Shown here: in pieces, positions 1-64,000 of the stretch
Position numbering within the stretch: position 1 is the first letter of the stretch
How the letters are laid out: the number at the start of each line of letters is the position of its first letter
Source: Flammula alnicola
Lineage: Eukaryota; Basidiomycota; Agaricomycetes; Agaricales; Strophariaceae
Direction: 5' to 3'
Length of the DNA stretch: 64,000 bases
Assembly (NCBI GenBank): GCA_015499995.1
Contig: JADNRV010000119.1
Span: 1 to 64,000 of the forward strand
Position numbers and translations under genes: made by a program
The notes under the pieces: model-generated
Database searches by the model: none
The model's input: only the letters and a program-made list of their open reading frames with translations
Told to the model about the DNA's origin: nothing

Positions 1-3000
1 TATATCGCACAGGCCACCCAGCGACTTCAAAGTAAAAGTGAAGACCTTGGGACCAGAATAATGGCGGGTAAGAGAAATAGAGGTTTCGCGATACAAATCC
101 ATTGACATGACGTGATGGGTTCCTGTCATCTGATGGGACCGTTACGGTGGGAACCTAAGGTGGTTGGCTCAACCTCGCCATCTCGCCACACCAGGCCTCG
201 CCACCTGGCGATCGCCGGGTGGCGATCAAGAATTTCAAAAATGGGGTGGCGAGAGGTGGCGAGAGGTCCTGGTATAGACAGGGTTTAGCAGTCAATTTCT
301 TACCAATTAAACTAAAGACCTCCACCATTAGCACTTTTCTGGCCATCTCGCACTCCAAACCGATGTTATACATGATTTTATCTTGATTTTATCCGCTTCG
401 GCTGCTCTGGCGAAGGCCGTTTTTGATCCCAGTTTGATGCCATCACTCGGCATGGTCCTCGTCAAGGTGGATTCCCCGCGATCATACCCTTGTCGCGCCC
501 TTGAATCATTTTAAAAGATAACTTCACAGTACAATACCAATAACTAACCTCAGATTGTCAAATTTCCGCGTTTTGACTCTCGCCACTCGCCAGCACTCGC
601 CACTTTCCCACGCCATATGACTCGCCGTGACGGCGATTGGCGAAAGGTTTTAGAGGTTCGGCCATCGCCACTACCTACATCCGAGTGCCATGACCACCTG
701 AGCATGCACGGCGCGAACTTGCACCGCGTTCATTCCGATGAAAAGGTATTTTCGAAACAAAGCTGCAAGCAAGACTGCGACTGCGCCTGCGACAAGCAGG
801 CACAGGCGGAGTCTCGACGCAGAGGAGACCACATGAGACACCACAGCATATCATCATCGCCGTCATCACACGGGGATATGTTCGCCGCAATCTTTTCTCC
901 ATCTCTCTATGTCATACGCAATCTTCTGCAATCTTTCATAATCTCTCCATTCGCCCGGTGCTTTCTCTTTCCCATCCACAATGCACATCAGAATGATGGC
1001 CGGGACCGTCCCCGACTCCCGAGCCCACCGTATCATCGTGCCCATCTGCATCAGTCTATCCTCGACAATTCATCTGTGATTTACACTCCGGACTAAAAAC
1101 AACGTCTACTACTCTGGCTACCAGGACCTCCGTTTCCCGCTCACATCCTCCACTATCGCATTACGCCTATTTTCTCGCTCAATAGGTTCCACGAAATGAT
1201 AAGCTATTCAAGCGCGACGCTTAAATAACATTTGGCTCTACTCTCCCATGCTCACGGACCCGGCTCTCTGTGCACCGTCTGACGTCCGTTGGCCAACTCT
1301 CATGATCGTCACCGCGACTCTTCTCGTTTTAGCCTCTATTTTCCCACTACGGTTGTAATATGAATAAAAACGACGTTCCCTAACCTCTGGTGTTTATAAG
1401 TAGACGCTCTCACTCGCTCTCCCTCCCTCCGGATCCTTCCTTTCCTCGAGAGACCCAAACGCCAGGTTATGAATTCGATCTCAGCGTTTACATGTACACG
1501 GATGCTCCGTCGACGGACGACCAATCTCCAAGCTCCACGTCTGCACTCACCCTCCGCCCAATTCCCCTTCCCTTCGCCGTGTCTCCCCTTCTCCGGCTTC
1601 CCCAAGCCTTCTCGAGCATAAGTAATCCCTTCTGAACCATGAGTTTGTCTACTCATTCGGATTCCAGTCCTATGTACAATAAGGCCATTTCTAATCCCCG
1701 CAGGCTCTTCAGCTTCCGAGTCCTCTGGATCATGTGCGTTCTTTTGCCGTCCAGGCCATCACAAACACCGTCCTTTCCTTGGACAATGGATCGGAATCCA
1801 CGGATGCGCGGCTACACGGGCCCGGTCCTCCATCCATCTCGTCCATCTCGTCCACCTACATAGTCACTTCTGCCTTCCAGTGTTTTCTGCCATTGGTCAT
1901 ACGCATGCATGTGTCCTGCAGCGTGCTAATAGTGCATATATGCGCCTTGGCCGCAGCGTGCTGCATGCACTTCGCACTTTTTCACTTCACTTTTCGCTGT
2001 CACACTCTATCTTGTTGCTGCTGCCCGTCCCGCCGGTCCGTGTATCCGTGTATCCGTCCAAGTAGAAATGTCTCCGCCGCCACAGGACTTTACATAGCTC
2101 AAGCCAATGCATCATCGACCCACGAGCGGTTGAATTTCTGCGGCTATTCAACGAACGGCAGCCTTGGTACTTACTCCAATCGTGAATGGGTTTCGGAAAA
2201 ATCCTAGCGGGCGCTGAGCGCTGAATCTTATGCGTCGAGGCTGGGTTGTGGATTCTCGAGCCTCTCCCTCGACCCGTACTTGACCTCGTCCTCATCATGG
2301 TCGATTCAGATGGGGTGGGTGGGGTGACTGCCTGTGCTCGCGATATTTTCTTCTTAGCCCAATTGCTTTTCGGATACTTATCAATGTATGTAAAGATGTT
2401 CTATTATAATGAATGCTCTGTGTTGTGTCCATCGGGAGAAGGTCTTCCTTTTTTTTCTGCCATCAAGCTGGGCGAAGGAATTCTGGTGGATTCTTACCTC
2501 CGAGGTTCAGCCGCGAAACAAAATGTTACAGCACCAAGTGAGATAAATATGCATGCATCGCGGTGTTGTTCGGGCTACTGTTTTTGACGATGCCTTCGAG
2601 TCCGGATGGAGTCTTTGGCACGACCCGGAGGCTAAAGTGGGCTAACATTTGGTTGTACTACTTATCAGAGACGTGCATGGAGTTCTTATCGTCGTTCGGC
2701 GTCGTGGTATTCGCGTCCGCGTCCTTCAAAATCCGTCCGGGAGAGTGCGTACTTTGTATGCGTTATTTTTGTGCGTTGTGTTTTCGGATTTTTTCCCTTC
2801 TTGCATTGTCTTTCATCGAGTCGAGGCGTCGTTGCGGACGGTGTGGATTTGGATTTTTTTGGGGGGGGGGGTTGATATCATTATCTTTATTCCTGATCCC
2901 AATGTTAGCCCACTTTGCAGGTAACCACTGATCTTGTGAGTATGAGCAATGTCTTGGGATGAGATCTGTTCAACACAAACCGAACTACAAAATTGCCAAT

Positions 3001-3130
3001 ATTGCCTCATCAAGGTATGGATGACTCGGTGGATAAATGCATCATAGATCCAAGGAGACGATTCGGTTTCAATCTATGATGGAATGAAGTGGCCTTGCTG
3101 TGAAACAGTGAGGTTCCCCCACTGTCGAAA
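1..3130. other. No gene recognised
   Basis: Several open frames of 60-159 codons occur on both strands. None shows a recognisable domain, a consistent codon pattern or a convincing exon chain. Visible features are short repeats rich in the GGCGA motif near 160-660, pyrimidine-rich stretches around 1400-1640 and a run of G residues near 2860. I read this as intergenic DNA or decayed repeats. Confidence 0.5.
160..660. repeat. Cluster of GGCGA/TCGCC short repeats in both orientations
   Basis: TCGCCA and its complement TGGCGA recur many times at about 160-280 and again at about 575-670, in both orientations. This resembles the ends of a small decayed inverted-repeat element, but I could not define clean termini or a target duplication. 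Confidence 0.35.
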
Positions 3131-3160
3131 ATAACTATATAAGGAAGGAGAGTTTCTGCC

Positions 3161-3337
3161 TTTGTTTGCTTGCTTCTAAGGTTATTGACCTTAAGTCAAG
3201 CTCGACCAAATACTACCTTTACACTGACCTTTCGAAAGTTTTCTGCCCTTTTGTTTGTTTATCTCTAACGCTCTTGCCTTTGAGTCAAGCTCGACCAAAT
3301 ACTACCTTTACACTGACCTTTCGGAAAGTTTTCTGCC
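3161..3337 (+). repeat. Two-copy tandem repeat, unit about 88 bp
   Basis: Two adjacent copies (about 3161-3248 and 3249-3337) share a nearly identical core with GAGTCAAGCTCGACC-like and TACACTGACCTTTCG segments. They differ by a few substitutions and one base. A TATATAAGG sequence lies just upstream, near 3136, but no downstream gene is clear. Confidence 0.8.
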
Positions 3338-3835
3338 CCGGCGCCTCGACAACGGGTCGACGTGTCGACCCAATCCTACGGTTGGACGAACGTTGGAAGG
3401 AAGGGTAATGTCGGGACCTCAAGCCAGCACCCGAGCCCATAATAGCTGAAAAATGCAAGGTCTGGAAGGAAACGGGACAATGGCGCATGCTGGAGAAGTT
3501 TCCTACTCGCCGACGCTGCGAGGAGCCAACCGAAGGTTGGCAACGAGCAGCGTGAAATCATCCAAACACTAATTTTATTTCTACAATGCTTTATTTTCAT
3601 ATTTCTCAAACCATTCTCTACTGGCTGGGCTAATTATAAAGGCATTTGTGATGATAATCTTGCAACATTCAGAAAAATAGAAATAAAACACGACACATAA
3701 CTATTACACAGCAAGGCCATAGACGACGAAGTCGTCCCTTTATCAAAGAAATGCCCATAGCTTGAAACTCACGAGCGCATGCTGGCCTTTCGTTCAAGAC
3801 CTTTCTCTTAGATTTGGATTTTGCTCCTATTTTCG

Positions 3836-3960
3836 TTACGCTGTATGTTGTAAGGTCTCCGAGTCAGACAGGTCTATAGATCTAAGTAATATTATGTCAG
3901 CCCCTACTTATAGCGTACTCAATTTCTCGTCTTGTCCCTCTCTTCCTCCAGTGACTCTCA
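3836..3960. other. Remnant of the kinase-protease intergenic unit
   Basis: The words GTAAGGTCT, TCTAAGTAATATTATGTCAG and AATTTCTCGTCTTGTCC occur here and again at about 11757-11830. The first two also match the intron of the kinase gene at about 15145-15175. The stretch therefore comes from the same duplicated unit and sits just upstream of the truncated protease copy. Confidence 0.6.
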
Positions 3961-4011
3961 CCACTGCGCATTTCATCTCTACCTGCATCGCGGTCGCCAT
4001 AGCTGACAGAC

Positions 4012-4665
4012 ATGAACCCTTTCTCGGGCCTCAGCCTCAACAGTTCCCCCGCCACGGGAGATATCTCCCCACCACAGAGCTCTCAGTCCCCTACGCTCCC
4101 GTCCCCTCCGTCCGAGATGGAGGCCAAGTACTACTACGCCGGCCTGCCCTCTACCCCAGTCCTGGTCGCTCGCACTAGCCCCACTCCATGGAAGGCGCCC
4201 ACAGGCCCAGAAGCATACCGGAAAACCAAGGAGCTCCGCCCCGTCGGCAACCACGCCGCGCTCAAGGCGGTCTGGGAAGACGACCTCGCTCCCAAGCTCC
4301 ACGCCCTTCTGCAGTCGATGAAGGTGAAGTGGACGAGCACCGACGTCGTGCGCATCGCCAACGCCGGGGAGCCTTCCGCCCCCGCCCCTGTCGTCCTTTG
4401 GATTGGGGTAATCCCCGGCTCGCTCAAGGGCGATGACGGCGTCGGCGTGGCGGCTAAGTGCCGCGAGCTTCTTGGAGAATACGGTATCGCTGATGTCGAT
4501 GTTGAGATCCGCGAGTCGGTCGTTACCCGCTGGGGCACCCCACATCCATCTACTCTTCCGACTCGACCGTAGTAGATGTCCGCGAACCTCTTACCACTTA
4601 CCACTATGCTCGGTTTCCCCATCTGCGCCCAGGGGCCTACGCCTTGGGCTGAGGGTACTTGACCT
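4012..4665 (+). pseudogene. Truncated copy of trypsin-like protease gene
   Basis: The ATG at 4012 opens 186 codons whose residues from about 30 on closely match the N-terminal third of the intact protease at 11873-13489. Shared segments include YYAGLPS, ARTS, KVKWTSTDVVRI and VDVEIRESVVTR. After VVTR the frame shifts, although homologous DNA continues (REPLTT, PICAQ) to the words GCTGAGGGTAC at about 4660. There it jumps directly to the 3' flank of the gene (TTGACCTTTTG). The region encoding the catalytic His, Asp and Ser is missing. The copy has its own unrelated 28-residue N-terminal extension. It could still make a short protein, but not a protease. Confidence 0.85.
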
Positions 4666-5028
4666 TTTGTGATGTACTTGACCTTTTGCGACGAAATGAT
4701 ATTGTGAATTTGTATGTTTTAACTTACGTGCGATGGACTGAAGCGCGATGTCTAGGTAAGGTCGACTTGGGCACTTAGTACAGTACTCTAGATGCTTAGA
4801 GCTGCCGGGGACTTCAAGTTGTCTCTCGTGATTAGCGGCTTCGAATACAACTTCTCTATTGACGACGTCTCTGTTGACGACTTCTCTGTTGACGATTTTG
4901 CCGCCGTGACTCACTTACAATTGCCTAGGACTGGAGCGTAATATTTTCGAACGACGAGATTATGTACAAATTGCATAGCACGGAAAGCCATAGGTCCTTC
5001 TACTGGCGGCGCGATCGTAACTTCCTCC

Positions 5029-7678
5029 TCAAACTATGTCGGGCGGTTCTGGTATGGAATAATCGTCCTCTTTCGGTGGCAGGTCTCTGCGTCGAGCAGG
5101 ACGATCGATTTCATCGTCTGTGATCATCTGGGGGCCGAGTGGTGGTTGTGCGCCAATGCCTGATTGCTCATTCGCAAGTTGTACCGGATGCGATGAGCTT
5201 TCGGAGCCGTCGGTTATATTTGAAATCGGAGAGTCGGGAAGGATGGTAGTCTGTCGAGGAGCATCTCCGAGCGCGTATCCTTCAGGATTGTCCATATGAT
5301 GGCCTGAAGTTTGACCAGCCGCATTGTTGTCGGACTGTATGTCAGGGAAGTCCAAGAATGCCCACCACTCGTCATCGGTAAAGTCAGGGATTCCCAGCCT
5401 CTTTTGTAGTGCGGCAGACTTGCGCGGGTCCATATTTTGCCTGTATTGGCGCAGAAGCAACAAAATGCCTTGCTTGACAGACCGAGATAGTATAGACTCC
5501 CAATCTACGTACCGAGAATACACCCGGAGGTAAATTGCAGCCATATAAAACAAAAGATCTCTTTCGAGTGTTACTCCATTTGAGAAACACCTGTTCAATT
5601 GCACTATTATAGAGTTCAGAGTCGAAAGCTTTGCAGGTTCGTATTGCATATCCGTTGCCATCTCCGTAAAGTAAGGAAGATATGGATGTACTTGGAAATG
5701 TTTCACTGTGTCCAGTTCAACTTCTGCTGTGTTTTGAGATCCGGCGACTTCGAATAATGATTCAAGGATTAGAGTGGCCTGGTCAGATATTTCTAAAAGG
5801 GAACATGTATTTGTTAGTATGTTTATAGTGGGCTGGTAGTATTTCTGTGCTTACCCCGGTCATACTTGGCATGCGCAACCAGCCCGGCCTCGGATGCCCA
5901 TCTAGGTACTAGGTAGGTCCATCTTGAGGTGGTCTGCATTAGAGAAGTGTCCACGCATTCACGGAACAGATGGTCTGAATTTGGTTCAAGGGCATGCAAT
6001 AATCGCTCGTTCGTTCCATTGAGCTTCTCTAGGTGGCATTGACCCATCAATCGGATATGTAGTTCTTGAAAATGAGGAATAAGTTCTTGAGGCATGTGGC
6101 GCAAAGTATGGATAAAAGTAAATGCATTTTCGTCGCGTAGCATTCCTTGTTTCGCCTCAGCAAGAAAACCAGTGACAAATAGATAGGGCCTGGAAAGCGA
6201 TTTCCCGTGTGTTAAAATAGTCTGGAGATATTGAGAATGAGCGGGATTGGTTCCATAGATTTTGAATGAGTTTGAAGTGAGCTCTTGAACACAATGGTAC
6301 ATCGTGAGGCAGATAGAGTTTTGAGCTGAATGCTCTTCCGCGACTAATTGAATACCCGTCGTGGAATCGTAGAAGAAGACAGTATCGTCGCCTATATCGT
6401 AATCGGCCAAGCGCCCTGGGCCAGGAATTTTGACATGTTCAAGTTCCCGCTGGTAAATCCTCCAGCTGTATCGATCACGAAAATGCATGAATGAGCGTTC
6501 AACAGATAACCAGTTGCTTCTGATAGTTGTGTGCTTTTTAAAATAGAGAGAGAGATAATGAATCCCTTGCAAACATGGAATTAGAATTGTGTCGTTGAAT
6601 AATAAAGGTGCTCACGAGGTTTGGCTCGGAGGGCATACGTAATGTACCCACGAACGGAATCAAAACCGTCACGGACTCGATAGATGCCTGTAAGAACGAC
6701 CAACGATTGTGGCGACCTGTATGGGCACTGCGATGGAACTCTTTCACGAAGAGGCAGGACCTTAGATGCAAATAACTGGATGGTCGGGAGTGTCGTCGTA
6801 GCCACGGAAAAGATGAGGGGAAGCCCTATAACAGCAATGACAGGAGCGGCGACTCCAAGAGGTGCAACTGACAGTAAGAAGTCGACCAATCCCATCAAGA
6901 ACAGCGCCAACGCCACCTGAAGGAGGATAGGCAATGCGGAGAATATCCCAGGGACATGCCATCGCTCGAGGCCTTCAGTACGCATATGGAACATCGCAAA
7001 TTTGTCCCTGGGAACCATAGTAACTGGATATCGCAAGTGCTCCCTAAGCCACTGGAGCCCCACTGTCCCAACGAGTACGGTAGTGAGGCTAAGTACGAGG
7101 CTGATGAACCAGAGTACGTTCACTCGAGAAGTGGATACCGGAATCGGGGAGACAGGAATTTGGAGAGGATTATTGGTTGACGTGGTTCCAGTCGAAGAGT
7201 TGTTGATTCCGGGGCTATCCAGACGGGCTGCGATGTGCGAGAGTAAGAAAATCATTGCGTCGTTCGGGTCCTGTTTAAGTCCTTTGTACGATTCAATAAT
7301 GAAAGCCGTCACGATGGCAGAGAAAAGGCCAGCCTGTATAGTTCCTAAGGACCCGAAGCTTCGAAGGATATTAAACGAACACTCACGAAAATCAGTAAAT
7401 TCTCAACTTCATCCTTCCATGCATCACATTGTTCCTTGTCCCTCTTCAGCATAGGTTGTAGTAGTTTATCCCAAGGATCTCCTTCTTCCTGAGGGGGAGC
7501 AAACTTGTACGGATCACCACATTTCCATAACTTGGGTTTCTAATAAATCGCACCGCAGCAATCAATATCAGGATCTCAAAATTTGCAGACCGATTTCTTC
7601 ACTTACCTCTGCACTAGTTGACAAACTTGGGTCCTCTTGGCGTTCATTTGTATTCGGGATGGGTGGAGTGGACGACAT
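5029..7678 (-). CDS. DUF6535 family integral membrane protein
   Basis: I model five exons: 7678-7607, 7539-7387, 7333-6616, 6565-5855 and 5792-5029. Together they give 805 residues with all phases consistent. The N-terminal domain has the family signature: a charged WKCGDPYKF-like entry, then the AGLFSAIVTAF segment beginning near residue 76. Hydrophobic segments follow near 146-170, 203-232 and 235-262, and the basic LREHLRYP stretch lies after the second. The C-terminal 500 residues are soluble and helical-looking. DUF6535 (PF20153) is a large agaricomycete family of unknown function, probably membrane anchored. The start at 7678 gives a Ser/Pro/Asn-rich leader. Its 3' end runs toward the truncated protease. 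Fragments of this gene recur at about 10219, 14105-14340 and 16540-16660, so it belongs to a shuffled unit. The domain call is confident; the role is unknown. Confidence 0.88.
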
Positions 7679-10079
7679 GCTTGCGCGGGCTTTTCGTTTC
7701 CTGTTTTGTTTGTGGTCGATGGCGGGTTGTTTGTGGGAACATGGGAACATGGAGGCAGTGTGTGGCTGTTCCTGAAAAGTTCGATGTCCAAACTCTTGCA
7801 CAGACCAGCACTAAGCCAGCACAGACCCCGACAAGCTTGAGACCGATAATGCTCAGATAGCCTAGGTGAGTCAGATAATCCTAATCTTTCTGTTTGTAAA
7901 AGGACATCATATTTATCGGAGTCTGACCTATTCTCGACTTCAGGTGCTGTTCAATTTTTTACTAGTCTCGTCCACGCTGCCTCTATTTCGACGAACAAAC
8001 GATGCATGGCTCGAGAGCCAAGTCGCGATGATGCTCATGCATCTCCAAGCAATGGCCATCATTACTGATCTAGTGGATTGGCTTCTTTGCCCTCCTCGAC
8101 CAATTCTCCAACACGAAAACCTCCCTCTCCAGCTGAAACAATCCTGGGCCAATTCGAAAACAACATTGAATAAAGAGACTACGTCGTGGCTATGTGTTTG
8201 GTCGAGTGGGAACGTCAGCCCGCGCTTCTGGTTGCACCGTCAATGATACTCCAAAGATGATAAGTGCCTGTGGCACCAACTTGCGAAAAGGAAACGAATC
8301 GGTCGCCCTATCAGTAGCGAGATTGGAGATTGAGGATGGTGTAAATGAGGAGTTCTAGTGTTCAACGTGCGGAGGACAAATCACGCTATCGCGTTGTCTA
8401 GGCCGACTCTAGCCACTATGTCGTATAACGTCAATTCAGGAAGAACCAAGACGCGTCAACATCCGTACGAATACGTGCTTGTTCGTTGTCCATGTAATAC
8501 CGACTAGCCTCTCAAGGATCCTTGCGCATCGCATTGCATCGCATACAGGGAGGACGAGGACATGTTCGGGAATCGGCTCGAGTTTGACTGTGAGGACGTC
8601 GAGGCCCACATCTGCACACGATCACAGACAAAAGCGGTGGCGACGGCTAAGAAATCGTCTACATCGGCCCCAATTTTCCACCACCAGTCACGATATCTGA
8701 AAGTCTCTGTCTCCAGCTCCGACAAGCTCCGGTCAACTCGCAAATGATGGTGAAGAAAGAGACTACCTCGTGTGATTATGACTGTGGGACAGTCTACCCT
8801 TGCGCCCAGCCGCACCATCGTTAGAAGCTGGTCGTGGTGGAATGTTCATGTCAGACGCAGAGTGTGGAAGGTGACGATTGCCTCACCGATGGCAAACAGC
8901 GAGGCCTAGTGTGCGATCATCCAACGTAAGTCCCTTGTTTCCTCGTTCTTCTTGCCTGGCATCTGACGGGTTCGTAAACTTAGTGCAGGCACTGTATGGG
9001 ACTGATATGCCTGTATTAATGGCGAAGATAATCCATGTCAAGATATTATTTCCGCAGACCGACCTCGCATGCGCCAGTATCAGAAATGCACACTGTCCAT
9101 GATTTATGGGCTTGTTGGCAACGATGATTGTTTGTTTTCATTCACCGTATACCCATCCGCCTTTCCCATTTGCCGCATTCACTTCATTCTGCCTACCCAT
9201 CACCCATCGGATATCACATACCAAGTCATATTCAACATACGATGGCCTACAATATGAAATCCATTCACCAAGCTGTATCGAATTGGAGGAACGTAGATAC
9301 GAAAAATGCATGAAAAGAACATCGTCGCCTGTCCTTCCATCTCTTCCCATTCATCCGCCGTCGCAACAGCTCACACCCGTCTTGCTCGTACATCTGGACT
9401 ATCTCTATCTATTATCCAAAGTGGATAGCTGCCGGTGGTATTCGCCTTACTTTCATGCCGTCGTCATCATCGCTGTCGGACAGTCTTTTTTTTCTTCTTT
9501 CTTTTCTGGTTGATATCCATTATTCCTTTATGCACTTCATTTGCTTGGTTTCGTACTCATACCTCGGATATTTTATTTGGTCCTACTTTTCTATCTCTTC
9601 CTTATCCCATCCCCGTGTTGCTTATGTTCTATCTATTCCCTTTATCTTATATTGTTTCTCTCTACTTCACTTATTCTATTTAAACTGCTTGGGTCTGTTC
9701 TTGGCTTCGTATTTATACCCCGAGAACTTCTCGCTGCCGTGCATGAAGATGCTTTTTTGTTCTTTTTTCTCTTGTTCTTGTTCGCGTTCTCGGGTTCGCT
9801 TTCATTACCTATTCGTTTTTCGCCCGCGGAGTTTCGAGTTGGTTTTTTAAATGGCTTCAATCTGGCTCGATACCTTCTTCCTGGATTTGGATTTTCTCCT
9901 ATTTTCGTTACTCTTTCTATTTATTTTTCTTTCAGCTTCTGTCTTCCACGCATTCGATGAGGCGCCACACCATGAGCGCCTCACTCCGCATCTTCTTTGG
10001 GGCATGTAGGCGCCGAGGGAACGTCCTGGACATTGCACTGCTGAGCAGAGCTGGATGATTCTCGTCCGTTTAAGACTGT
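7679..10079. other. No gene recognised
   Basis: Open frames at 7866-8246 (+) and 8504-8818 (-) show no domain I know and no supporting exon chain. The stretch from about 9430 to 9960 is very T-rich on the + strand. A short piece near 9885-9930 resembles the sequence near 3810-3840, so part of the duplicated unit probably begins here. Confidence 0.45.
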
Positions 10080-10082
10080 GGG

Positions 10083-10275
10083 CGTTATCAGGTCTACCTA
10101 GCGCTTCATGACCCGAAGAGAGGAATGGAAAAATATTTTACGAGAATGAGCGACGAGATTCATGCATAGCTCGGCAAACTATAGGAGTACATGCCCATAC
10201 CATGTTCCTTGCTACTCTGAAGTATGCTTATAGTGGGCTCGTAGCATTTCTGTGCTTACTGGATCATGAACGCAT
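10083..10275 (-). pseudogene. Fragments of DUF6535-gene flank and intron
   Basis: The first part (about 10100-10200) matches the flank at 13940-14060, sharing AATATTTTACGAGAA and ACTATAGGAGTA. The last part (about 10215-10275) matches the intron/exon-4 border of the DUF6535 gene at 5819-5880, sharing TATAGTGGGCT and ATTTCTGTGCTTAC. No coding capacity remains. Confidence 0.65.
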
Positions 10276-10375
10276 GGAATGAATGTCCGAACTGTCTGAG
10301 AGAAGGCCACAGAATCAACGCCAACGCCAAGTAGTAGATGACTTCTATAAAGCATACTACACAAACATGATACAC

Positions 10376-11770
10376 TTATTCGAGAGAAAACCAAGGCTGA
10401 GAAACAACCTCACTCGTTGTAATCCTATCCTGTGGCCGAGAGCGCAACGTCAAGTTCTCCAGCAAGTCCCCAAGAAGTTGAATTTCGACCTCGACCAACC
10501 TCCTTCCAGGCCGTTCCATCATCGCCAGTCGGCGGTGGTACGTCTTAACTACCAATACTCGCCAACTTCTGCGTGATGGACGTCTTCTCCACAGGCAGCA
10601 ACACCTGAAGCTCACGAGCCATAGGCTTCCCGTCCTCGTCGAACCACAGGTGATGATTCTCGAACATGCCCCACCATGGCTCTGGCAGCTTCCCGAGTGT
10701 CGCCACAATCTCCTTGAAGACCTCGTCGGCCCCTCCCAGGAAGGCCTCGAAAAGGGGAAATCCCGCACGGATTTCAAAGATCGTGCAAGCCAGTGCCCAA
10801 ACATCGAACGGCATACCTATCCTTCCCTCGAAACGAGCTTCCGGGGACTGATAGTGGGGCACAGTTGTTGGCTTGTAGTCTGTCAGGGGATGGGAACTGG
10901 AAAAAGATTGGCCGAAGTCGATGAGTAGGATGTCTTCTTGAAGCAAGCTAGAGTTGGTCAAGCATGCATTGTCGTGGGCGCAACGAGTTCTGCAGGTGCG
11001 TGATGTCCTGGGGGACTGTAGTTGCGAGTTTCGATTGCTTCGGTCTCTGTTCGTCAGTCGATACGATCATCGCGGTCGCCATCGACAGAAAGTCAAACTC
11101 GCAGAGGCCTTAAAACCTGGAGGATCCCGTCAAACTTTGACCTAGCTTCAGTAAATGATAAACTTACAATGGAAAACCTCGCCAACAACCATAATTTCAT
11201 CGAGAAAGTCGGGAAATTGCTGGGATGAGTTTCAGAGACTTTCAACATGTGGACTGAGCGACGAGCGTGTCGTGTCTTGGAGTTGGACGCCGCGTGTGCA
11301 AATATTCCCACGATTAAGTATTGGTGGAGGGAAAGGGCAAAGAAAATATTCTCAAAGTCAAAGTCTATAGGTCACTTGAAAATTCAGGGAGACGCAAAAT
11401 ATACAAGTAACTGATTAGGAGAGCGAAAGGGTGCAAATGGTATTTTTATGGCCAGAATACATATTGCGTGTCAGCTTGAGTCAGTTAACGACGATCCAGA
11501 TATCCACCCTTAGACGATCCTTCTCCTATCCAACTTGTTGCTGGGATGAAAATGTGTTCAAAGGTTGATATCAACGAGGGTTCAGCTAAGAGCGATGATG
11601 CCGTCTAAAGAGCGGTGGTATGCATTTCCTTCCGAACAGAAAACAAAAGGTAAGATTTTAAATAGGCGCTCACTGAAGGAGTTGTTGGTGCAGCAGCTGG
11701 CCGAGGTTCACTATCTGACCAGTTTGGATGTTTTCAGTGATGCAGAAGTGACGTTGGGTGTTGGAAGGTC
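10376..11770 (-). pseudogene. Broken copy of SRPK-like kinase gene
   Basis: On the minus strand this matches the C-terminal half of the intact kinase at 14340-15739. It retains LLIDFGQSF, HYQSPEARFEG and the DVWALACTIFEI segment. The reading frame is broken near 10600, around the RELQ-VLLP stretch, so the kinase frame continues only in another phase. From about 11056 homology stops and resumes at about 11690-11770, where the intron region around TAAGTAATATTA is recognisable. The N-lobe exon is absent; the intact protease gene begins instead. It cannot encode a functional kinase. Confidence 0.85.
11056..11690. other. About 630-bp insertion inside the kinase relic
   Basis: This DNA separates two blocks that are contiguous in the intact kinase gene: the block ending near TTCGGTCTCTG at 15050-15065 and the one starting GCTGGCCAAGG. 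I see no inverted ends or target duplication. It could be an old element remnant or the result of recombination. Confidence 0.5.
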
Positions 11771-11872
11771 TTAGACAGGTCTAAGTAATATTACAGTGTC
11801 AGCCGTACTTAATTTCTCGTCTTGTCCTCTTCCTCCATTGATCACCACTGCTTTCGCGAGAGCTCTTCCCTT

Positions 11873-13489
11873 ATGACAGTGATCCCGTCCCCTGAGGCTC
11901 TGTCCAAGATTGCCAAGTTCTACGAGGCCAAGTTCTACTACGCCGGCCTGCCCTCTGCCCCAGTCTTGGTCGCTCGCACTAGCACCACTCCGTGGCCCAC
12001 TGGCCCGGAGGCGTACCGGAATGTCAAGGAGCTCCACGCCGTCGGCAACCATGCGCTCAAGGAGGTCTGGGAAGACAACCTGGCTCTCAAGCTCCACGCC
12101 CTTCTGGACTCGATGAAGGTGAAGTGGACTAGCACCGACGTCGTCCGCATCGGGAACGCCGGAGAGTCTTCCGCCCCCGTCATCCTCTGGATCGGCGTGA
12201 TGCCCGGCTCGCTCTCGGGCGATGACGGCATCGTCGTGGCCTCCAAGTGCCGGGAGCGTCTTGTAGAATCCAATATCGCCGACGTCGACGTTGAGATCCG
12301 CGAGTCGGTGGTTACCCGCTCGGCCGGACCCAAGCTCCTCACGTCCACCTACTCTTCCGACCCCACCGTAGACGCCCGCGAACCTCTTACCACTACGCTC
12401 GGTCTCCCCATCTGTGCTCAGTCTACGCCTTGGGCTGAGGGTACCGGCGGCTTCTTCATTACCGAGGGCGGGAATACCGAGAGGCTCCTTCTTGTCACCG
12501 CTCGCCATGTCGTCTTCACGCCGGGCGAGAACAAGAACAAGCACTTTGAGCGTAAGAATGACAGCCAGCGCCGTTATGATGTCAGGCTCTTCAGTGATGC
12601 AGCATTTAACAAGTACCTCGAATCTATCAAGGCTGAGATAACAGGCACAGCAATTGTTGCTGAGCTTCAGGAGGGACGTATTGGGGCGGTTGAGGGGAAG
12701 GACAACCCGGTAGCGAACAAGGAGCGGCAAAAGGCCCAGTACAAGTTGGACGAGGCGAAGGATGCGATTGAAGAGCTCAACACCCTTTACCAGAACGTTT
12801 CAACTCACTGGGCCACCCTGGAGAGCCGCGTTCTGGGCCATGTCATCCTTTCTCCTCCCATCAGCGTCGGCAGCAGCAGCGAGGGTTACACCGAGGACTG
12901 GGCCATCATCGAGGTCGACGCCTCCAAGGTAGATGGAAGTAATTTCAACGGCAATGCCATCGACCTCGGTACCCGCATCCCAGTGGGTGAGTTCACTCAT
13001 ATGATGTGCCCCAATTTGATGTGCCCCAATCCCCGGAATGCCCATTCCTTCATGTATCCGCACGACCGTCTTCTGAGGCTCAAGGGCACTATTCCGGACG
13101 ACGAGATGCGTCACCCGACCGCACTCGACCAGAATGACGACCCGTGCCTTATGGTGCTCAAGCGCGGTAACACCACCGGCCTGACCGTCGGCCGTGCCAA
13201 CGACATTTGCTCCTACGCCTGTAACTACTACGACGACGACAAGGCCGAAACCTCCAAAGAATGGGCGATCCTCCCGTTCGACTCCAAGTCCGGCGCCTTC
13301 TCGGACAAGGGCGACTCGGGTTCTGTCATCGTCGACGGCCAAGGACGCATCGGCGGCCTCCTCACTGGCGGTGCTGGCGCCGCGCCTTCCACGGACATCA
13401 CCTATGCCACGCCCATCAGCTTCCTCCTCAAGCGCATGCAAGACAATGGACTCCACAACCTCAACGTCAACCCGATCCTCACCGCCTAG
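11873..13489 (+). CDS. Trypsin-like serine protease, intracellular
   Basis: This is a single exon of 538 residues from the first ATG. The open frame extends slightly upstream but without an ATG. The C-terminal two thirds read as a chymotrypsin-fold protease: a LLLVTARHVVF strand with candidate His212, a TEDWAIIEVD segment with Asp342, and GDSGSVIVD with Ser482, followed by GGLLTGG. The first 190 residues form a conserved entry region (YAGLPS, VWEDNLALKLHALL, VKWTSTDVV) found in related agaricomycete proteins. No signal peptide or membrane segment is visible, so it probably acts inside the cell. A charged insert with coiled-coil character lies near residues 265-305. The gene lies head-on to DUF6535 and kinase relics in a duplicated unit. 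The truncated copy at 4012 proves duplication. The substrate is unknown. Confidence 0.85.
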   Translation: MTVIPSPEALSKIAKFYEAKFYYAGLPSAPVLVARTSTTPWPTGPEAYRNVKELHAVGNHALKEVWEDNLALKLHALLDSMKVKWTSTDVVRIGNAGESSAPVILWIGVMPGSLSGDDGIVVASKCRERLVESNIADVDVEIRESVVTRSAGPKLLTSTYSSDPTVDAREPLTTTLGLPICAQSTPWAEGTGGFFITEGGNTERLLLVTARHVVFTPGENKNKHFERKNDSQRRYDVRLFSDAAFNKYLESIKAEITGTAIVAELQEGRIGAVEGKDNPVANKERQKAQYKLDEAKDAIEELNTLYQNVSTHWATLESRVLGHVILSPPISVGSSSEGYTEDWAIIEVDASKVDGSNFNGNAIDLGTRIPVGEFTHMMCPNLMCPNPRNAHSFMYPHDRLLRLKGTIPDDEMRHPTALDQNDDPCLMVLKRGNTTGLTVGRANDICSYACNYYDDDKAETSKEWAILPFDSKSGAFSDKGDSGSVIVDGQGRIGGLLTGGAGAAPSTDITYATPISFLLKRMQDNGLHNLNVNPILTA

Positions 13490-13619
13490 ACGCATTCACC
13501 AGATTGACTCCCAATGAAATTTGGCAATTTCTCCCGGAGATGCTGGCGAGGCGAAGCCGTCTTGTTTCTTTTTAATATAAATTCATAACTATTATTCTTT
13601 ACCATATCTTTATCTAATT

Positions 13620-13700
13620 TACTATTTCCTCTCCTTCTGCAACTACTTCTTCTTCTTTCCCCCCTTCCCCCTTCCCCCCTTCCCTCCCTTCACTACTCGT
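13620..13700 (+). repeat. Pyrimidine tract downstream of the protease
   Basis: A T/C-only stretch with CTTCCCCC-type repeats lies 130-210 bases after the stop codon. It is probably part of the 3' flank and is of unknown meaning. Confidence 0.6.
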
Positions 13701-14345
13701 ACTTGACCTTTTGCGACGAAATGATATTGTGACTTTGTGTGTTTTAACTTAAGTGCGATGGACTGAAGCGCGATGTCTAGGTAAGGTCGACTTGGGCGCG
13801 TAGTACTCTATAGCTGCAGGGGACTTGTCTCTTGTGGTTAGCTTCAGATACGACTTCTCTCTTGACGATTTGCCGCCGTGGCCCGTGACTGGCTTATACG
13901 GTTTCATTCTCAAGACTTCATCGTTATGACTTGCTGTACCTAGGCCTTCATGATCCGAGGAGATGGAAGGAAAAATGGAGCGTAATATTTTACGAGAACA
14001 AACGACGAGATTAATGCATAGCACGGAAAACTATAGGAGTATAATAACTACGCATACCATGTTCCTTGCTGCTACCATCTGTCCTGATACTAGCAGCGCG
14101 ATCATAACTTCCTCCTCAAGCTATGTCGGGCGCTTCTGGCATGGAACAATCGTCCTCTTTCAGCAGGCCCCTGCTTCGAGCAGGACGATCGTCGGTTATC
14201 TTTGAAATCGGAGGGCTGGGAAGGATGGTAATCTCGTGAGGAGCATCTCCGAGCACGTATCCTTCAGGATTGTCCATAGTGTGGCCTGAAGTTGGACCGG
14301 CCAAGAACGCCTACCCCTCATCGGTAAAGTCAGGGATTCTCAGCC
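13701..14345 (-). pseudogene. DUF6535 gene 3' remnant with shared flank
   Basis: The DNA from about 13701 repeats the flank found after the truncated protease (4660-5000), including GCGATGTCTAGGTAAGGTCG. At 14116-14304 on the minus strand it repeats the C-terminal DUF6535 codons: MDNPEGY, LGDAP, ITILP, PARSRG and PEAPDI correspond to the end of the gene at 5029. The rest of that gene is missing. The remnant runs directly into the 3' end of the intact kinase. Confidence 0.8.
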
Positions 14346-15739
14346 TCTTTCGTAGTGCGGTGGACTGCGCCTGCGTGGGTCCATATCAGTAAACCAAGGA
14401 TGAGAAACAACCTCGTTCATTTTAATCCTATCCTGTGGCCGATAGCGCAACATATTCTCCAGCAAATCCCCTAGAAGTTGAATTTCGACCTCATCCAACC
14501 TGGTTCCAGGCCGTTCCATCATCGGGCCATCATCCCCAGTCGGCGGTGGTACGTCTTGACTACCAATACTCGCCAACTTCTGCTTGATGGACGTCTTCTC
14601 CGCAGGCAGCAACACCTGTTGCAGCTCCCGAGCCTTGGGCTTCCCGTCCTCGTCGAACCACAGGTGATCATTCTCGAACGCGCCCCACCACGGCTCTGGC
14701 AGCTTCCCGAGTGTCGCCACAATCTCCTTGAGGACCTCGTCGGCCCCTCCCAGGAAGGCCTCGAAAAGGGGAAATCCCGCACGGATTTCAAAGATCGTGC
14801 AGGCCAATGCCCAAACATCGGACGGTATACCTATCCTTCCCTCGAAGCGAGCTTCCGGGGACTGGTAGTGGGGCACAGTCGCTGGCTCGTAGTCTGTCGG
14901 GGGATGGGAACTGGAAAAGGATTGGCCGAAGTCGATGAGTAGGATATCTTCTTGGAGCAAGGTAGGGTTGGTCAAGAGTGCATTGTCGATGGGCGCAACG
15001 AGTTGCGCAGGTGCGTGAGGTCCTGGGGGACTGTGGTCGCGAGTTTCAATTTCTTCGGTCTCTGGCTGGCCAAGGTTGAGGTAGACGTCACTATCCGACC
15101 AGTTTTCAACGTTTTCAGCGACGCGGAAGAGGATGTTGGACGTTGTAAGGTCTGAGTAATATTATGTCAGCTCCTCCACCACAAAAGTTGGCACAAAAGT
15201 TGGCACAAACCTCCATGGACGAAGCCGGCAATGTGCATGAGCTCCACCGCGTAAACCACTTGCTTGGCTACTTTCCTAGCAAGATCTCCCCGTAGACGTC
15301 TACTTCCAATCACTCTCCCAGGGGAATCCGACATGGATAGAATGCTGGGTCCCGCGAGCTGAGAGACCAGACAGAGATGTGACCCGTTAGGCCCATGCTC
15401 TGTGAAATGGTCCTCGACGGTCTGAATGTTTGAACGAGCGACAGGATCTTGCGTTTGGATGTATTCCGAAAGTTTCTGGGGTACGGCCAGTTCTGGAATC
15501 TCGTCGGCCGGCTTAGACGATACTTCGGCGCGCATGACCTTGAGAGTCACAAGTTTTCCAAGTCGATTGCGAGCAAGCCATATAGTCGACGAGCCTCCAT
15601 AGCCCAATTTGTGGACAACTCTGTAGCGACCTTGTGAAAAGACATCGCCGATGGCGACAGGGTGGAAGCCACCAGGCCGGTAGTCTTCGACGTACTCAAT
15701 GTCGTCCAACCGAGAAGGTTGAAAGCGTGCCTGAGCCAT
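14340..15739 (-). CDS. SRPK-like protein kinase (CMGC group)
   Basis: Two exons (15739-15211 and 15151-14340) encode 446 residues. The 59-base intron splits the catalytic-loop Asp codon and contains a repeated TTGTGCCAACTT. The N-lobe has EDYRPGGFHPV, the glycine loop KLGYGGSSTIWLARN and Lys67. The catalytic loop reads HGDLTTSN with Asp177. DFG is at 250-252, then QSPEARFEG and DVWALACTIFEI. Between loop and DFG lies a spacer of about 55 residues, as in SRPK relatives. It should phosphorylate Ser/Thr proteins; the target is unknown. The last 15 or so codons after HPWF come from DUF6535 gene DNA read in another frame, so the C-terminus is chimeric. The broken copy at 10376 ends instead at HPWF-like plus SLE. 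Kinase identity is secure; whether the end matters is not known. Confidence 0.85.
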
Positions 15740-16499
15740 TGTACTGAGAGAACTTGTTGAGCCCAGTCGGAGCGTCCATAGAGGATGTGCTGTCCTGGAT
15801 CGAAGGAGCATGAACATGAACACAAGAAGATGTTGGTAGCATTACAAAGTCGAGTTGAACATATTTTCTGCCTGACAAGAGAGGTAAAAAAAAAAAGGTA
15901 CTCGTATGACGTACAGGTTGAACCATACCTACTTAGCAGTGTCAGAATTAAAGCTCCGATGGTACGGCCTTTCGTGTGAAGAATGAGGTTAGGGTTAAAC
16001 GTTAGAGCGCTGTACACGCGGTGACAAGTCTTGCTTTCTTTTACCCCACCCTCCACTCCCTTGAACTTGCATAAGCATTGATACGACATTTTATCTGACA
16101 AGACAAGTCGCCTCAACGGGACCGAGAACAATGCCAAATGATGAACATTGGATAAGCACAAGTTCTTCCCACCCACTCATCGCAGCTCGTCTCGGTCCCC
16201 AACGGGATTTCTGTTAGACCAAAAGCCTTACGGCTTTCCCCATAACCGCGCTCTCTACATCTTCTGCATATGCTACAGCCACCTCATGTTCATATCACTA
16301 CATATCATACGTACACCAAGCATGAGACAGCGAGCACAGTACAAAGACTTACAGTATGACTCCAGTGCGCAGCCCTAGCTGTGATCAAATGGGACCCAAT
16401 TGTCAAACCGAGTGGCAAGCCCGACGAGGGAAAGAAGACAGGCAAGATCTAGAAATATATATCGCCATATCAAATCGAGTCATCTGGGATGACCATCTA
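15740..16499. other. Kinase upstream region, no gene recognised
   Basis: The open frames here overlap the kinase start or are short and unrecognised. The stretch should contain the kinase promoter, but I see no clear element. Confidence 0.45.
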
Positions 16500-16665
16500 C
16501 CGTCTTGAGATGGTCTTTAGGCAGATCTCTGAATGGCATCCAATAAGCGCTCGTTCATTCCATTGGGCTTCTCTAGGTAGTATTGACCCATCAATCGGAC
16601 ACATAGTCCTCGAAAATGGTGAAAAAGCTCTTGAGATATATGGCGCAAAAGTACTGACAATGCTC
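16500..16665 (-). pseudogene. Isolated fragment of DUF6535 exon 4
   Basis: About 120 bases near 16540-16660 match the DUF6535 gene at 5990-6115: CGCTCGTTC, CTTCTCTAGGT, TTGACCCATCAATCGGA and ATGGCGCAAA. The frame is not preserved over a useful length. It marks the right edge of the shuffled unit. Confidence 0.75.
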
Positions 16666-16961
16666 CTATACTAATGCCACGTAAGAGGTGAGCTTAGTCG
16701 CTCCCCGCTTTGCGACTCGTGCGACTCATGCGATACAACAAATTTTGTATTTCAGCTACAAATATCGATGCGCGGCACATTAGGGGCGCGCATCGGGATG
16801 GAACCAAACGATAATAATAAATTGCACGTTTCAGGAAAAGTCCATCAACGATGAAGGTATCAAAGACTTCAAAAGCTACGGAGCTACACGCATAAACGTT
16901 GACAGTTTCAGGGAGGGTATTACAATGGAGTAAGAACTAATTGTGAATTATGGCTCAAAGA

Positions 16962-18809
16962 TTACGCCGGCGTGTATTCCGGTGGGTATTCAATGAATTC
17001 AGTTGGCGGCGGGGGTGTTTGGTCTGTTGAGGGCATTCGGAATCCGCTATCCTCATGGTTCACAATTCTTGGGCCCGAATGTTCTCGTTGCGAGGAGTCG
17101 GCGATGTGTTCTCCATGTTTAGCACTTCCCCTGTTTGGCTGGAGAAGCTGGGCGGTGCTTCCAGCTGCACTTGGACCACTCGCTTCAGAGGCCCTAGAAG
17201 TAGCGATGCCAGAATAAGGGCCATATCCTGAAGTCGAGTGTGAGCTGTCGGGGCCGGAATAGGACCCGGAAGGGGTGTTCGGGTCTGAAGTTCCCGCAGT
17301 TGGAGAGGAGGTGTTCGCGTGCTTAGAGGAAAAGCCACGAGCTTTTCCAGTTTGTGCCATTTGTGGAGCACTGTAGGATCCTGACGCCTCCGAAGGGATG
17401 TCGTTTATGTTGGCCGAGCTCGCGTTCGGTGAGATGTCCCGGTAGAAAGGCTGCGGCTGTTCCAGCTCCCTGATATACTTGTTCTTCTTGCGTCGGCGGT
17501 AGAAAAGGACAACAGCAATGATCAGAATTATGAGGGCAATTCCACCCAAGACCGCGCCAACGATGGCTCCAATTGGTGGGCCACTACTGTTTCCTCCCAC
17601 TGCAGCTGTCCCTCGATTGTCGTTCGATGAAGTGGTCCCACTGCCGACGTTCGAAGAGCTGTTATCGACATTACCGCCGCCGCTAGATGGAGCAGGGCTC
17701 GAACCAGAAGTACTGGTAGATTGTGATGGATTTGGGGTTGCGCTACCAGAGACTGCGCTACCAGAGACCGTCTTGGATGGCTGTGCGCCAGAAGAGGTCG
17801 ACGCAGTGCTTAACGAGTTGGAATTCGAAGGCGACGGCCCACTATTCACCGGTTGATTGGCTGTCGTGGTCGATGGTTCTTGCGTAGCCCCATCTTGGAT
17901 GATGAGGTTAAAAAGAACTAGAGGTGTTAAAGAAGTACTGCCTCCACTTTTCACGGTGATCGTGTGATGACCAAGAGATAGAGTTCCGGTCTGAAAAACG
18001 AAGCGAAAGTATTGCGTGTTTGTGCCAGGATTGCCGGGAACTGTGAACGTCGTGGGCGATTGTCCATCAATCGAATATTCGGCTGTTGATGGACCTTGAG
18101 GCAATTCTGTGGGTGTCGTAGCATACCAACTGATGCCAGTCCCTTGGCCATGCTATCAGTTAAAGACAGGGGGAAAAAGAGTGGACGAGAAACACACCGT
18201 AAAATGGGAAGGTTACGACAGCACCTCCATTGACTGCCATCTCGCCAACTGTTCCCAAATTCTGCCAGCCAGAACCGTATTGAAGAGCAGCATCCTGAAA
18301 ACCGACAACGATGGCCGAGTTTGAGATTGCGGCGGTTGGAGAAGGTACGTATTGGAATTGGTCGAACAGAAAGGCTTGTCCGCTGCTCTGTGCTGTTACA
18401 GTGACCGTATGTTGACCAGCAGATATCGTACTCCATTCGCAAAGAACCCAGTTATTTTCGACGTAAGGGAATGGGGTGGGAAGTGGTATGTTGGTTCCAT
18501 CGACTTGACATGTCCAAGTAGGGTCCAGCACGCCAGACGAATTCCTGATATTAGTAGTCCCGAATATTTTCCCGCTCGATCCTAGAGAAACGTTCATTAG
18601 AAGAGAAATGTAACGAGAAAAGAATCCTCACCGTCAAACGTATACGAGAAACTACCCTGGCCGGCCGTCAGCCCATGCAAACTGTCGAGATATGTCGCGC
18701 CAAAGTTGCCTTGTCCATCCCAATTTTGCCCATTCTGCAGCGTCCATGCACCATTGTAGCGGATGTTGGAGTCGGTGTCATCAACTGCAACCCATCGCGT
18801 CGATGCCAT
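16962..18809 (-). CDS. Single-pass membrane protein with Ser/Thr-rich stalk
   Basis: Three exons (18809-18632, 18581-18196, 18152-16962) give 584 residues. The first half alternates aromatic beta-strand segments (YNGAWTLQNGQNWDGQG, FQYVPSP, FTFQ-like) and looks like the tandem carbohydrate-binding-like beta domains common in agaricomycete surface proteins. A Ser/Thr/Pro/Asn-rich linker follows. One membrane segment (GAIVGAVLGGIALIILIIAV) is stopped by FYRRRKKNKY. The cytoplasmic tail is Ser/Gly/Pro rich and ends PPPTEFIEYPPEY. There is no obvious N-terminal signal peptide, which is usual for this protein type in annotations. The last intron is only 43 bases, and its donor was chosen to keep the frame (alternative donor two bases away). 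A role at the cell surface is inferred from architecture alone. Confidence 0.8.
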
Positions 18810-19677
18810 TCGAGAACTCAGAAAAGCTCCAGCTTGCAGCAGTCGGGTATGAGAAATAAAGAGAGTGTTTGAAAATGAGCGTAATGTGAGCAGTCACAAG
18901 CTGCTGGAATTGTAGCAAAACGCGAGCCTTGGGGGGGTAAGGTTGTAAGGTAGTATGGTGTGCTCCACTCAGGCTCAGATATCGACAGAGATCTGTCATC
19001 AAAAAAGTTTGCGTTGGCAGATTGTTCCAGCCCCTCGACTGCATGCCACAAGATGTAATGATTGTAGCTCCATGCACCGATTTAGCCGTTGCGCGCAGGT
19101 TCAATAATATCTCTTCCCTTTTGACAGTCCTAAAACCTACATGCAGGAGAAAATATCAATAGAGTCTCCAAACGCCTTGGGCAGAGCACGTACATTCTGC
19201 CTAGTCTCTGTGTCGTGCGGAGGTGCCCTCTGAGTCTCAAGAGATACAAATTGAAATGGCGGCGAAAGGAGACCGGAGACCATGTGCCTTCAATATTCAA
19301 TGTTAATTGACTGATGGTGACCTGATCCGACAAGGCGTTTCACCTAAGTACATCTATAGTTACTAGGGACGTTCAAAGCTGGGCGCAGCTCGCAGACGCA
19401 GCTCGTAGCTCGCATTTGATGGGCTTAGTCAGGTTGCAAATTCAAATTCCGCTCGGGTTCCCAGGATATCGGCAACGAGATGTGTTTCCCATCAAACCCT
19501 TGATTAGATGTCCCTCATATCTATTCGACTGTTCTAACACCATCCTCGGACCTTTGGCAATATGTATGTTTTTCGTGTTATGAATGAAAATAGTATGCAA
19601 AATTTTAAATGCATGATAGCGCAACCATGCAACCGCGGCTTATTTTCTGTACGAATCGATAGCTAGACAGCTAGACT
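18810..19677. other. No gene recognised
   Basis: Only short frames without recognisable content occur. The stretch presumably contains the promoter of the minus-strand membrane protein gene and the broken edge of the Plavaka relic, which starts abruptly near 19678. Confidence 0.5.
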
Positions 19678-20281
19678 ATGGATCCGAGACATCCACGAAC
19701 TGCTTTCGCCGGACCTCTTGCATCAAATTATAAAAGGAACATTCAAAGACCACCTCGTTACGTGGGTTACCGACTACATAGAGGCAGTTAATGCGCCTGC
19801 CGAAGCCAAGAGAATTTTGGCTGATATCGATCGCCGGTGAGCTTCTTTCCTGACTCGTTTCATTCAGAACTGATGTTTGAATGTCAGAATTGCTGCTGCG
19901 CCTTCTTTTCCCGGGCTGCGTCGCTTTCCTGAAGGCCGGGGATTTAAGCAATGGACAGGTGACGATTCCAAGGCACTCATGAAGGTAAGCACTTCTTACA
20001 CATATTTTTATGGTCGATTAATATTATTGATTTCAGGTCTATCTTCCTGCAATAGCAGGCCACGTACCATCCGAGATGGTACGCGCTATTAGTTCATTTA
20101 TGGACTTTTGCTATCTTGTCCGCCGCTCTGTCATTGACGAAGACGACCTTGTGGACATCGATGCTGCTGTTGCCGACTTCCACCGTTACCGTGTCGCATT
20201 CGACCTTGTCCGTCCAGATGGATATTCACTGCCACGGCAACACTCGCTCGTTCATTATACACACCTGATCAAGGAATTTGG
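19678..20281 (+). pseudogene. Plavaka transposase, left part (truncated and split)
   Basis: Three exon pieces (19678-19836, 19888-19984, 20037-20281) encode a central part of a Plavaka-type transposase. The chain starts inside the protein at IRDIHELLSPDLLHQIIKG and passes DYIEAVNAP, RRIAAAPSFPGLRRFPEGRG, VYLPAIAGHVP, FMDFCYLVRR and HYTHLIKEFG. Splice phases are consistent throughout. The N-terminal half of the usual protein is missing. At 20281 the frame is cut by the KDZ element and continues at 33154 with APNGLCSSITESKH. This is a CACTA-like element relic that can no longer make transposase. Confidence 0.9.
20273..20281 (+). repeat. Left target-site duplication of KDZ element
   Basis: GGAATTTGG occurs here and again at 33145-33153, directly flanking the KDZ element. 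Keeping one copy restores the Plavaka frame (KEFGAPNG). Confidence 0.9.
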
Positions 20282-20286
20282 TGATT

Positions 20287-20306
20287 ATTCATGAATTTTA
20301 TTTAAA
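20287..20306 (+). repeat. Left inverted terminus of KDZ element
   Basis: This 20-base sequence matches the complement of 33120-33139 at 18 of 20 positions. It lies five bases inside the left boundary. Confidence 0.85.
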
Positions 20307-20632
20307 TATTTGACGATGTCGACGATGATTTATCTTTAAAGAAATCACGTTTAAATAGTGTTTAAAGACCCGAACCCCATCAGATTGACGGAAGAGAGGT
20401 GATGTGCACATTGGTTTAAGGATATTTAAATATGGATACACAACATCGATCCATGATTTAAAGATGTTTAAAGAAGTGTTTAAAGCTCCGTATTTAAATG
20501 CGGTATTTAAAGAGGTTTGAAACTTGGGTTTACAAAGAGATGAAAGTGCTAAGCAATAAGTTGGTAGCTATTTAAACCTCAGAATGCTTAAACAAACCCG
20601 GTTTAAACGTAAGAAGTTTAAAGATATTTAAA
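20296..20632. repeat. Left subterminal TTTAAA-rich repeats
   Basis: TTTAAA occurs more than a dozen times in about 340 bases, often as GTTTAAA or ATTTAAA, up to the stop codon of the transposase gene. The same motif is dense at the right end (32701-33130). Such arrays are plausible transposase binding sites. Confidence 0.85.
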
Positions 20633-23600
20633 TCAGGATTTGGCACTGTCACCCTCAGTCTCTGCAGCCACGGTGGCCCAGTCGACCGTGGTTTGCGGCC
20701 TTCTTCTCCACACGTATTGCGACAGTGTTTCGCCCTCTGAAGGCCATGCACCACCTGCATCAGTCAATTTGTGATTGCCAAGAGCGGCCATGTTTCGAAA
20801 CATCGCGGCTTTTTGGAGAGCGTAGGCGCGATGTCCATTTGACGGGATTACAGCGAGGTTGGATGGAATTGTGGGATCAACATAGCGTGGAGAGACAGTG
20901 GAATTGCTGAGGGATGTCCAGACTTTGTCCATTTTCTGGCAACCACGTACCAAGCGGCGGAAGTCTTCCTCAAGAAGTTCGACTTCTTCAACCCAGCGCT
21001 CCATATCTGCCCGAGCTCGGAACCACTGCACTTTCTCAGCTAAACATGCAGTTAGTATATTAGTTAACAAAGAAATCTGTGATAAGAAACTCACTGTCAC
21101 GAATGAAATCGGCTTTCTCTTCCTCGTTCAAGCCCTTCAGCTTTCCGAAAGACCAAATCCAACTGTCAACCGATTTCCCATCACCGACTTTGCGCGATGA
21201 AGTCGCATTTTTAGCGTAGGTGTCTTCGTCCTTTAGCTCCGGATAATCTTCCATGATGCTGGGGTCGTTTCCCTTGAGCTTGAGGATTTGACTCCGTGCA
21301 AAGCGATACTTCGAAACGTGAAAGTTCTTCTTATCCTTGACGCTATTGATTTGCTTCAAAGCACGAGTATTCTGAGAAACTCCCCGAGCACGTTCTCGCT
21401 TTTCATCCCGAAGAACCATGCCATGCATCACGGCGTTGCAAATAGCCTTGACCGAGTCGTTTGCTTGACCTTCTCGAAGATGGAACTCATGCTCAGCAGC
21501 AGCTTCGAGTCCGAGTTCTTGATGTTCCTTGAGATCGATCTCAGAGGGGAGGAAAAGTTTCTCCTTTTCCGGTTCCGTTGAGATTTCCGCATTGACAATC
21601 ATGTCGTGAAGCTGAGGGAATACAGTGACTTGAGCTTTGCGCCACAGCTTGATGTCAGTTGCAAGAGCAGATCGACGAGTGTTGATTGCTTCAGCATCAA
21701 CAGTAGTACCCCCACGTTTGAGTTCACGTCTATGTAGTGAGAAAATTAATTTTTGGATTTGTCGAGAGTCAGGAGAGTACGTACTGTCGATCCTGTAGCT
21801 TTATGCCAGTGTATATAATGCGAGAAAGGGCTGGTTGCTTGAGTGAAGACTCCCTTGCTTCAGTATGTTCCACGATGTTTTTCTCAGCTTGCTCAAGCGA
21901 TTGAAGAATTGAAGCTTGGGAAGGCACTAGAAGTGATATCAGCGAACGTTAGGAAAAAGAAGAAGGAACATACACTTTCCACACTTGAAGCGGTAGACGC
22001 TTTGCCATTCTCCGTTTTTGCGGTGCGGTTCCGTCGACTCTTTCTCCCATTCTCGGACCTTCTCTTCTCCGTGAACCAGACTCAACCCCAGGAAGTGATC
22101 GATAGCTTTCATACGGGATGTAATGGCTTTCTTCAATCGCTTTGCAAGAGATTCCGCTAAGTAATGATCTGTTAAATTCATTTAACGAAAGGATATTGAA
22201 TGTTACATACCAAGCCCTTGAACCTTTGTCCAATTCCAGTCATTGTGGAGATCATTCAAGGTATCATGACGATGGCCGTGGTTCATTTGTCTGGTGCTTG
22301 CTCCAGACTGCTTCGATTCAGACCACGAGACCTCGATTCCTTCTCCGTGTCCACGTCCTGTGCCTTTCGAATAATTCAGGGAGAATCGATATTTGCAGTC
22401 TTCTTTGTGACCATCAAGATGCTTCTTCGGAACGAGTAGGCGGATAGATGCAGCCGCTTCCGAGAGATGAATGAAGTTTGACGAGAACCGTGATTTGAGA
22501 TGGACGCAATATTGGCATGCGACATCGTAAGTAACAAGAATCTCCGGGAAAAATTGGCCGGCTTTGATGGAGGGATGAGAGACAAATCGTTCGAGAGCAT
22601 AAGCCAATCCGAAATCAGCGTTAGCATATCTAGGAATATAATTAGCACAAGTGGAATGAGCAATATCAATATCGAATTACCTTTCGCCTTTCTGTAGATC
22701 AATCAAAGAGAGAAAGACCATATGCCGGTTACATGAGACCCCAATCACACCGGTAATGACAGAGCCCTTAAACTTGAGTTTGTTCTGCATGTCGACTGCA
22801 TTGAATTTTGAGCATGTTGATTTCTATATTCATAGTTTCAGCAAAAGCGGCAGAGGGCTCAGAGTGATATACATACCTCTTCAGAATAGGCGACTGTATT
22901 CCGAACATAGTCGTTGTATCGTTCATCAGGCGGAAATAAGGCATGACCGTCCAGCAAGGAGACGTCGTCAGGATCATCAACCTTGGCCAGTCGCTGAAGC
23001 CCGAAATGGCCATCCATCATGAGCATCAAGGTGTTTAGAAACCTATGATATCAATAAAACACAGAAAGCAAAGAGAGCGAACTTGAAAGACTCACCCTAA
23101 TTCTTCATCGACACTACCCCATTGCTCATTAGGGACATTGAAGCCTGGCTCAGGGCAAGCAAAGCATGGAACAGCAAGGTTTCCCTCACGTCGAAGGGGG
23201 AATTCTTTGTCGATTTGATGAACCTGTCCGCTTCTTTTGATCATTGTCAATGCCCGCCAGAGACGTTGAACACGCAGAAATTGAGAATAAGGGCTCTTTA
23301 GGATTGTTAAAAGTATGCTCACATGGGAAACGAGTAGATCCACATACTGAAATGTTAGACAGGATCCCATTGTTGGTCTTTCGTCGAAGGGCTGTGAGAT
23401 AGTCATATGACGATTTCTTCGAGGTCAAGGTCTGGAGGTGGAAATCGCGGAGAACATTGAAAGTAAATCCGAGTTGAGGTTGATCGAGCGTTGCTGGAAA
23501 GATTTGAGACCGAAGCAAAAGGTCGACGCGGTCATGTTTCTCTGTAAGGCATCTACAAAGCGCGACTTGGGTTTCGTGGATTCCAGTGATGTCGACGATG

Positions 23601-24222
23601 GTGAAGGTAATCGGGGATGCACGAGGACAGCTGTCGCAATCTGGTCCATGTTTCAATGGGACAATGAAGCCCAGCTCTGACAGATCTTTGCGTTCAAGAA
23701 ATGACCCATTCCAAAACTCCGCCCAGTGAAACGGATTTGATTCGTGGCGATTCACAAAGCAGGTGGCACAGCAAGCAGTAAAGTCGAAGCAATCATTGCA
23801 GTGATAAAGTCGTCGGGCACCGGCTGTTTTGCAGGAGCAGGCATCATCGATAGTTGGAGGCGCTTCAAAAGAGAGCATAGACTTCAAAAACTTCCAGAAG
23901 TGCTTTTTGAAGGGGCCCATATACGAAGAAGCTCCCTAAAGGGACATCAGTATAATAGTCAATTTGCGGGAAAGTGCACAGATTTTACCTGTGGGCGGTG
24001 AATGCGGTCAAGGACTTGCTTATCGGGGAGTCTAGTGGAGTCTGTCGATGAGGACGAGGATGATGCCTCAGTGGTCGAAGGTGAAGTTTGTACAGCATCC
24101 GCAAAGCGAAGCCGCTTTGCATCACGAGTGGCATCCGAGGTTGCTGTTGGTATGTCGTCATCCTTGAAATTCTTCACTGTCGTTCGCCTCTTGACGCTCG
24201 ATCCTGCAAGCAGGCGTTTCAT
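20633..24222 (-). CDS. KDZ transposase with CxC2 zinc-cluster domain
   Basis: Ten exons (24222-23989, 23935-23348, 23295-23096, 23042-22877, 22784-22681, 22629-22211, 22168-21974, 21926-21785, 21729-21095, 21039-20633) join in phase into 1029 residues. After a Ser/Asp-rich leader comes the CxC2-type cluster: Cys111, 113, 124, 127, 133, 134 and 137 with His142 and His148, then LKHGPDC. The KDZ core follows: Asp351 in MMDGHFGLQR, the conserved DLQKGERYAN, Asp466 in VTYDVACQY, and Glu527/Glu530 in GEGIE with STRQMNHGHRHDTLNDL downstream. The C-terminus has the usual VQWFRARADMERW helix. No stop or frameshift is needed. It should cut and rejoin the ends of its own element. Intron phases and conserved residues give high confidence; activity is inferred. 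Confidence 0.92.
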
Positions 24223-24680
24223 GCTGAATGTATTATCGGAAGAGATGGGAAGAGGGGGAAAAAGTTATTCATCGCAACACGACCAAGGATTTACTTAACA
24301 TGCAATTTTGTGGCCCAGGACAATGCGGGTTGGTTGTTTCAAAGGCCATAGGGCCATGGTGGCGACTCCTGTGGCGAGAGTTTAGATAGCCGGTTCGTTG
24401 AGTGAATATGGCTATAGCCAAAGCGGAGAAAGCAAGTCGTAACTATATACTAGTGTAGCGATGAATGAGCTCAATTGTGCATTGAGTAGTGCTTAATGTG
24501 GTACAAATGCAAGTAATAGGGAGATGAGCAGTTGTAAAAGGTCGTACATAGGTCATGGCATGGCTTTGAGTTGTACTCGTAGAAAGCAGGTCACTGGCAA
24601 AGAGTCGCGGTGGTGATCGTTATCGACAATGCCCTCCCCACGTGGCATCAGCTCCGACTGCCAATCACCTCTAGGCTCTG

Positions 24681-25853
24681 CTAGGAAGGAGTCGCTTTCG
24701 TCGTCTGAGGAGACGGGTCAGGGAGAAATCCCTGCGATGAGATGGGTGGCATGTAGCTGAGGTCGAGTGATAAGTACGAGGCATTTGAATAGTGCTGTTG
24801 GCAGGCTCCTGGCTTTTGGATGGGAAACTCAAAGGATGGCGAGGATGTGACGGTGTCGGAGAAGAAAGTGAAGATGGTATAATCAGAAGCGTGAGAGCTC
24901 GATGCTTGCCAGCATTGGTCCACGCAGGCGCATTGAATGCGACTTGTCGTTACGCAGAAGAAGCCGTCGGACGCTGATTTACAAGGAATGTATCTTATAA
25001 CCAATGGATTGCCGCTGTTAAAGAGATATGTCAGAATAAACTAGACAGAAATAAGAAAGAGGCTTACCAAACAGCACAGCCAACTCCTTCCTTCACGCAG
25101 CCACAAGAACTGCGCACGCATTTGGCGGCTTCCCGAGTGTCGAAGTAAATGGCTTCCAGTGGCACGACGGAACTCGACGCCGCACCACAGGCCGACCAGA
25201 GTCCAACCCGAGGGTGAGGAGCGGCCTGCATATGCACAACAGTCCCACATTCCGTACTTCGCATCACCTCTTTCTCCTTGGCGTGTTGCGGCAGTGGGTA
25301 AAGCGGCAGAACAGACGGTTTGAACGGTTGGCTTTTGTCCGAGCTATACTCCACAATACCAATGAGAGTAAGCACGTTTTCGTCTGCCTCTTCCTGCTCT
25401 GCGACTGTTCCGGTAGCGTAGGGTCCGAAGCGTCTTGGTGGCCGCTGGCGTCTGCGTGCGTAACGCGATGTCGTCCTTCCCAAGTGGCCCTTGGGTAACA
25501 ATGACAGGTCGAGATCAAAGTCCCGAGTCCCAACTGGGTCTTTCAACAACGACTAGGCTCCGAGTCGGACTGGACACTCGTGCGTTGTTCACTGCACTGT
25601 GGTCGATCCGCGTGGCGCCCCTGCGCTGCAAACGAGATAGCACAATCGAGTTCTTCGTTAGCTGGTTGTAATGTCGCCTGGTGCCGCTGCCTGCTGGGTG
25701 AATGAGAGGAGAAATCTAGAAGTAGGAGGTCAGAAGAGTAGATAAAACGTGCCAGATGCGAGGAAAGTCACCAAAGGGAGAGCTCACATCACTCTTCGAG
25801 AGAAAGGGAAGGTGGTGTCCACATGGGCAGTTGAGACTACCTGCATACGACAT
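24681..25853 (-). CDS. Cysteine-rich protein carried by the KDZ element
   Basis: The last two coding segments are clear. One is open from about 25557 to 25068, spliced (donor GTAAGC) to 25014-24681. They read SCGCVKEGVGC, then CGNPLVIRYIPCKSAS and CACVDQCW, ending in a Pro/Ser-rich tail. The Cys spacing suggests a small zinc-binding fold around the CGCxxEGVGCxxCGN core. Similar Cys cores occur in unnamed agaricomycete proteins. The 5' end is uncertain. A good first exon is ATG at 25853 (SLNCPCGHHLPFLS) with a donor after it, but the link to the main exon near 25557 could not be fixed. It lies 460 bases upstream of the transposase gene on the same strand. Function unknown. Confidence 0.6.
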
Positions 25854-27390
25854 TGCACTGTAAATAAGTAGATTTTTTGTGAGTCAATCAGGTTAGATTC
25901 AATATAAAATACTGTACCTGTGTTTTTCTTGAGTTTCTGCAGCTACAGAGCAACGCGATGAAGGCAAGATGAAGGTGATGAACGACAATCAACCGACTTG
26001 AACACGGTTGATCGCATTTGCGTCGTGCGAGCGGAGTTTAAATGTTCACGGCCGTCGGCTGCTGCTGCATCCAAGCCACATCCAACCGTGCACAAACTGC
26101 ATGGGCATATGAGAGCCTCTAGGAATACTGTAGATAGAATATACGGGAGGCCTAAAGCTCCTCAAAATTGTTTGTTAGCTCTGAAATTGTTTTTATGTGT
26201 GCAAGAGATGCGCCTTGGACGCGCTTCGCGGCCGGTGTGACGCACGGCCGTGTCATCTAATTACTCTATCTTTCCTATTTGTAAATAAAATTCTCTACGC
26301 ATCACTTAATCGTAAACTGCGCTTTGTGCAATGCTTTTGCCACAAAATCACGTGTGTCAAAAGCATTGCAGTTCTTTCCCACGGCTACCATATTTTCTGC
26401 CGCTAATTCATGTCATTGCACGTCCCACATCAACCAACTTTGCATAAAAATATGCTTAATGTATTAAGGACATCATGTTAATTAAGTGGCCTCAAGATCT
26501 TGAATTGCCGAGGGGTATGCAATATCATCTTTTCCAAGCCCTATCTGTTGGAATATTGGGAAGCTGTGCGAGCGTGCGCGATGCACCAGTCAACGTGCGT
26601 CGGGATTCAACCCCGTGATTTTCATTCCTAGACTACATAAGCCGTTGTTGTGTATTTTAGTCCCCATCCGTTTGCCTCCTACGCTCACAGAGGCCAACCG
26701 GAATTCAATCTTTCTATGCTTTCCTCAGTCCGATCTTGAGATGATCGCGCACTTGTAGATTTGATTTCAACACTATCACTATGCCGATGACTTTTGTAAA
26801 TAACAATCGACAAAACCTCACAATCATTTGCCTACTAGTACCACACCGTGCAACGCATGGGTCACAGCTAGTCATCTATGTTTACTACATCCTTCAGAAA
26901 TGATGCCGGTGACTGTCATGGCACCCCATTTTCGGGTGTCTCTGGCTTCCAATGCTTTTCTGACCGACAAGTTCAAATTTAGTCTTTTGTAGTCACTGGA
27001 GTAAATGAATGAAAGGCACATACAAGGAAGCAAAATGGGAGCAAGGACTGTCATTAGTTGTGTGAGTGATTTCAGCTTGATGGCGTTGATAGCGTGTGTC
27101 CGAGTCATACGCAATCCAACTAGGAACATAATAAGAGACTTTCCAAGACAAATCCAATGAAAACTTACGAAGGTCTGTCCTTCAGCATTGCCACTGCAAT
27201 TGTTCCAGTTAGCATCAGATAAGATAATGGTGGTATTGTGACGTACATATAGCAGCGTTATTGTTATCCATGTTGTAAAGAGGAGCGATTTAGTTCACAT
27301 TTTAGTTTGCATTCAAAGTACATTTTATATTTCTGTCGCTTGGTCGTACGAATTGCCAAATTTTCCTCGAATCACCTGAAATCATACATT
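25854..27390. other. Middle of KDZ element, no gene recognised
   Basis: AT-rich DNA with short frames only. The longest (26872-27129, minus) has no recognisable domain. Divergent promoters for the flanking minus- and plus-strand cargo genes would fit here. Confidence 0.5.
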
Positions 27391-27620
27391 ACAGCTTTGA
27401 TCGGGACTAAGCAGCGAGCGCTTGACCAAGCGCTTATGGTGGAAGCGTCAGATTGGTCGGAATCTGCTGACGCTTTGGCAGAAGCATTCTTTTATTATAT
27501 TACCGCTTTGATCGAGACTAAGCGCTAAGCGCTCCACCAAGTGCTTATGGTGAAAGTGTCAGAGACACAGATCTAGGGAATTTGCTGACGCTTTGGCAGA
27601 ATCATTTTTTCATTATAAAT
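27391..27620 (+). repeat. Two-copy tandem repeat upstream of cargo gene
   Basis: Two copies of about 110 bases (27391-27500 and 27502-27620) share GCTTTGATCG, CCAAG-GCTTATGGTG and TGCTGACGCTTTGGCAGAA. They lie 70 bases before the ATG of the next gene, so they could be promoter repeats. Confidence 0.8.
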
Positions 27621-27692
27621 TCAGCGGGAAAAGAGTTGTGCTACCCAGAGCTTTACATCTACGAGTTCACTTCTATCTCCACATCTTCCAGC

Positions 27693-28630
27693 ATGCCCCG
27701 CCATCATCCTGCTCCATATTTTGGTCCTCATTCTGCGAACGATCCAGAGATTCAGGGACTCCTGAAAACCAAGGCGTTGCAAGTCATTAACAAGAGGATC
27801 AAAGAACGCTTGACCGAATTGGCTCCTGCTGTGCCGAGCGAGAAACATTCCCCACATCGCCGAGGTCATGAAGAGACTAAAGCCAGGCTGTGCCTTGTTG
27901 GAGAAGTCGATAAGGCCAGCAGATGGTTCCAACTAGTAAGTGTACTCTATAATATTTGTTTTCTTTCATCTTATGTTTCTAGTGCTTGACTTGCAAGGGT
28001 GGCGATAGACGCAAAGCACCGAAAGTTCACTTTATATCAGATCCCCTCAATCCCGTCTTTCTAACGGGAAATAGTGAGCTTGCAATGTGGTTCAAGATAC
28101 GCGATGAAATCACAAGGTTCAATCCCCGTCAATCTCAGGGCATTGCCACTCAGATTGCTCCTGCTCCAGCACAACATCGTCACATTCCAGCACCTATTCA
28201 GGCTCAACCAGTAGCGGGACCCGCTATTCGTGTACCCAGTCCTCCACCTTTGGCTCCTCCAGAGGAGAATCTCTTTTCAGAACTTGATTTATCATTTCCT
28301 GTGGAATTGACCGTGTACATTATCCCAGACACCGATGTTCGTACTATCACCCAAATTATATTAATGAGCTATTTGAACTGACTTTAATTCTCATAGAGAA
28401 CCCGCACTATTATTGAAGAGACCATCTATGCTCGCCATGATAGCTGTGTTCGGCTCAGTGATTTCAAGTTGCTTCTTGGATCAACAGGCCTTCAGCAGGA
28501 AGGGGCGCTAGAAGTTTATGACTTCTTCCGCAATGTCTGGGTTCCATGTCGGTGGGATACACCTCACTTTATTCCCATACGCTCTGAAGCGATGCTGAAC
28601 ATACGCTATGAGGGTCTTGCAGCGCTGTAG
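27693..28630 (+). CDS. Unknown cargo gene of KDZ element (268 aa)
   Basis: Three exons (27693-27935, 27983-28312, 28397-28630) join in phase into 268 residues. The N-terminus is basic (LLKTKALQVINKRIKERL). A CLTCKGGDRRK segment opens exon 2, and a Pro/Ala/Gln-rich linker follows. The C-terminal part reads RLSDFKLLLGSTGL and YDFFRNVWVPCRWDTP, which looks folded. I do not recognise a family. The second donor (GTGTAC) is weak and was chosen because it alone keeps the frame. The gene points toward the right end of the element and is followed by another + strand gene. A role in DNA binding or in transposition support is only a guess. Confidence 0.6.
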
Positions 28631-30155
28631 TGGAATTGGTCCATGCCGCTGATATGCCGTCTATCAGAAATCACTACAAACTTGCCTCTATTTAGTATTA
28701 GCCTCTCTGTATAACTATAATTACACTATTTTTGTTCCATGATCTGCTGAAATGTTTACATTATCTTGCTCCTAGACTACTTCTCTATCCAATAAAATTA
28801 TAAAAAGTGTAATAATTTTATGTTGAACAGAAGACACGAGCGTTCTGAAATGTGAAGATGTCGGAGTTTTAAATGACTTGGCACGCTCTTCCTGGCACGC
28901 TTGCCATTTCCAGATCATCTTATTTCGACACCGCACTTATCGCCAGCTGGCCATCACCAAAAAGAGTGCCCAACGAGCCGCCCACTCTCATTCTTCCATC
29001 CCCTCCATGACGAAATTCAAGCCAGAATAGCCTAGGAAAGAGATCAGCAACCGTAAGTACAATCCTTCTGCTACGTATAACCTGCTAATGCTTCATGATT
29101 GATTAGAGCGAGCCAATATGTTGAAGCAGCCAGACTCCAAGAGCTCCAAGAGCTTGCACACCACCTCGACCGAGCGATGGATGCCAGCGGCATGAGGCAA
29201 CTCGACATCCACAAGTGCGCTCGAAGGCAGTGTAAACCCCAATTCCCCACGGGGCGCTGTCACCAAAAACCGTGACGGCGGGTCCTCGAGTCCTTCCTCG
29301 CCAATGTCGGTTACTACGACGAGGGCGATGGGAGAGAAATGCGCCCGGTTCGGGAGCCTCTTCCAGATCGCCAATTGGCGGCCAAACAAGTACCCGTCTC
29401 GGTCGGTCACTGCTGTCGCCACAGAGGACTACAAGCAGCTGCAATCAACGGCGCAGACGTTTGGGATGGGCACGGCGACTCCTAACACGCGGCGCAGCAA
29501 GGAGGCAATGTGGTACTGCCGCGAGGGGGATGTAAGCGAAGAAAGCGAAGAAAGCGGGAACCTGACAGCCACGCGGCAGGCGTCGAGCTGGGGCCAGAGC
29601 GACAAGGAGTTCACGGAGATGGTCAGTGTGCAGTCCGTCGAGCACGGGCTGAACGAGCAGGAGATGAACGTTGGCGTGGCTGGGATGTTCCATGATGTAC
29701 GCATTTCGATGTCTCCTTCACTTGGTCCAGCTTCCCTGGCTCGTTTAATTGGTTCAACCATTGTTTTTTCAATGATTGTATGTATCTATTCCTTGAATAT
29801 AGGTTTTATTCACTTTCATACACTATCACCAACCTAATTTGTGGAAGGTCGGAGCATGTCGCTGCCACGCACTGCATTGCGACTTGCCGTTTCTGTCCAC
29901 CGCTTACTGTCTTGATAGCATGGCCCATCCATCTCTAGCGGAAGGCCCAAGCATGCCACTACCGAAGGTCTTCGTCGGACGCTTTGCCGCTTTGACTCAC
30001 TTTCTCCAGATTTTCTGCTCATTGTGTTGACTGCATGGCCCATCGATTGTGTGGCTCCTCTTATAACTTTGCAGGGCTATTATCTGGTACGTTCTTTTCC
30101 TCTTCTTTTATCGCATAGTTCACTTACCAAACTTCTTCCCCTCACAACTCTTTGG
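28631..30155 (+). other. Part of KDZ element with possible decayed gene
   Basis: Between about 29090 and 29840 the + strand has overlapping open frames with charged, gene-like composition: VEAARLQELQELAHHLDRA near 29110 and GYYDEGDGREMRPVREPL near 29310, then a 177-codon frame to 29837. I could not chain them into one protein with good splice sites. This may be a broken or unrecognised fifth gene. Confidence 0.4.
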
Positions 30156-32709
30156 ATGACTTCAGGAAAAGGTCCAGGCTTGCCGAAGGAGCAACGGGAC
30201 TGGGCGGTTGAACGTCTTCCGCAATACATGGCCAAGACCGGGATCCATAAAGCTGTCCGCGGTCAGCCAATACCAAAGGACGATGCTGATCTCAGAACAT
30301 TCCTCCTTGAACTTCGTGGGCAATTTATGGCGAAATTCAGCGAGTCTAACAAGGTTGAGATAGTGTCTGGAATGACTGAAGAGAAAATCGAGAGAGTATA
30401 TCCTGTCTTTTTTCATCTTTAAATTCTTAGCTAATAATTTTGGCCACAGCGATTTGACGACTTCTTCCGCAACAACAAAGCCCAAGCCATCAAGAAATGG
30501 AATATGTCTGTGGCACAGGATGCCGCCTCAGGCTCTGTGTCATCAACCCCAGCCTCTTCCCCTTCCGTCGCATCAACATCTCCTGTATCCAACGAAATCG
30601 CTCAACTCTGGTCCTCCGTCTTCCAGAAAGCGCCAATTACTGGACGAACTCTATTTGAGAATGAAAATCGGGACATGATCAACGCTGAAGTCAATGCAGC
30701 CCGACGATCTCAGTCAATCAGCCATCACCAGCACGTTGCCATGCTCAAGTCCAAGATGAAGGAACGATGGGATAGCTTGGGTGAGGATCAGGACGAATGG
30801 AATGAGAGAGCAATAGCTCTTTGTGAGTCCAATATAACGGAGAAAGAACAACGTGCAAGGTAGGCTCAGAAGACACTATGACTTAGATTTATTTCTTACC
30901 CACTCGTTCATAGGAACCAGGCGATCTTTGACTTGTCAATCGGGGCAGTCCTTCGACATCTCATTGGGCCCATCAAGGACGATAAGCACAAAATAGGCCA
31001 TGCGCGATTCCATGTTCTCTATGGTTATCGCGATGAGGACGACAAGTTGTGTACTGGATTGTTCGTGATTTATCCTCACTATTATTTTACTTGTTGCTAA
31101 CTTTGATTCTCCTCTAGTATCGATGTGCCTGATGATGTGATGCGAGCTCCCTTTGACGCCTTTGTGGACGACTACAAGACTAACTTCATTGGTCCGTGGC
31201 ATGAATGTTGCGAAGTCACTGTCCTCGGTGCGTAAATCTTTAATTTTCGCCATGATTTTGTCCTAATTTCTGTTTAGAAAATGAACCGAAACTGCCGCCA
31301 CCACAATCTCCCTTTCCTACTACGTTTGCTTGTGACGATCGTGGTTGTCCAATCCTACCTGCTGTCTGCGAAGATACGACCACTCCTGAAGCTCTCCGCT
31401 CTTTGTTGACTGATTTTGTTAAAAGACAATGGGGTATGTTCCGGATCTTATGATATCTATTTCAATTTTATTAAATATCCTTTCTAAAGAATGGTCAATC
31501 ACCCGCAATAATCCTCACATTCATATGATCCCACCCATCCCATGGAACGATCCTTCCCTTACAGCCAACCTGGCTGACCCGACTTGCAAGCTTCTTGACC
31601 CGGCATCTGCGAAAGCACCCGCACTTTATGCCTTGTTATCCGATTTCAAATCACGACAGCCAATGAGTCATGGGTTCCAGCTTTTCAATTTTCCGAAACC
31701 GACGTCATCAGCACTGCTCAAAGTTTCCACCGCACGGTCCGCACCACCATTATCAGCAAGCAACTCAACCATCACCACTGCTGGCACTCCCAAGGCGACC
31801 ATTCCATCCCTTTCTGCGGTCTCAACTACGACTCCGCAAGCTGCGAACCCTACATGTTCTTCTGTATCTAGCCCATCCACTGACGAACATTCCACGGCAA
31901 CTCCATTGCCTTCCACGGCTTCTCCATCTCCTCAGGCCGCTTCAACTCTGGCTCTGACTCCGCCTTCTGCCGCTGCTGCTACTCCATCATCAGCAACTTC
32001 GAAACAAACATTTTCCAAGGCCGCGTCACCACCAGCTCCGATTCCGCAATCCAATGCTGCTCCTACGCTGGCGGCTGTGGGTCACGTGGTTGTGGGTATC
32101 ACATCAGCCCAGCCACTCGACACGCTTGAAGGAACAGATGTTGGTACGACATCAGCGAGCTCGAAGAAGAACAAAAAGCGCAAATCCAACAAAGCAGTGC
32201 CGGTTCCACATATCCCCGTTGCAAATCCAACCACGGCCTCGAAGGCCATCCCAAAGAAGGGCAACAAGCGAAAATCTGACGTGACGGAGGAAGCCCAAGA
32301 GAATGTTAAACGCGCAAAACGGTACGTTAAATTCTAACGGCTCAAGTTGAATGTTACATTCTTAATTGCACCCATAGTGTCAATGAGATAGCCCCCATTC
32401 GACGCAGTGCTCGCCAGCTACAAGCTGAAGCTGAAGCATCATCTTCACATACCAAGTTTGTTGCTTTCTTTGTACAATTCATGTTCCTGTCTGATGACGT
32501 CCCGCAGGTCTCTGACCACTCTCGACCCTGTTCCTGACGGATCTTTCTCGCTCAGGAATGGAAAACCGGCAAAGAATGGAAAGAACTACTACTATGCCAT
32601 AGTAAATGATGCTAAGGTAGGCCAATACTCTTATAGCATGACGTCCTTGCTGACCTTTCACTGCACAGTGACTCACTCTTGCTCATCTGAGCAGAATCTG
32701 CATGTTTAA
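30156..32709 (+). CDS. Unknown cargo gene of KDZ element (698 aa)
   Basis: I model nine exons: 30156-30395, 30450-30859, 30914-31060, 31118-31227, 31278-31433, 31490-32321, 32378-32455, 32508-32616 and 32695-32709. All phases fit. The start MTSGKGPGLPKEQRDWAVER leads into helical segments. Near residue 185 the stretch KSKMKERWDSLGEDQDEWNERA resembles the last helix of an HMG box, but that is weak evidence. A globular middle follows (LRHLIGPIKDD, FHVLYGYRDEDDKL, IGPWHECCEVTVL). Then comes a Ser/Ala/Thr/Pro-rich linker of about 200 residues and a basic tail with KKNKKRKSNK and KKGNKRKSD, typical of nuclear localisation signals. The last exon is tiny and ends in the subterminal repeats. A nuclear DNA-associated protein is likely; its task in the element is unknown. 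Confidence 0.65.
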
Positions 32710-32853
32710 AGATATTTAAAAGGGAGTGAGCATCTCGTTGACTCCTTCAAATATCTTTAAACCCACTTTATGCAGAATTTCCATCCTCAGGATCGCTTTT
32801 TAAGAAGTTTTAAATACGGTTAAATTCCCTCTACTTCCCTTCCTCTTGACCTC

Positions 32854-32918
32854 TTTTAAACAGGTTTAAACGTGATGACCCAACACGTTGAGTTCATCAC
32901 GTTTAAACCTGTTTAAAA
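32854..32918. repeat. Perfect 25-bp inverted repeat with 15-base loop
   Basis: Bases 32854-32878 and 32894-32918 are exact complements and contain AAACAGGTTTAAACG. The hairpin lies inside the right subterminal array and doubles the TTTAAA motif in each arm. Confidence 0.85.
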
Positions 32919-32930
32919 CACGTACCTTAG

Positions 32931-33113
32931 GCCCTCGATTATCTTAGAACTAGTTGGCCGGATGTCTTTAAATAACTCTTTAAATATATCTTTCTTTAAA
33001 TACAAGTTCTCGTTGACATTGGTGCCCTCGATTATCTTAGAATTAGCTACCTGGATGTCTTAAATACTCTTTAAATATATATTTCTTTAAATACAGGTTC
33101 TCGTTGACATCGA
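32931..33113 (+). repeat. Two-copy tandem repeat in right subterminal region
   Basis: Copies at about 32931-33022 and 33024-33113 share GCCCTCGATTATCTTAGAA, the ACTCTTTAAATATAT block and GTTCTCGTTGACAT. They are about 90 percent identical by eye. Confidence 0.85.
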
Positions 33114-33119
33114 TGAGTC

Positions 33120-33139
33120 TTTAAACAAAACTCATGAAT
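33120..33139 (-). repeat. Right inverted terminus of KDZ element
   Basis: Its complement matches 20287-20306 at 18 of 20 positions. It lies five bases inside the right boundary, symmetrical with the left end. Confidence 0.85.
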
Positions 33140-33144
33140 TTCCT

Positions 33145-33153
33145 GGAATTTGG
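33145..33153 (+). repeat. Right target-site duplication of KDZ element
   Basis: Second copy of GGAATTTGG, the same as 20273-20281. Confidence 0.9.
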
Positions 33154-34173
33154 CGCCCCCAATGGTCTTTGTTCGTCGATTACAGAATCTAAACACATTA
33201 AGGCAGTGAAAGAGCCATGGCGCCGTTCAAGCCACTTTGAAGCTCTCGCTCAAATGCTAGTTACTAACCAGAGACTAGACAAGCTGGCTGCAGCTCGCGT
33301 GGATTTCCGGGCTCGCGGGATGCTCAAAACACCGCTTTTTGGTGAAACAGAGGTTACAGAGCCAGGACCACCGTCAATGCCACCTGAGGAAGATGACGAT
33401 GGAGGAGCGGTAGATGAGGATATTCTTGGTGAAGTTATCTTGTCACAAAAACCTCGTAAGTCGTGCCTCCGTTGAAGTTGACATTCTTGTTTAAAATCTA
33501 TCATCATACAGTTCCTCGCCTACCCCGCAATGCAACACAACTCGGTGTTCACCTCGGGATCCCTCATCTCCACGAACTCATTTCACGGTTTCTCTATGAA
33601 CAAGAACACCCTGATGACGACACCCCTTTGGACGACATTCCTCTTGACCAGTGTCCTACTGTCAAAGGAAAGGTCCGCGTCTTTCCGTCTGCCGTTTCAA
33701 CCTACTATGCGCCAAGTGACAAATCAGGCATCCGCGGCATGTTCAGGGAGAGGATCCGGGCTGTTGACTCATGGCGCAAAGGACCTGGAAGACGTGACAC
33801 GGTTTTTTTGTCAGGAGGTCCTGGTCTCGAAGGTTTTCGCGCTCTTCTTGTTGCACGTATTCAGTTATTTATGTCTGTCATTCATAACAAGGCAACTTAT
33901 CCTTGTGCGCTTGTTTCCTGGTTTTCAACTGTAGGAGATCATCCATGTCCTGATACTAGGATGTGGATGGTTGAACCAGATTTTGATTCGATGGGCGGAC
34001 GTGCTATGTCCGTCATTCATCTTGATACGATTTTGCGCAGTGCGCATTTGATGGGTGTCGCTGGCGACAACTTTGTACCTTATGAACTCAAGTTTCATAA
34101 TAGTTTAGACGCTTTTCGGTCATTCTATGTCAATAAGTATATAGATCATCAGTCCCATGAAATTGCTTTCTAA
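33154..34173 (+). pseudogene. Plavaka transposase, right part
   Basis: Two exon pieces (33154-33455 and 33512-34173) continue the protein cut at 20281: APNGLCSSITESKHIKA, EPWRRSSHFEALAQML, TNQRLDKLAAARVDF. After an acidic stretch come LPRNATQLGVHLGIPHLHEL, KGPGRRDTVF, GLEGFRALLVARIQLF and the ending NKYIDHQSHEIAF. This is the normal C-terminal part of Plavaka transposases and ends in a natural stop. It is separated from its left part by 12.9 kb and has no start of its own. Confidence 0.9.
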
Positions 34174-35780
34174 TATCAACATCTTTCTTGAGAAATAATA
34201 CTCTATTTTTCTGACTGACAATCTGGCTCATTGATGGACTTCGACGAACCACAATGTAATAGGCAAAGATGGCTGAGATAACTTATTATATGAAGACACT
34301 TTTAATTGAGAAAAGATACAAAAGACAAGTTTAGCCAGCTAAAGATAATATACTAAAGACGTAGACCCTCCAAAGATGTTCCAAAGACAAGTCAATCCGA
34401 GAGAAGAAGTCAAAGATGCTTTCTCAGAGACGAAGATACCAAAGACCAACCGGACATTTTCCTGATGTCCGACAGGCATTTAGCCTGTGTAAGCCTGTAA
34501 TACAGACATACATACATAGTTAACTTCAATCATTATCACATATGAGGACACTTCTAGCAACTCACTCAAAGTCAGAAGTCAGAACAGTTCCGACGAGGTC
34601 GGAGGAATATCGGATGGTGATGTTCGTAATTTGGGTACGGATGCCACAAATACGTACTATATATGTATCGCCCTTTCTTCGCCAATGAAATGGTCCGTGT
34701 CATGGTTGAACATTGAGGCTGGGTTGAGCCTCACTTCAAGAAAGAAGATACGTAGCGCTCATGTTTCTGAGAGTATAATTATATTGGTGTGGGCAGCAAC
34801 TAGCTGCTAACTTGGCGAAGGGTAGCGCAAGTTTGAGCAAGTAGGTGGATGATTCAAGCTGAAGGTGCGACTGGCTGGACAAATGCACATAATGTTGTCA
34901 AATAGTCGCTCTTCTATGTTTCTACTGCTGAAATACGCCGAACCATGGAGCCTTGTGTCTTTCCGCAATGGGAGAAGCACCAAGAAAAAAGGCTTCAGCG
35001 TTGTAAGGGGTATCACAAAGTACAAATTTAAAAAACATATGAGGTGGTAGTAAATCATGCAAGAGCATTTTTATATGTTGGAATTGAACAAAACTTGGAG
35101 GTATATAAAGTATATAATAAAGCAGGAAAATTGGAACGTGTATGACCTTTGAAAGGGATGCACGTAAGTAAAGCACAAGAAAGGAATTATCACCACCACA
35201 ACTTCAACGACCACGATTCCCGCACCGCGTCTATGCCAACTACCCGAAAACAAGAAGAGGAAAGCAGGGAGGGGAGGGGAGAGAAATAGGAATAAAGATA
35301 ACTAGTGTGGTGGGGTGAATGAAAACACGTCACGGTACCTCGCGCGACCGCAAAGGAAAGTCGAGCAAGAACCCAGCTCGCACCATCGAAAAAAGGTAAT
35401 AATCGAAATCAGCTCCCGTCCGTCCCCCGATCCACGAGGAGAACGAGAACGTCGTGGAGTCAGAGAGGAGACGCGTAGTTCGTCCTTCGTCCAGCGTTCG
35501 GCGTTCGCCTCGAATCCTCCTCCGAGACCACGAGAAGTACCCCGGCATACATACGTACATATCATAGATGTCGACAAGCAACGTCGCGTAGCGCGTAAAG
35601 GGCATGAAGAAAAGCAAAGAAAAAAGAGGGGAAGGAATATAAGAAATGGGGTATGTAGTAGTATCGATTCCATGAAGCAAAAGCAAGAAGAAATGCTCTC
35701 CAAGAAAATCAGAGAAGAAGAATCATTTGTGGTTGGGTAGCCCGTCGGTAGGTTGTCGGCCAAGAAAGACGAGAAAGGAC
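34174..35780. other. No gene recognised
   Basis: AT-rich DNA with repeated AAAGA words around 34290-34450 follows the Plavaka stop and may hold the rest of that element. Frames near 35300-35740 on both strands are low-complexity and overlap the 3' flank of the next minus-strand gene. Confidence 0.45.
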
Positions 35781-38127
35781 TTAGATACCCCCATAGGCGT
35801 CCTCAGGATCATACATAGAATACACCGTATTGCGTTTCTTCTCACCGCCCATCACAGCAGCACTCTGCTCGCTCTTCACCACCCCAGCATCAAACGACTT
35901 CGTAGCAGCCGCCGGCGGGGGCGACGGCATCCCAAAGCTCGACGCCAGCGGGCTAGGCGTAGTCGGGAACCGACTGCCGGTAGCCGTCAACATCCCACCA
36001 ACAGCATCACTACTCCTCGCCCCCGGCCCTGTCCCCAACATAGGGTACCCGCCGACCGAAACGCGCGACTCGACGTTGATCTCCGGCAGAGTGGGCGGCA
36101 GAGAGTCGATGCGGTACCGCGAGGTCGGCGTGAGCGCGGGCGAGGGCGGGACGGGGAACTCGAGCGGTGCGACCTGGTCCTGCGAGCCGAAGCTCTCGCC
36201 CGACACGGGCCTTGTGTGCTCCTGGGACGTCTCGAGGTGGCGGTGGTCGAAGGCGTACTGTCCGCCAGGGCTGGGCGGCGCGGAGGCCGGGTCGGCGAAG
36301 GGCGATACACCATCAGCAGCATCGGAGGAGAACTTGGGTGGGGGCAAAGGCGGCAGCTCGCGTTCAAGCGCGGCAGTGTGCAGACCCTCGGGGACCTCGG
36401 TGTTGAGCCTCCGCGAGATTTCGACATATTGGGCAGCTTGGTAGGGCGAGACGCTGGACCGGTTGAGATCGACGTAGTCGTTTGCCGGGAGGCTTTCTCT
36501 GCGCATGACGGTAGGCGATCCGGGCTGGCCCTGGCCCTCAGAAGACTGCGAATGCGACGATGCTTGACGGGTGAGAACGGGATACGCAGCGGCAGCGCCA
36601 ACCGGAGGTTGATGAGGATTTTCAAATTGGTACTGCTCTCGCGGAGAGACCGGAGAGAAGGGCGACTGGGCAGATGGAGCGGCAGGGTACAAGGGGTACG
36701 CAGAATTAGGCGTCATCGGAGACGGCGCATTGTTCATGACCTGTCCTGGGGCGAACGACTGGAAGCTGGCCGCATATCCCGCATAGCTCTCAGGGTATCC
36801 TACAGAGTCGTGGTTGTAAGCAGGACCGGGATAACCGTACTGGGTGCCAAAAGTGGGCGCGGGCGACGCGAGGTGTCGTTCGATCATCGTCGGAGGACGA
36901 GGGTTGAACCCCCGCGCGACAGTGTCGTCGTGGGTCGGCGGATCGTTAAGCATCACAGCGGAACGACGGAAATCTTGTTCGTCGAAGCCTCCATCGTTGT
37001 CGCGTTTCCTGGAGCGGCGCTACAGGAAGTACATGTTAATTAATTAAGCGAGTATTGGTCACGAAACAAGGATAGCGCACGATGAAGAAAGTTACAGCGA
37101 AGACAAGGGCTGCGATGGCCACGATTCCGGCACCGATTCCGCCAACTACCGCACCAGTGCTGGTCCCAGAAGAAGCTGCGGGCGTGCTTGAGGCGCTTGC
37201 CGCTGCGGACGTGAACGAAGAAGTGGATCTTGTAACGGAAACCGTCACCATTGCGGTTTGTGTGGGCATCGTAGTGATGAGTTCCGGGGTTGACTATATA
37301 TATGCATAAATTGAGATATTAAAGCTAAGACACGAGAACAAAACAAACTAACAGAGGTTGTGGTCACTACGACTGGGGTGGTCGACGTCGTGGTGGGTAA
37401 GGCAGAAGAGGTCGTCGTACTTGTCGTGGTCGAAGACGACGACGATGAGACAGACGACAACGTGGATGACGACGTCTGCACAGTAGAAGAACTTGAAGGT
37501 GTAGGCAAGCTGATGACATTGGTCGTAGTAGCAGGTGGGACTGATAAAAAAAACAAGAGATTCCGTCAGCGGGTTAATTCCTAGAGGAAAAAAAGACAAA
37601 AGGGAGGTGGCAGGAGAAGCCCAAAGCCACCGAACGTTTATACAAAGCACAAATGCGACGGCAAAATGCACAAATACTAATTACTGACGGCGATGTTTGA
37701 AACCTTTACCATCAGTGGGCTGATTAAAGATGGCAGTTGGGTCAAACCCAAGCTGAGGAGCCGGGTTTGGCGCACGTCGCTGAGCAGCCGCTACAGCATG
37801 ACGATGACGAAGGTTCTGCGACAAAGTCATCTCTATTCCCTTCTTGTCAACTATTTCCCGATAAACGTTGTTGTATTTCACGGCGAAAGTGAGGCGTTGT
37901 CGGATTTGAAGCGGCGGGAGCAAGGAGCGGCAGGGGTATAACGATAGCTGGAAAAAACGAATGTGAAGTTCCCAAGAAGAGGGAAGGGGGGTAAGGGAGG
38001 AGGGGAGAACGTCGACAACGACAACAACGGCGAGAAGGAGAGAAATGAAAGTCGATGAAAAGGAGCGGATTGGCACGAACCGCGTGAGGGCACAATAATT
38101 CCCACGGCCCATTGACACGGTTGCCAT
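35781..38127 (-). CDS. Single-pass membrane protein, Ser/Thr-rich ectodomain
   Basis: Four exons (38127-37710, 37540-37353, 37293-37081, 37019-35781) join in phase into 685 residues. The N-terminus has a hydrophobic stretch (FISLLLAVVVVVDVL) that can act as signal anchor or signal peptide. After it the open frame may contain a further in-frame intron (GT at about residue 40 to a TTTTCCAG acceptor). A mucin-like Ser/Thr region follows, then one membrane segment (VVGGIGAGIVAIAALVFAVTFFI) and a basic stop RRSRKR. The cytoplasmic tail of about 400 residues is rich in Pro, Ser, Tyr and Gln, with SPVSP, LPPLPPP and PSPALTP motifs and MYDPEDAYGGI at the end. This resembles fungal wall-sensor architecture (stalk, one helix, disordered tail), but family membership is not shown. 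Confidence 0.75.
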
Positions 38128-40089
38128 CGTGGCGACCAAGGATCAAAAAATTATCAACCTTGCCGCGCGCTTGCCGTATGAACCTCAGTAAATCTAAAAA
38201 TCAGGTGTATGTAAGCTAAATGTTCGAGAATAGTCGAGTATACAATTACCTGACCAATTTGTCGTCTGTATCGACTATAGTCGGACTAGGGTTCTGCCAG
38301 AATACTCATGGGTAAGTCAGGCTGCGTAAGGTGCCAAGCCTTGCCAAGCAACCCACAGCCATCCTTACAGTCAAGTTGAAGTCAGGTTTATAGTCATGTT
38401 CCTCTCATTTCTGTCTTTTCGAAGTCAGTGTATAGTCATGTCCCTTGTTTCTACTAGTCAGGGCGCAGTCAGTTATGCATATGGTCATAGTCAGCTTAAA
38501 TCCGGTAAGTGTCCGGTATTTGACGGTTAATAGTCTTCGCTTTCCCACTGCTGCCATTCCATAGCACAAAAGTATATTATGATAGATGTAAATTAAACAA
38601 CAATATGAGCATAAGAATACAGGAATAAAACAGCTATAAGAATCTCCGGAGTCCGATACTCAAGTTATATTTTCAGATGAGGTCTTCTTGCCTTCTCTCC
38701 GCTCGTCAAGCTGAAAAAAACATAATGAGCGCAGCTACGGTGAAAAGACAGTCTCGACGAACCATTTTCTGGAACTCGAGGCAAATGGACGCCGGTTGAG
38801 TACAGCAGCGCGAGTCTTTCAAGATAGAGGAAATAAGATCTGGTACTGCCGCCAGCGTACCTTATGATCAGTATGCATAATACAGAGATTCTCGTGGCCG
38901 AAAACATACCGTGTTTTGTGGGCTGGGCCGTTCTGCGATGTACCTGCTGTCCGGTAGCCCTTCCATTCATGGTCGTCGTTCATACCCACAGGTCGTGCGA
39001 AGTGGCGGCGGGATTGGGTGGGGCTGCATAGGCCGCGTAGTTGCTCCTGTGCTGCTCAAATAAGGGGGCGAGGGCGAGATGACAGCCTCAAGCTCTGTTT
39101 CCTGCACGAAATGGGGTTGGAATGGGTTAGTGGTAGCATACGGGGCAGCGAGATTGTTGACGAGGGTGCTCATTACCTCTTTTTTGTTGCCATTGGGCAG
39201 CGCAGTGATGAGGACAAGCCTTCGTGGTTGTCATCATGGTGGCGGTGAGGTGGTTGAAAGAGACAAAGTTCAAACTTCAACGACTTCAATCAACAAGGTC
39301 ACGTGCGTCGGAGTTTCATTTGACTTGGAAGATTTCGATACATCTTCCGATTCTTGAAGGCTTCGAGTCCAACATTCACTGCAGGTTTCGAGCCTTTCAA
39401 CACTACCATTGCTCAGACCGGATTACCATTCTCCACTTTTCCTGATGTTCATACTGAGGAATGTGGAATTGAGAACAATGAGCTTGTAGTAGAAGACGGA
39501 GAAGGTTCAGACGATGATGAGGCTGACTCAATGGTACTTTGACATGTACGGCCACTATGGAATACAGTTACAATCTACGAGACGATTTCATTACTTTTAC
39601 CAAACTCTAACCTGACCAGAGAACACGACTATTATCGGACCTTTACCAGACGTTAATGGGACATATATTTGAGAAAATGTTGCCATCAAATCAGTCTGCA
39701 ACCGTCTGACTGATACATGACTGAAATACAGAAACCAGACTCCGAACGAACATATACGTGAGTCAGCCGGACTTTTGTGATTTACTGAGTATGAACTGTT
39801 GTCCTCTCCTTTCTCACAGACTCCACGTCGACTATGTACTACTTATCTAGAGACAGGCTGACAGGAAACTTGAAAATCTCGTTCTGCAATGGACTCTGAA
39901 AATGCCGAGGGACTCACTGAAGCAGTTGCGCGTCCATGATTTCATGGATTTTCAAAGTTCAAACATCAGATTCACTGGGGTGCAGCGGAGGCCGTTGAGA
40001 ATCAGAAAGATTGTGCCTCAATGTCATGTAAGTACTTACTTGCACATGTACATATGATCTTCCGATTCTTCCTTGATTGCCCCGAAATA
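38128..40089. other. Mostly unassigned; AGTCA-rich stretch
   Basis: The AGTCA word occurs about nine times between 38300 and 38500. Some TGACT words occur near 39700-39770. Fragments of open frame (39079-39542, +), including an acidic end (DGEGSDDDEADS), could be a decayed gene. No family recognised. Confidence 0.4.
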
Positions 40090-40779
40090 CAGCCCTTTGC
40101 ATATTTTTGTGAAAGTCGAAACATTTTTGAGCGCGATCACGTGTTGATGGTGCCTTAACCAAATACGCCCGGCACGGTCGGCACCTGAGACTCCTCCGTC
40201 ATCATCCTACCATTACGCAACCTTTGTGTGCTATCCAACTTGTTTAAGCCCTTATTTTGAAAGTTTTATCGCATGTAATGAGTAGTGTGTATTAATCCCT
40301 GAAAGCCATGGGCTTAAAATCAAGAATTCACAGTGCAGTGAGATGAGATTGGAGTAAGCTATTGAATCCCTACTGGAAGCACAAGACCTTTCATGATTAG
40401 TGGTAGTAATTCAGTCCAGCATAGCATTTTTTTCGATGTGCTGCGTTCTGTAACAGAGGGTTAAAGTTTGAACAGCTTGTGGAGCGCCGTCCTCGACCCT
40501 CGTCAAAAACAAGGATCCAAGAACCAATAAGTACCTTCCTTGAGACACAAACATGCCGTTATATTGCCCGAGAGACGAGACAAGAGACTTATTGAAAATT
40601 AAATACACGACAAAGCAAGATATCATCCTCGAGCGACAGCGACAACGGTTTAGCGACAACCGCCCAAGTGACCTACCCAGAACCTGCCGAGATGTTGCCG
40701 ACGATGTTTGGCCCAGGCACATCAGCACGTGACCGCGCTCAAAAATGTTTCGACTTTCACAAAAATATGCAAAGGGCTG
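40090..40779. mobile_element. 690-bp MITE-like element with ~60-bp inverted ends
   Basis: The ends are near-perfect inverted repeats of about 60 bases. CAGCCCTTTGCATATTTTTG starts at 40090 and its complement ends at 40779; only two mismatches and one indel appear over about 65 bases. TA flanks both ends (40088-40089 and 40780-40781), consistent with a TA target duplication as in Tc1/mariner-type insertions. No transposase is encoded. Confidence 0.82.
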
Positions 40780-41882
40780 TAATGAAAGATCGCTGATCTT
40801 GCTCAGCCAGCGGCTCCGTATATTGACCGGTCTCGATTTCATCGTATTATTGATCACTGGTTTTGTTAGTATTACAGATAGAATGTTATCCCAAGCTAAT
40901 TTATGGCGCCTTGCCACTAGCTACCGCTGGTAGTCACAACTCTTGTAAGCCGCACACTTTGATCAATACCCCACTGCCTCCAGTCTACATGTGTACAGCC
41001 TGGCAGGAACTTACAGGGAAACACTTGAAAATCTTGTGCTGTGGACATCGGGTCACTCCAAGGCGGCTCCCGTCAAGTCGTCAGGCCGAGTGAAAGTGAG
41101 AGTCTCCGGTGTGGGACAGTCAAGAATCAAGATACGCCTTGTTGATGCCGAGAAGAAGCGGCAGCCGTCCTCAAGTCCATGGGTATGGTCAATAACATGA
41201 ATTTCGGTGGACTAGCGATTGGGACGTGAGATTGGGATTATCAATATATCTGAGCTGTAGTGACCGTTGTGGGTGCGGAAACCAACACGGGATTATGCTG
41301 TCAAATCCACTCCGATTGCTGATACGACCTAACATAAGGTCCACGCACGGAGACTCACACGTATTAGTAGTACTTACGGTATTACTGACAGAGATGCTGC
41401 AACTGTAATGAATGGTTCTGAGGTGCGAACGGAGCCCTTCTGTGGCCAGCACAATAAAAACGAGATAAAGATGTAAAATATTCAGATACACGCGAAGGAC
41501 GATGTCATGATGTGGGATGACATGGGAAGGACAATCACGACAAGGGAAAAATATTCCCTCCTTCTTTATAATGAAGTAAACATACGAGTAGATACCGAGT
41601 CAATATGGGCGCTGACTATGAACATAGTTATTCGAGCCGGAGGTGGTTTATTCAGAGGGGATGCCGGCTGTGACTTGTGGGTGCCTACCGCTGCTTCCCT
41701 GTCATTCATTTTCCGACGTCAGCGATACTTTGGATCTATAAATTAAAAGAAGACCCCCCTTTGGACCTTGCATCATTAGCTAATTTCATGTAAGCAAGTC
41801 TCATTGGCTCTCGGAAACGGGGGCGTCGGGTGCGAAGCGCTGGCACGGCGAAGCCGGGGCCAAGCGCAGCTTGTGCTTTGCT
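40780..41882. other. No gene recognised
   Basis: Only short frames occur. Nothing with a recognisable domain or splice chain was seen. Confidence 0.5.
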
Positions 41883-42000
41883 TGTGCTCTACAACACTTC
41901 GGTCGAAATCTTGGAGTCAAAGGCATTCACGAAAGATGATGACGCCCTGGTCTGTCGAATTAAGCAAGAGAAGGACATTTCCAGTATGAGCATTCAAAGT
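41883..42000 (+). pseudogene. Relic of a cytochrome P450 exon
   Basis: About 115 bases match part of exon 11 of the downstream P450 (43757-43880): GTGCTCTACAACACTTCGGT against GTACTCTACAATACTTCAGT, then GAAGGACAT and ATGAGCATTC. Small deletions break the frame. It indicates a former second P450 copy just upstream. Confidence 0.75.
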
Positions 42001-42405
42001 ACGTGATATATCCTTTTTTTTGAAAGCTACATTTCAAGGAAATCGACAGATTTACTCAATGTTGATAACATTTTTGGAAATGTGCGCAGGTTCCACTGAG
42101 ATCTCAATCTGGGCCTCGTAGTCCTGTGCTTTTTTACTCTTTTTAGGGAAATGTGCGCCAAATCCAGCGCGTGGCACCACAGTCTTGGTCCTCGGAATCT
42201 GCTGGATGTCGTCGTAAATGTCTACACGGCCTCTTCTTGGGCCCGCTTCGACCTAAGAAGCGAAGGCGACATATACACACAGTCACGGTGATCATTGATT
42301 TCAGAAAGTATGGACAAACCTTTTTTCTCATGCTTTTTGAAACATATATATAGAGCTTTGACTTCCGTCGATGAACTTACCATCCGAGATTTCCTCTGGC
42401 CCACT

Positions 42406-45037
42406 ATGCTTATCCTTTTCGTCGAAGCGCTCTCTCTATATGTAATAACATGGAGTCTATGGAGAACATTTCGGGAGCGTTTCTTCAAGTCGGCTCTCGA
42501 TAACATAGCGGGCCCTCCTGCGAAATCCTTCTGGACAGGTACTAGTAACAGATCTTATCTTCCACTTTCTAAATATTTACAAAGGGTTTTTATAGGTGTT
42601 TTCCCCCAGGTTTTCAACAATAATGCATGGGAATTTCACAAAGAAATGACTGCAAAGTGTAAGAGAGTCCCTATATCGTTGAAATCTATAGTGAATTCTG
42701 AATATCGTTGTGAATAGATGGTAGCGTTATCAAGCTTAAAGCACTCTTGGGCGTACGTTCATCACGTCGTTATGAGTATTATTTTACAGTGTCTGACCTT
42801 GACCGGTTGACCTTTAGAAAAACGAACTCTTTGTCTTCGACCCCAAGGCATTACACCATATTTTCCTTAAGGTCAGGATATAGCTTGAAAAACTTTACAT
42901 TTTATCTCATCATATCTCGTTCTAGGACCAATACATATTCGAAGAAACAACCCAATTTATCCAGTACGCTGTCATTTTATAGGAATCAGGATGATGCCGT
43001 ATATTAACTGTTCTGTCTCAGATTGCATAGAATCCTGTTCGGTGAAGGGTTATTAGGAACTCTCGGTAAGCGCTTAACTATGTTGGTGCAGTCATGGCTC
43101 TCAGCAAAGATCCCATCGACATCCAGGGAATCAGCACCGCAAGCAAAGAAAGATGCTCAACCCAGTCTTCTCGATCGCGCATATGCGGGACATGAGTACA
43201 TCGGATCTATCTTCGATGTTATTGAAGCGGTACTGATAAGCACGTCTTGTAGTCCCCACGTTCTACGACATAAGTTACAAGGTATGCCTTCAGATAATTC
43301 CTGGGACGTTCTTCTCACTTTACTGCTAGCTTCGGGACACATTTTCCAACAAGGTCAAGGATGGGCCCCACGAGGTCCGCATATTCTCGTCGATTTTGGT
43401 GTCATAATCCAACCTCAGTTTACCTCAGATCGAAGTTATGAACTGGATGACGCGAACCGCGCTCGAGTTGATAGGTCAAAGCGGACTTGGGTACTCTTTC
43501 GACCCACTGACGGAAGATGCCGTCCCTCACCCATTCAGCGAGGCGGTGAAGAACCTTGTGTTTGTGACCCTCTAGACTTTAATGTACACTTAAAACTTTT
43601 TCACTGAATCAACCTTCGCAGACCCACTCTATCCAAAATGAGAGTCGCAACGGCTCTTTTGCTAGTCCCACTCTCCAGGATTGGGCCTCCCGAATTCCGT
43701 CGTTTTGTCATAGATATTCTTCCATGGAAGAATCTCCGTGAACTCAGGGACATCGTGGACGTACTCTACAATACTTCAGTCGAAAATTTCGAATCAAAGA
43801 AGAAGGCATTGGCTGAAGGCGACGAGGCTCTGGCCAACCAAATTGGACAGGGGAAGGATATCATGAGCATTCTCAGTATGCATTCATTGGTTGTATTTTG
43901 TTCATAACTAATACATATACTCAGTGAGAGCAAATATGACCGCCTCGAAAGAAGAAAGCTTGACCCGAGATGAGTTATTAGGTCAAATGGCGTAAGGACT
44001 AGTGTCTGTCTTCATACTCATTAATACTAATCGCCGATCTGAAGGACATTAACATTTGCCGCTATGGATACGACTTCCAGTGCCTTGACACGGCTACTGT
44101 ACCTCCTCGCCACGCATCAAGATGTACAGGACAAGTTGCGCAAAGAAATCAGAGAGGCCAAGGAAGCGGAGGGGGGAGATTTACCTTACGACAAACTGGT
44201 TTCTTTGCCATATCTTGATGCGATTTGTCGAGAAACTCTTAGACTGTACGTCTTATCATTTCCGTTTCCTGATTCCAATGAGCAGTTAAGTGACCTTACT
44301 GCCAGGCATGCGCCAGTTACTATGACAAGGAGAACGTATGTCTAAATCTGATATCTTCCGCCCAGCGTTGATGTCATCTTTTCTTAAACAGGGCTCGACA
44401 GGATGTTGTGCTTCCTCTGTCCAACCCCATCAAAGGATTGGATGGTCAAGAAATTCAAGAAATCTTCGTTCCCAAGAATACAAATATCAACGTCGGCATT
44501 ATGGCTTCCAATCGCAATCCTGAATTATGGGGACCGGATGTTCTCGAGTGGAAACCTGAAAGATGGCTTGAACCTTTGCCGGATGCATTGATTCACGCGC
44601 ACCTTCCAGGCATTTACTCTCATCTGTAAGTCGCTTATTCAAAGACCTCATGCTCTGGGTTTCTAAATAGCTCATAATGTGATCTAGTATGACGTTCATC
44701 GGCGGAGGCAGGGCCTGCATGTAAGTTCATTTCTGAGAAAAATATTCACTGTCTTGCAAGTCATGACTTTAACGGCTACTTCTCAGCGGATTCAAGTTCT
44801 CCCAATTAGAAATGAGTACGTTCATCTTATAAGGCTTTTAAAAACATCTCGAGTCTTATCCTTTTTTTGTCAACCAAATCTTCAGAGGTGGTACTTTTAC
44901 TCTTGATCGAATCGTTCCGATTCTCTCCCACCAAGGACGAAATAGCTTGGCAAATGGCTGCACTTACAATACCGATCGTAGTAGGCAGGAAACCCGACGT
45001 TCCTCAACTTCCCCTTCTCGTGGAACGTGTGGCGTAG
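42406..45037 (+). CDS. Cytochrome P450 monooxygenase
   Basis: Eighteen short exons join in phase into 471 residues: 42406-42538, 42596-42658, 42718-42752, 42818-42871, 42926-42963, 43022-43065, 43127-43195, 43253-43281, 43330-43374, 43429-43559, 43622-43875, 43925-43991, 44045-44245, 44306-44335, 44392-44625, 44688-44720, 44787-44815 and 44886-45037. The N-terminal helix MLILFVEALSLYVITWSLW anchors it to the ER membrane. Then come NIAGPP, HRKQRKMLNPVFSIAHM, the I-helix FAAMDTTSSAL, the ExxR motif ETLRL, WKPERWLEP and the heme loop FIGGGRACIG with the ligand Cys411. All catalytic landmarks are present, so the enzyme should be active if spliced as drawn. The substrate is unknown; fungal members often oxidise lipids, terpenes or xenobiotics. 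A relic of a second copy lies at 41883. Confidence 0.88.
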
Positions 45038-45260
45038 TGGGTGCGGGATTCAACGAGCCTCAAAAGTTACGTTTTCAAAGTACTTCCTGAGCTTAGGAAC
45101 TGCTTTATTTTGAACGAATTTAACCTTTCTGTTTTTCTCCTAAATGGACCCAAGTGGACGCCAACCACTTAATCCAACCAAATACAGCTCTAAACCCGTG
45201 TATATAATTACTGCCTCGATGGTACAAAATGAGTATGCGTGTCTACATGTCAAAAAACCA

Positions 45261-47034
45261 CTATCTCGAGTCCGCCTTGAACTGCCACTGGTACGGATCG
45301 GTACTGACAGGCGTCATCATTGGGGCATCCCTCTGTGTCACAGCCGCTACGAATGTGCCCGACGATGGGCTCCCTGACATTGAACCAGTGCTAGCCGAGG
45401 CAGCTGATGCAGCTGAAGCGGACGCGGACACGGAAGAGCTAGCCGCTGACGCTGACGCCAATGCTGAAGAACTAGACGCCGAAGCTGAAGCGGCGATGCT
45501 GGCGGCGATAGCGGCTGCATTTACCGACGAAGACGGGGCAGCGGCGGAAGAAGATTGAATAGACATGGTCGACGACGCTATGATGGTGGTCCCAGATCCG
45601 ACCGAGATAGGCGGCGCGCTAGACGAAGGCGAGCTCCCATCTCCAACAAGCTCGACGTTTAGCCCACCCGCACTCTGGCTTGCAGAAGCAGCGCTGTTGA
45701 TCGTAGTGGAAGCCGACGAAGCGAAGGACATCGCCGACATAGACCCAGATGCGAAGACCGTCACAGTTTGAGTCATCGTCGTCGTCATTGCGGTCGACGT
45801 GGAGTTCTGCGAATCGACAGGGGGATCGCTAGCGTCAGCCGCTGCGACCTTGCCAGCAGGAATGAAGACCAATGTCACGTTCTGTGCGCTTTTCTGTGAG
45901 TCGTCCCTCGAGCTGAGTGTTGTAGATGTCGCCTGGGCACTCGTAGCTGTTTGGGTCCCGTTCGCAGACGTTGTAGTCGTTGAGTTGTCAGGCAAAGAAG
46001 CTGCTTGGGTGGTGGTGGTGTTTCTGGTCCCATCGTCCTGTCCGTCGAACCAGGTTGGTCGAATCACCCTTGAGGTTGTGTTGTACATGAAAGTTTGGCT
46101 ACTGTGCGGGGAATTGGCGTCATTACATGGTTGCATTGTCATGGGTTCGGGTTGTGGTGGATTGGGATTAAAAGTCGCACAGGAGTGAGGTGAACCTTCA
46201 GGATTTGGAATGAGCAGCATCACCTCCCTGGTATCGCCCGAGTTTGAAGCCACGGGATCTCTGGATGATGAACTGGGGGCATCCACTGGCATCATGTACA
46301 TTTGCGTCTTATTCGTGTCAGAGGCATTGAGGACGGATGTGCCGTTCATATCGGTACGCATGAGGAAGGCAACGAGGCGGGGATCCGTGGAATTATAGAC
46401 ATGGCTCTGTTCTGAATTAACAATTGCTCGAATGATCGCAAAAGATGATTACGTACCATGATACCAACAGTTCCTGCGACACCATGAGAATCCCGCCTTT
46501 GCAGAGTACTGCCACCCTCCTTTACCCGCCATTGAGGGGTCTCTGCCCGCCTTGCGTGAGAAACAATGTAAGCGTTTCCATGGTTATTTGGGATGATAAT
46601 CGACTTGTGTGAGCGTCTGTGGTGGCCTCTGCGCTTTAAACGCCAAAATATTGCGTCAGAAAATCTCGCGAAAGGATTGGTGGGCGAGAAATCGTTCATT
46701 CTCTGAGGGAGAAGGGCGAAGTGTAAGAATCATATCGTAAAACGTGACAATATGGAAGACTCACCACCTTGGTTCTTGTCGTCAGTAACTCGTCGCGTTT
46801 TCCTTGGTACTTGGTAGTGCCAACCCTCTCCTTAGCGTGCCAAGAAAAGACGCGCTGGGTGGGCGAAGAAGGGTCTTTATCGCTGGTGTCGACCACGCCA
46901 TGGAAAGGAGACCGTGGATCCTCGGATGAGCGAGAAATAGCAGCCGCGTAGACTGAAGCAGAGGGAGATATCCAACGAGTTGAAAGGCCGCAGAAGACAA
47001 GAAGAAGAGTGAACCGGGCATCGAGCGCGAGCAT
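45261..47034 (-). CDS. Secreted Ser/Ala/Thr-rich low-complexity protein
   Basis: Three exons (47034-46765, 46702-46457, 46406-45261) give 553 residues. The start MLALDARFTLLLVFCGLSTRW is a good signal peptide. Residues after it are basic and polar, with RHRR-like stretches, including RLKRRGHHRRSHKS near the exon 2 start. The last 380 residues contain many NST/NTT glycosylation sites and then a long Ser/Ala tract (ASASSSSALASASAAS) ending near QWQFKADSR. There is no clear membrane segment. It is probably secreted or wall associated. A large acidic open frame on the other strand is a composition shadow. It is convergent with the P450 gene, with about 220 bases between stops. Confidence 0.75.
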
Positions 47035-49208
47035 TATACGGGGGAACTTGTAAAGTATAGTATCGGCGGTCAAGCGAGCGTGAGATTGTAGTCGATGTGG
47101 TTGTGAATAAAGCAAGAATTAAAGGGCGATACCGGTCGCAGAGGATATGAATGAAAGAAGGTGGGATAGATATGTGTGATTATATGGGTGTTAGATAAAT
47201 AATAAAAGAGAAGAAAAGATCGCCAGGATCTGGGGAAGGTGAAAGTGGGAAGGAAAGAAGGATAGAGTTGTGTTTCGGCTGCTCCGGATACTTATAGGCA
47301 TTTGATGTTGTGCAAGCTTTGTTTTCCGCTAGCGATCGCTTGTCAGCCTCCTAAACAGAGAGGGTTTCCGTTTTGGGAAATGGTGTTACCAGATCAGGAA
47401 TGGCCGCTGCGCCTGGTGATTCCAGGATGAGAGCTATGTACACGAGGACGATTACGTTTAGGGCTATGCAAGTTGGCACTCCGAATCATGGAGTAGTAGT
47501 CTTCTCGTATTCAGAGGCCTACAAAAAGGCTTTATTTGCATTTGTCGGGCGATTCGGATGGCGAAGCGAGCTCCCCCGCAGATATGCAATATAACTTTTC
47601 TAGTACTTTCCGAGATGAATGTTGTATGCTCCTTTATCTGATAATGTGCTTTCAGCTATGTATTCGAAGGTTGCTTCTTACGTAGTCGCCAATTCGTGAT
47701 GAGTATAAGCTGTATATTCTACCTCTCCACCTGTCCCTTCTAGCTCATGATGCAGCAATCTTTGCCACCGGAAGCTATCACAAAACAGTTAAAGTACACT
47801 CTATGGGTACTCAACAATCCATACTCGCTCCCAAGCTCTTGGGAGGCATGGCAGTTGGCGATGCTTGCAAGATGGTGAATGACATGCCTGCTTGAAGAGC
47901 AATTGTTTTTGCAAAATTGACAGAAGACTATAGTGCCGATTTGGTCGTGAACGAAGAGAATGGAAGTTGTCCTTCGGGGCCCATTGCTGGACGACTTGGC
48001 GCGAAAAACGCCGCATGCAAGTATAAAAAAACTCCTGTCTTATAAATCTCCGACTTGGGAGAGGACGTCGGTTAATTGAAGGACTAGGTACGAAGCTGAG
48101 AAGTTTAGCATGCGACGGGGACGGGCCTTATGACGCCCTTCGAGCTTTTCCTCTTTCATTCTTATTGATCTCAGGGCAGATAAATAGTTGCACCAGCCTT
48201 GCAACGCTAATTTCTAGAACTTGATGTAGATTTCAGTTTAGTGCAATGCCCCGCAACATTGGTGCAATTCTTCTTTAAAACAACGCCGAATCTGATCATA
48301 ATCGACATGTGTTCAGTTCCTTTCGTAGCGGTAGTGGACACTTCCCTTGTAAGATAGTACAGTATCAGATATCAGATTGCTCTATTTACCACCCATCGGC
48401 TATCAACGTCTTGTTTAAATTTTAGACTAAACAAGGCTAAATACCACAAAGCCGTTGCAGGCCGTTGCAGATGTATCATCTGCCATGAGTCAAGGCTAGT
48501 ACGTGACTAGTTGCCGACCACAGCGAAACTAGACACTGTGCCAGTAGTGTACATAGGCCTTAGTGATCAGCTCTTAATTATCGATGCGAGGTATTGACGC
48601 TATCGATATATATATAACACCCGTTGAACTGAGATGATGACCGCGACAGACGTTACAACTGATGCGAGGATATTCTCTGTGGGGTTGATGCGCCGCGTCC
48701 GGATAGATTACGACTCTTTTACGTAAGTAAAAGGGAGTTCTTTTAATCTACAGCTACCCACAAAAAAACAGGTTTGCAGCGACCTTGTTGGTCCCCTATC
48801 TTTGATGGCATCAGATTTGTAAGCATTGCCATGCTGTTCATCCCTTATCTTTGATGGCATCAGATTTGTAAGCTCCAGCCGCATGTTCGTGATTTAAAAA
48901 TAGCTGTACAGCAGCCAGCTTTCAACCTTCTGGGCGGTACAGATTGGCGTTTATTAAGTTACATATCTGTATTCTACTTGTTTTTCTGAATGGAATGGTA
49001 CTGCTTTTATATGCAAGCAAGGGGAAAGGATGGATGGATAGTTATTGAGTAATTGGACGACACGGCTATTTTTTGTTCCGGCAGTGATGGCAGCGGACTC
49101 CCGAGGCATAGAATTAGTGTTTATATAAGCATGGCGCAGATGAAGCTAACAAATCTTCGCGTTCAAAATCCACATGCATAGTAAGTAGGTAATAGACTCA
49201 TGTTTATA
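47035..49208. other. No gene recognised; AT-rich
   Basis: Only short frames occur. It contains the promoter side of the secreted-protein gene and a two-copy repeat at 48793-48873. Confidence 0.5.
48793..48873 (+). repeat. Two-copy direct repeat, 32 bp, period about 49
   Basis: CTATCTTTGATGGCATCAG and the following TTTGTAAGC occur at 48793-48824 and again, with one change, at 48842-48873. Confidence 0.85.
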
Positions 49209-49771
49209 GCTTTGCATGGCAGTACGACTCTTTTCCTTTTTTGATATTTTTATTTTTTATTTTTATTCTTTATATAAGTTGTAATTTTACTGATAGTGTG
49301 TCTACTTGAATCAATATTATATTATACCTCGTCTGTGGTGAGGTATCTCTAAGTAATACGGTAATTTTGGTATAGTCTCACTTGCTTCGATCACGGTACA
49401 CTTGAGAACGCCTGTACATTGTGGGTATTGCATCATGGGATCCACAGGCAAGGGTGTTGGTCAATAATGCCAAATAATGCTCTATTTGGTGTTGGGGGGG
49501 CTTAGCAGTGTTTATGTCAGCACTTCGTTCGAAGTGCTGACATAAACACTCAAATTTAAATCTATTATTTTAATTAAATAATTTAAGTCATGTGATTTAA
49601 TATGTGAGACATAGAGGAGCATCGAGGATCTCGAAGCCTTCTGAAGGCTTCGAGATGGCGGGAATGATCATTAGTCTATTATTAGATGCTACATATTGGG
49701 TGATATCCACATTTTTCAGGCCAAATTTTGGCCTGAAGGATCAGCCTGAAACCCTATATAAACCACACAAG
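49209..49771 (+). repeat. Left arm of large foldback palindrome
   Basis: This 563-base arm is the near-exact complement of 49873-50422. A 101-base centre separates the arms. The main difference is a 14-base insertion near 49638 that duplicates CTTCGAG-type sequence. Arm sequence is AT-rich and non-coding. Confidence 0.9.
49507..49550. repeat. Internal palindrome within foldback arm (left)
   Basis: Two 21-base complementary arms around a TT centre contain TGTTTATGTCAGCACTTCG. The same palindrome occurs in the right arm at 50080-50123, and a diverged single arm (TGTTTATGTAAGCACTTT) sits in the central loop near 49805. Confidence 0.88.
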
Positions 49772-49872
49772 AAACTGAGAAACAGCCAGGTACTTTCTAC
49801 ATAGTTGTTTATGTAAGCACTTTATTGAACATAGAAAGACTATAATGAACTATACTATGAAATAGATGAGGT

Positions 49873-50422
49873 CTTGTGTGGTTTATATAGGGTTTCAGGC
49901 CGATCCTTCAGGCCAAAATTTGGCCTGAAAAATGTGGATATCACCCAATATGTAGCATCTAATAATAGACTAATGATCATTCCCGCCATAAGGCTTCGAG
50001 ATCCTCGATGCTCCTCTATGTCTCACATATTAAATCACATGACTTAAATTATTTAATTAAAATAATAGATTTAAATTTGAGTGTTTATGTCAGCACTTCG
50101 AACGAAGTGCTGACATAAACACTGCTAAGCCCCCCCAACACCAAATAGAGCATTATTTGGCATTATTGACCAACACCCTTGCCTGTGGATCCCATGATGC
50201 AATACCCACAATGTACAGGCGTTCTCAAGTGTACCGTGATCGAAGCAAGTGAGACTATACCAAAATTACCGTATTACTTAGAGATACCTCACCACAGACG
50301 AGGTATAATATAATATTGATTCAAGTAGACACACTATCAGTAAAATTACAACTTATATAAAGAATAAAAATAAAAAATAAAAATATCAAAAAAAGGAAAA
50401 GAGTCGTACTGCCACGCAAAGC
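49873..50422 (-). repeat. Right arm of large foldback palindrome
   Basis: Complement of the left arm, 550 bases. The match begins at the CTTGTGTGG next to the centre and ends at CACGCAAAGC at 50422, opposite GCTTTGCATG at 49209. Confidence 0.9.
50080..50123. repeat. Internal palindrome within foldback arm (right)
   Basis: Mirror copy of 49507-49550, with AA at the centre. Confidence 0.88.
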
Positions 50423-51184
50423 AGTGGCCCGCTACCACAAGTATTAGTATTATTACTTATCTACTGTAAATAAATGCGACTCGGATTCAATGCTTAAATC
50501 TTCTTATCAGATTTGGATCCGGCGTGAAAACGTTCAATTGTCAATCAATTGTTGCCGTAGGCTTTGACCTCCCAGTCGGCTGGATATGTCAATGACCTAG
50601 GATATCTTTGACGTAGATAATCCATAATGACCACAAGGATACTTGCTAAGTACGCACGTTGGGCCCTTGATATTTACCGCAGGGGTCGTTCAAGAATCGC
50701 TGTAGAATCTCGATAAGAAACTCATGTTATCTGCAAGGTCAGACCTTGGTCAGACGTAATAACGCCTGCCAGCGGCACCTGACTATTTGAAACGGCGATG
50801 CCTTGGCCATTAAGTAATCTGCCACTGAGTACTTAGTGGTAAACTCGGACTGTAAATTCCTGAAGCGTGTACATCCGAGTACCCTTTCAGTGTAACACGC
50901 TTCTGTCGTTGTTTGGGGCACTGCAATCGTGTATGCCATCCATCGGAATGGGATAAGTTTCGTTGCCGGTTTGCCGAGCCCTGGCACTGGAATTAGTAAT
51001 TTAATTAATAATTTACAGTCCGGTTAAACCGGCTCTTCAGGATGATTTTGGCCGGGGAATCAATGTGTTGTCTTCTCCCCACCTGCTTGGTCATTGACAC
51101 CCTCGTTCTCGAGCCAGGACGTGCCGAACCCAATTTAAGGACTTAAAGTACTCAACACTTTCCTCCATCGTGTTGCATTCAGCT
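50423..51184. other. No gene recognised
   Basis: Upstream region of the thioesterase gene; only short frames are seen. Confidence 0.5.
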
Positions 51185-52216
51185 ATGTTCAAGTCAAGAA
51201 CAATCAGCCACGCAATTAGAACAGGGCGACTGGGCTACGCATCGCAGAACAGACACACGTCTTCAATCAGTGTTTGTGTTATATCCATCGACCAATTGAC
51301 CAGTCTTGAGCTGAGATCCACTTGTTTAGGCCCTTCAAGCTGCTTTCCGCGATCCTTCGTCTCCGTTCCATATCCCACCTGGTACCCAAGGCCCGGAGTC
51401 CCCTGACTCTCCACCAACTCAGGCGCATTTTACGTCGTTGGCAGCAGAGTTACCTGAGTCAACTATCGGGAGTTTAGAAGAGGCACACGGGAAACTCTGG
51501 AAAGCAGGATTGGACCCCCTGTCGTTTTGGGAGCAGCGCATCGTGTGGGGCGATCAGGATTCTTTTCAGTGAGTCTCTTGAGCATTTTTGGAGTCTGTCA
51601 GCGCGTCGTTTCTGTTGGTTTCTCATGCTCTCTACTTAGACACGTGAATAATGTTCGTTATAGTGAGTGAGTTTGGTTGGAGCTCCTCCAAGAGGCCTTC
51701 TACTAAATTCTGCTACCCCTTTCCACGAAGTCCGATTCTTTGAATCCGTAAGTTTCCTGGTGCTTTGTTGTCATGACCTTTGTATTCAAAACTTACCAAC
51801 GCTCTTTGAAGGCGCGTATTAAATGGATGATGTCCCTTGGCGAAGAACTTGGTGGACCAGTTAGAGCGAAAGCTATGATTAGCGGGCAAGGAGTATCCTT
51901 GATACTTAAATCTATTGACGTCCAATTCAGACGTCCTGTCACTTATCCTGATACTGTGGGTCATAAATCCATCCGAAGAAACAATGTCCGCTGACGCTGG
52001 CTCCAGCTCCTAATAGGCTACCGGCCTTTACCTCCTGCGACTGATCACGATACCTCGACGTTCCATGTGGCCGCCTCTGCATATTCCCTCGCGCAGAAGG
52101 CATTCGTCGCGCATTCTAAAGAAGCTCTCGTGTGGTACGATTACGACAGGCTCAAGAAATGCGATCCAGGAGAAAGGGCTAAAGAGGTTTTACGAGGCAG
52201 GATGAGTAAAGAATAG
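51185..52216 (+). CDS. Hotdog-fold thioesterase, probably mitochondrial
   Basis: Six exons (51185-51271, 51330-51568, 51640-51662, 51731-51747, 51812-51955, 52007-52216) join in phase into 239 residues. The N-terminus MFKSRTISHAIRTGRLGYASQ is basic and free of acidic residues, like a mitochondrial presequence. The hotdog signature is clear: VWGDQDSFQHVNNVRYIRFF, then ARIKWMMSLGEELGG, GVSLILKSIDVQFRRPV and YPDTLLIGYR, with the second half ending in VWYDYDRLKKCDPG. Members of this 4HBT-like family hydrolyse acyl-CoA thioesters. The Asp in GDQD and the HVNN segment match the usual active-site helix start. Two exons are only 23 and 17 bases. The exact acyl substrate is unknown. Confidence 0.87.
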
Positions 52217-54273
52217 ATGCCTTCCGAAGTTTTCTCGACGCGTTGACTGCTCTAGCATCTATAATTATTATATTGGCAAGATATTCCAGGCGCGCAGTTC
52301 ATTTCTGTCTCAAGCACGATGGCGACCCAGACCGTTCATGCAGCAGATACATGCGAACTTGCTTGCTTGCGTTTTTATCGCCATTCCTCGAACCCTGGAT
52401 ATGGCACCAAACTGAAGCATTAATTCTCGAGAGGACAGCGGGGAATAGTAAGCTAACTTCCGAGGTAAGTGGACGCCTCCAAAACAATCCTGATGATAAT
52501 CCTTTGTGTTCGTGGTTCGTGGGGTTTCTCTAGGCGCAGGGATGCTCTGTTGCCGTTTTGGAGATAAGATTTGAAAGTCCAGACAAAATTTGCGAAACCT
52601 TGTCGAATCTTATCGGAGTACTGGCAGTCCGTGCTGAGAACGGGGATAATGTTGAATTGTGATCCGAGGCAAGTACTCAGGTAGATATACCTCGCAAACG
52701 CGTTGGGTACGTCCGCGAAATCCGAAAAAAAAAAAGGAAGTTGATTCCTGACCATGAAGTGGATTTAAAGAGGGGCTCGGTGGTCCGAAAGCATCGATAT
52801 CTTTACATAAAAATCGTGAATCCGTATCATCCAGAGAACAGCTCTGCAAGGGCTTGGCACGATTTATTCCTATTTTAGGCATAACTGCTATATATACCTA
52901 GGTGATGCCAAGTTTGCGGGCTTGGGTAGGACTCGGAGGCATTCGAGGCCGGTTACTCGAGAAAGAAATCTCGAGACGGACAAGTCCGATCCTGGCTGCA
53001 AATTTTAATTTCAGTGCCATAAAATGAGTCGGTTTTTGGGATTCGGCTTCATAGTCTCGGACCAGCTCTCTTAACTGTCCCAATTAGGCGGGTCCGTCAA
53101 TGTGCAATGGATTTAAAATTGTAAAGGGCGAGGTAGCCTTTCACGACCATCGTCTAAATTATGAGCAAAAAAAATAATTTAAAAACGAGATGGGGTGGGC
53201 AATAAACCGTCGAAAGTTGTAAGAGAAGGTCCCGGTTATCTAGTTGGTTGTGTCCCAGACTCTCTTGACGAGATATCCCAAAATGGATCGTTAAGAGAGG
53301 CTGGCACGAGACTATCGGCTTCAGTCCTGGAAAGCCGGATCTGTTTGGGCAGCTTCGACTAAAAGCGGCCGTGACTTGAAGCAGCTGGCCTTGAGCTGGC
53401 CTTTCTGTCGTCCGTGCCACCCATAGGGCCACACATCATCAATTCAAGAAGATAAGTCGCAAATGAGGCTATGGCATAGACAGACAGACGTAAAATACTA
53501 GCAAAGTACAGGTCCACCGGATCGGAATCGTTGTTGACGGTAGTTTACACTGCCGAAGGCGAAAGCTTCGTGCCATCAAATTTCTTGGCTGTTCTCCCCG
53601 ACCACCATGTCAGTTGAACACGCCGCTTCTTCCCGCCGCTCTTTCCTTTACCGTGCCGCCCTAAGTTGTATAACATGATGGGCCTTAGACCCAGAAACTT
53701 GATTATCTTGACGACAGGTACGACAGTTGCATTTCGTTTCAAGTTCAAGTTGGAGGTTGACACCGCTGCTAGTAGCAACCTTGTCGGGAACGCGTGTCGA
53801 GCCGCGAAATTTGCGTGTTTGAAGTTGAACCTTCTTCCGAATTGCTCTGCCTTGGCACTGGGCAGATCTACATCGTCTAATCCATATTTGTCCACGCGTA
53901 CGGGGTCATTGGCCGTCCAGCTCTGCTGTCCAATTGCAGGAGCGACTCTAAGCCACAAAATCTCACCCTTCGTCTCAGAATGCCTTGGCGATTCCCTTCC
54001 TATCAGATCGTTTTCGTGATATCTCCCCATGGAGGCGATACACCTTCATCCTCGAGAACCTCCCAGATCTCCGTTTTCTGTTTATTGATCGTGAGATGTC
54101 TTTAAGTTTGTCTGCTTCTCTTTTCCTTATTCATACCCCGACGCCGCCTAGTGCTTACTCTGTACACGATTGACACCGGATGGTGGCTCCAAACAGAGTG
54201 GATCATATAATAGCATTCCCCTTTGGCTCTTCAGGAGCATCGACGCGACTTTGGCCCCCTTCCTTGAAGCGCG
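52217..54273. other. No gene recognised
   Basis: The longest frame (53545-54030, minus, about 160 codons) has no recognisable domain, and a comparable frame overlaps it on the other strand. The stretch probably holds the promoter of the large adenylating-enzyme gene. Confidence 0.5.
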
Positions 54274-57200
54274 ATGTCCATCCCACTATCATTCCTCGAC
54301 GCATCTTCTTGCCCGAAAGATTCTTCTCTCGGAGAATATTTTGGCGACTGCATCTCGACGTCTTCCATCCAATCCTTGATCGATTGTCTGTGTTCTGGAT
54401 CCAACCCTGCTATATATTCCCCTGATCCCACTCGTCCACCTTTGCTTCAAGAAAACCTCAGAAATTTTGTTTCCAACTTTGTGTTGCCCCATGCTGCCGA
54501 CCGGACACCACTGGGCCGAAACGACCGAATAATGGTCGTCTTACCAGCTGGTCCCGAAAACGCTCTTGCGCTACTGACACTTGGGAGCTACCATTCTTGT
54601 GCTCCAGTCAACGCGAGCTGTACAATTTCGGAGTTGAAAGACGACGCCTTGAGGCTGAAAGCAAAAGCCATCATCACGACCGAGGAAGTTGCGAAGCGCC
54701 TCGAATTGAAATTAATCCTGGACGAACTTGATTGCGACATCATCCACCTCCGTGCACGTCCTTCGGGCCCTGCTGGATTATTCGACCTTTCCATTCCAGG
54801 AAGCCCCGCTCCGATGGTACCATCACATCCTTCAGAATCGCACGGCCTCGACGATATATCCCTCATACTGCACACATCTGGGACTAGTGGGAAGAAAAAA
54901 GTCGTCCGCTATTCACTCAGGGCGTTATTAGTTGGCACCTGCTGTGTGGTACACTCTTGGGGTTTGAAACCGGGCGATATTAACTGTATGTCATCTTTTT
55001 CATTTCGAGCGATAAACTGTACTAAATTAGCTTGCAGTAAACATGATGCCGCTGTTCCACGTAGGGGGGATAGTGCGGAATTTACTTGCACCTATCCTTT
55101 CAGGAGGGAGCTCAATCATGTGTCTTGGCTTCGATCCTGATGCTTTTTGGTCGCTCTCCTTGGAACTCAAGGCCACATGGTGCGTAAATCAATTCTTAGT
55201 GGAATGCCGCTCGGTTTTCTCATTGTAGGGTCTCACCTTCTATAAAAGGTATTACGCTGCTCCTACGGTGCATCATGCGATTCTTTTAGCAAGACCCAAT
55301 GCCGTGGTTGCATCTAGGGACCTCTGCATACGGCTCATTTGTAATGCAGCAGGAGGACTACTACCTTCACTGGCCTCTGAGCTTCATACTGTTTTTGGAG
55401 CTGTGATCCTCCCATCTTATGGGATGACAGAGTAAGCTCGCCCACCGACGTCTTATTTCCGACTTATAGCTTACCCTTTTACCTGCTCAGGTGCATGCCC
55501 ATTGCGACTCCCTTGACAGATTATCAACTTGATCGTCCGGGATGTTCAGGAATTGCATGTGGGCCATACCTGTCAATACGCGATCCCCACGATATTGAAC
55601 GCGAATTCTCGCCGAGGAAGACAGGCGCTATATGCGTCCGCGGGCTGCCGACATTCGATGGCTATGAGACATCACCAGACCTCACTGTTCCTCTTGACAC
55701 ATCTGCTTTCTCGAGCGAGGGGTGGTTTGACTCCGGCGACATGGGTTATATGGACGAGGATGGGTCAGTCCAAGTCTTCGAAATTTCACATATCAATCAT
55801 CCAAAGGATTTGCTGACGAATTATGAACCAGATATCTTTATATCACAGGCCGTTCCAAGGAAATTATCAATAAAGGAGGCGAAGTAGTATCTCCCTTTGA
55901 GGTCGAAGAAGCGGTTATGACTGCTGCCAAGGAACATATGAAGGTGTGAAAATCTGGCCCGTTCAAGTGTTGGTTAAATGCTCATCCGTACAAGACTGCT
56001 CTAGCGTTTTCCATCGAACACGATGTCTTACAAGAAACTATTGGTGTGGTTATAGTGCCCGATCAAACCCGGCCTCGTCTGAGCCTGTCACAACTTCACG
56101 ACTTGCTCAAGTGGGTCACAATAATCAGTCTAGTGAGCGCCTCTTACTAATCGTAAAAAGAGGGCATCTGCATCCTTCAAAATGGCCCTTCGCTATCGTT
56201 TACATGGACGGACTTCCTAAAAATAGGTGATTAATGATTTCCCAAGTTAAAGCCCTGCCAGCCTACCGACCTATTTTTTAGTGCAGGAAAACCTCTGCGA
56301 ATAGCTCTATCCAAGCGCTTGGGTATCGGAAAGCTAACTGATGACCACCCGACTCTTCATCGACATTTCGAGGCTACGTTGCCCCAGAATCAACATCTCC
56401 TTTCGGAACCGATTCCTTGCTCCAGGGTCGCAGTCAACCTCCATAATGTTGAAAAAGCAATCAGAAACGTTGCAAGCGTTGATGATGTCGCATTACGGTG
56501 TCGCTCTGACGGATCCGCCGACGCTTATATCTCCTTAGCTCTCCAATCGACGCTTGTGTCAGGCGACGTCATCCAGCTAATTTCCCTCGTCCTTGATGGC
56601 TACGAAGTTCCAAGCCGCGCGTATCATCTCCACGGCCCATTGCTCCGAGGCGCTTCTGGCTATTATGACTACTACGCTATGGAGAAACAGCTGCTGGGAA
56701 ACATGGCTGTTACAATGTCCCAATGGCAGCTGCTAGTGCGCGATATTGTGGCAGAAATGCTGAGCATCGATCCTGGCATATTCGCGAGGATTCGGACTTC
56801 TTTCCTCCTGGGCGGAAACTCCTTGCTACTGGGTAAACTTTCTTACCAAATACGAAGACAAGCTGGGATCAATGTTGGAATCGCGGAGCTCTTCACCGAA
56901 AGTACCATCAAGGGAATAGCTGCTCTAATCGAAGAAAAAGACCCCTCAAAGGCACATGGACACATTGACCACGACAATGTGGCCGGTGAGAAGATGGACA
57001 GTCGGTCTACTGATGCGTCATCCACGACAGCAGTTTCCGTAGATTATGACTATGAGCAAGATCTCGAGTACGCTCAGTCGAAGAGGTCGAGAAAGCAAGA
57101 CCACCCTCTATGTCTCATCGTTCAAGCAGTCCCTTTCCTCTTTTTCTATCCCTTCAAGACTGCATTGGCCTGTACGTGAGCTTTCCTTGCGATGTCTCGC

Positions 57201-60162
57201 TTTTTTATTATGACTTACGATCATATTAGGGTCTCTGCTGCTATATATGATGTCATATATGTCGAATTTCACAACCGGAAGCTTCTGGGAACATATGTTC
57301 GCGTTGCTGAAAGCGATCGTCGTTGCGAGATTGATCTCCCGGATTATATGTCCCCTTGTTGCAATCGCTTTCAAATGGATCGTCATCGGGAGGTACCAAC
57401 CGGGAGTTTATCGAATGTGAGCACTGAGTGTTGTGTAATGTGCTTACCTCCTTATTGATCCTCTTTGCCAATAGGTGGTCCGCGTACTATCTCCGCTGGT
57501 GGATTGTCAATCAAAGTCTAAGGTAATATCTTTCCTGTTAACTATGGCACTGACAATCAGACAACTGAAATATTTTTTTGTGTAGGATATCAGGGCGAGG
57601 GATCTTTGCTGTCCATCCTTCATTAATGATACTTTATTATCGCCTCCTTGGAGCCAACATTGGGCAGGACGTGTATATCGATGAGAAGACGAAGGTATAC
57701 GAATGTGATCTTATCACCCTGAAAGACGGCTGCCGGCTGGATACCGCAAGCCTGCGCGGGTTTTGTGTGGAACGAGAGGGATATTTCCGACTTGCACCCG
57801 TAACTGTTGGACGCGATGCCTTTGTGAACACCTATACGTTCCTCTCTCCAGGTTGCGATGTTCCAGATGGGTCAGTATATGGTCCTCATGCATCATCTTA
57901 CGACGAACCATCTCCAAAGTCGTACGCCGCATATAATCGAACCTTGCAGAGGAAGCCTATGTGGTATTTGCAGATCTTAGTTGCATGGCCCATAATTTTG
58001 ATTGTGACTTTCATATCCTGTACGTGTTATCTTCACTTATTTATTCGTTGGCTGATCCCAAAATAGATATACCCTGGATCGTTGCAATTTTCGCCATGGT
58101 CAGCGAGACAAAGATATCAAACCCTGGACTGAACGCGCTAGAATCTGTGATTTACTGGTTCTCTGACCCGAGGCGTGTACTATATCATGCCGTATCACGA
58201 GTTGTCCGAGCCCTCGTTAGGCCGTTGGTACAAGTTGCTCTAGGCATCTTGATCAAACGACTATTTGGGTTGCATTCCGAAACCGCCAGCCTGCCCAATT
58301 CCCAGAAAGTATTACTTCGACGATATATCAACGATATCCTGCTTTCGCAAGAATCATTAAAAGAGGTGTTCTCCATCTTAGGCAGCCATTATGAAGTCGT
58401 CTCGGTGAGATTCATCCAATACCACCATTCTGGAAAGTACTGACAAATTTGATGTCATGTCAGATTGTTTATCGAGCCATGGGTGCTAAAGTTGGTCGAC
58501 ATGTCTATTGGCCTGGCTCAGGGATCAAATGTCCAGACCCCGAGTTGCTGGAGATCGGCGATGACGTTGTCTTTGGATCCCGCTCAGCCTTAATCACGAC
58601 AGATAGATTGGGCTCTGGAAAAATTATTGTCGAGAATGGAGGTGAGATTCGATTTCTTTGATAGCCCAACCAATCATTGTCTGGCTTTATCTCTGATTAT
58701 CACTGCTATTCCCAGCTATGATAGCGGACCGAGTCGTTCTCTTGCCTTCAACTCGAGTCGGAAGCCGTGCTGTCATGGGCTCAGGAGCGCTTGGTAAACG
58801 AGGCGCGACATACGAGGCTGGTTCCACCTGGATCGGCAATGGTGAGCATTCTTACCGACCCTAGTAGAAGGCAAATTTTTGAATAATACCCACAGTCAAA
58901 GGAGAGGCGGTATGCCTTAACAAAGGATCGAAAGAGAACCTCGGCGGCGATACGTGCACACCTTTCGGCCGAGCATTCTACAAGAGACAAGCCAACTACT
59001 TCGTTTTCCCATATCCTATGATTGTTTCCGTCAGCATTCTCGTTACTGCCCTATCTGCGATGTACTGGTCGATCAGCGCTGTAGGTGCTGCTCAAATGCT
59101 ACGACATGCCCAGATCCATATTCACCGGTTTCGACTCTTCGAACAATACTGGTTTCAGCTTGGCATCCTCTACGGTCTCGTCGCGACATGCTTTACGGTC
59201 ATGGTCGCTGCGCAAGGGATATTCTCGATTCTCTGGGTGATTTTGGCCAAACGGATCGTTATCGGGCGGCGCCGCCCGGGTCGGTATGACTGGGACCAGA
59301 GTAGTTACTGTCAGCGATGGCAGCTCCATCTCGTCCTGTCGCGCTTTATGTACAAAGGATACGGCAGTGGGGGTGTGTTGGGACCCTTGGCCGGTTCTGC
59401 TTACATTGTTTGGTATTTCCGAGCCCTTGGAGCCAAGATCGGTGACAACTGTGCCATCTGGGCTGGCGGAAAGTCAGGTCTGATGACAGAGCCCGACCTT
59501 GTTGAGGTACCTTCCTAGTCTTTTTCCTTCTGCCCTTGTGATGCTGATCAGTATAATTCAGCTTGGCGACGACGTCAACTTGGATGAATGCTCTGTGGTG
59601 GCTCACCTGAACTCACGAGGAAATTTTTCATTGAATCAACTTAAGATTGGAAACCAGTCAGTAAAATTTGAATCTCAAGACCGTACGTCTAACCCTAAAT
59701 CCGTTCGATAGATGCGCTATGCGTGCCGGCTCACGGCTGCTCTCCGGAGCGTCTATGGAAGATAACAGCATGCTTTGCGAACACACTCTTTTGACTTCTG
59801 GCGACGTCGCCGATGCAGGGCAAACGTACGTTGGCTGGCCAGCAAAAATATTGCAGAACCCAATTCCGAACAACAACGAAGACGATGTGGTGCCGCCATC
59901 GCATGCGCTTTTGACATGTCCCATTTGCCGCCGGTTCCCGAAGGATAGTACCATCAGCCCGTGCGGACACTTATTTTGTCAACCGTAAGTGAGCCAGCCA
60001 TTTGTTCCGTCTTCTAGAGGTCGTCATCTTCGTCTTCATTATAGATGCATCACGAGGTCTATATCAAGCCGCAAGTATTGCCCCGTATGCTTCGAACCAT
60101 CAAAACCACACCAGCTGAAGAAAGTCCACCTCTCTTTCGCAACGGAGGTCCCGACTCCGTGA
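54274..60162 (+). CDS. NRPS-like adenylating enzyme with membrane beta-helix region and RING
   Basis: Eighteen exons encode 1633 residues: 54274-54985, 55038-55179, 55249-55431, 55491-55763, 55832-55943, 55995-56110, 56161-56226, 56282-57171, 57230-57416, 57475-57522, 57586-58019, 58067-58404, 58464-58641, 58716-58841, 58896-59506, 59562-59656, 59712-59984 and 60045-60162. Residues 1 to about 640 form an AMP-binding domain: HTSGTSGKKK at 200-209, YGMTE at 342-346, Asp429 in SGDMG, and TGRSKEIINKGGE. A carrier domain follows with LGGNSLL (Ser715). The second half alternates membrane helices with three hexapeptide beta-helix blocks (LGANIGQDVY, MGAKVGRHVYW, LGAKIGDNCAIW). This order recalls epsilon-poly-lysine synthetase-like proteins, so it may activate an amino or carboxylic acid and transfer it at a membrane. 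A C3HC4 RING (Cys1573 to Cys1610) is fused at the end in the same exon chain, which is unexpected. Product unknown. Confidence 0.85.
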
Positions 60163-60775
60163 TACAACCTTCCATCTTTTGACTTACCCTGCCTAATTTA
60201 CTTATGGATAAATTAATTGGCATTCAAGTTTATAGTACGTGGACCCTCGTGGTAAACCCATTATGGACACATCCTTTTCTTGACACGCTCTTTCGAGCTG
60301 AAGCACTCATTCTTTACATACCTGTGATACGTACATAAACCCTTCCACTCCATTAGTTTTCCTATCTAGACTTTGTACCCCAAAAAATATCATCCTGTAA
60401 TAAGCGAGCGTATCCAGCAGGATAGCGGCTCTTTACGCCAACAAACCACTCTGAAAGCCTATCGCACCCGGTACTGCGTTCGAGCGATCAACATCACCAC
60501 TCGACACCCCAACCATGGACGACGACGCATACGGAGATCATCCTGCGCCGAGCAAGGGTCTGCCGAAAGAAGTCGACATGGTGTAGATGAATTACGATTA
60601 TATTGCTTAGGACGTATACGTACCAACTAGCCAGAGTCAGGATTCTTTGGTGGGAACTGCTGGTATTACTTACAAGTCACCTGAGAACTATGTAGGAAAG
60701 CGGGTGATATAGGTATGGTATGGATAAAGTACGTATAATATGTATGTATGCCCAGTCAATCAATACATAGAGCGT
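60163..60775. other. Convergent intergenic region
   Basis: A 613-base gap lies between two convergent genes. A short frame at 60373-60630 has no recognisable content. Terminators for both genes must lie here, but I cannot point to one. Confidence 0.5.
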
Positions 60776-62979
60776 CTAGTCTATAATGCTCAGCTCCCTC
60801 AGACGGCCCTTTGCGAACGTGTCCTTGTATACATTCCAGATCCTGTTCGGTTTGGGGGTGAAGGGGTCAGTTGAGGCAAGAGCGTTGACCAAGGAGGAAG
60901 ACCCACCGAGTCAGCTCTTCGATATATTTCTGCTGCACGCGCATGACTTCTTCCAGCGTCGGTTTATCGCACTGCTGAACGCGTATAGGCTTGCCAACTA
61001 AATCCCACAAAGAAAGGGGTAGAAGAGAAGGGAACGGGAAACGTTAATGACCCAAAATCATACGCCGAAGTGACCAATAGCAGATTGATTATGTGGTTGA
61101 CTTACTAACTGCTACGATCTGTCTTCGGTATGGCATCAGTCCAAGATTATCTGAAGTATAAATGAAATGAGTATGAGACAACCAGACGATCGACAATGGG
61201 TGCGAAACGTACAATTCAACAACCCCCGTCCATGGAACAAGGGCAACGTAAACCCGAAAATCGACTGGAATTTCCGTTGTAGGGCATACACCGTCGTCCC
61301 TTTTTCGTTCGGCATCTGTTCATAAATCTACACAATAAACAAAAAAGTTTGTCAGTTCGTACATCTGCCCAAGCCAGACGATACGAAAACACTAACGTCA
61401 TTTTCACCAAAGGAAAACACTGGTACTAGATCCGCTCTGAAGGACAACAAAATCACAAACAAGTCGACAATCATGAACATGTGCGCTATTATTCATGGAC
61501 TCGGGAGGGACGAACCCATGCTGGATCGCAATCTTGATAAACCCCAATCTGCAACGAAAGTGAATCAATAAAAACTCACAAAAACTCATACATCACCCAA
61601 AAAAAGAAAACGAAGGAAAGAAAAGAGACAAGAGGCTTACCTCTTCCTCAGCGTGAGATCCGCCGTCCCAGGCCGCGCACTCAGACTCTCAGCCGCACCG
61701 CCCACCACGATCGTGATCGCCTCGCCCGGCCCCGACTTCAAGATATTAGAGCACGAATGCTTACTGACACTACACACCCCCAACGCCAGGAGGATGTCGC
61801 GGTAGAACGGCATTTGGAAATTCGTCGTCAGCGTGAGTAGGTGGGGCTTGATTCCTGGGAAGGCTGCTGAGAAGCCCGTGGCTGGAAGAAGGAGGATTGG
61901 AGGTGAGTATATGCGCGATATTTTTGTGAAGGAGGGAAAAAGGAGATGGACCGAACCTTCTGTGGCAAAAGTTGCCAATGCTCCCCTGTGTGGTGCCAGA
62001 AATTAGTAAGGACCGGCTTCGCAGTGACGGGTAAGCTAAGCTCTACACACATCCCAATTATGCCTGGTATTAAGAGTCAGCGCTAACCTAAGATAGAACG
62101 AAAGGGTATAGACGCACCATGAGGATGGTAACCAAAAACATATGGTCTATCCGCAGGCAGCTCCGCCTCCTAACCAACACCAACGAAATTATGAATTCCT
62201 TTTCTCCATATCACTTTGAGGAAACCGAATCAAGTACCTTGAGAAACCTATGCACCAGATAGTAAAGTAAGCACGGAGCACAAGCCCAAGACAATTTATA
62301 AGTAAAATTCCAGCACACTCACGATGCAGGGTAATACTCCGCGAAATACTTCCAAAACCTCGTCGACCTAAACCACATACTACTCCGGCCTCCACGTTCC
62401 GGCGAGTTGTCTATCCAGCGCGCCCAGAAGTAGTATATCGCGAGGAAAGGCCACAGCGGCGGTATCGACCTGCAGAGGATGAGCACGCGATGCATATATA
62501 TTTAGCTGGAGCTTGCAGGCGCCTGGCGGCATGCGATGCATCGAGAAAGAAAGAGAGAGGCACATACAACAGCAACAACCACGCACACGTCGTGATGACG
62601 ATCATGACCGACCACACCGCGACCGCGAGCGTCTGCAGCCTCCTCTTCCTCGGCACCTTCGCGGGGACGAAGCTGGTCCATCATACCAAAAAAAAAAACA
62701 TCGTTAGTTCTCGATTTCGACTAATGGTAATAAATTAAAAGAGAGAAGCAAGCAAGCAACGAGTAACGAAAACAAAGACATAAAAACCACACTGATAACG
62801 CACTTGACATTCGCATGCAGCGCCGCGACAGGCTTCGTCACATGCAGCGGGGTCGCCGCGAGCTTCGACAGCGCATCCTTCAGCGTGTTCGCCGACAGGC
62901 TCCGCGAGCTCTTCGACAGCAGCCCGTTCGCGTTATTGGTGCTGCCAGATCTTGATTCCGTCCTTGATAGTGTTGACAT
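60776..62979 (-). CDS. Diacylglycerol acyltransferase, DGAT2 family
   Basis: Fourteen exons join in phase into 386 residues: 62979-62804, 62672-62568, 62469-62323, 62247-62238, 62169-62118, 62063-62049, 61980-61957, 61881-61641, 61548-61516, 61436-61397, 61327-61213, 61150-61106, 60997-60907 and 60842-60776. After a Ser-rich leader come membrane segments (VWSVMIVITTCAWLLLL, PPLWPFLAIYYFW). DGAT2 landmarks follow: [92 protein letters not shown], the PLFHGRG segment and NLGLMPYRR. The HPHG motif is the family active site. It esterifies diacylglycerol with acyl-CoA at the ER or lipid droplets. Exons of 10, 15 and 24 bases are unusual but needed for frame; the 15/24 junction is the least certain. 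Specificity (diacylglycerol or another acceptor) is not visible. Confidence 0.9.
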
Positions 62980-63555
62980 CAGTCGGCCCGTCAAGTTAAA
63001 CGTTTTACGTTGTTTAATGGATGGATGGATGGATGGCTGGCTGGGCAGCCGAGTAAGCAGCTGTGTTCCTTCCTGGTGACGCAAGGCAGCAAAGCCCAAC
63101 GCAGGTATCGTGTATGGGCGACGATAACGGCGGCGATGAGGTATAGGGGATAGATGAGAGCAAGAGCAAGAAGTCAGGGCTGAGTGGGGTACAAGTGAAA
63201 GGCTGCAAGCGCGCGATTACGCCAAGGCAAAACCCGAAGATCCTGCATACACCCGCATACATATCAGAGACATACTCATTTCAATTAAAGGAAGGCCTTC
63301 CAACATAGAAGCAGTAAAAGAAGAATTCTAGTATTTGAATTGATTCAACATTGGTAAATTGGTAAGCCTACAGTACTATGGTAAAAACGCGAGGATAGGA
63401 GTAAGTAGCGACAAACGATGTATGTACAATGGAAGGAAAGAAAACGAAGGCCATATCCAGCGAGTCCATGAGGTAACATCGGTAAGATTACCCAAATTCA
63501 TTCGACCCTAGCCTGCTTCAAAGACCGCCGACATTGCCTCGTGGGTCGTGGTATT
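62980..63555. other. Intergenic, with (ATGG)5 microsatellite
   Basis: This lies between the DGAT2 start and the Cdc48 stop. It contains an ATGG repeat at 63017-63036 in the likely DGAT2 5' leader. No gene recognised. Confidence 0.55.
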
Positions 63556-64000
63556 TTAAGCGTACAAGTCATCGTCAGCGGTGTCATCTGCGAACCCTGC
63601 GTTACTGGTAGCAGCAGCCTCGGTGGCCTGGCCTTCGCCCTCGGGGAACTTGAAGTTGTTTCCGAACCCACGCGATTGTTGCAGGTTCTATTGTTAATAA
63701 AATGAAATGTCAGAAAAAACTGATCGATAACATGGGAAGCAGATAAGACGAACCTGAGAGAACATCTCGTAACGCCTGATATCCTGATCGGACACGGAAC
63801 GACGAGCATACTTCATAGCCTCTCGAAGTGATCCCTGCAAACACCATTATCAATAAAATGCTCAAAAGTAAATGAAAAAGATCAGTCAACTAACCTTGTA
63901 ATCTGAGGAACAGGATCCTCCTCCTCCACATCATCCTCCATCTTCGTATCATCAGCATCCTCACGCTCCTTCTTCTCCCTCGCAGCCCTGATATCCGCAT
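63556..64000 (-). CDS. AAA+ ATPase Cdc48/p97, C-terminal end (partial)
   Basis: The window edge cuts the gene. Visible exons are 64000-63895 (ADIRAARE, DDVEEEDPVPQIT), 63834-63754 (EAMKYARRSVSDQDIRRYEMFSQ) and 63687-63556 (NLQQSRGFGNNFKFPEGEG to the stop after DDDLYA). This is the highly conserved C-terminus of Cdc48, the ubiquitin-dependent segregase acting in ER-associated degradation and chromatin. The stop and last exon are secure. The join between the first two exons is odd. The expected ITRDHFEEAMKY run would need one extra base near 63822; as written, the obvious splice gives a premature stop, while frame is kept only by skipping VPQITR (donor GTTCCT). This may be a sequence error or a different donor. 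Confidence 0.85.

Follow-up and report, generated by a model that had tools for sequence, protein, structure and literature searches.

KDZ transposons were reportedly named by Iyer et al. in 2014. Among the described systems closest to the element analysed here, the three families KDZ1-3 of Cryptococcus neoformans are 9-11 kb long, have inverted termini and a cysteine cluster, and have been seen to move; the portions of that study cited here give target duplications of 8 bp for KDZ1 and of 4-8 bp for KDZ2 and KDZ3 (PMC12810828). A survey by Kojima (2025), which in its cited portions characterises KDZ elements bearing TET/JBP genes, reports target duplications of 8 bp in Zisupton and in one Dileera element; in two Kyakuja families they measure 7 bp (PMC12730594). 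Since these published KDZ duplications span both lengths, neither 8 nor 7 bp would be unusual. Among the open-access matches listed no title concerned the present element or its host species, which does not imply that the element is unpublished, and no open-access paper on Flammula alnicola transposable elements was found.

The window, i.e. the whole stretch of 64,000 nucleotides analysed, is part of a 164,830-bp contig (C23) of the agaric mushroom Flammula alnicola, whose genome assembly comprises 74.4 Mb in 861 contigs. Its element resembles C. neoformans KDZ1-3 in the cysteine-cluster KDZ transposase and the inverted termini, and probably KDZ1 in the 8-bp duplications, but KDZ1-3 have CxC1 and inverted repeats of 139-241 bp, and the cited portions of that study mention no second gene, whereas the present element has one (PMC12810828). 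It is like Zisupton in its inverted termini and, according to the cited portions of the survey, probably like Zisupton and Dileera in its 8-bp duplications, the longest repeat here being 8 bp in three of four insertions (C412 is the least sure of these) and the fourth being best read as 8 bp, with 7 bp a less probable reading (PMC12730594). With the Kyakuja elements that carry TET/JBP it shares the combination of a KDZ transposase with a second gene and the occurrence in mushrooms; those elements are, however, reported in the same portions to lack inverted repeats, to have CA..TG termini and to duplicate 7 bp (PMC12730594), whereas the present one has inverted arms and termini that read CAG...TCA, or TGA...CTG in window orientation, and TET/JBP matches are missing from both the window contig and C232, the contig of the second copy. 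Because Kyakuja's reported termini are absent, on its sequence the element is filed as KDZ and not as Kyakuja. The locus offers termini and target duplications resolved to the base for a single clade of mushroom KDZ elements.

At this locus the recent arrival of a KDZ cut-and-paste DNA transposon very probably interrupted a Plavaka copy that was already truncated (Table 1). This reading is based on two near-identical copies at unrelated sites, on their shared termini and duplications, and on related sequences that hold a single target; the insertion is an ordinary, young and well-supported one.

Table 1. Features of the KDZ element and its Plavaka host sequence, in window coordinates
Feature	Position	Strand	Remarks
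KDZ transposon	20282..33145		12,864 bp (8-bp reading); stretch common to the C232 copy; paralogous empty site
Left copy of 9-bp direct repeat GGAATTTGG	20273..20281	+	preferred reading: 8-bp duplication GAATTTGG
Right copy of GGAATTTGG	33145..33153	+	initial G is probably the last base of the element
Left inverted-repeat arm	20287..20345	+	59 nt, 76% complementary
Right inverted-repeat arm	33081..33139	-	59 nt, 76% complementary
Left subterminal array	20301..20632		14 TTTAAA motifs
Right subterminal array	32705..33125		14 TTTAAA motifs
KDZ transposase gene	20633..24222	-	10 exons, 1,042 aa, CxC2 + KDZ; from splice model, homologues and Pfam
Spacer between the two divergent genes	24223..30155		5.9 kb
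Second gene (NCBI model P0085)	30156..32537	+	684 aa; no Pfam family over cut-off
Stretch with predicted HMG-box-like fold	30627..30857	+	P0085 residues about 140-216; structure prediction
Plavaka 3' remnant, upstream of insertion	19688..20281	+	
Plavaka 3' remnant, downstream of insertion	33145..34468	+	end CTGATGT

The KDZ identity and the open transposase frame, both proposed earlier from the letters of the window, hold up. Our 1,042-aa model, with introns chosen by eye, contains no in-frame stop after removal of nine GT-AG introns of 42-55 bp, and the one TAA counted within the domain in the genome-wide search is intronic. NCBI's model for this gene, P0001, is shorter (817 aa, 99% identical) and carries both KDZ (PF18758, E 6.9e-54, profile positions 2-217 of 217) and CxC2, an N-terminal cysteine cluster (PF18803, E 2e-26). 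The element is plausibly autonomous. Scoring of 7,996 candidates gave 84 homologues, of which the closest from other species are those of Gymnopilus dilepis (P0002), Pholiota conissans (P0003) and P. molesta (P0004), with 52-55% identity over 87-100% of the transposase; the Gymnopilus protein, of 1,056 aa, aligns over 100% of the model at 52% identity. A tree of the KDZ region was built from 11 Flammula loci and 83 of the homologous proteins, placed on query positions (two loci without a match and one too short were excluded, and a 200-residue limit left 81 of the 83 proteins); it unites the window, C58 and C412 transposases with P0002, P0003 and P0004 in a clade with support 0.97. A TET-linked KDZ transposase of the same genome (C548) is only 29% identical over 191 columns. 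Nine aligned sequences, the window's included, share 18 invariant D/E positions, D351, D479, E540 and E543 being four of them, and a catalytic role may be suspected for some of the residues.

The ends of the element are imperfect inverted repeats whose similar part starts five bases inside each edge, just where the earlier note had put them. Over the terminal 70 bases per end, with shifts of up to 3, 47 bases match; 19,401 random segment pairs drawn from the element itself average 22 matches and reach 34 at most. TTTAAA occurs 31 times in the element, 14 times in each terminal 450 bp and three times in the 11,963 bp between; these motifs look like candidate binding sites of the transposase. 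A search with a 19-base motif of the ends, tolerating two mismatches at most, hits 24 places in the genome versus 18 for a backward control: the exact hits, four in number, coincide with the ends of the window and C232 copies, and the two with one mismatch lie on C58 and C467.

Other copies with the same termini had been asked for as a check, and C232 supplies one in different flanks. A 328-bp probe of the left end and a 304-bp probe of the right end each find one further near-identical place, on C232, where the copy differs by 10 substitutions in 12,863 bp (8 + 2 in two pieces, 99.9% identity). In both copies the right-end probe additionally matches part of its own sequence, 65 bp long and inverted. 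This identity could suggest a single insertion, assembled twice or present in two haplotypes, but we give that reading practically no credence: when the whole window is compared with C232:14000-51999, matches over 150 bp comprise the element alone, in two pieces between unrelated flanks, and the target sequences and duplications differ. The C232 copy is moreover interrupted by a 5,123-bp insert of its own, with TAGTGTTTG ends, an 8-bp duplication CCTAGGAA on both sides and a hAT dimerisation domain (PF05699, 38.6 bits, cut-off 21.4), features that class it as hAT.

Both sites have relatives that lack the element. C24 joins the two Plavaka flanks with a single GGAATTTGG at the junction; its likeness is confined to window positions 19688-34468 (element removed), and because the surrounding sequence differs on both sides (1,500 bp at the left, 164 bp at the right) it is, judged by these flanks, a paralogous Plavaka copy and not an allele. 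The empty Plavaka site sought earlier has in this way been found as an uninterrupted copy, but as a paralogue. C568 joins both flanks of the C232 copy (99.6% identity at the left, 95.6% at the right) around one GAGTCTAT, which differs from the duplicated GAGTCTGT by a single substitution, and represents a diverged homologous site, either allele or duplicate. The single target in C24 and in C568 therefore speaks for real, recent transposition. Two copies at unrelated sites and related empty sites show an element that moves as a unit with defined ends and a target duplication, and the recent insertion claimed in the earlier note stands.

The host sequence is indeed derived from Plavaka, but the claim that the element sits inside a transposase gene needs qualifying, as the host was already a 3' remnant. 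The one PF18759 match reported on C23 (19658-19768, 45.8 bits, cut-off 26.3, one internal TAG) spans only profile positions 289-325 of 325; with 123 of 185 candidates scored, that search found at least 148 Plavaka domain matches genome-wide. Likeness to C24 begins abruptly at 19688, inside the C23 match, and in C24 the domain extends upstream of the common part (368301-368875), with stop codons that may represent introns or decay. Both copies end in CTGATGT at the right, and TGATG is the 3' terminus of PlavakaB according to the cited portions of Kojima's survey (PMC12730594). The insertion seems, from these alignments, to have landed in a Plavaka piece without its front part, and therefore probably broke no working gene. 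The reading frame proposed to run from KEFG to APNG across the insertion is found in the uninterrupted C24 paralogue, which reads LIKEFGAPNGLCSSITES.

The repeats of four insertions were compared with the transposase end oriented to the left. The longest exact repeats are 9 bp in the window copy (GGAATTTGG) and 8 bp in C232 (GAGTCTGT), C58 (ATTGCTCG) and C412 (ACTCAATG). The C58 element lies at about 24525-39062, its edges located by seeking its right-hand flank at the left. That of C412, at about 71802-85607, has less sure edges and is weaker evidence for 8 bp; absent from the first automatic edge search, these edges were picked from 12 shared-repeat rows obtained with narrower stretches, by their TGA.. 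/ CAG.. ends and the TTTAAA motifs just inside, which resemble the other ends. C467 and C58 are identical throughout a compared stretch of 1,836 bp that takes in the flank, and C467 was not counted as an independent insertion. The TET-linked KDZ pair C548/C415, taken as a control for duplication length, showed no visible edge because the two contigs are alike through almost all of the portions compared (97.7% over 5,184 and 99.7% over 2,855 columns).

All four insertions have a G after ..CT on the right and another before TGA on the left. If the ends are read as TGA...CTG, the duplication is 8 bp in C23, C58 and C412, and C232 keeps one extra G at the left; if they are read as GTGA...CTG, it is 7 bp in three insertions and 8 bp in C232; 9 bp is possible in C23 alone, where the target G and the terminal G coincide. 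From these junctions the target duplication is best read as 8 bp. The perfect 9-bp repeat flanking the window copy, which the earlier note had taken for the target duplication, is present as described, but a true 9-bp duplication is highly improbable: C232, C58 and C412 give exactly 8 bp, with nothing longer in the placements tried, and the G after ..CT stands at every right end, C412 being the weakest of the contradicting insertions. The comparison of insertion sites that had been proposed to settle the length thus yields 9, 8, 8 and 8 bp, so that 9 bp is not general and is not supported as a property of the element. With a G at every junction, the ninth repeated base in C23 is explained by the element's own terminal G; a lone insertion can inflate the apparent duplication by one base. 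Since the 9-bp repeat fails as target duplication in the other insertions, the right edge of the element, 12,863 bp long in the earlier reading, is probably 33145 and not 33144.

A rather more credible alternative, though one we consider less probable than 8 bp, is that GTGA...CTG is the constant form of the ends, with a duplication that as a rule measures 7 bp (8 bp in C232), as reported for fungal Kyakuja elements. The G before TGA at all four left junctions agrees with this, no stray base is needed, and two Kyakuja families have 7 bp in the cited portions of Kojima 2025 (PMC12730594). The eighth repeated base in C58 and C412 must then be coincidence, however, the C232 copy shows 8 bp, and the termini are unlike the CA..TG without inverted repeats given for Kyakuja in those portions. 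Keeping the 8-bp reading, and by analogy with the family, the CxC2 + KDZ transposase would bind the TTTAAA-rich ends, excise the element and join it to cuts about 8 bp apart, and repair of the staggered cuts would then produce the target duplication; more loosely, the second gene product may be a helper of transposition that bends DNA or binds chromatin. The extra G at the left end of the C232 copy goes against a simple 8-bp model, which does not account for it.

For the second gene, one of our two own models agrees with the NCBI model and the other ends at 636 aa. Within the genome it has 23 exon matches at E up to 0.001, only on the five contigs bearing this KDZ clade, and in three families, with transposases only 39-69% identical by piece, it keeps an orientation opposite to the transposase gene. 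A chance acquisition of unrelated host cargo would accord with the lack of a Pfam family over cut-off and the few homologues found, but its confinement to those five contigs and its conserved orientation make this unlikely. The conserved second gene is a candidate helper of KDZ transposition, a modestly interesting accessory. Two homologue searches, each over a subset of candidates, found two proteins, both from Flammula, and then only the protein itself; the second search missed the paralogue detected in the first, so that the method is insensitive and the protein should not be called an orphan. In the spacer, the ORFs tested have no Pfam family over cut-off, and comparison with fetched parts of relatives gave short weak matches only (best E 2e-4 over 17 aa). 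TET/JBP was rejected as cargo: of 32 genome matches to PF12851, 26 over cut-off, none lies on the window contig or C232.

The whole second protein models poorly (mean pLDDT 39) and has no match among profiles of solved structures. Fold matches of its HMG-like stretch include the RAG complexes 6cik and 6cij; the host protein HMGB1 helps the RAG recombinase to assemble ends for cutting. We tentatively suggest, from predicted structure, that this KDZ lineage may encode its own HMG-box-like DNA-bending partner, which would have been retained despite deep divergence for its role in assembling the pair of TTTAAA-rich ends before they are cut, a possibility we hold to be more likely wrong than right. 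HMG families of Pfam are absent from the matches, P0085 and P0086 having one sub-cut-off match each under filters that drop most weak ones. Exon 2 has no Pfam match at E up to 10, weak ones again being mostly filtered, and two weak matches among solved-structure profiles, to a mitochondrial membrane translocase (best E 0.16). Its C58 counterpart gives a sub-cut-off Chromo match (E 0.019).

Of 26 TET/JBP matches above the cut-off in the Flammula alnicola genome (G000), 16, counted by eye, are accompanied on the other strand by a KDZ match at most about 6 kb away, so that KDZ elements carrying a TET gene are, as judged from sequence, common in this genome. The genome-wide KDZ search also returned eight copies with near-equal scores (C848, C105, C856, C318, C605, C612, C215 and C852), which suggests that a different KDZ family has recently multiplied in a burst of its own. 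The second copy of the window's KDZ transposon, on C232, houses a nested hAT-like element.

Alignment of the window's Plavaka copy with its uninterrupted paralog on C24 shows a single substitution, yet three indels (7, 6 and 6 bp), all of them additional bases on the C24 side; in sequence they resemble transposon excision footprints.

On C58, which bears another KDZ family of the same clade, positions 37538-39373 (1,836 bp, part of it flanking sequence) match the compared start of the C467 stretch without a difference; the two are redundant contigs or unmerged haplotypes of the assembly.

Coordinates of features in the window and on other contigs
Feature	Location	Strand	Details
Protein kinase gene, part	window 14340-15161	(-)	PF00069, 44 bits
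Plavaka indel sites	window 19991/19992, 33517/33518, 34379/34380		C24 comparison
hAT-like element	C232:33298-38420		5,123 bp, 8-bp duplication CCTAGGAA
TET/JBP + KDZ neighbourhood, example	C548:16141-20441		
TET/JBP + KDZ neighbourhood, example	C415:24162-28460
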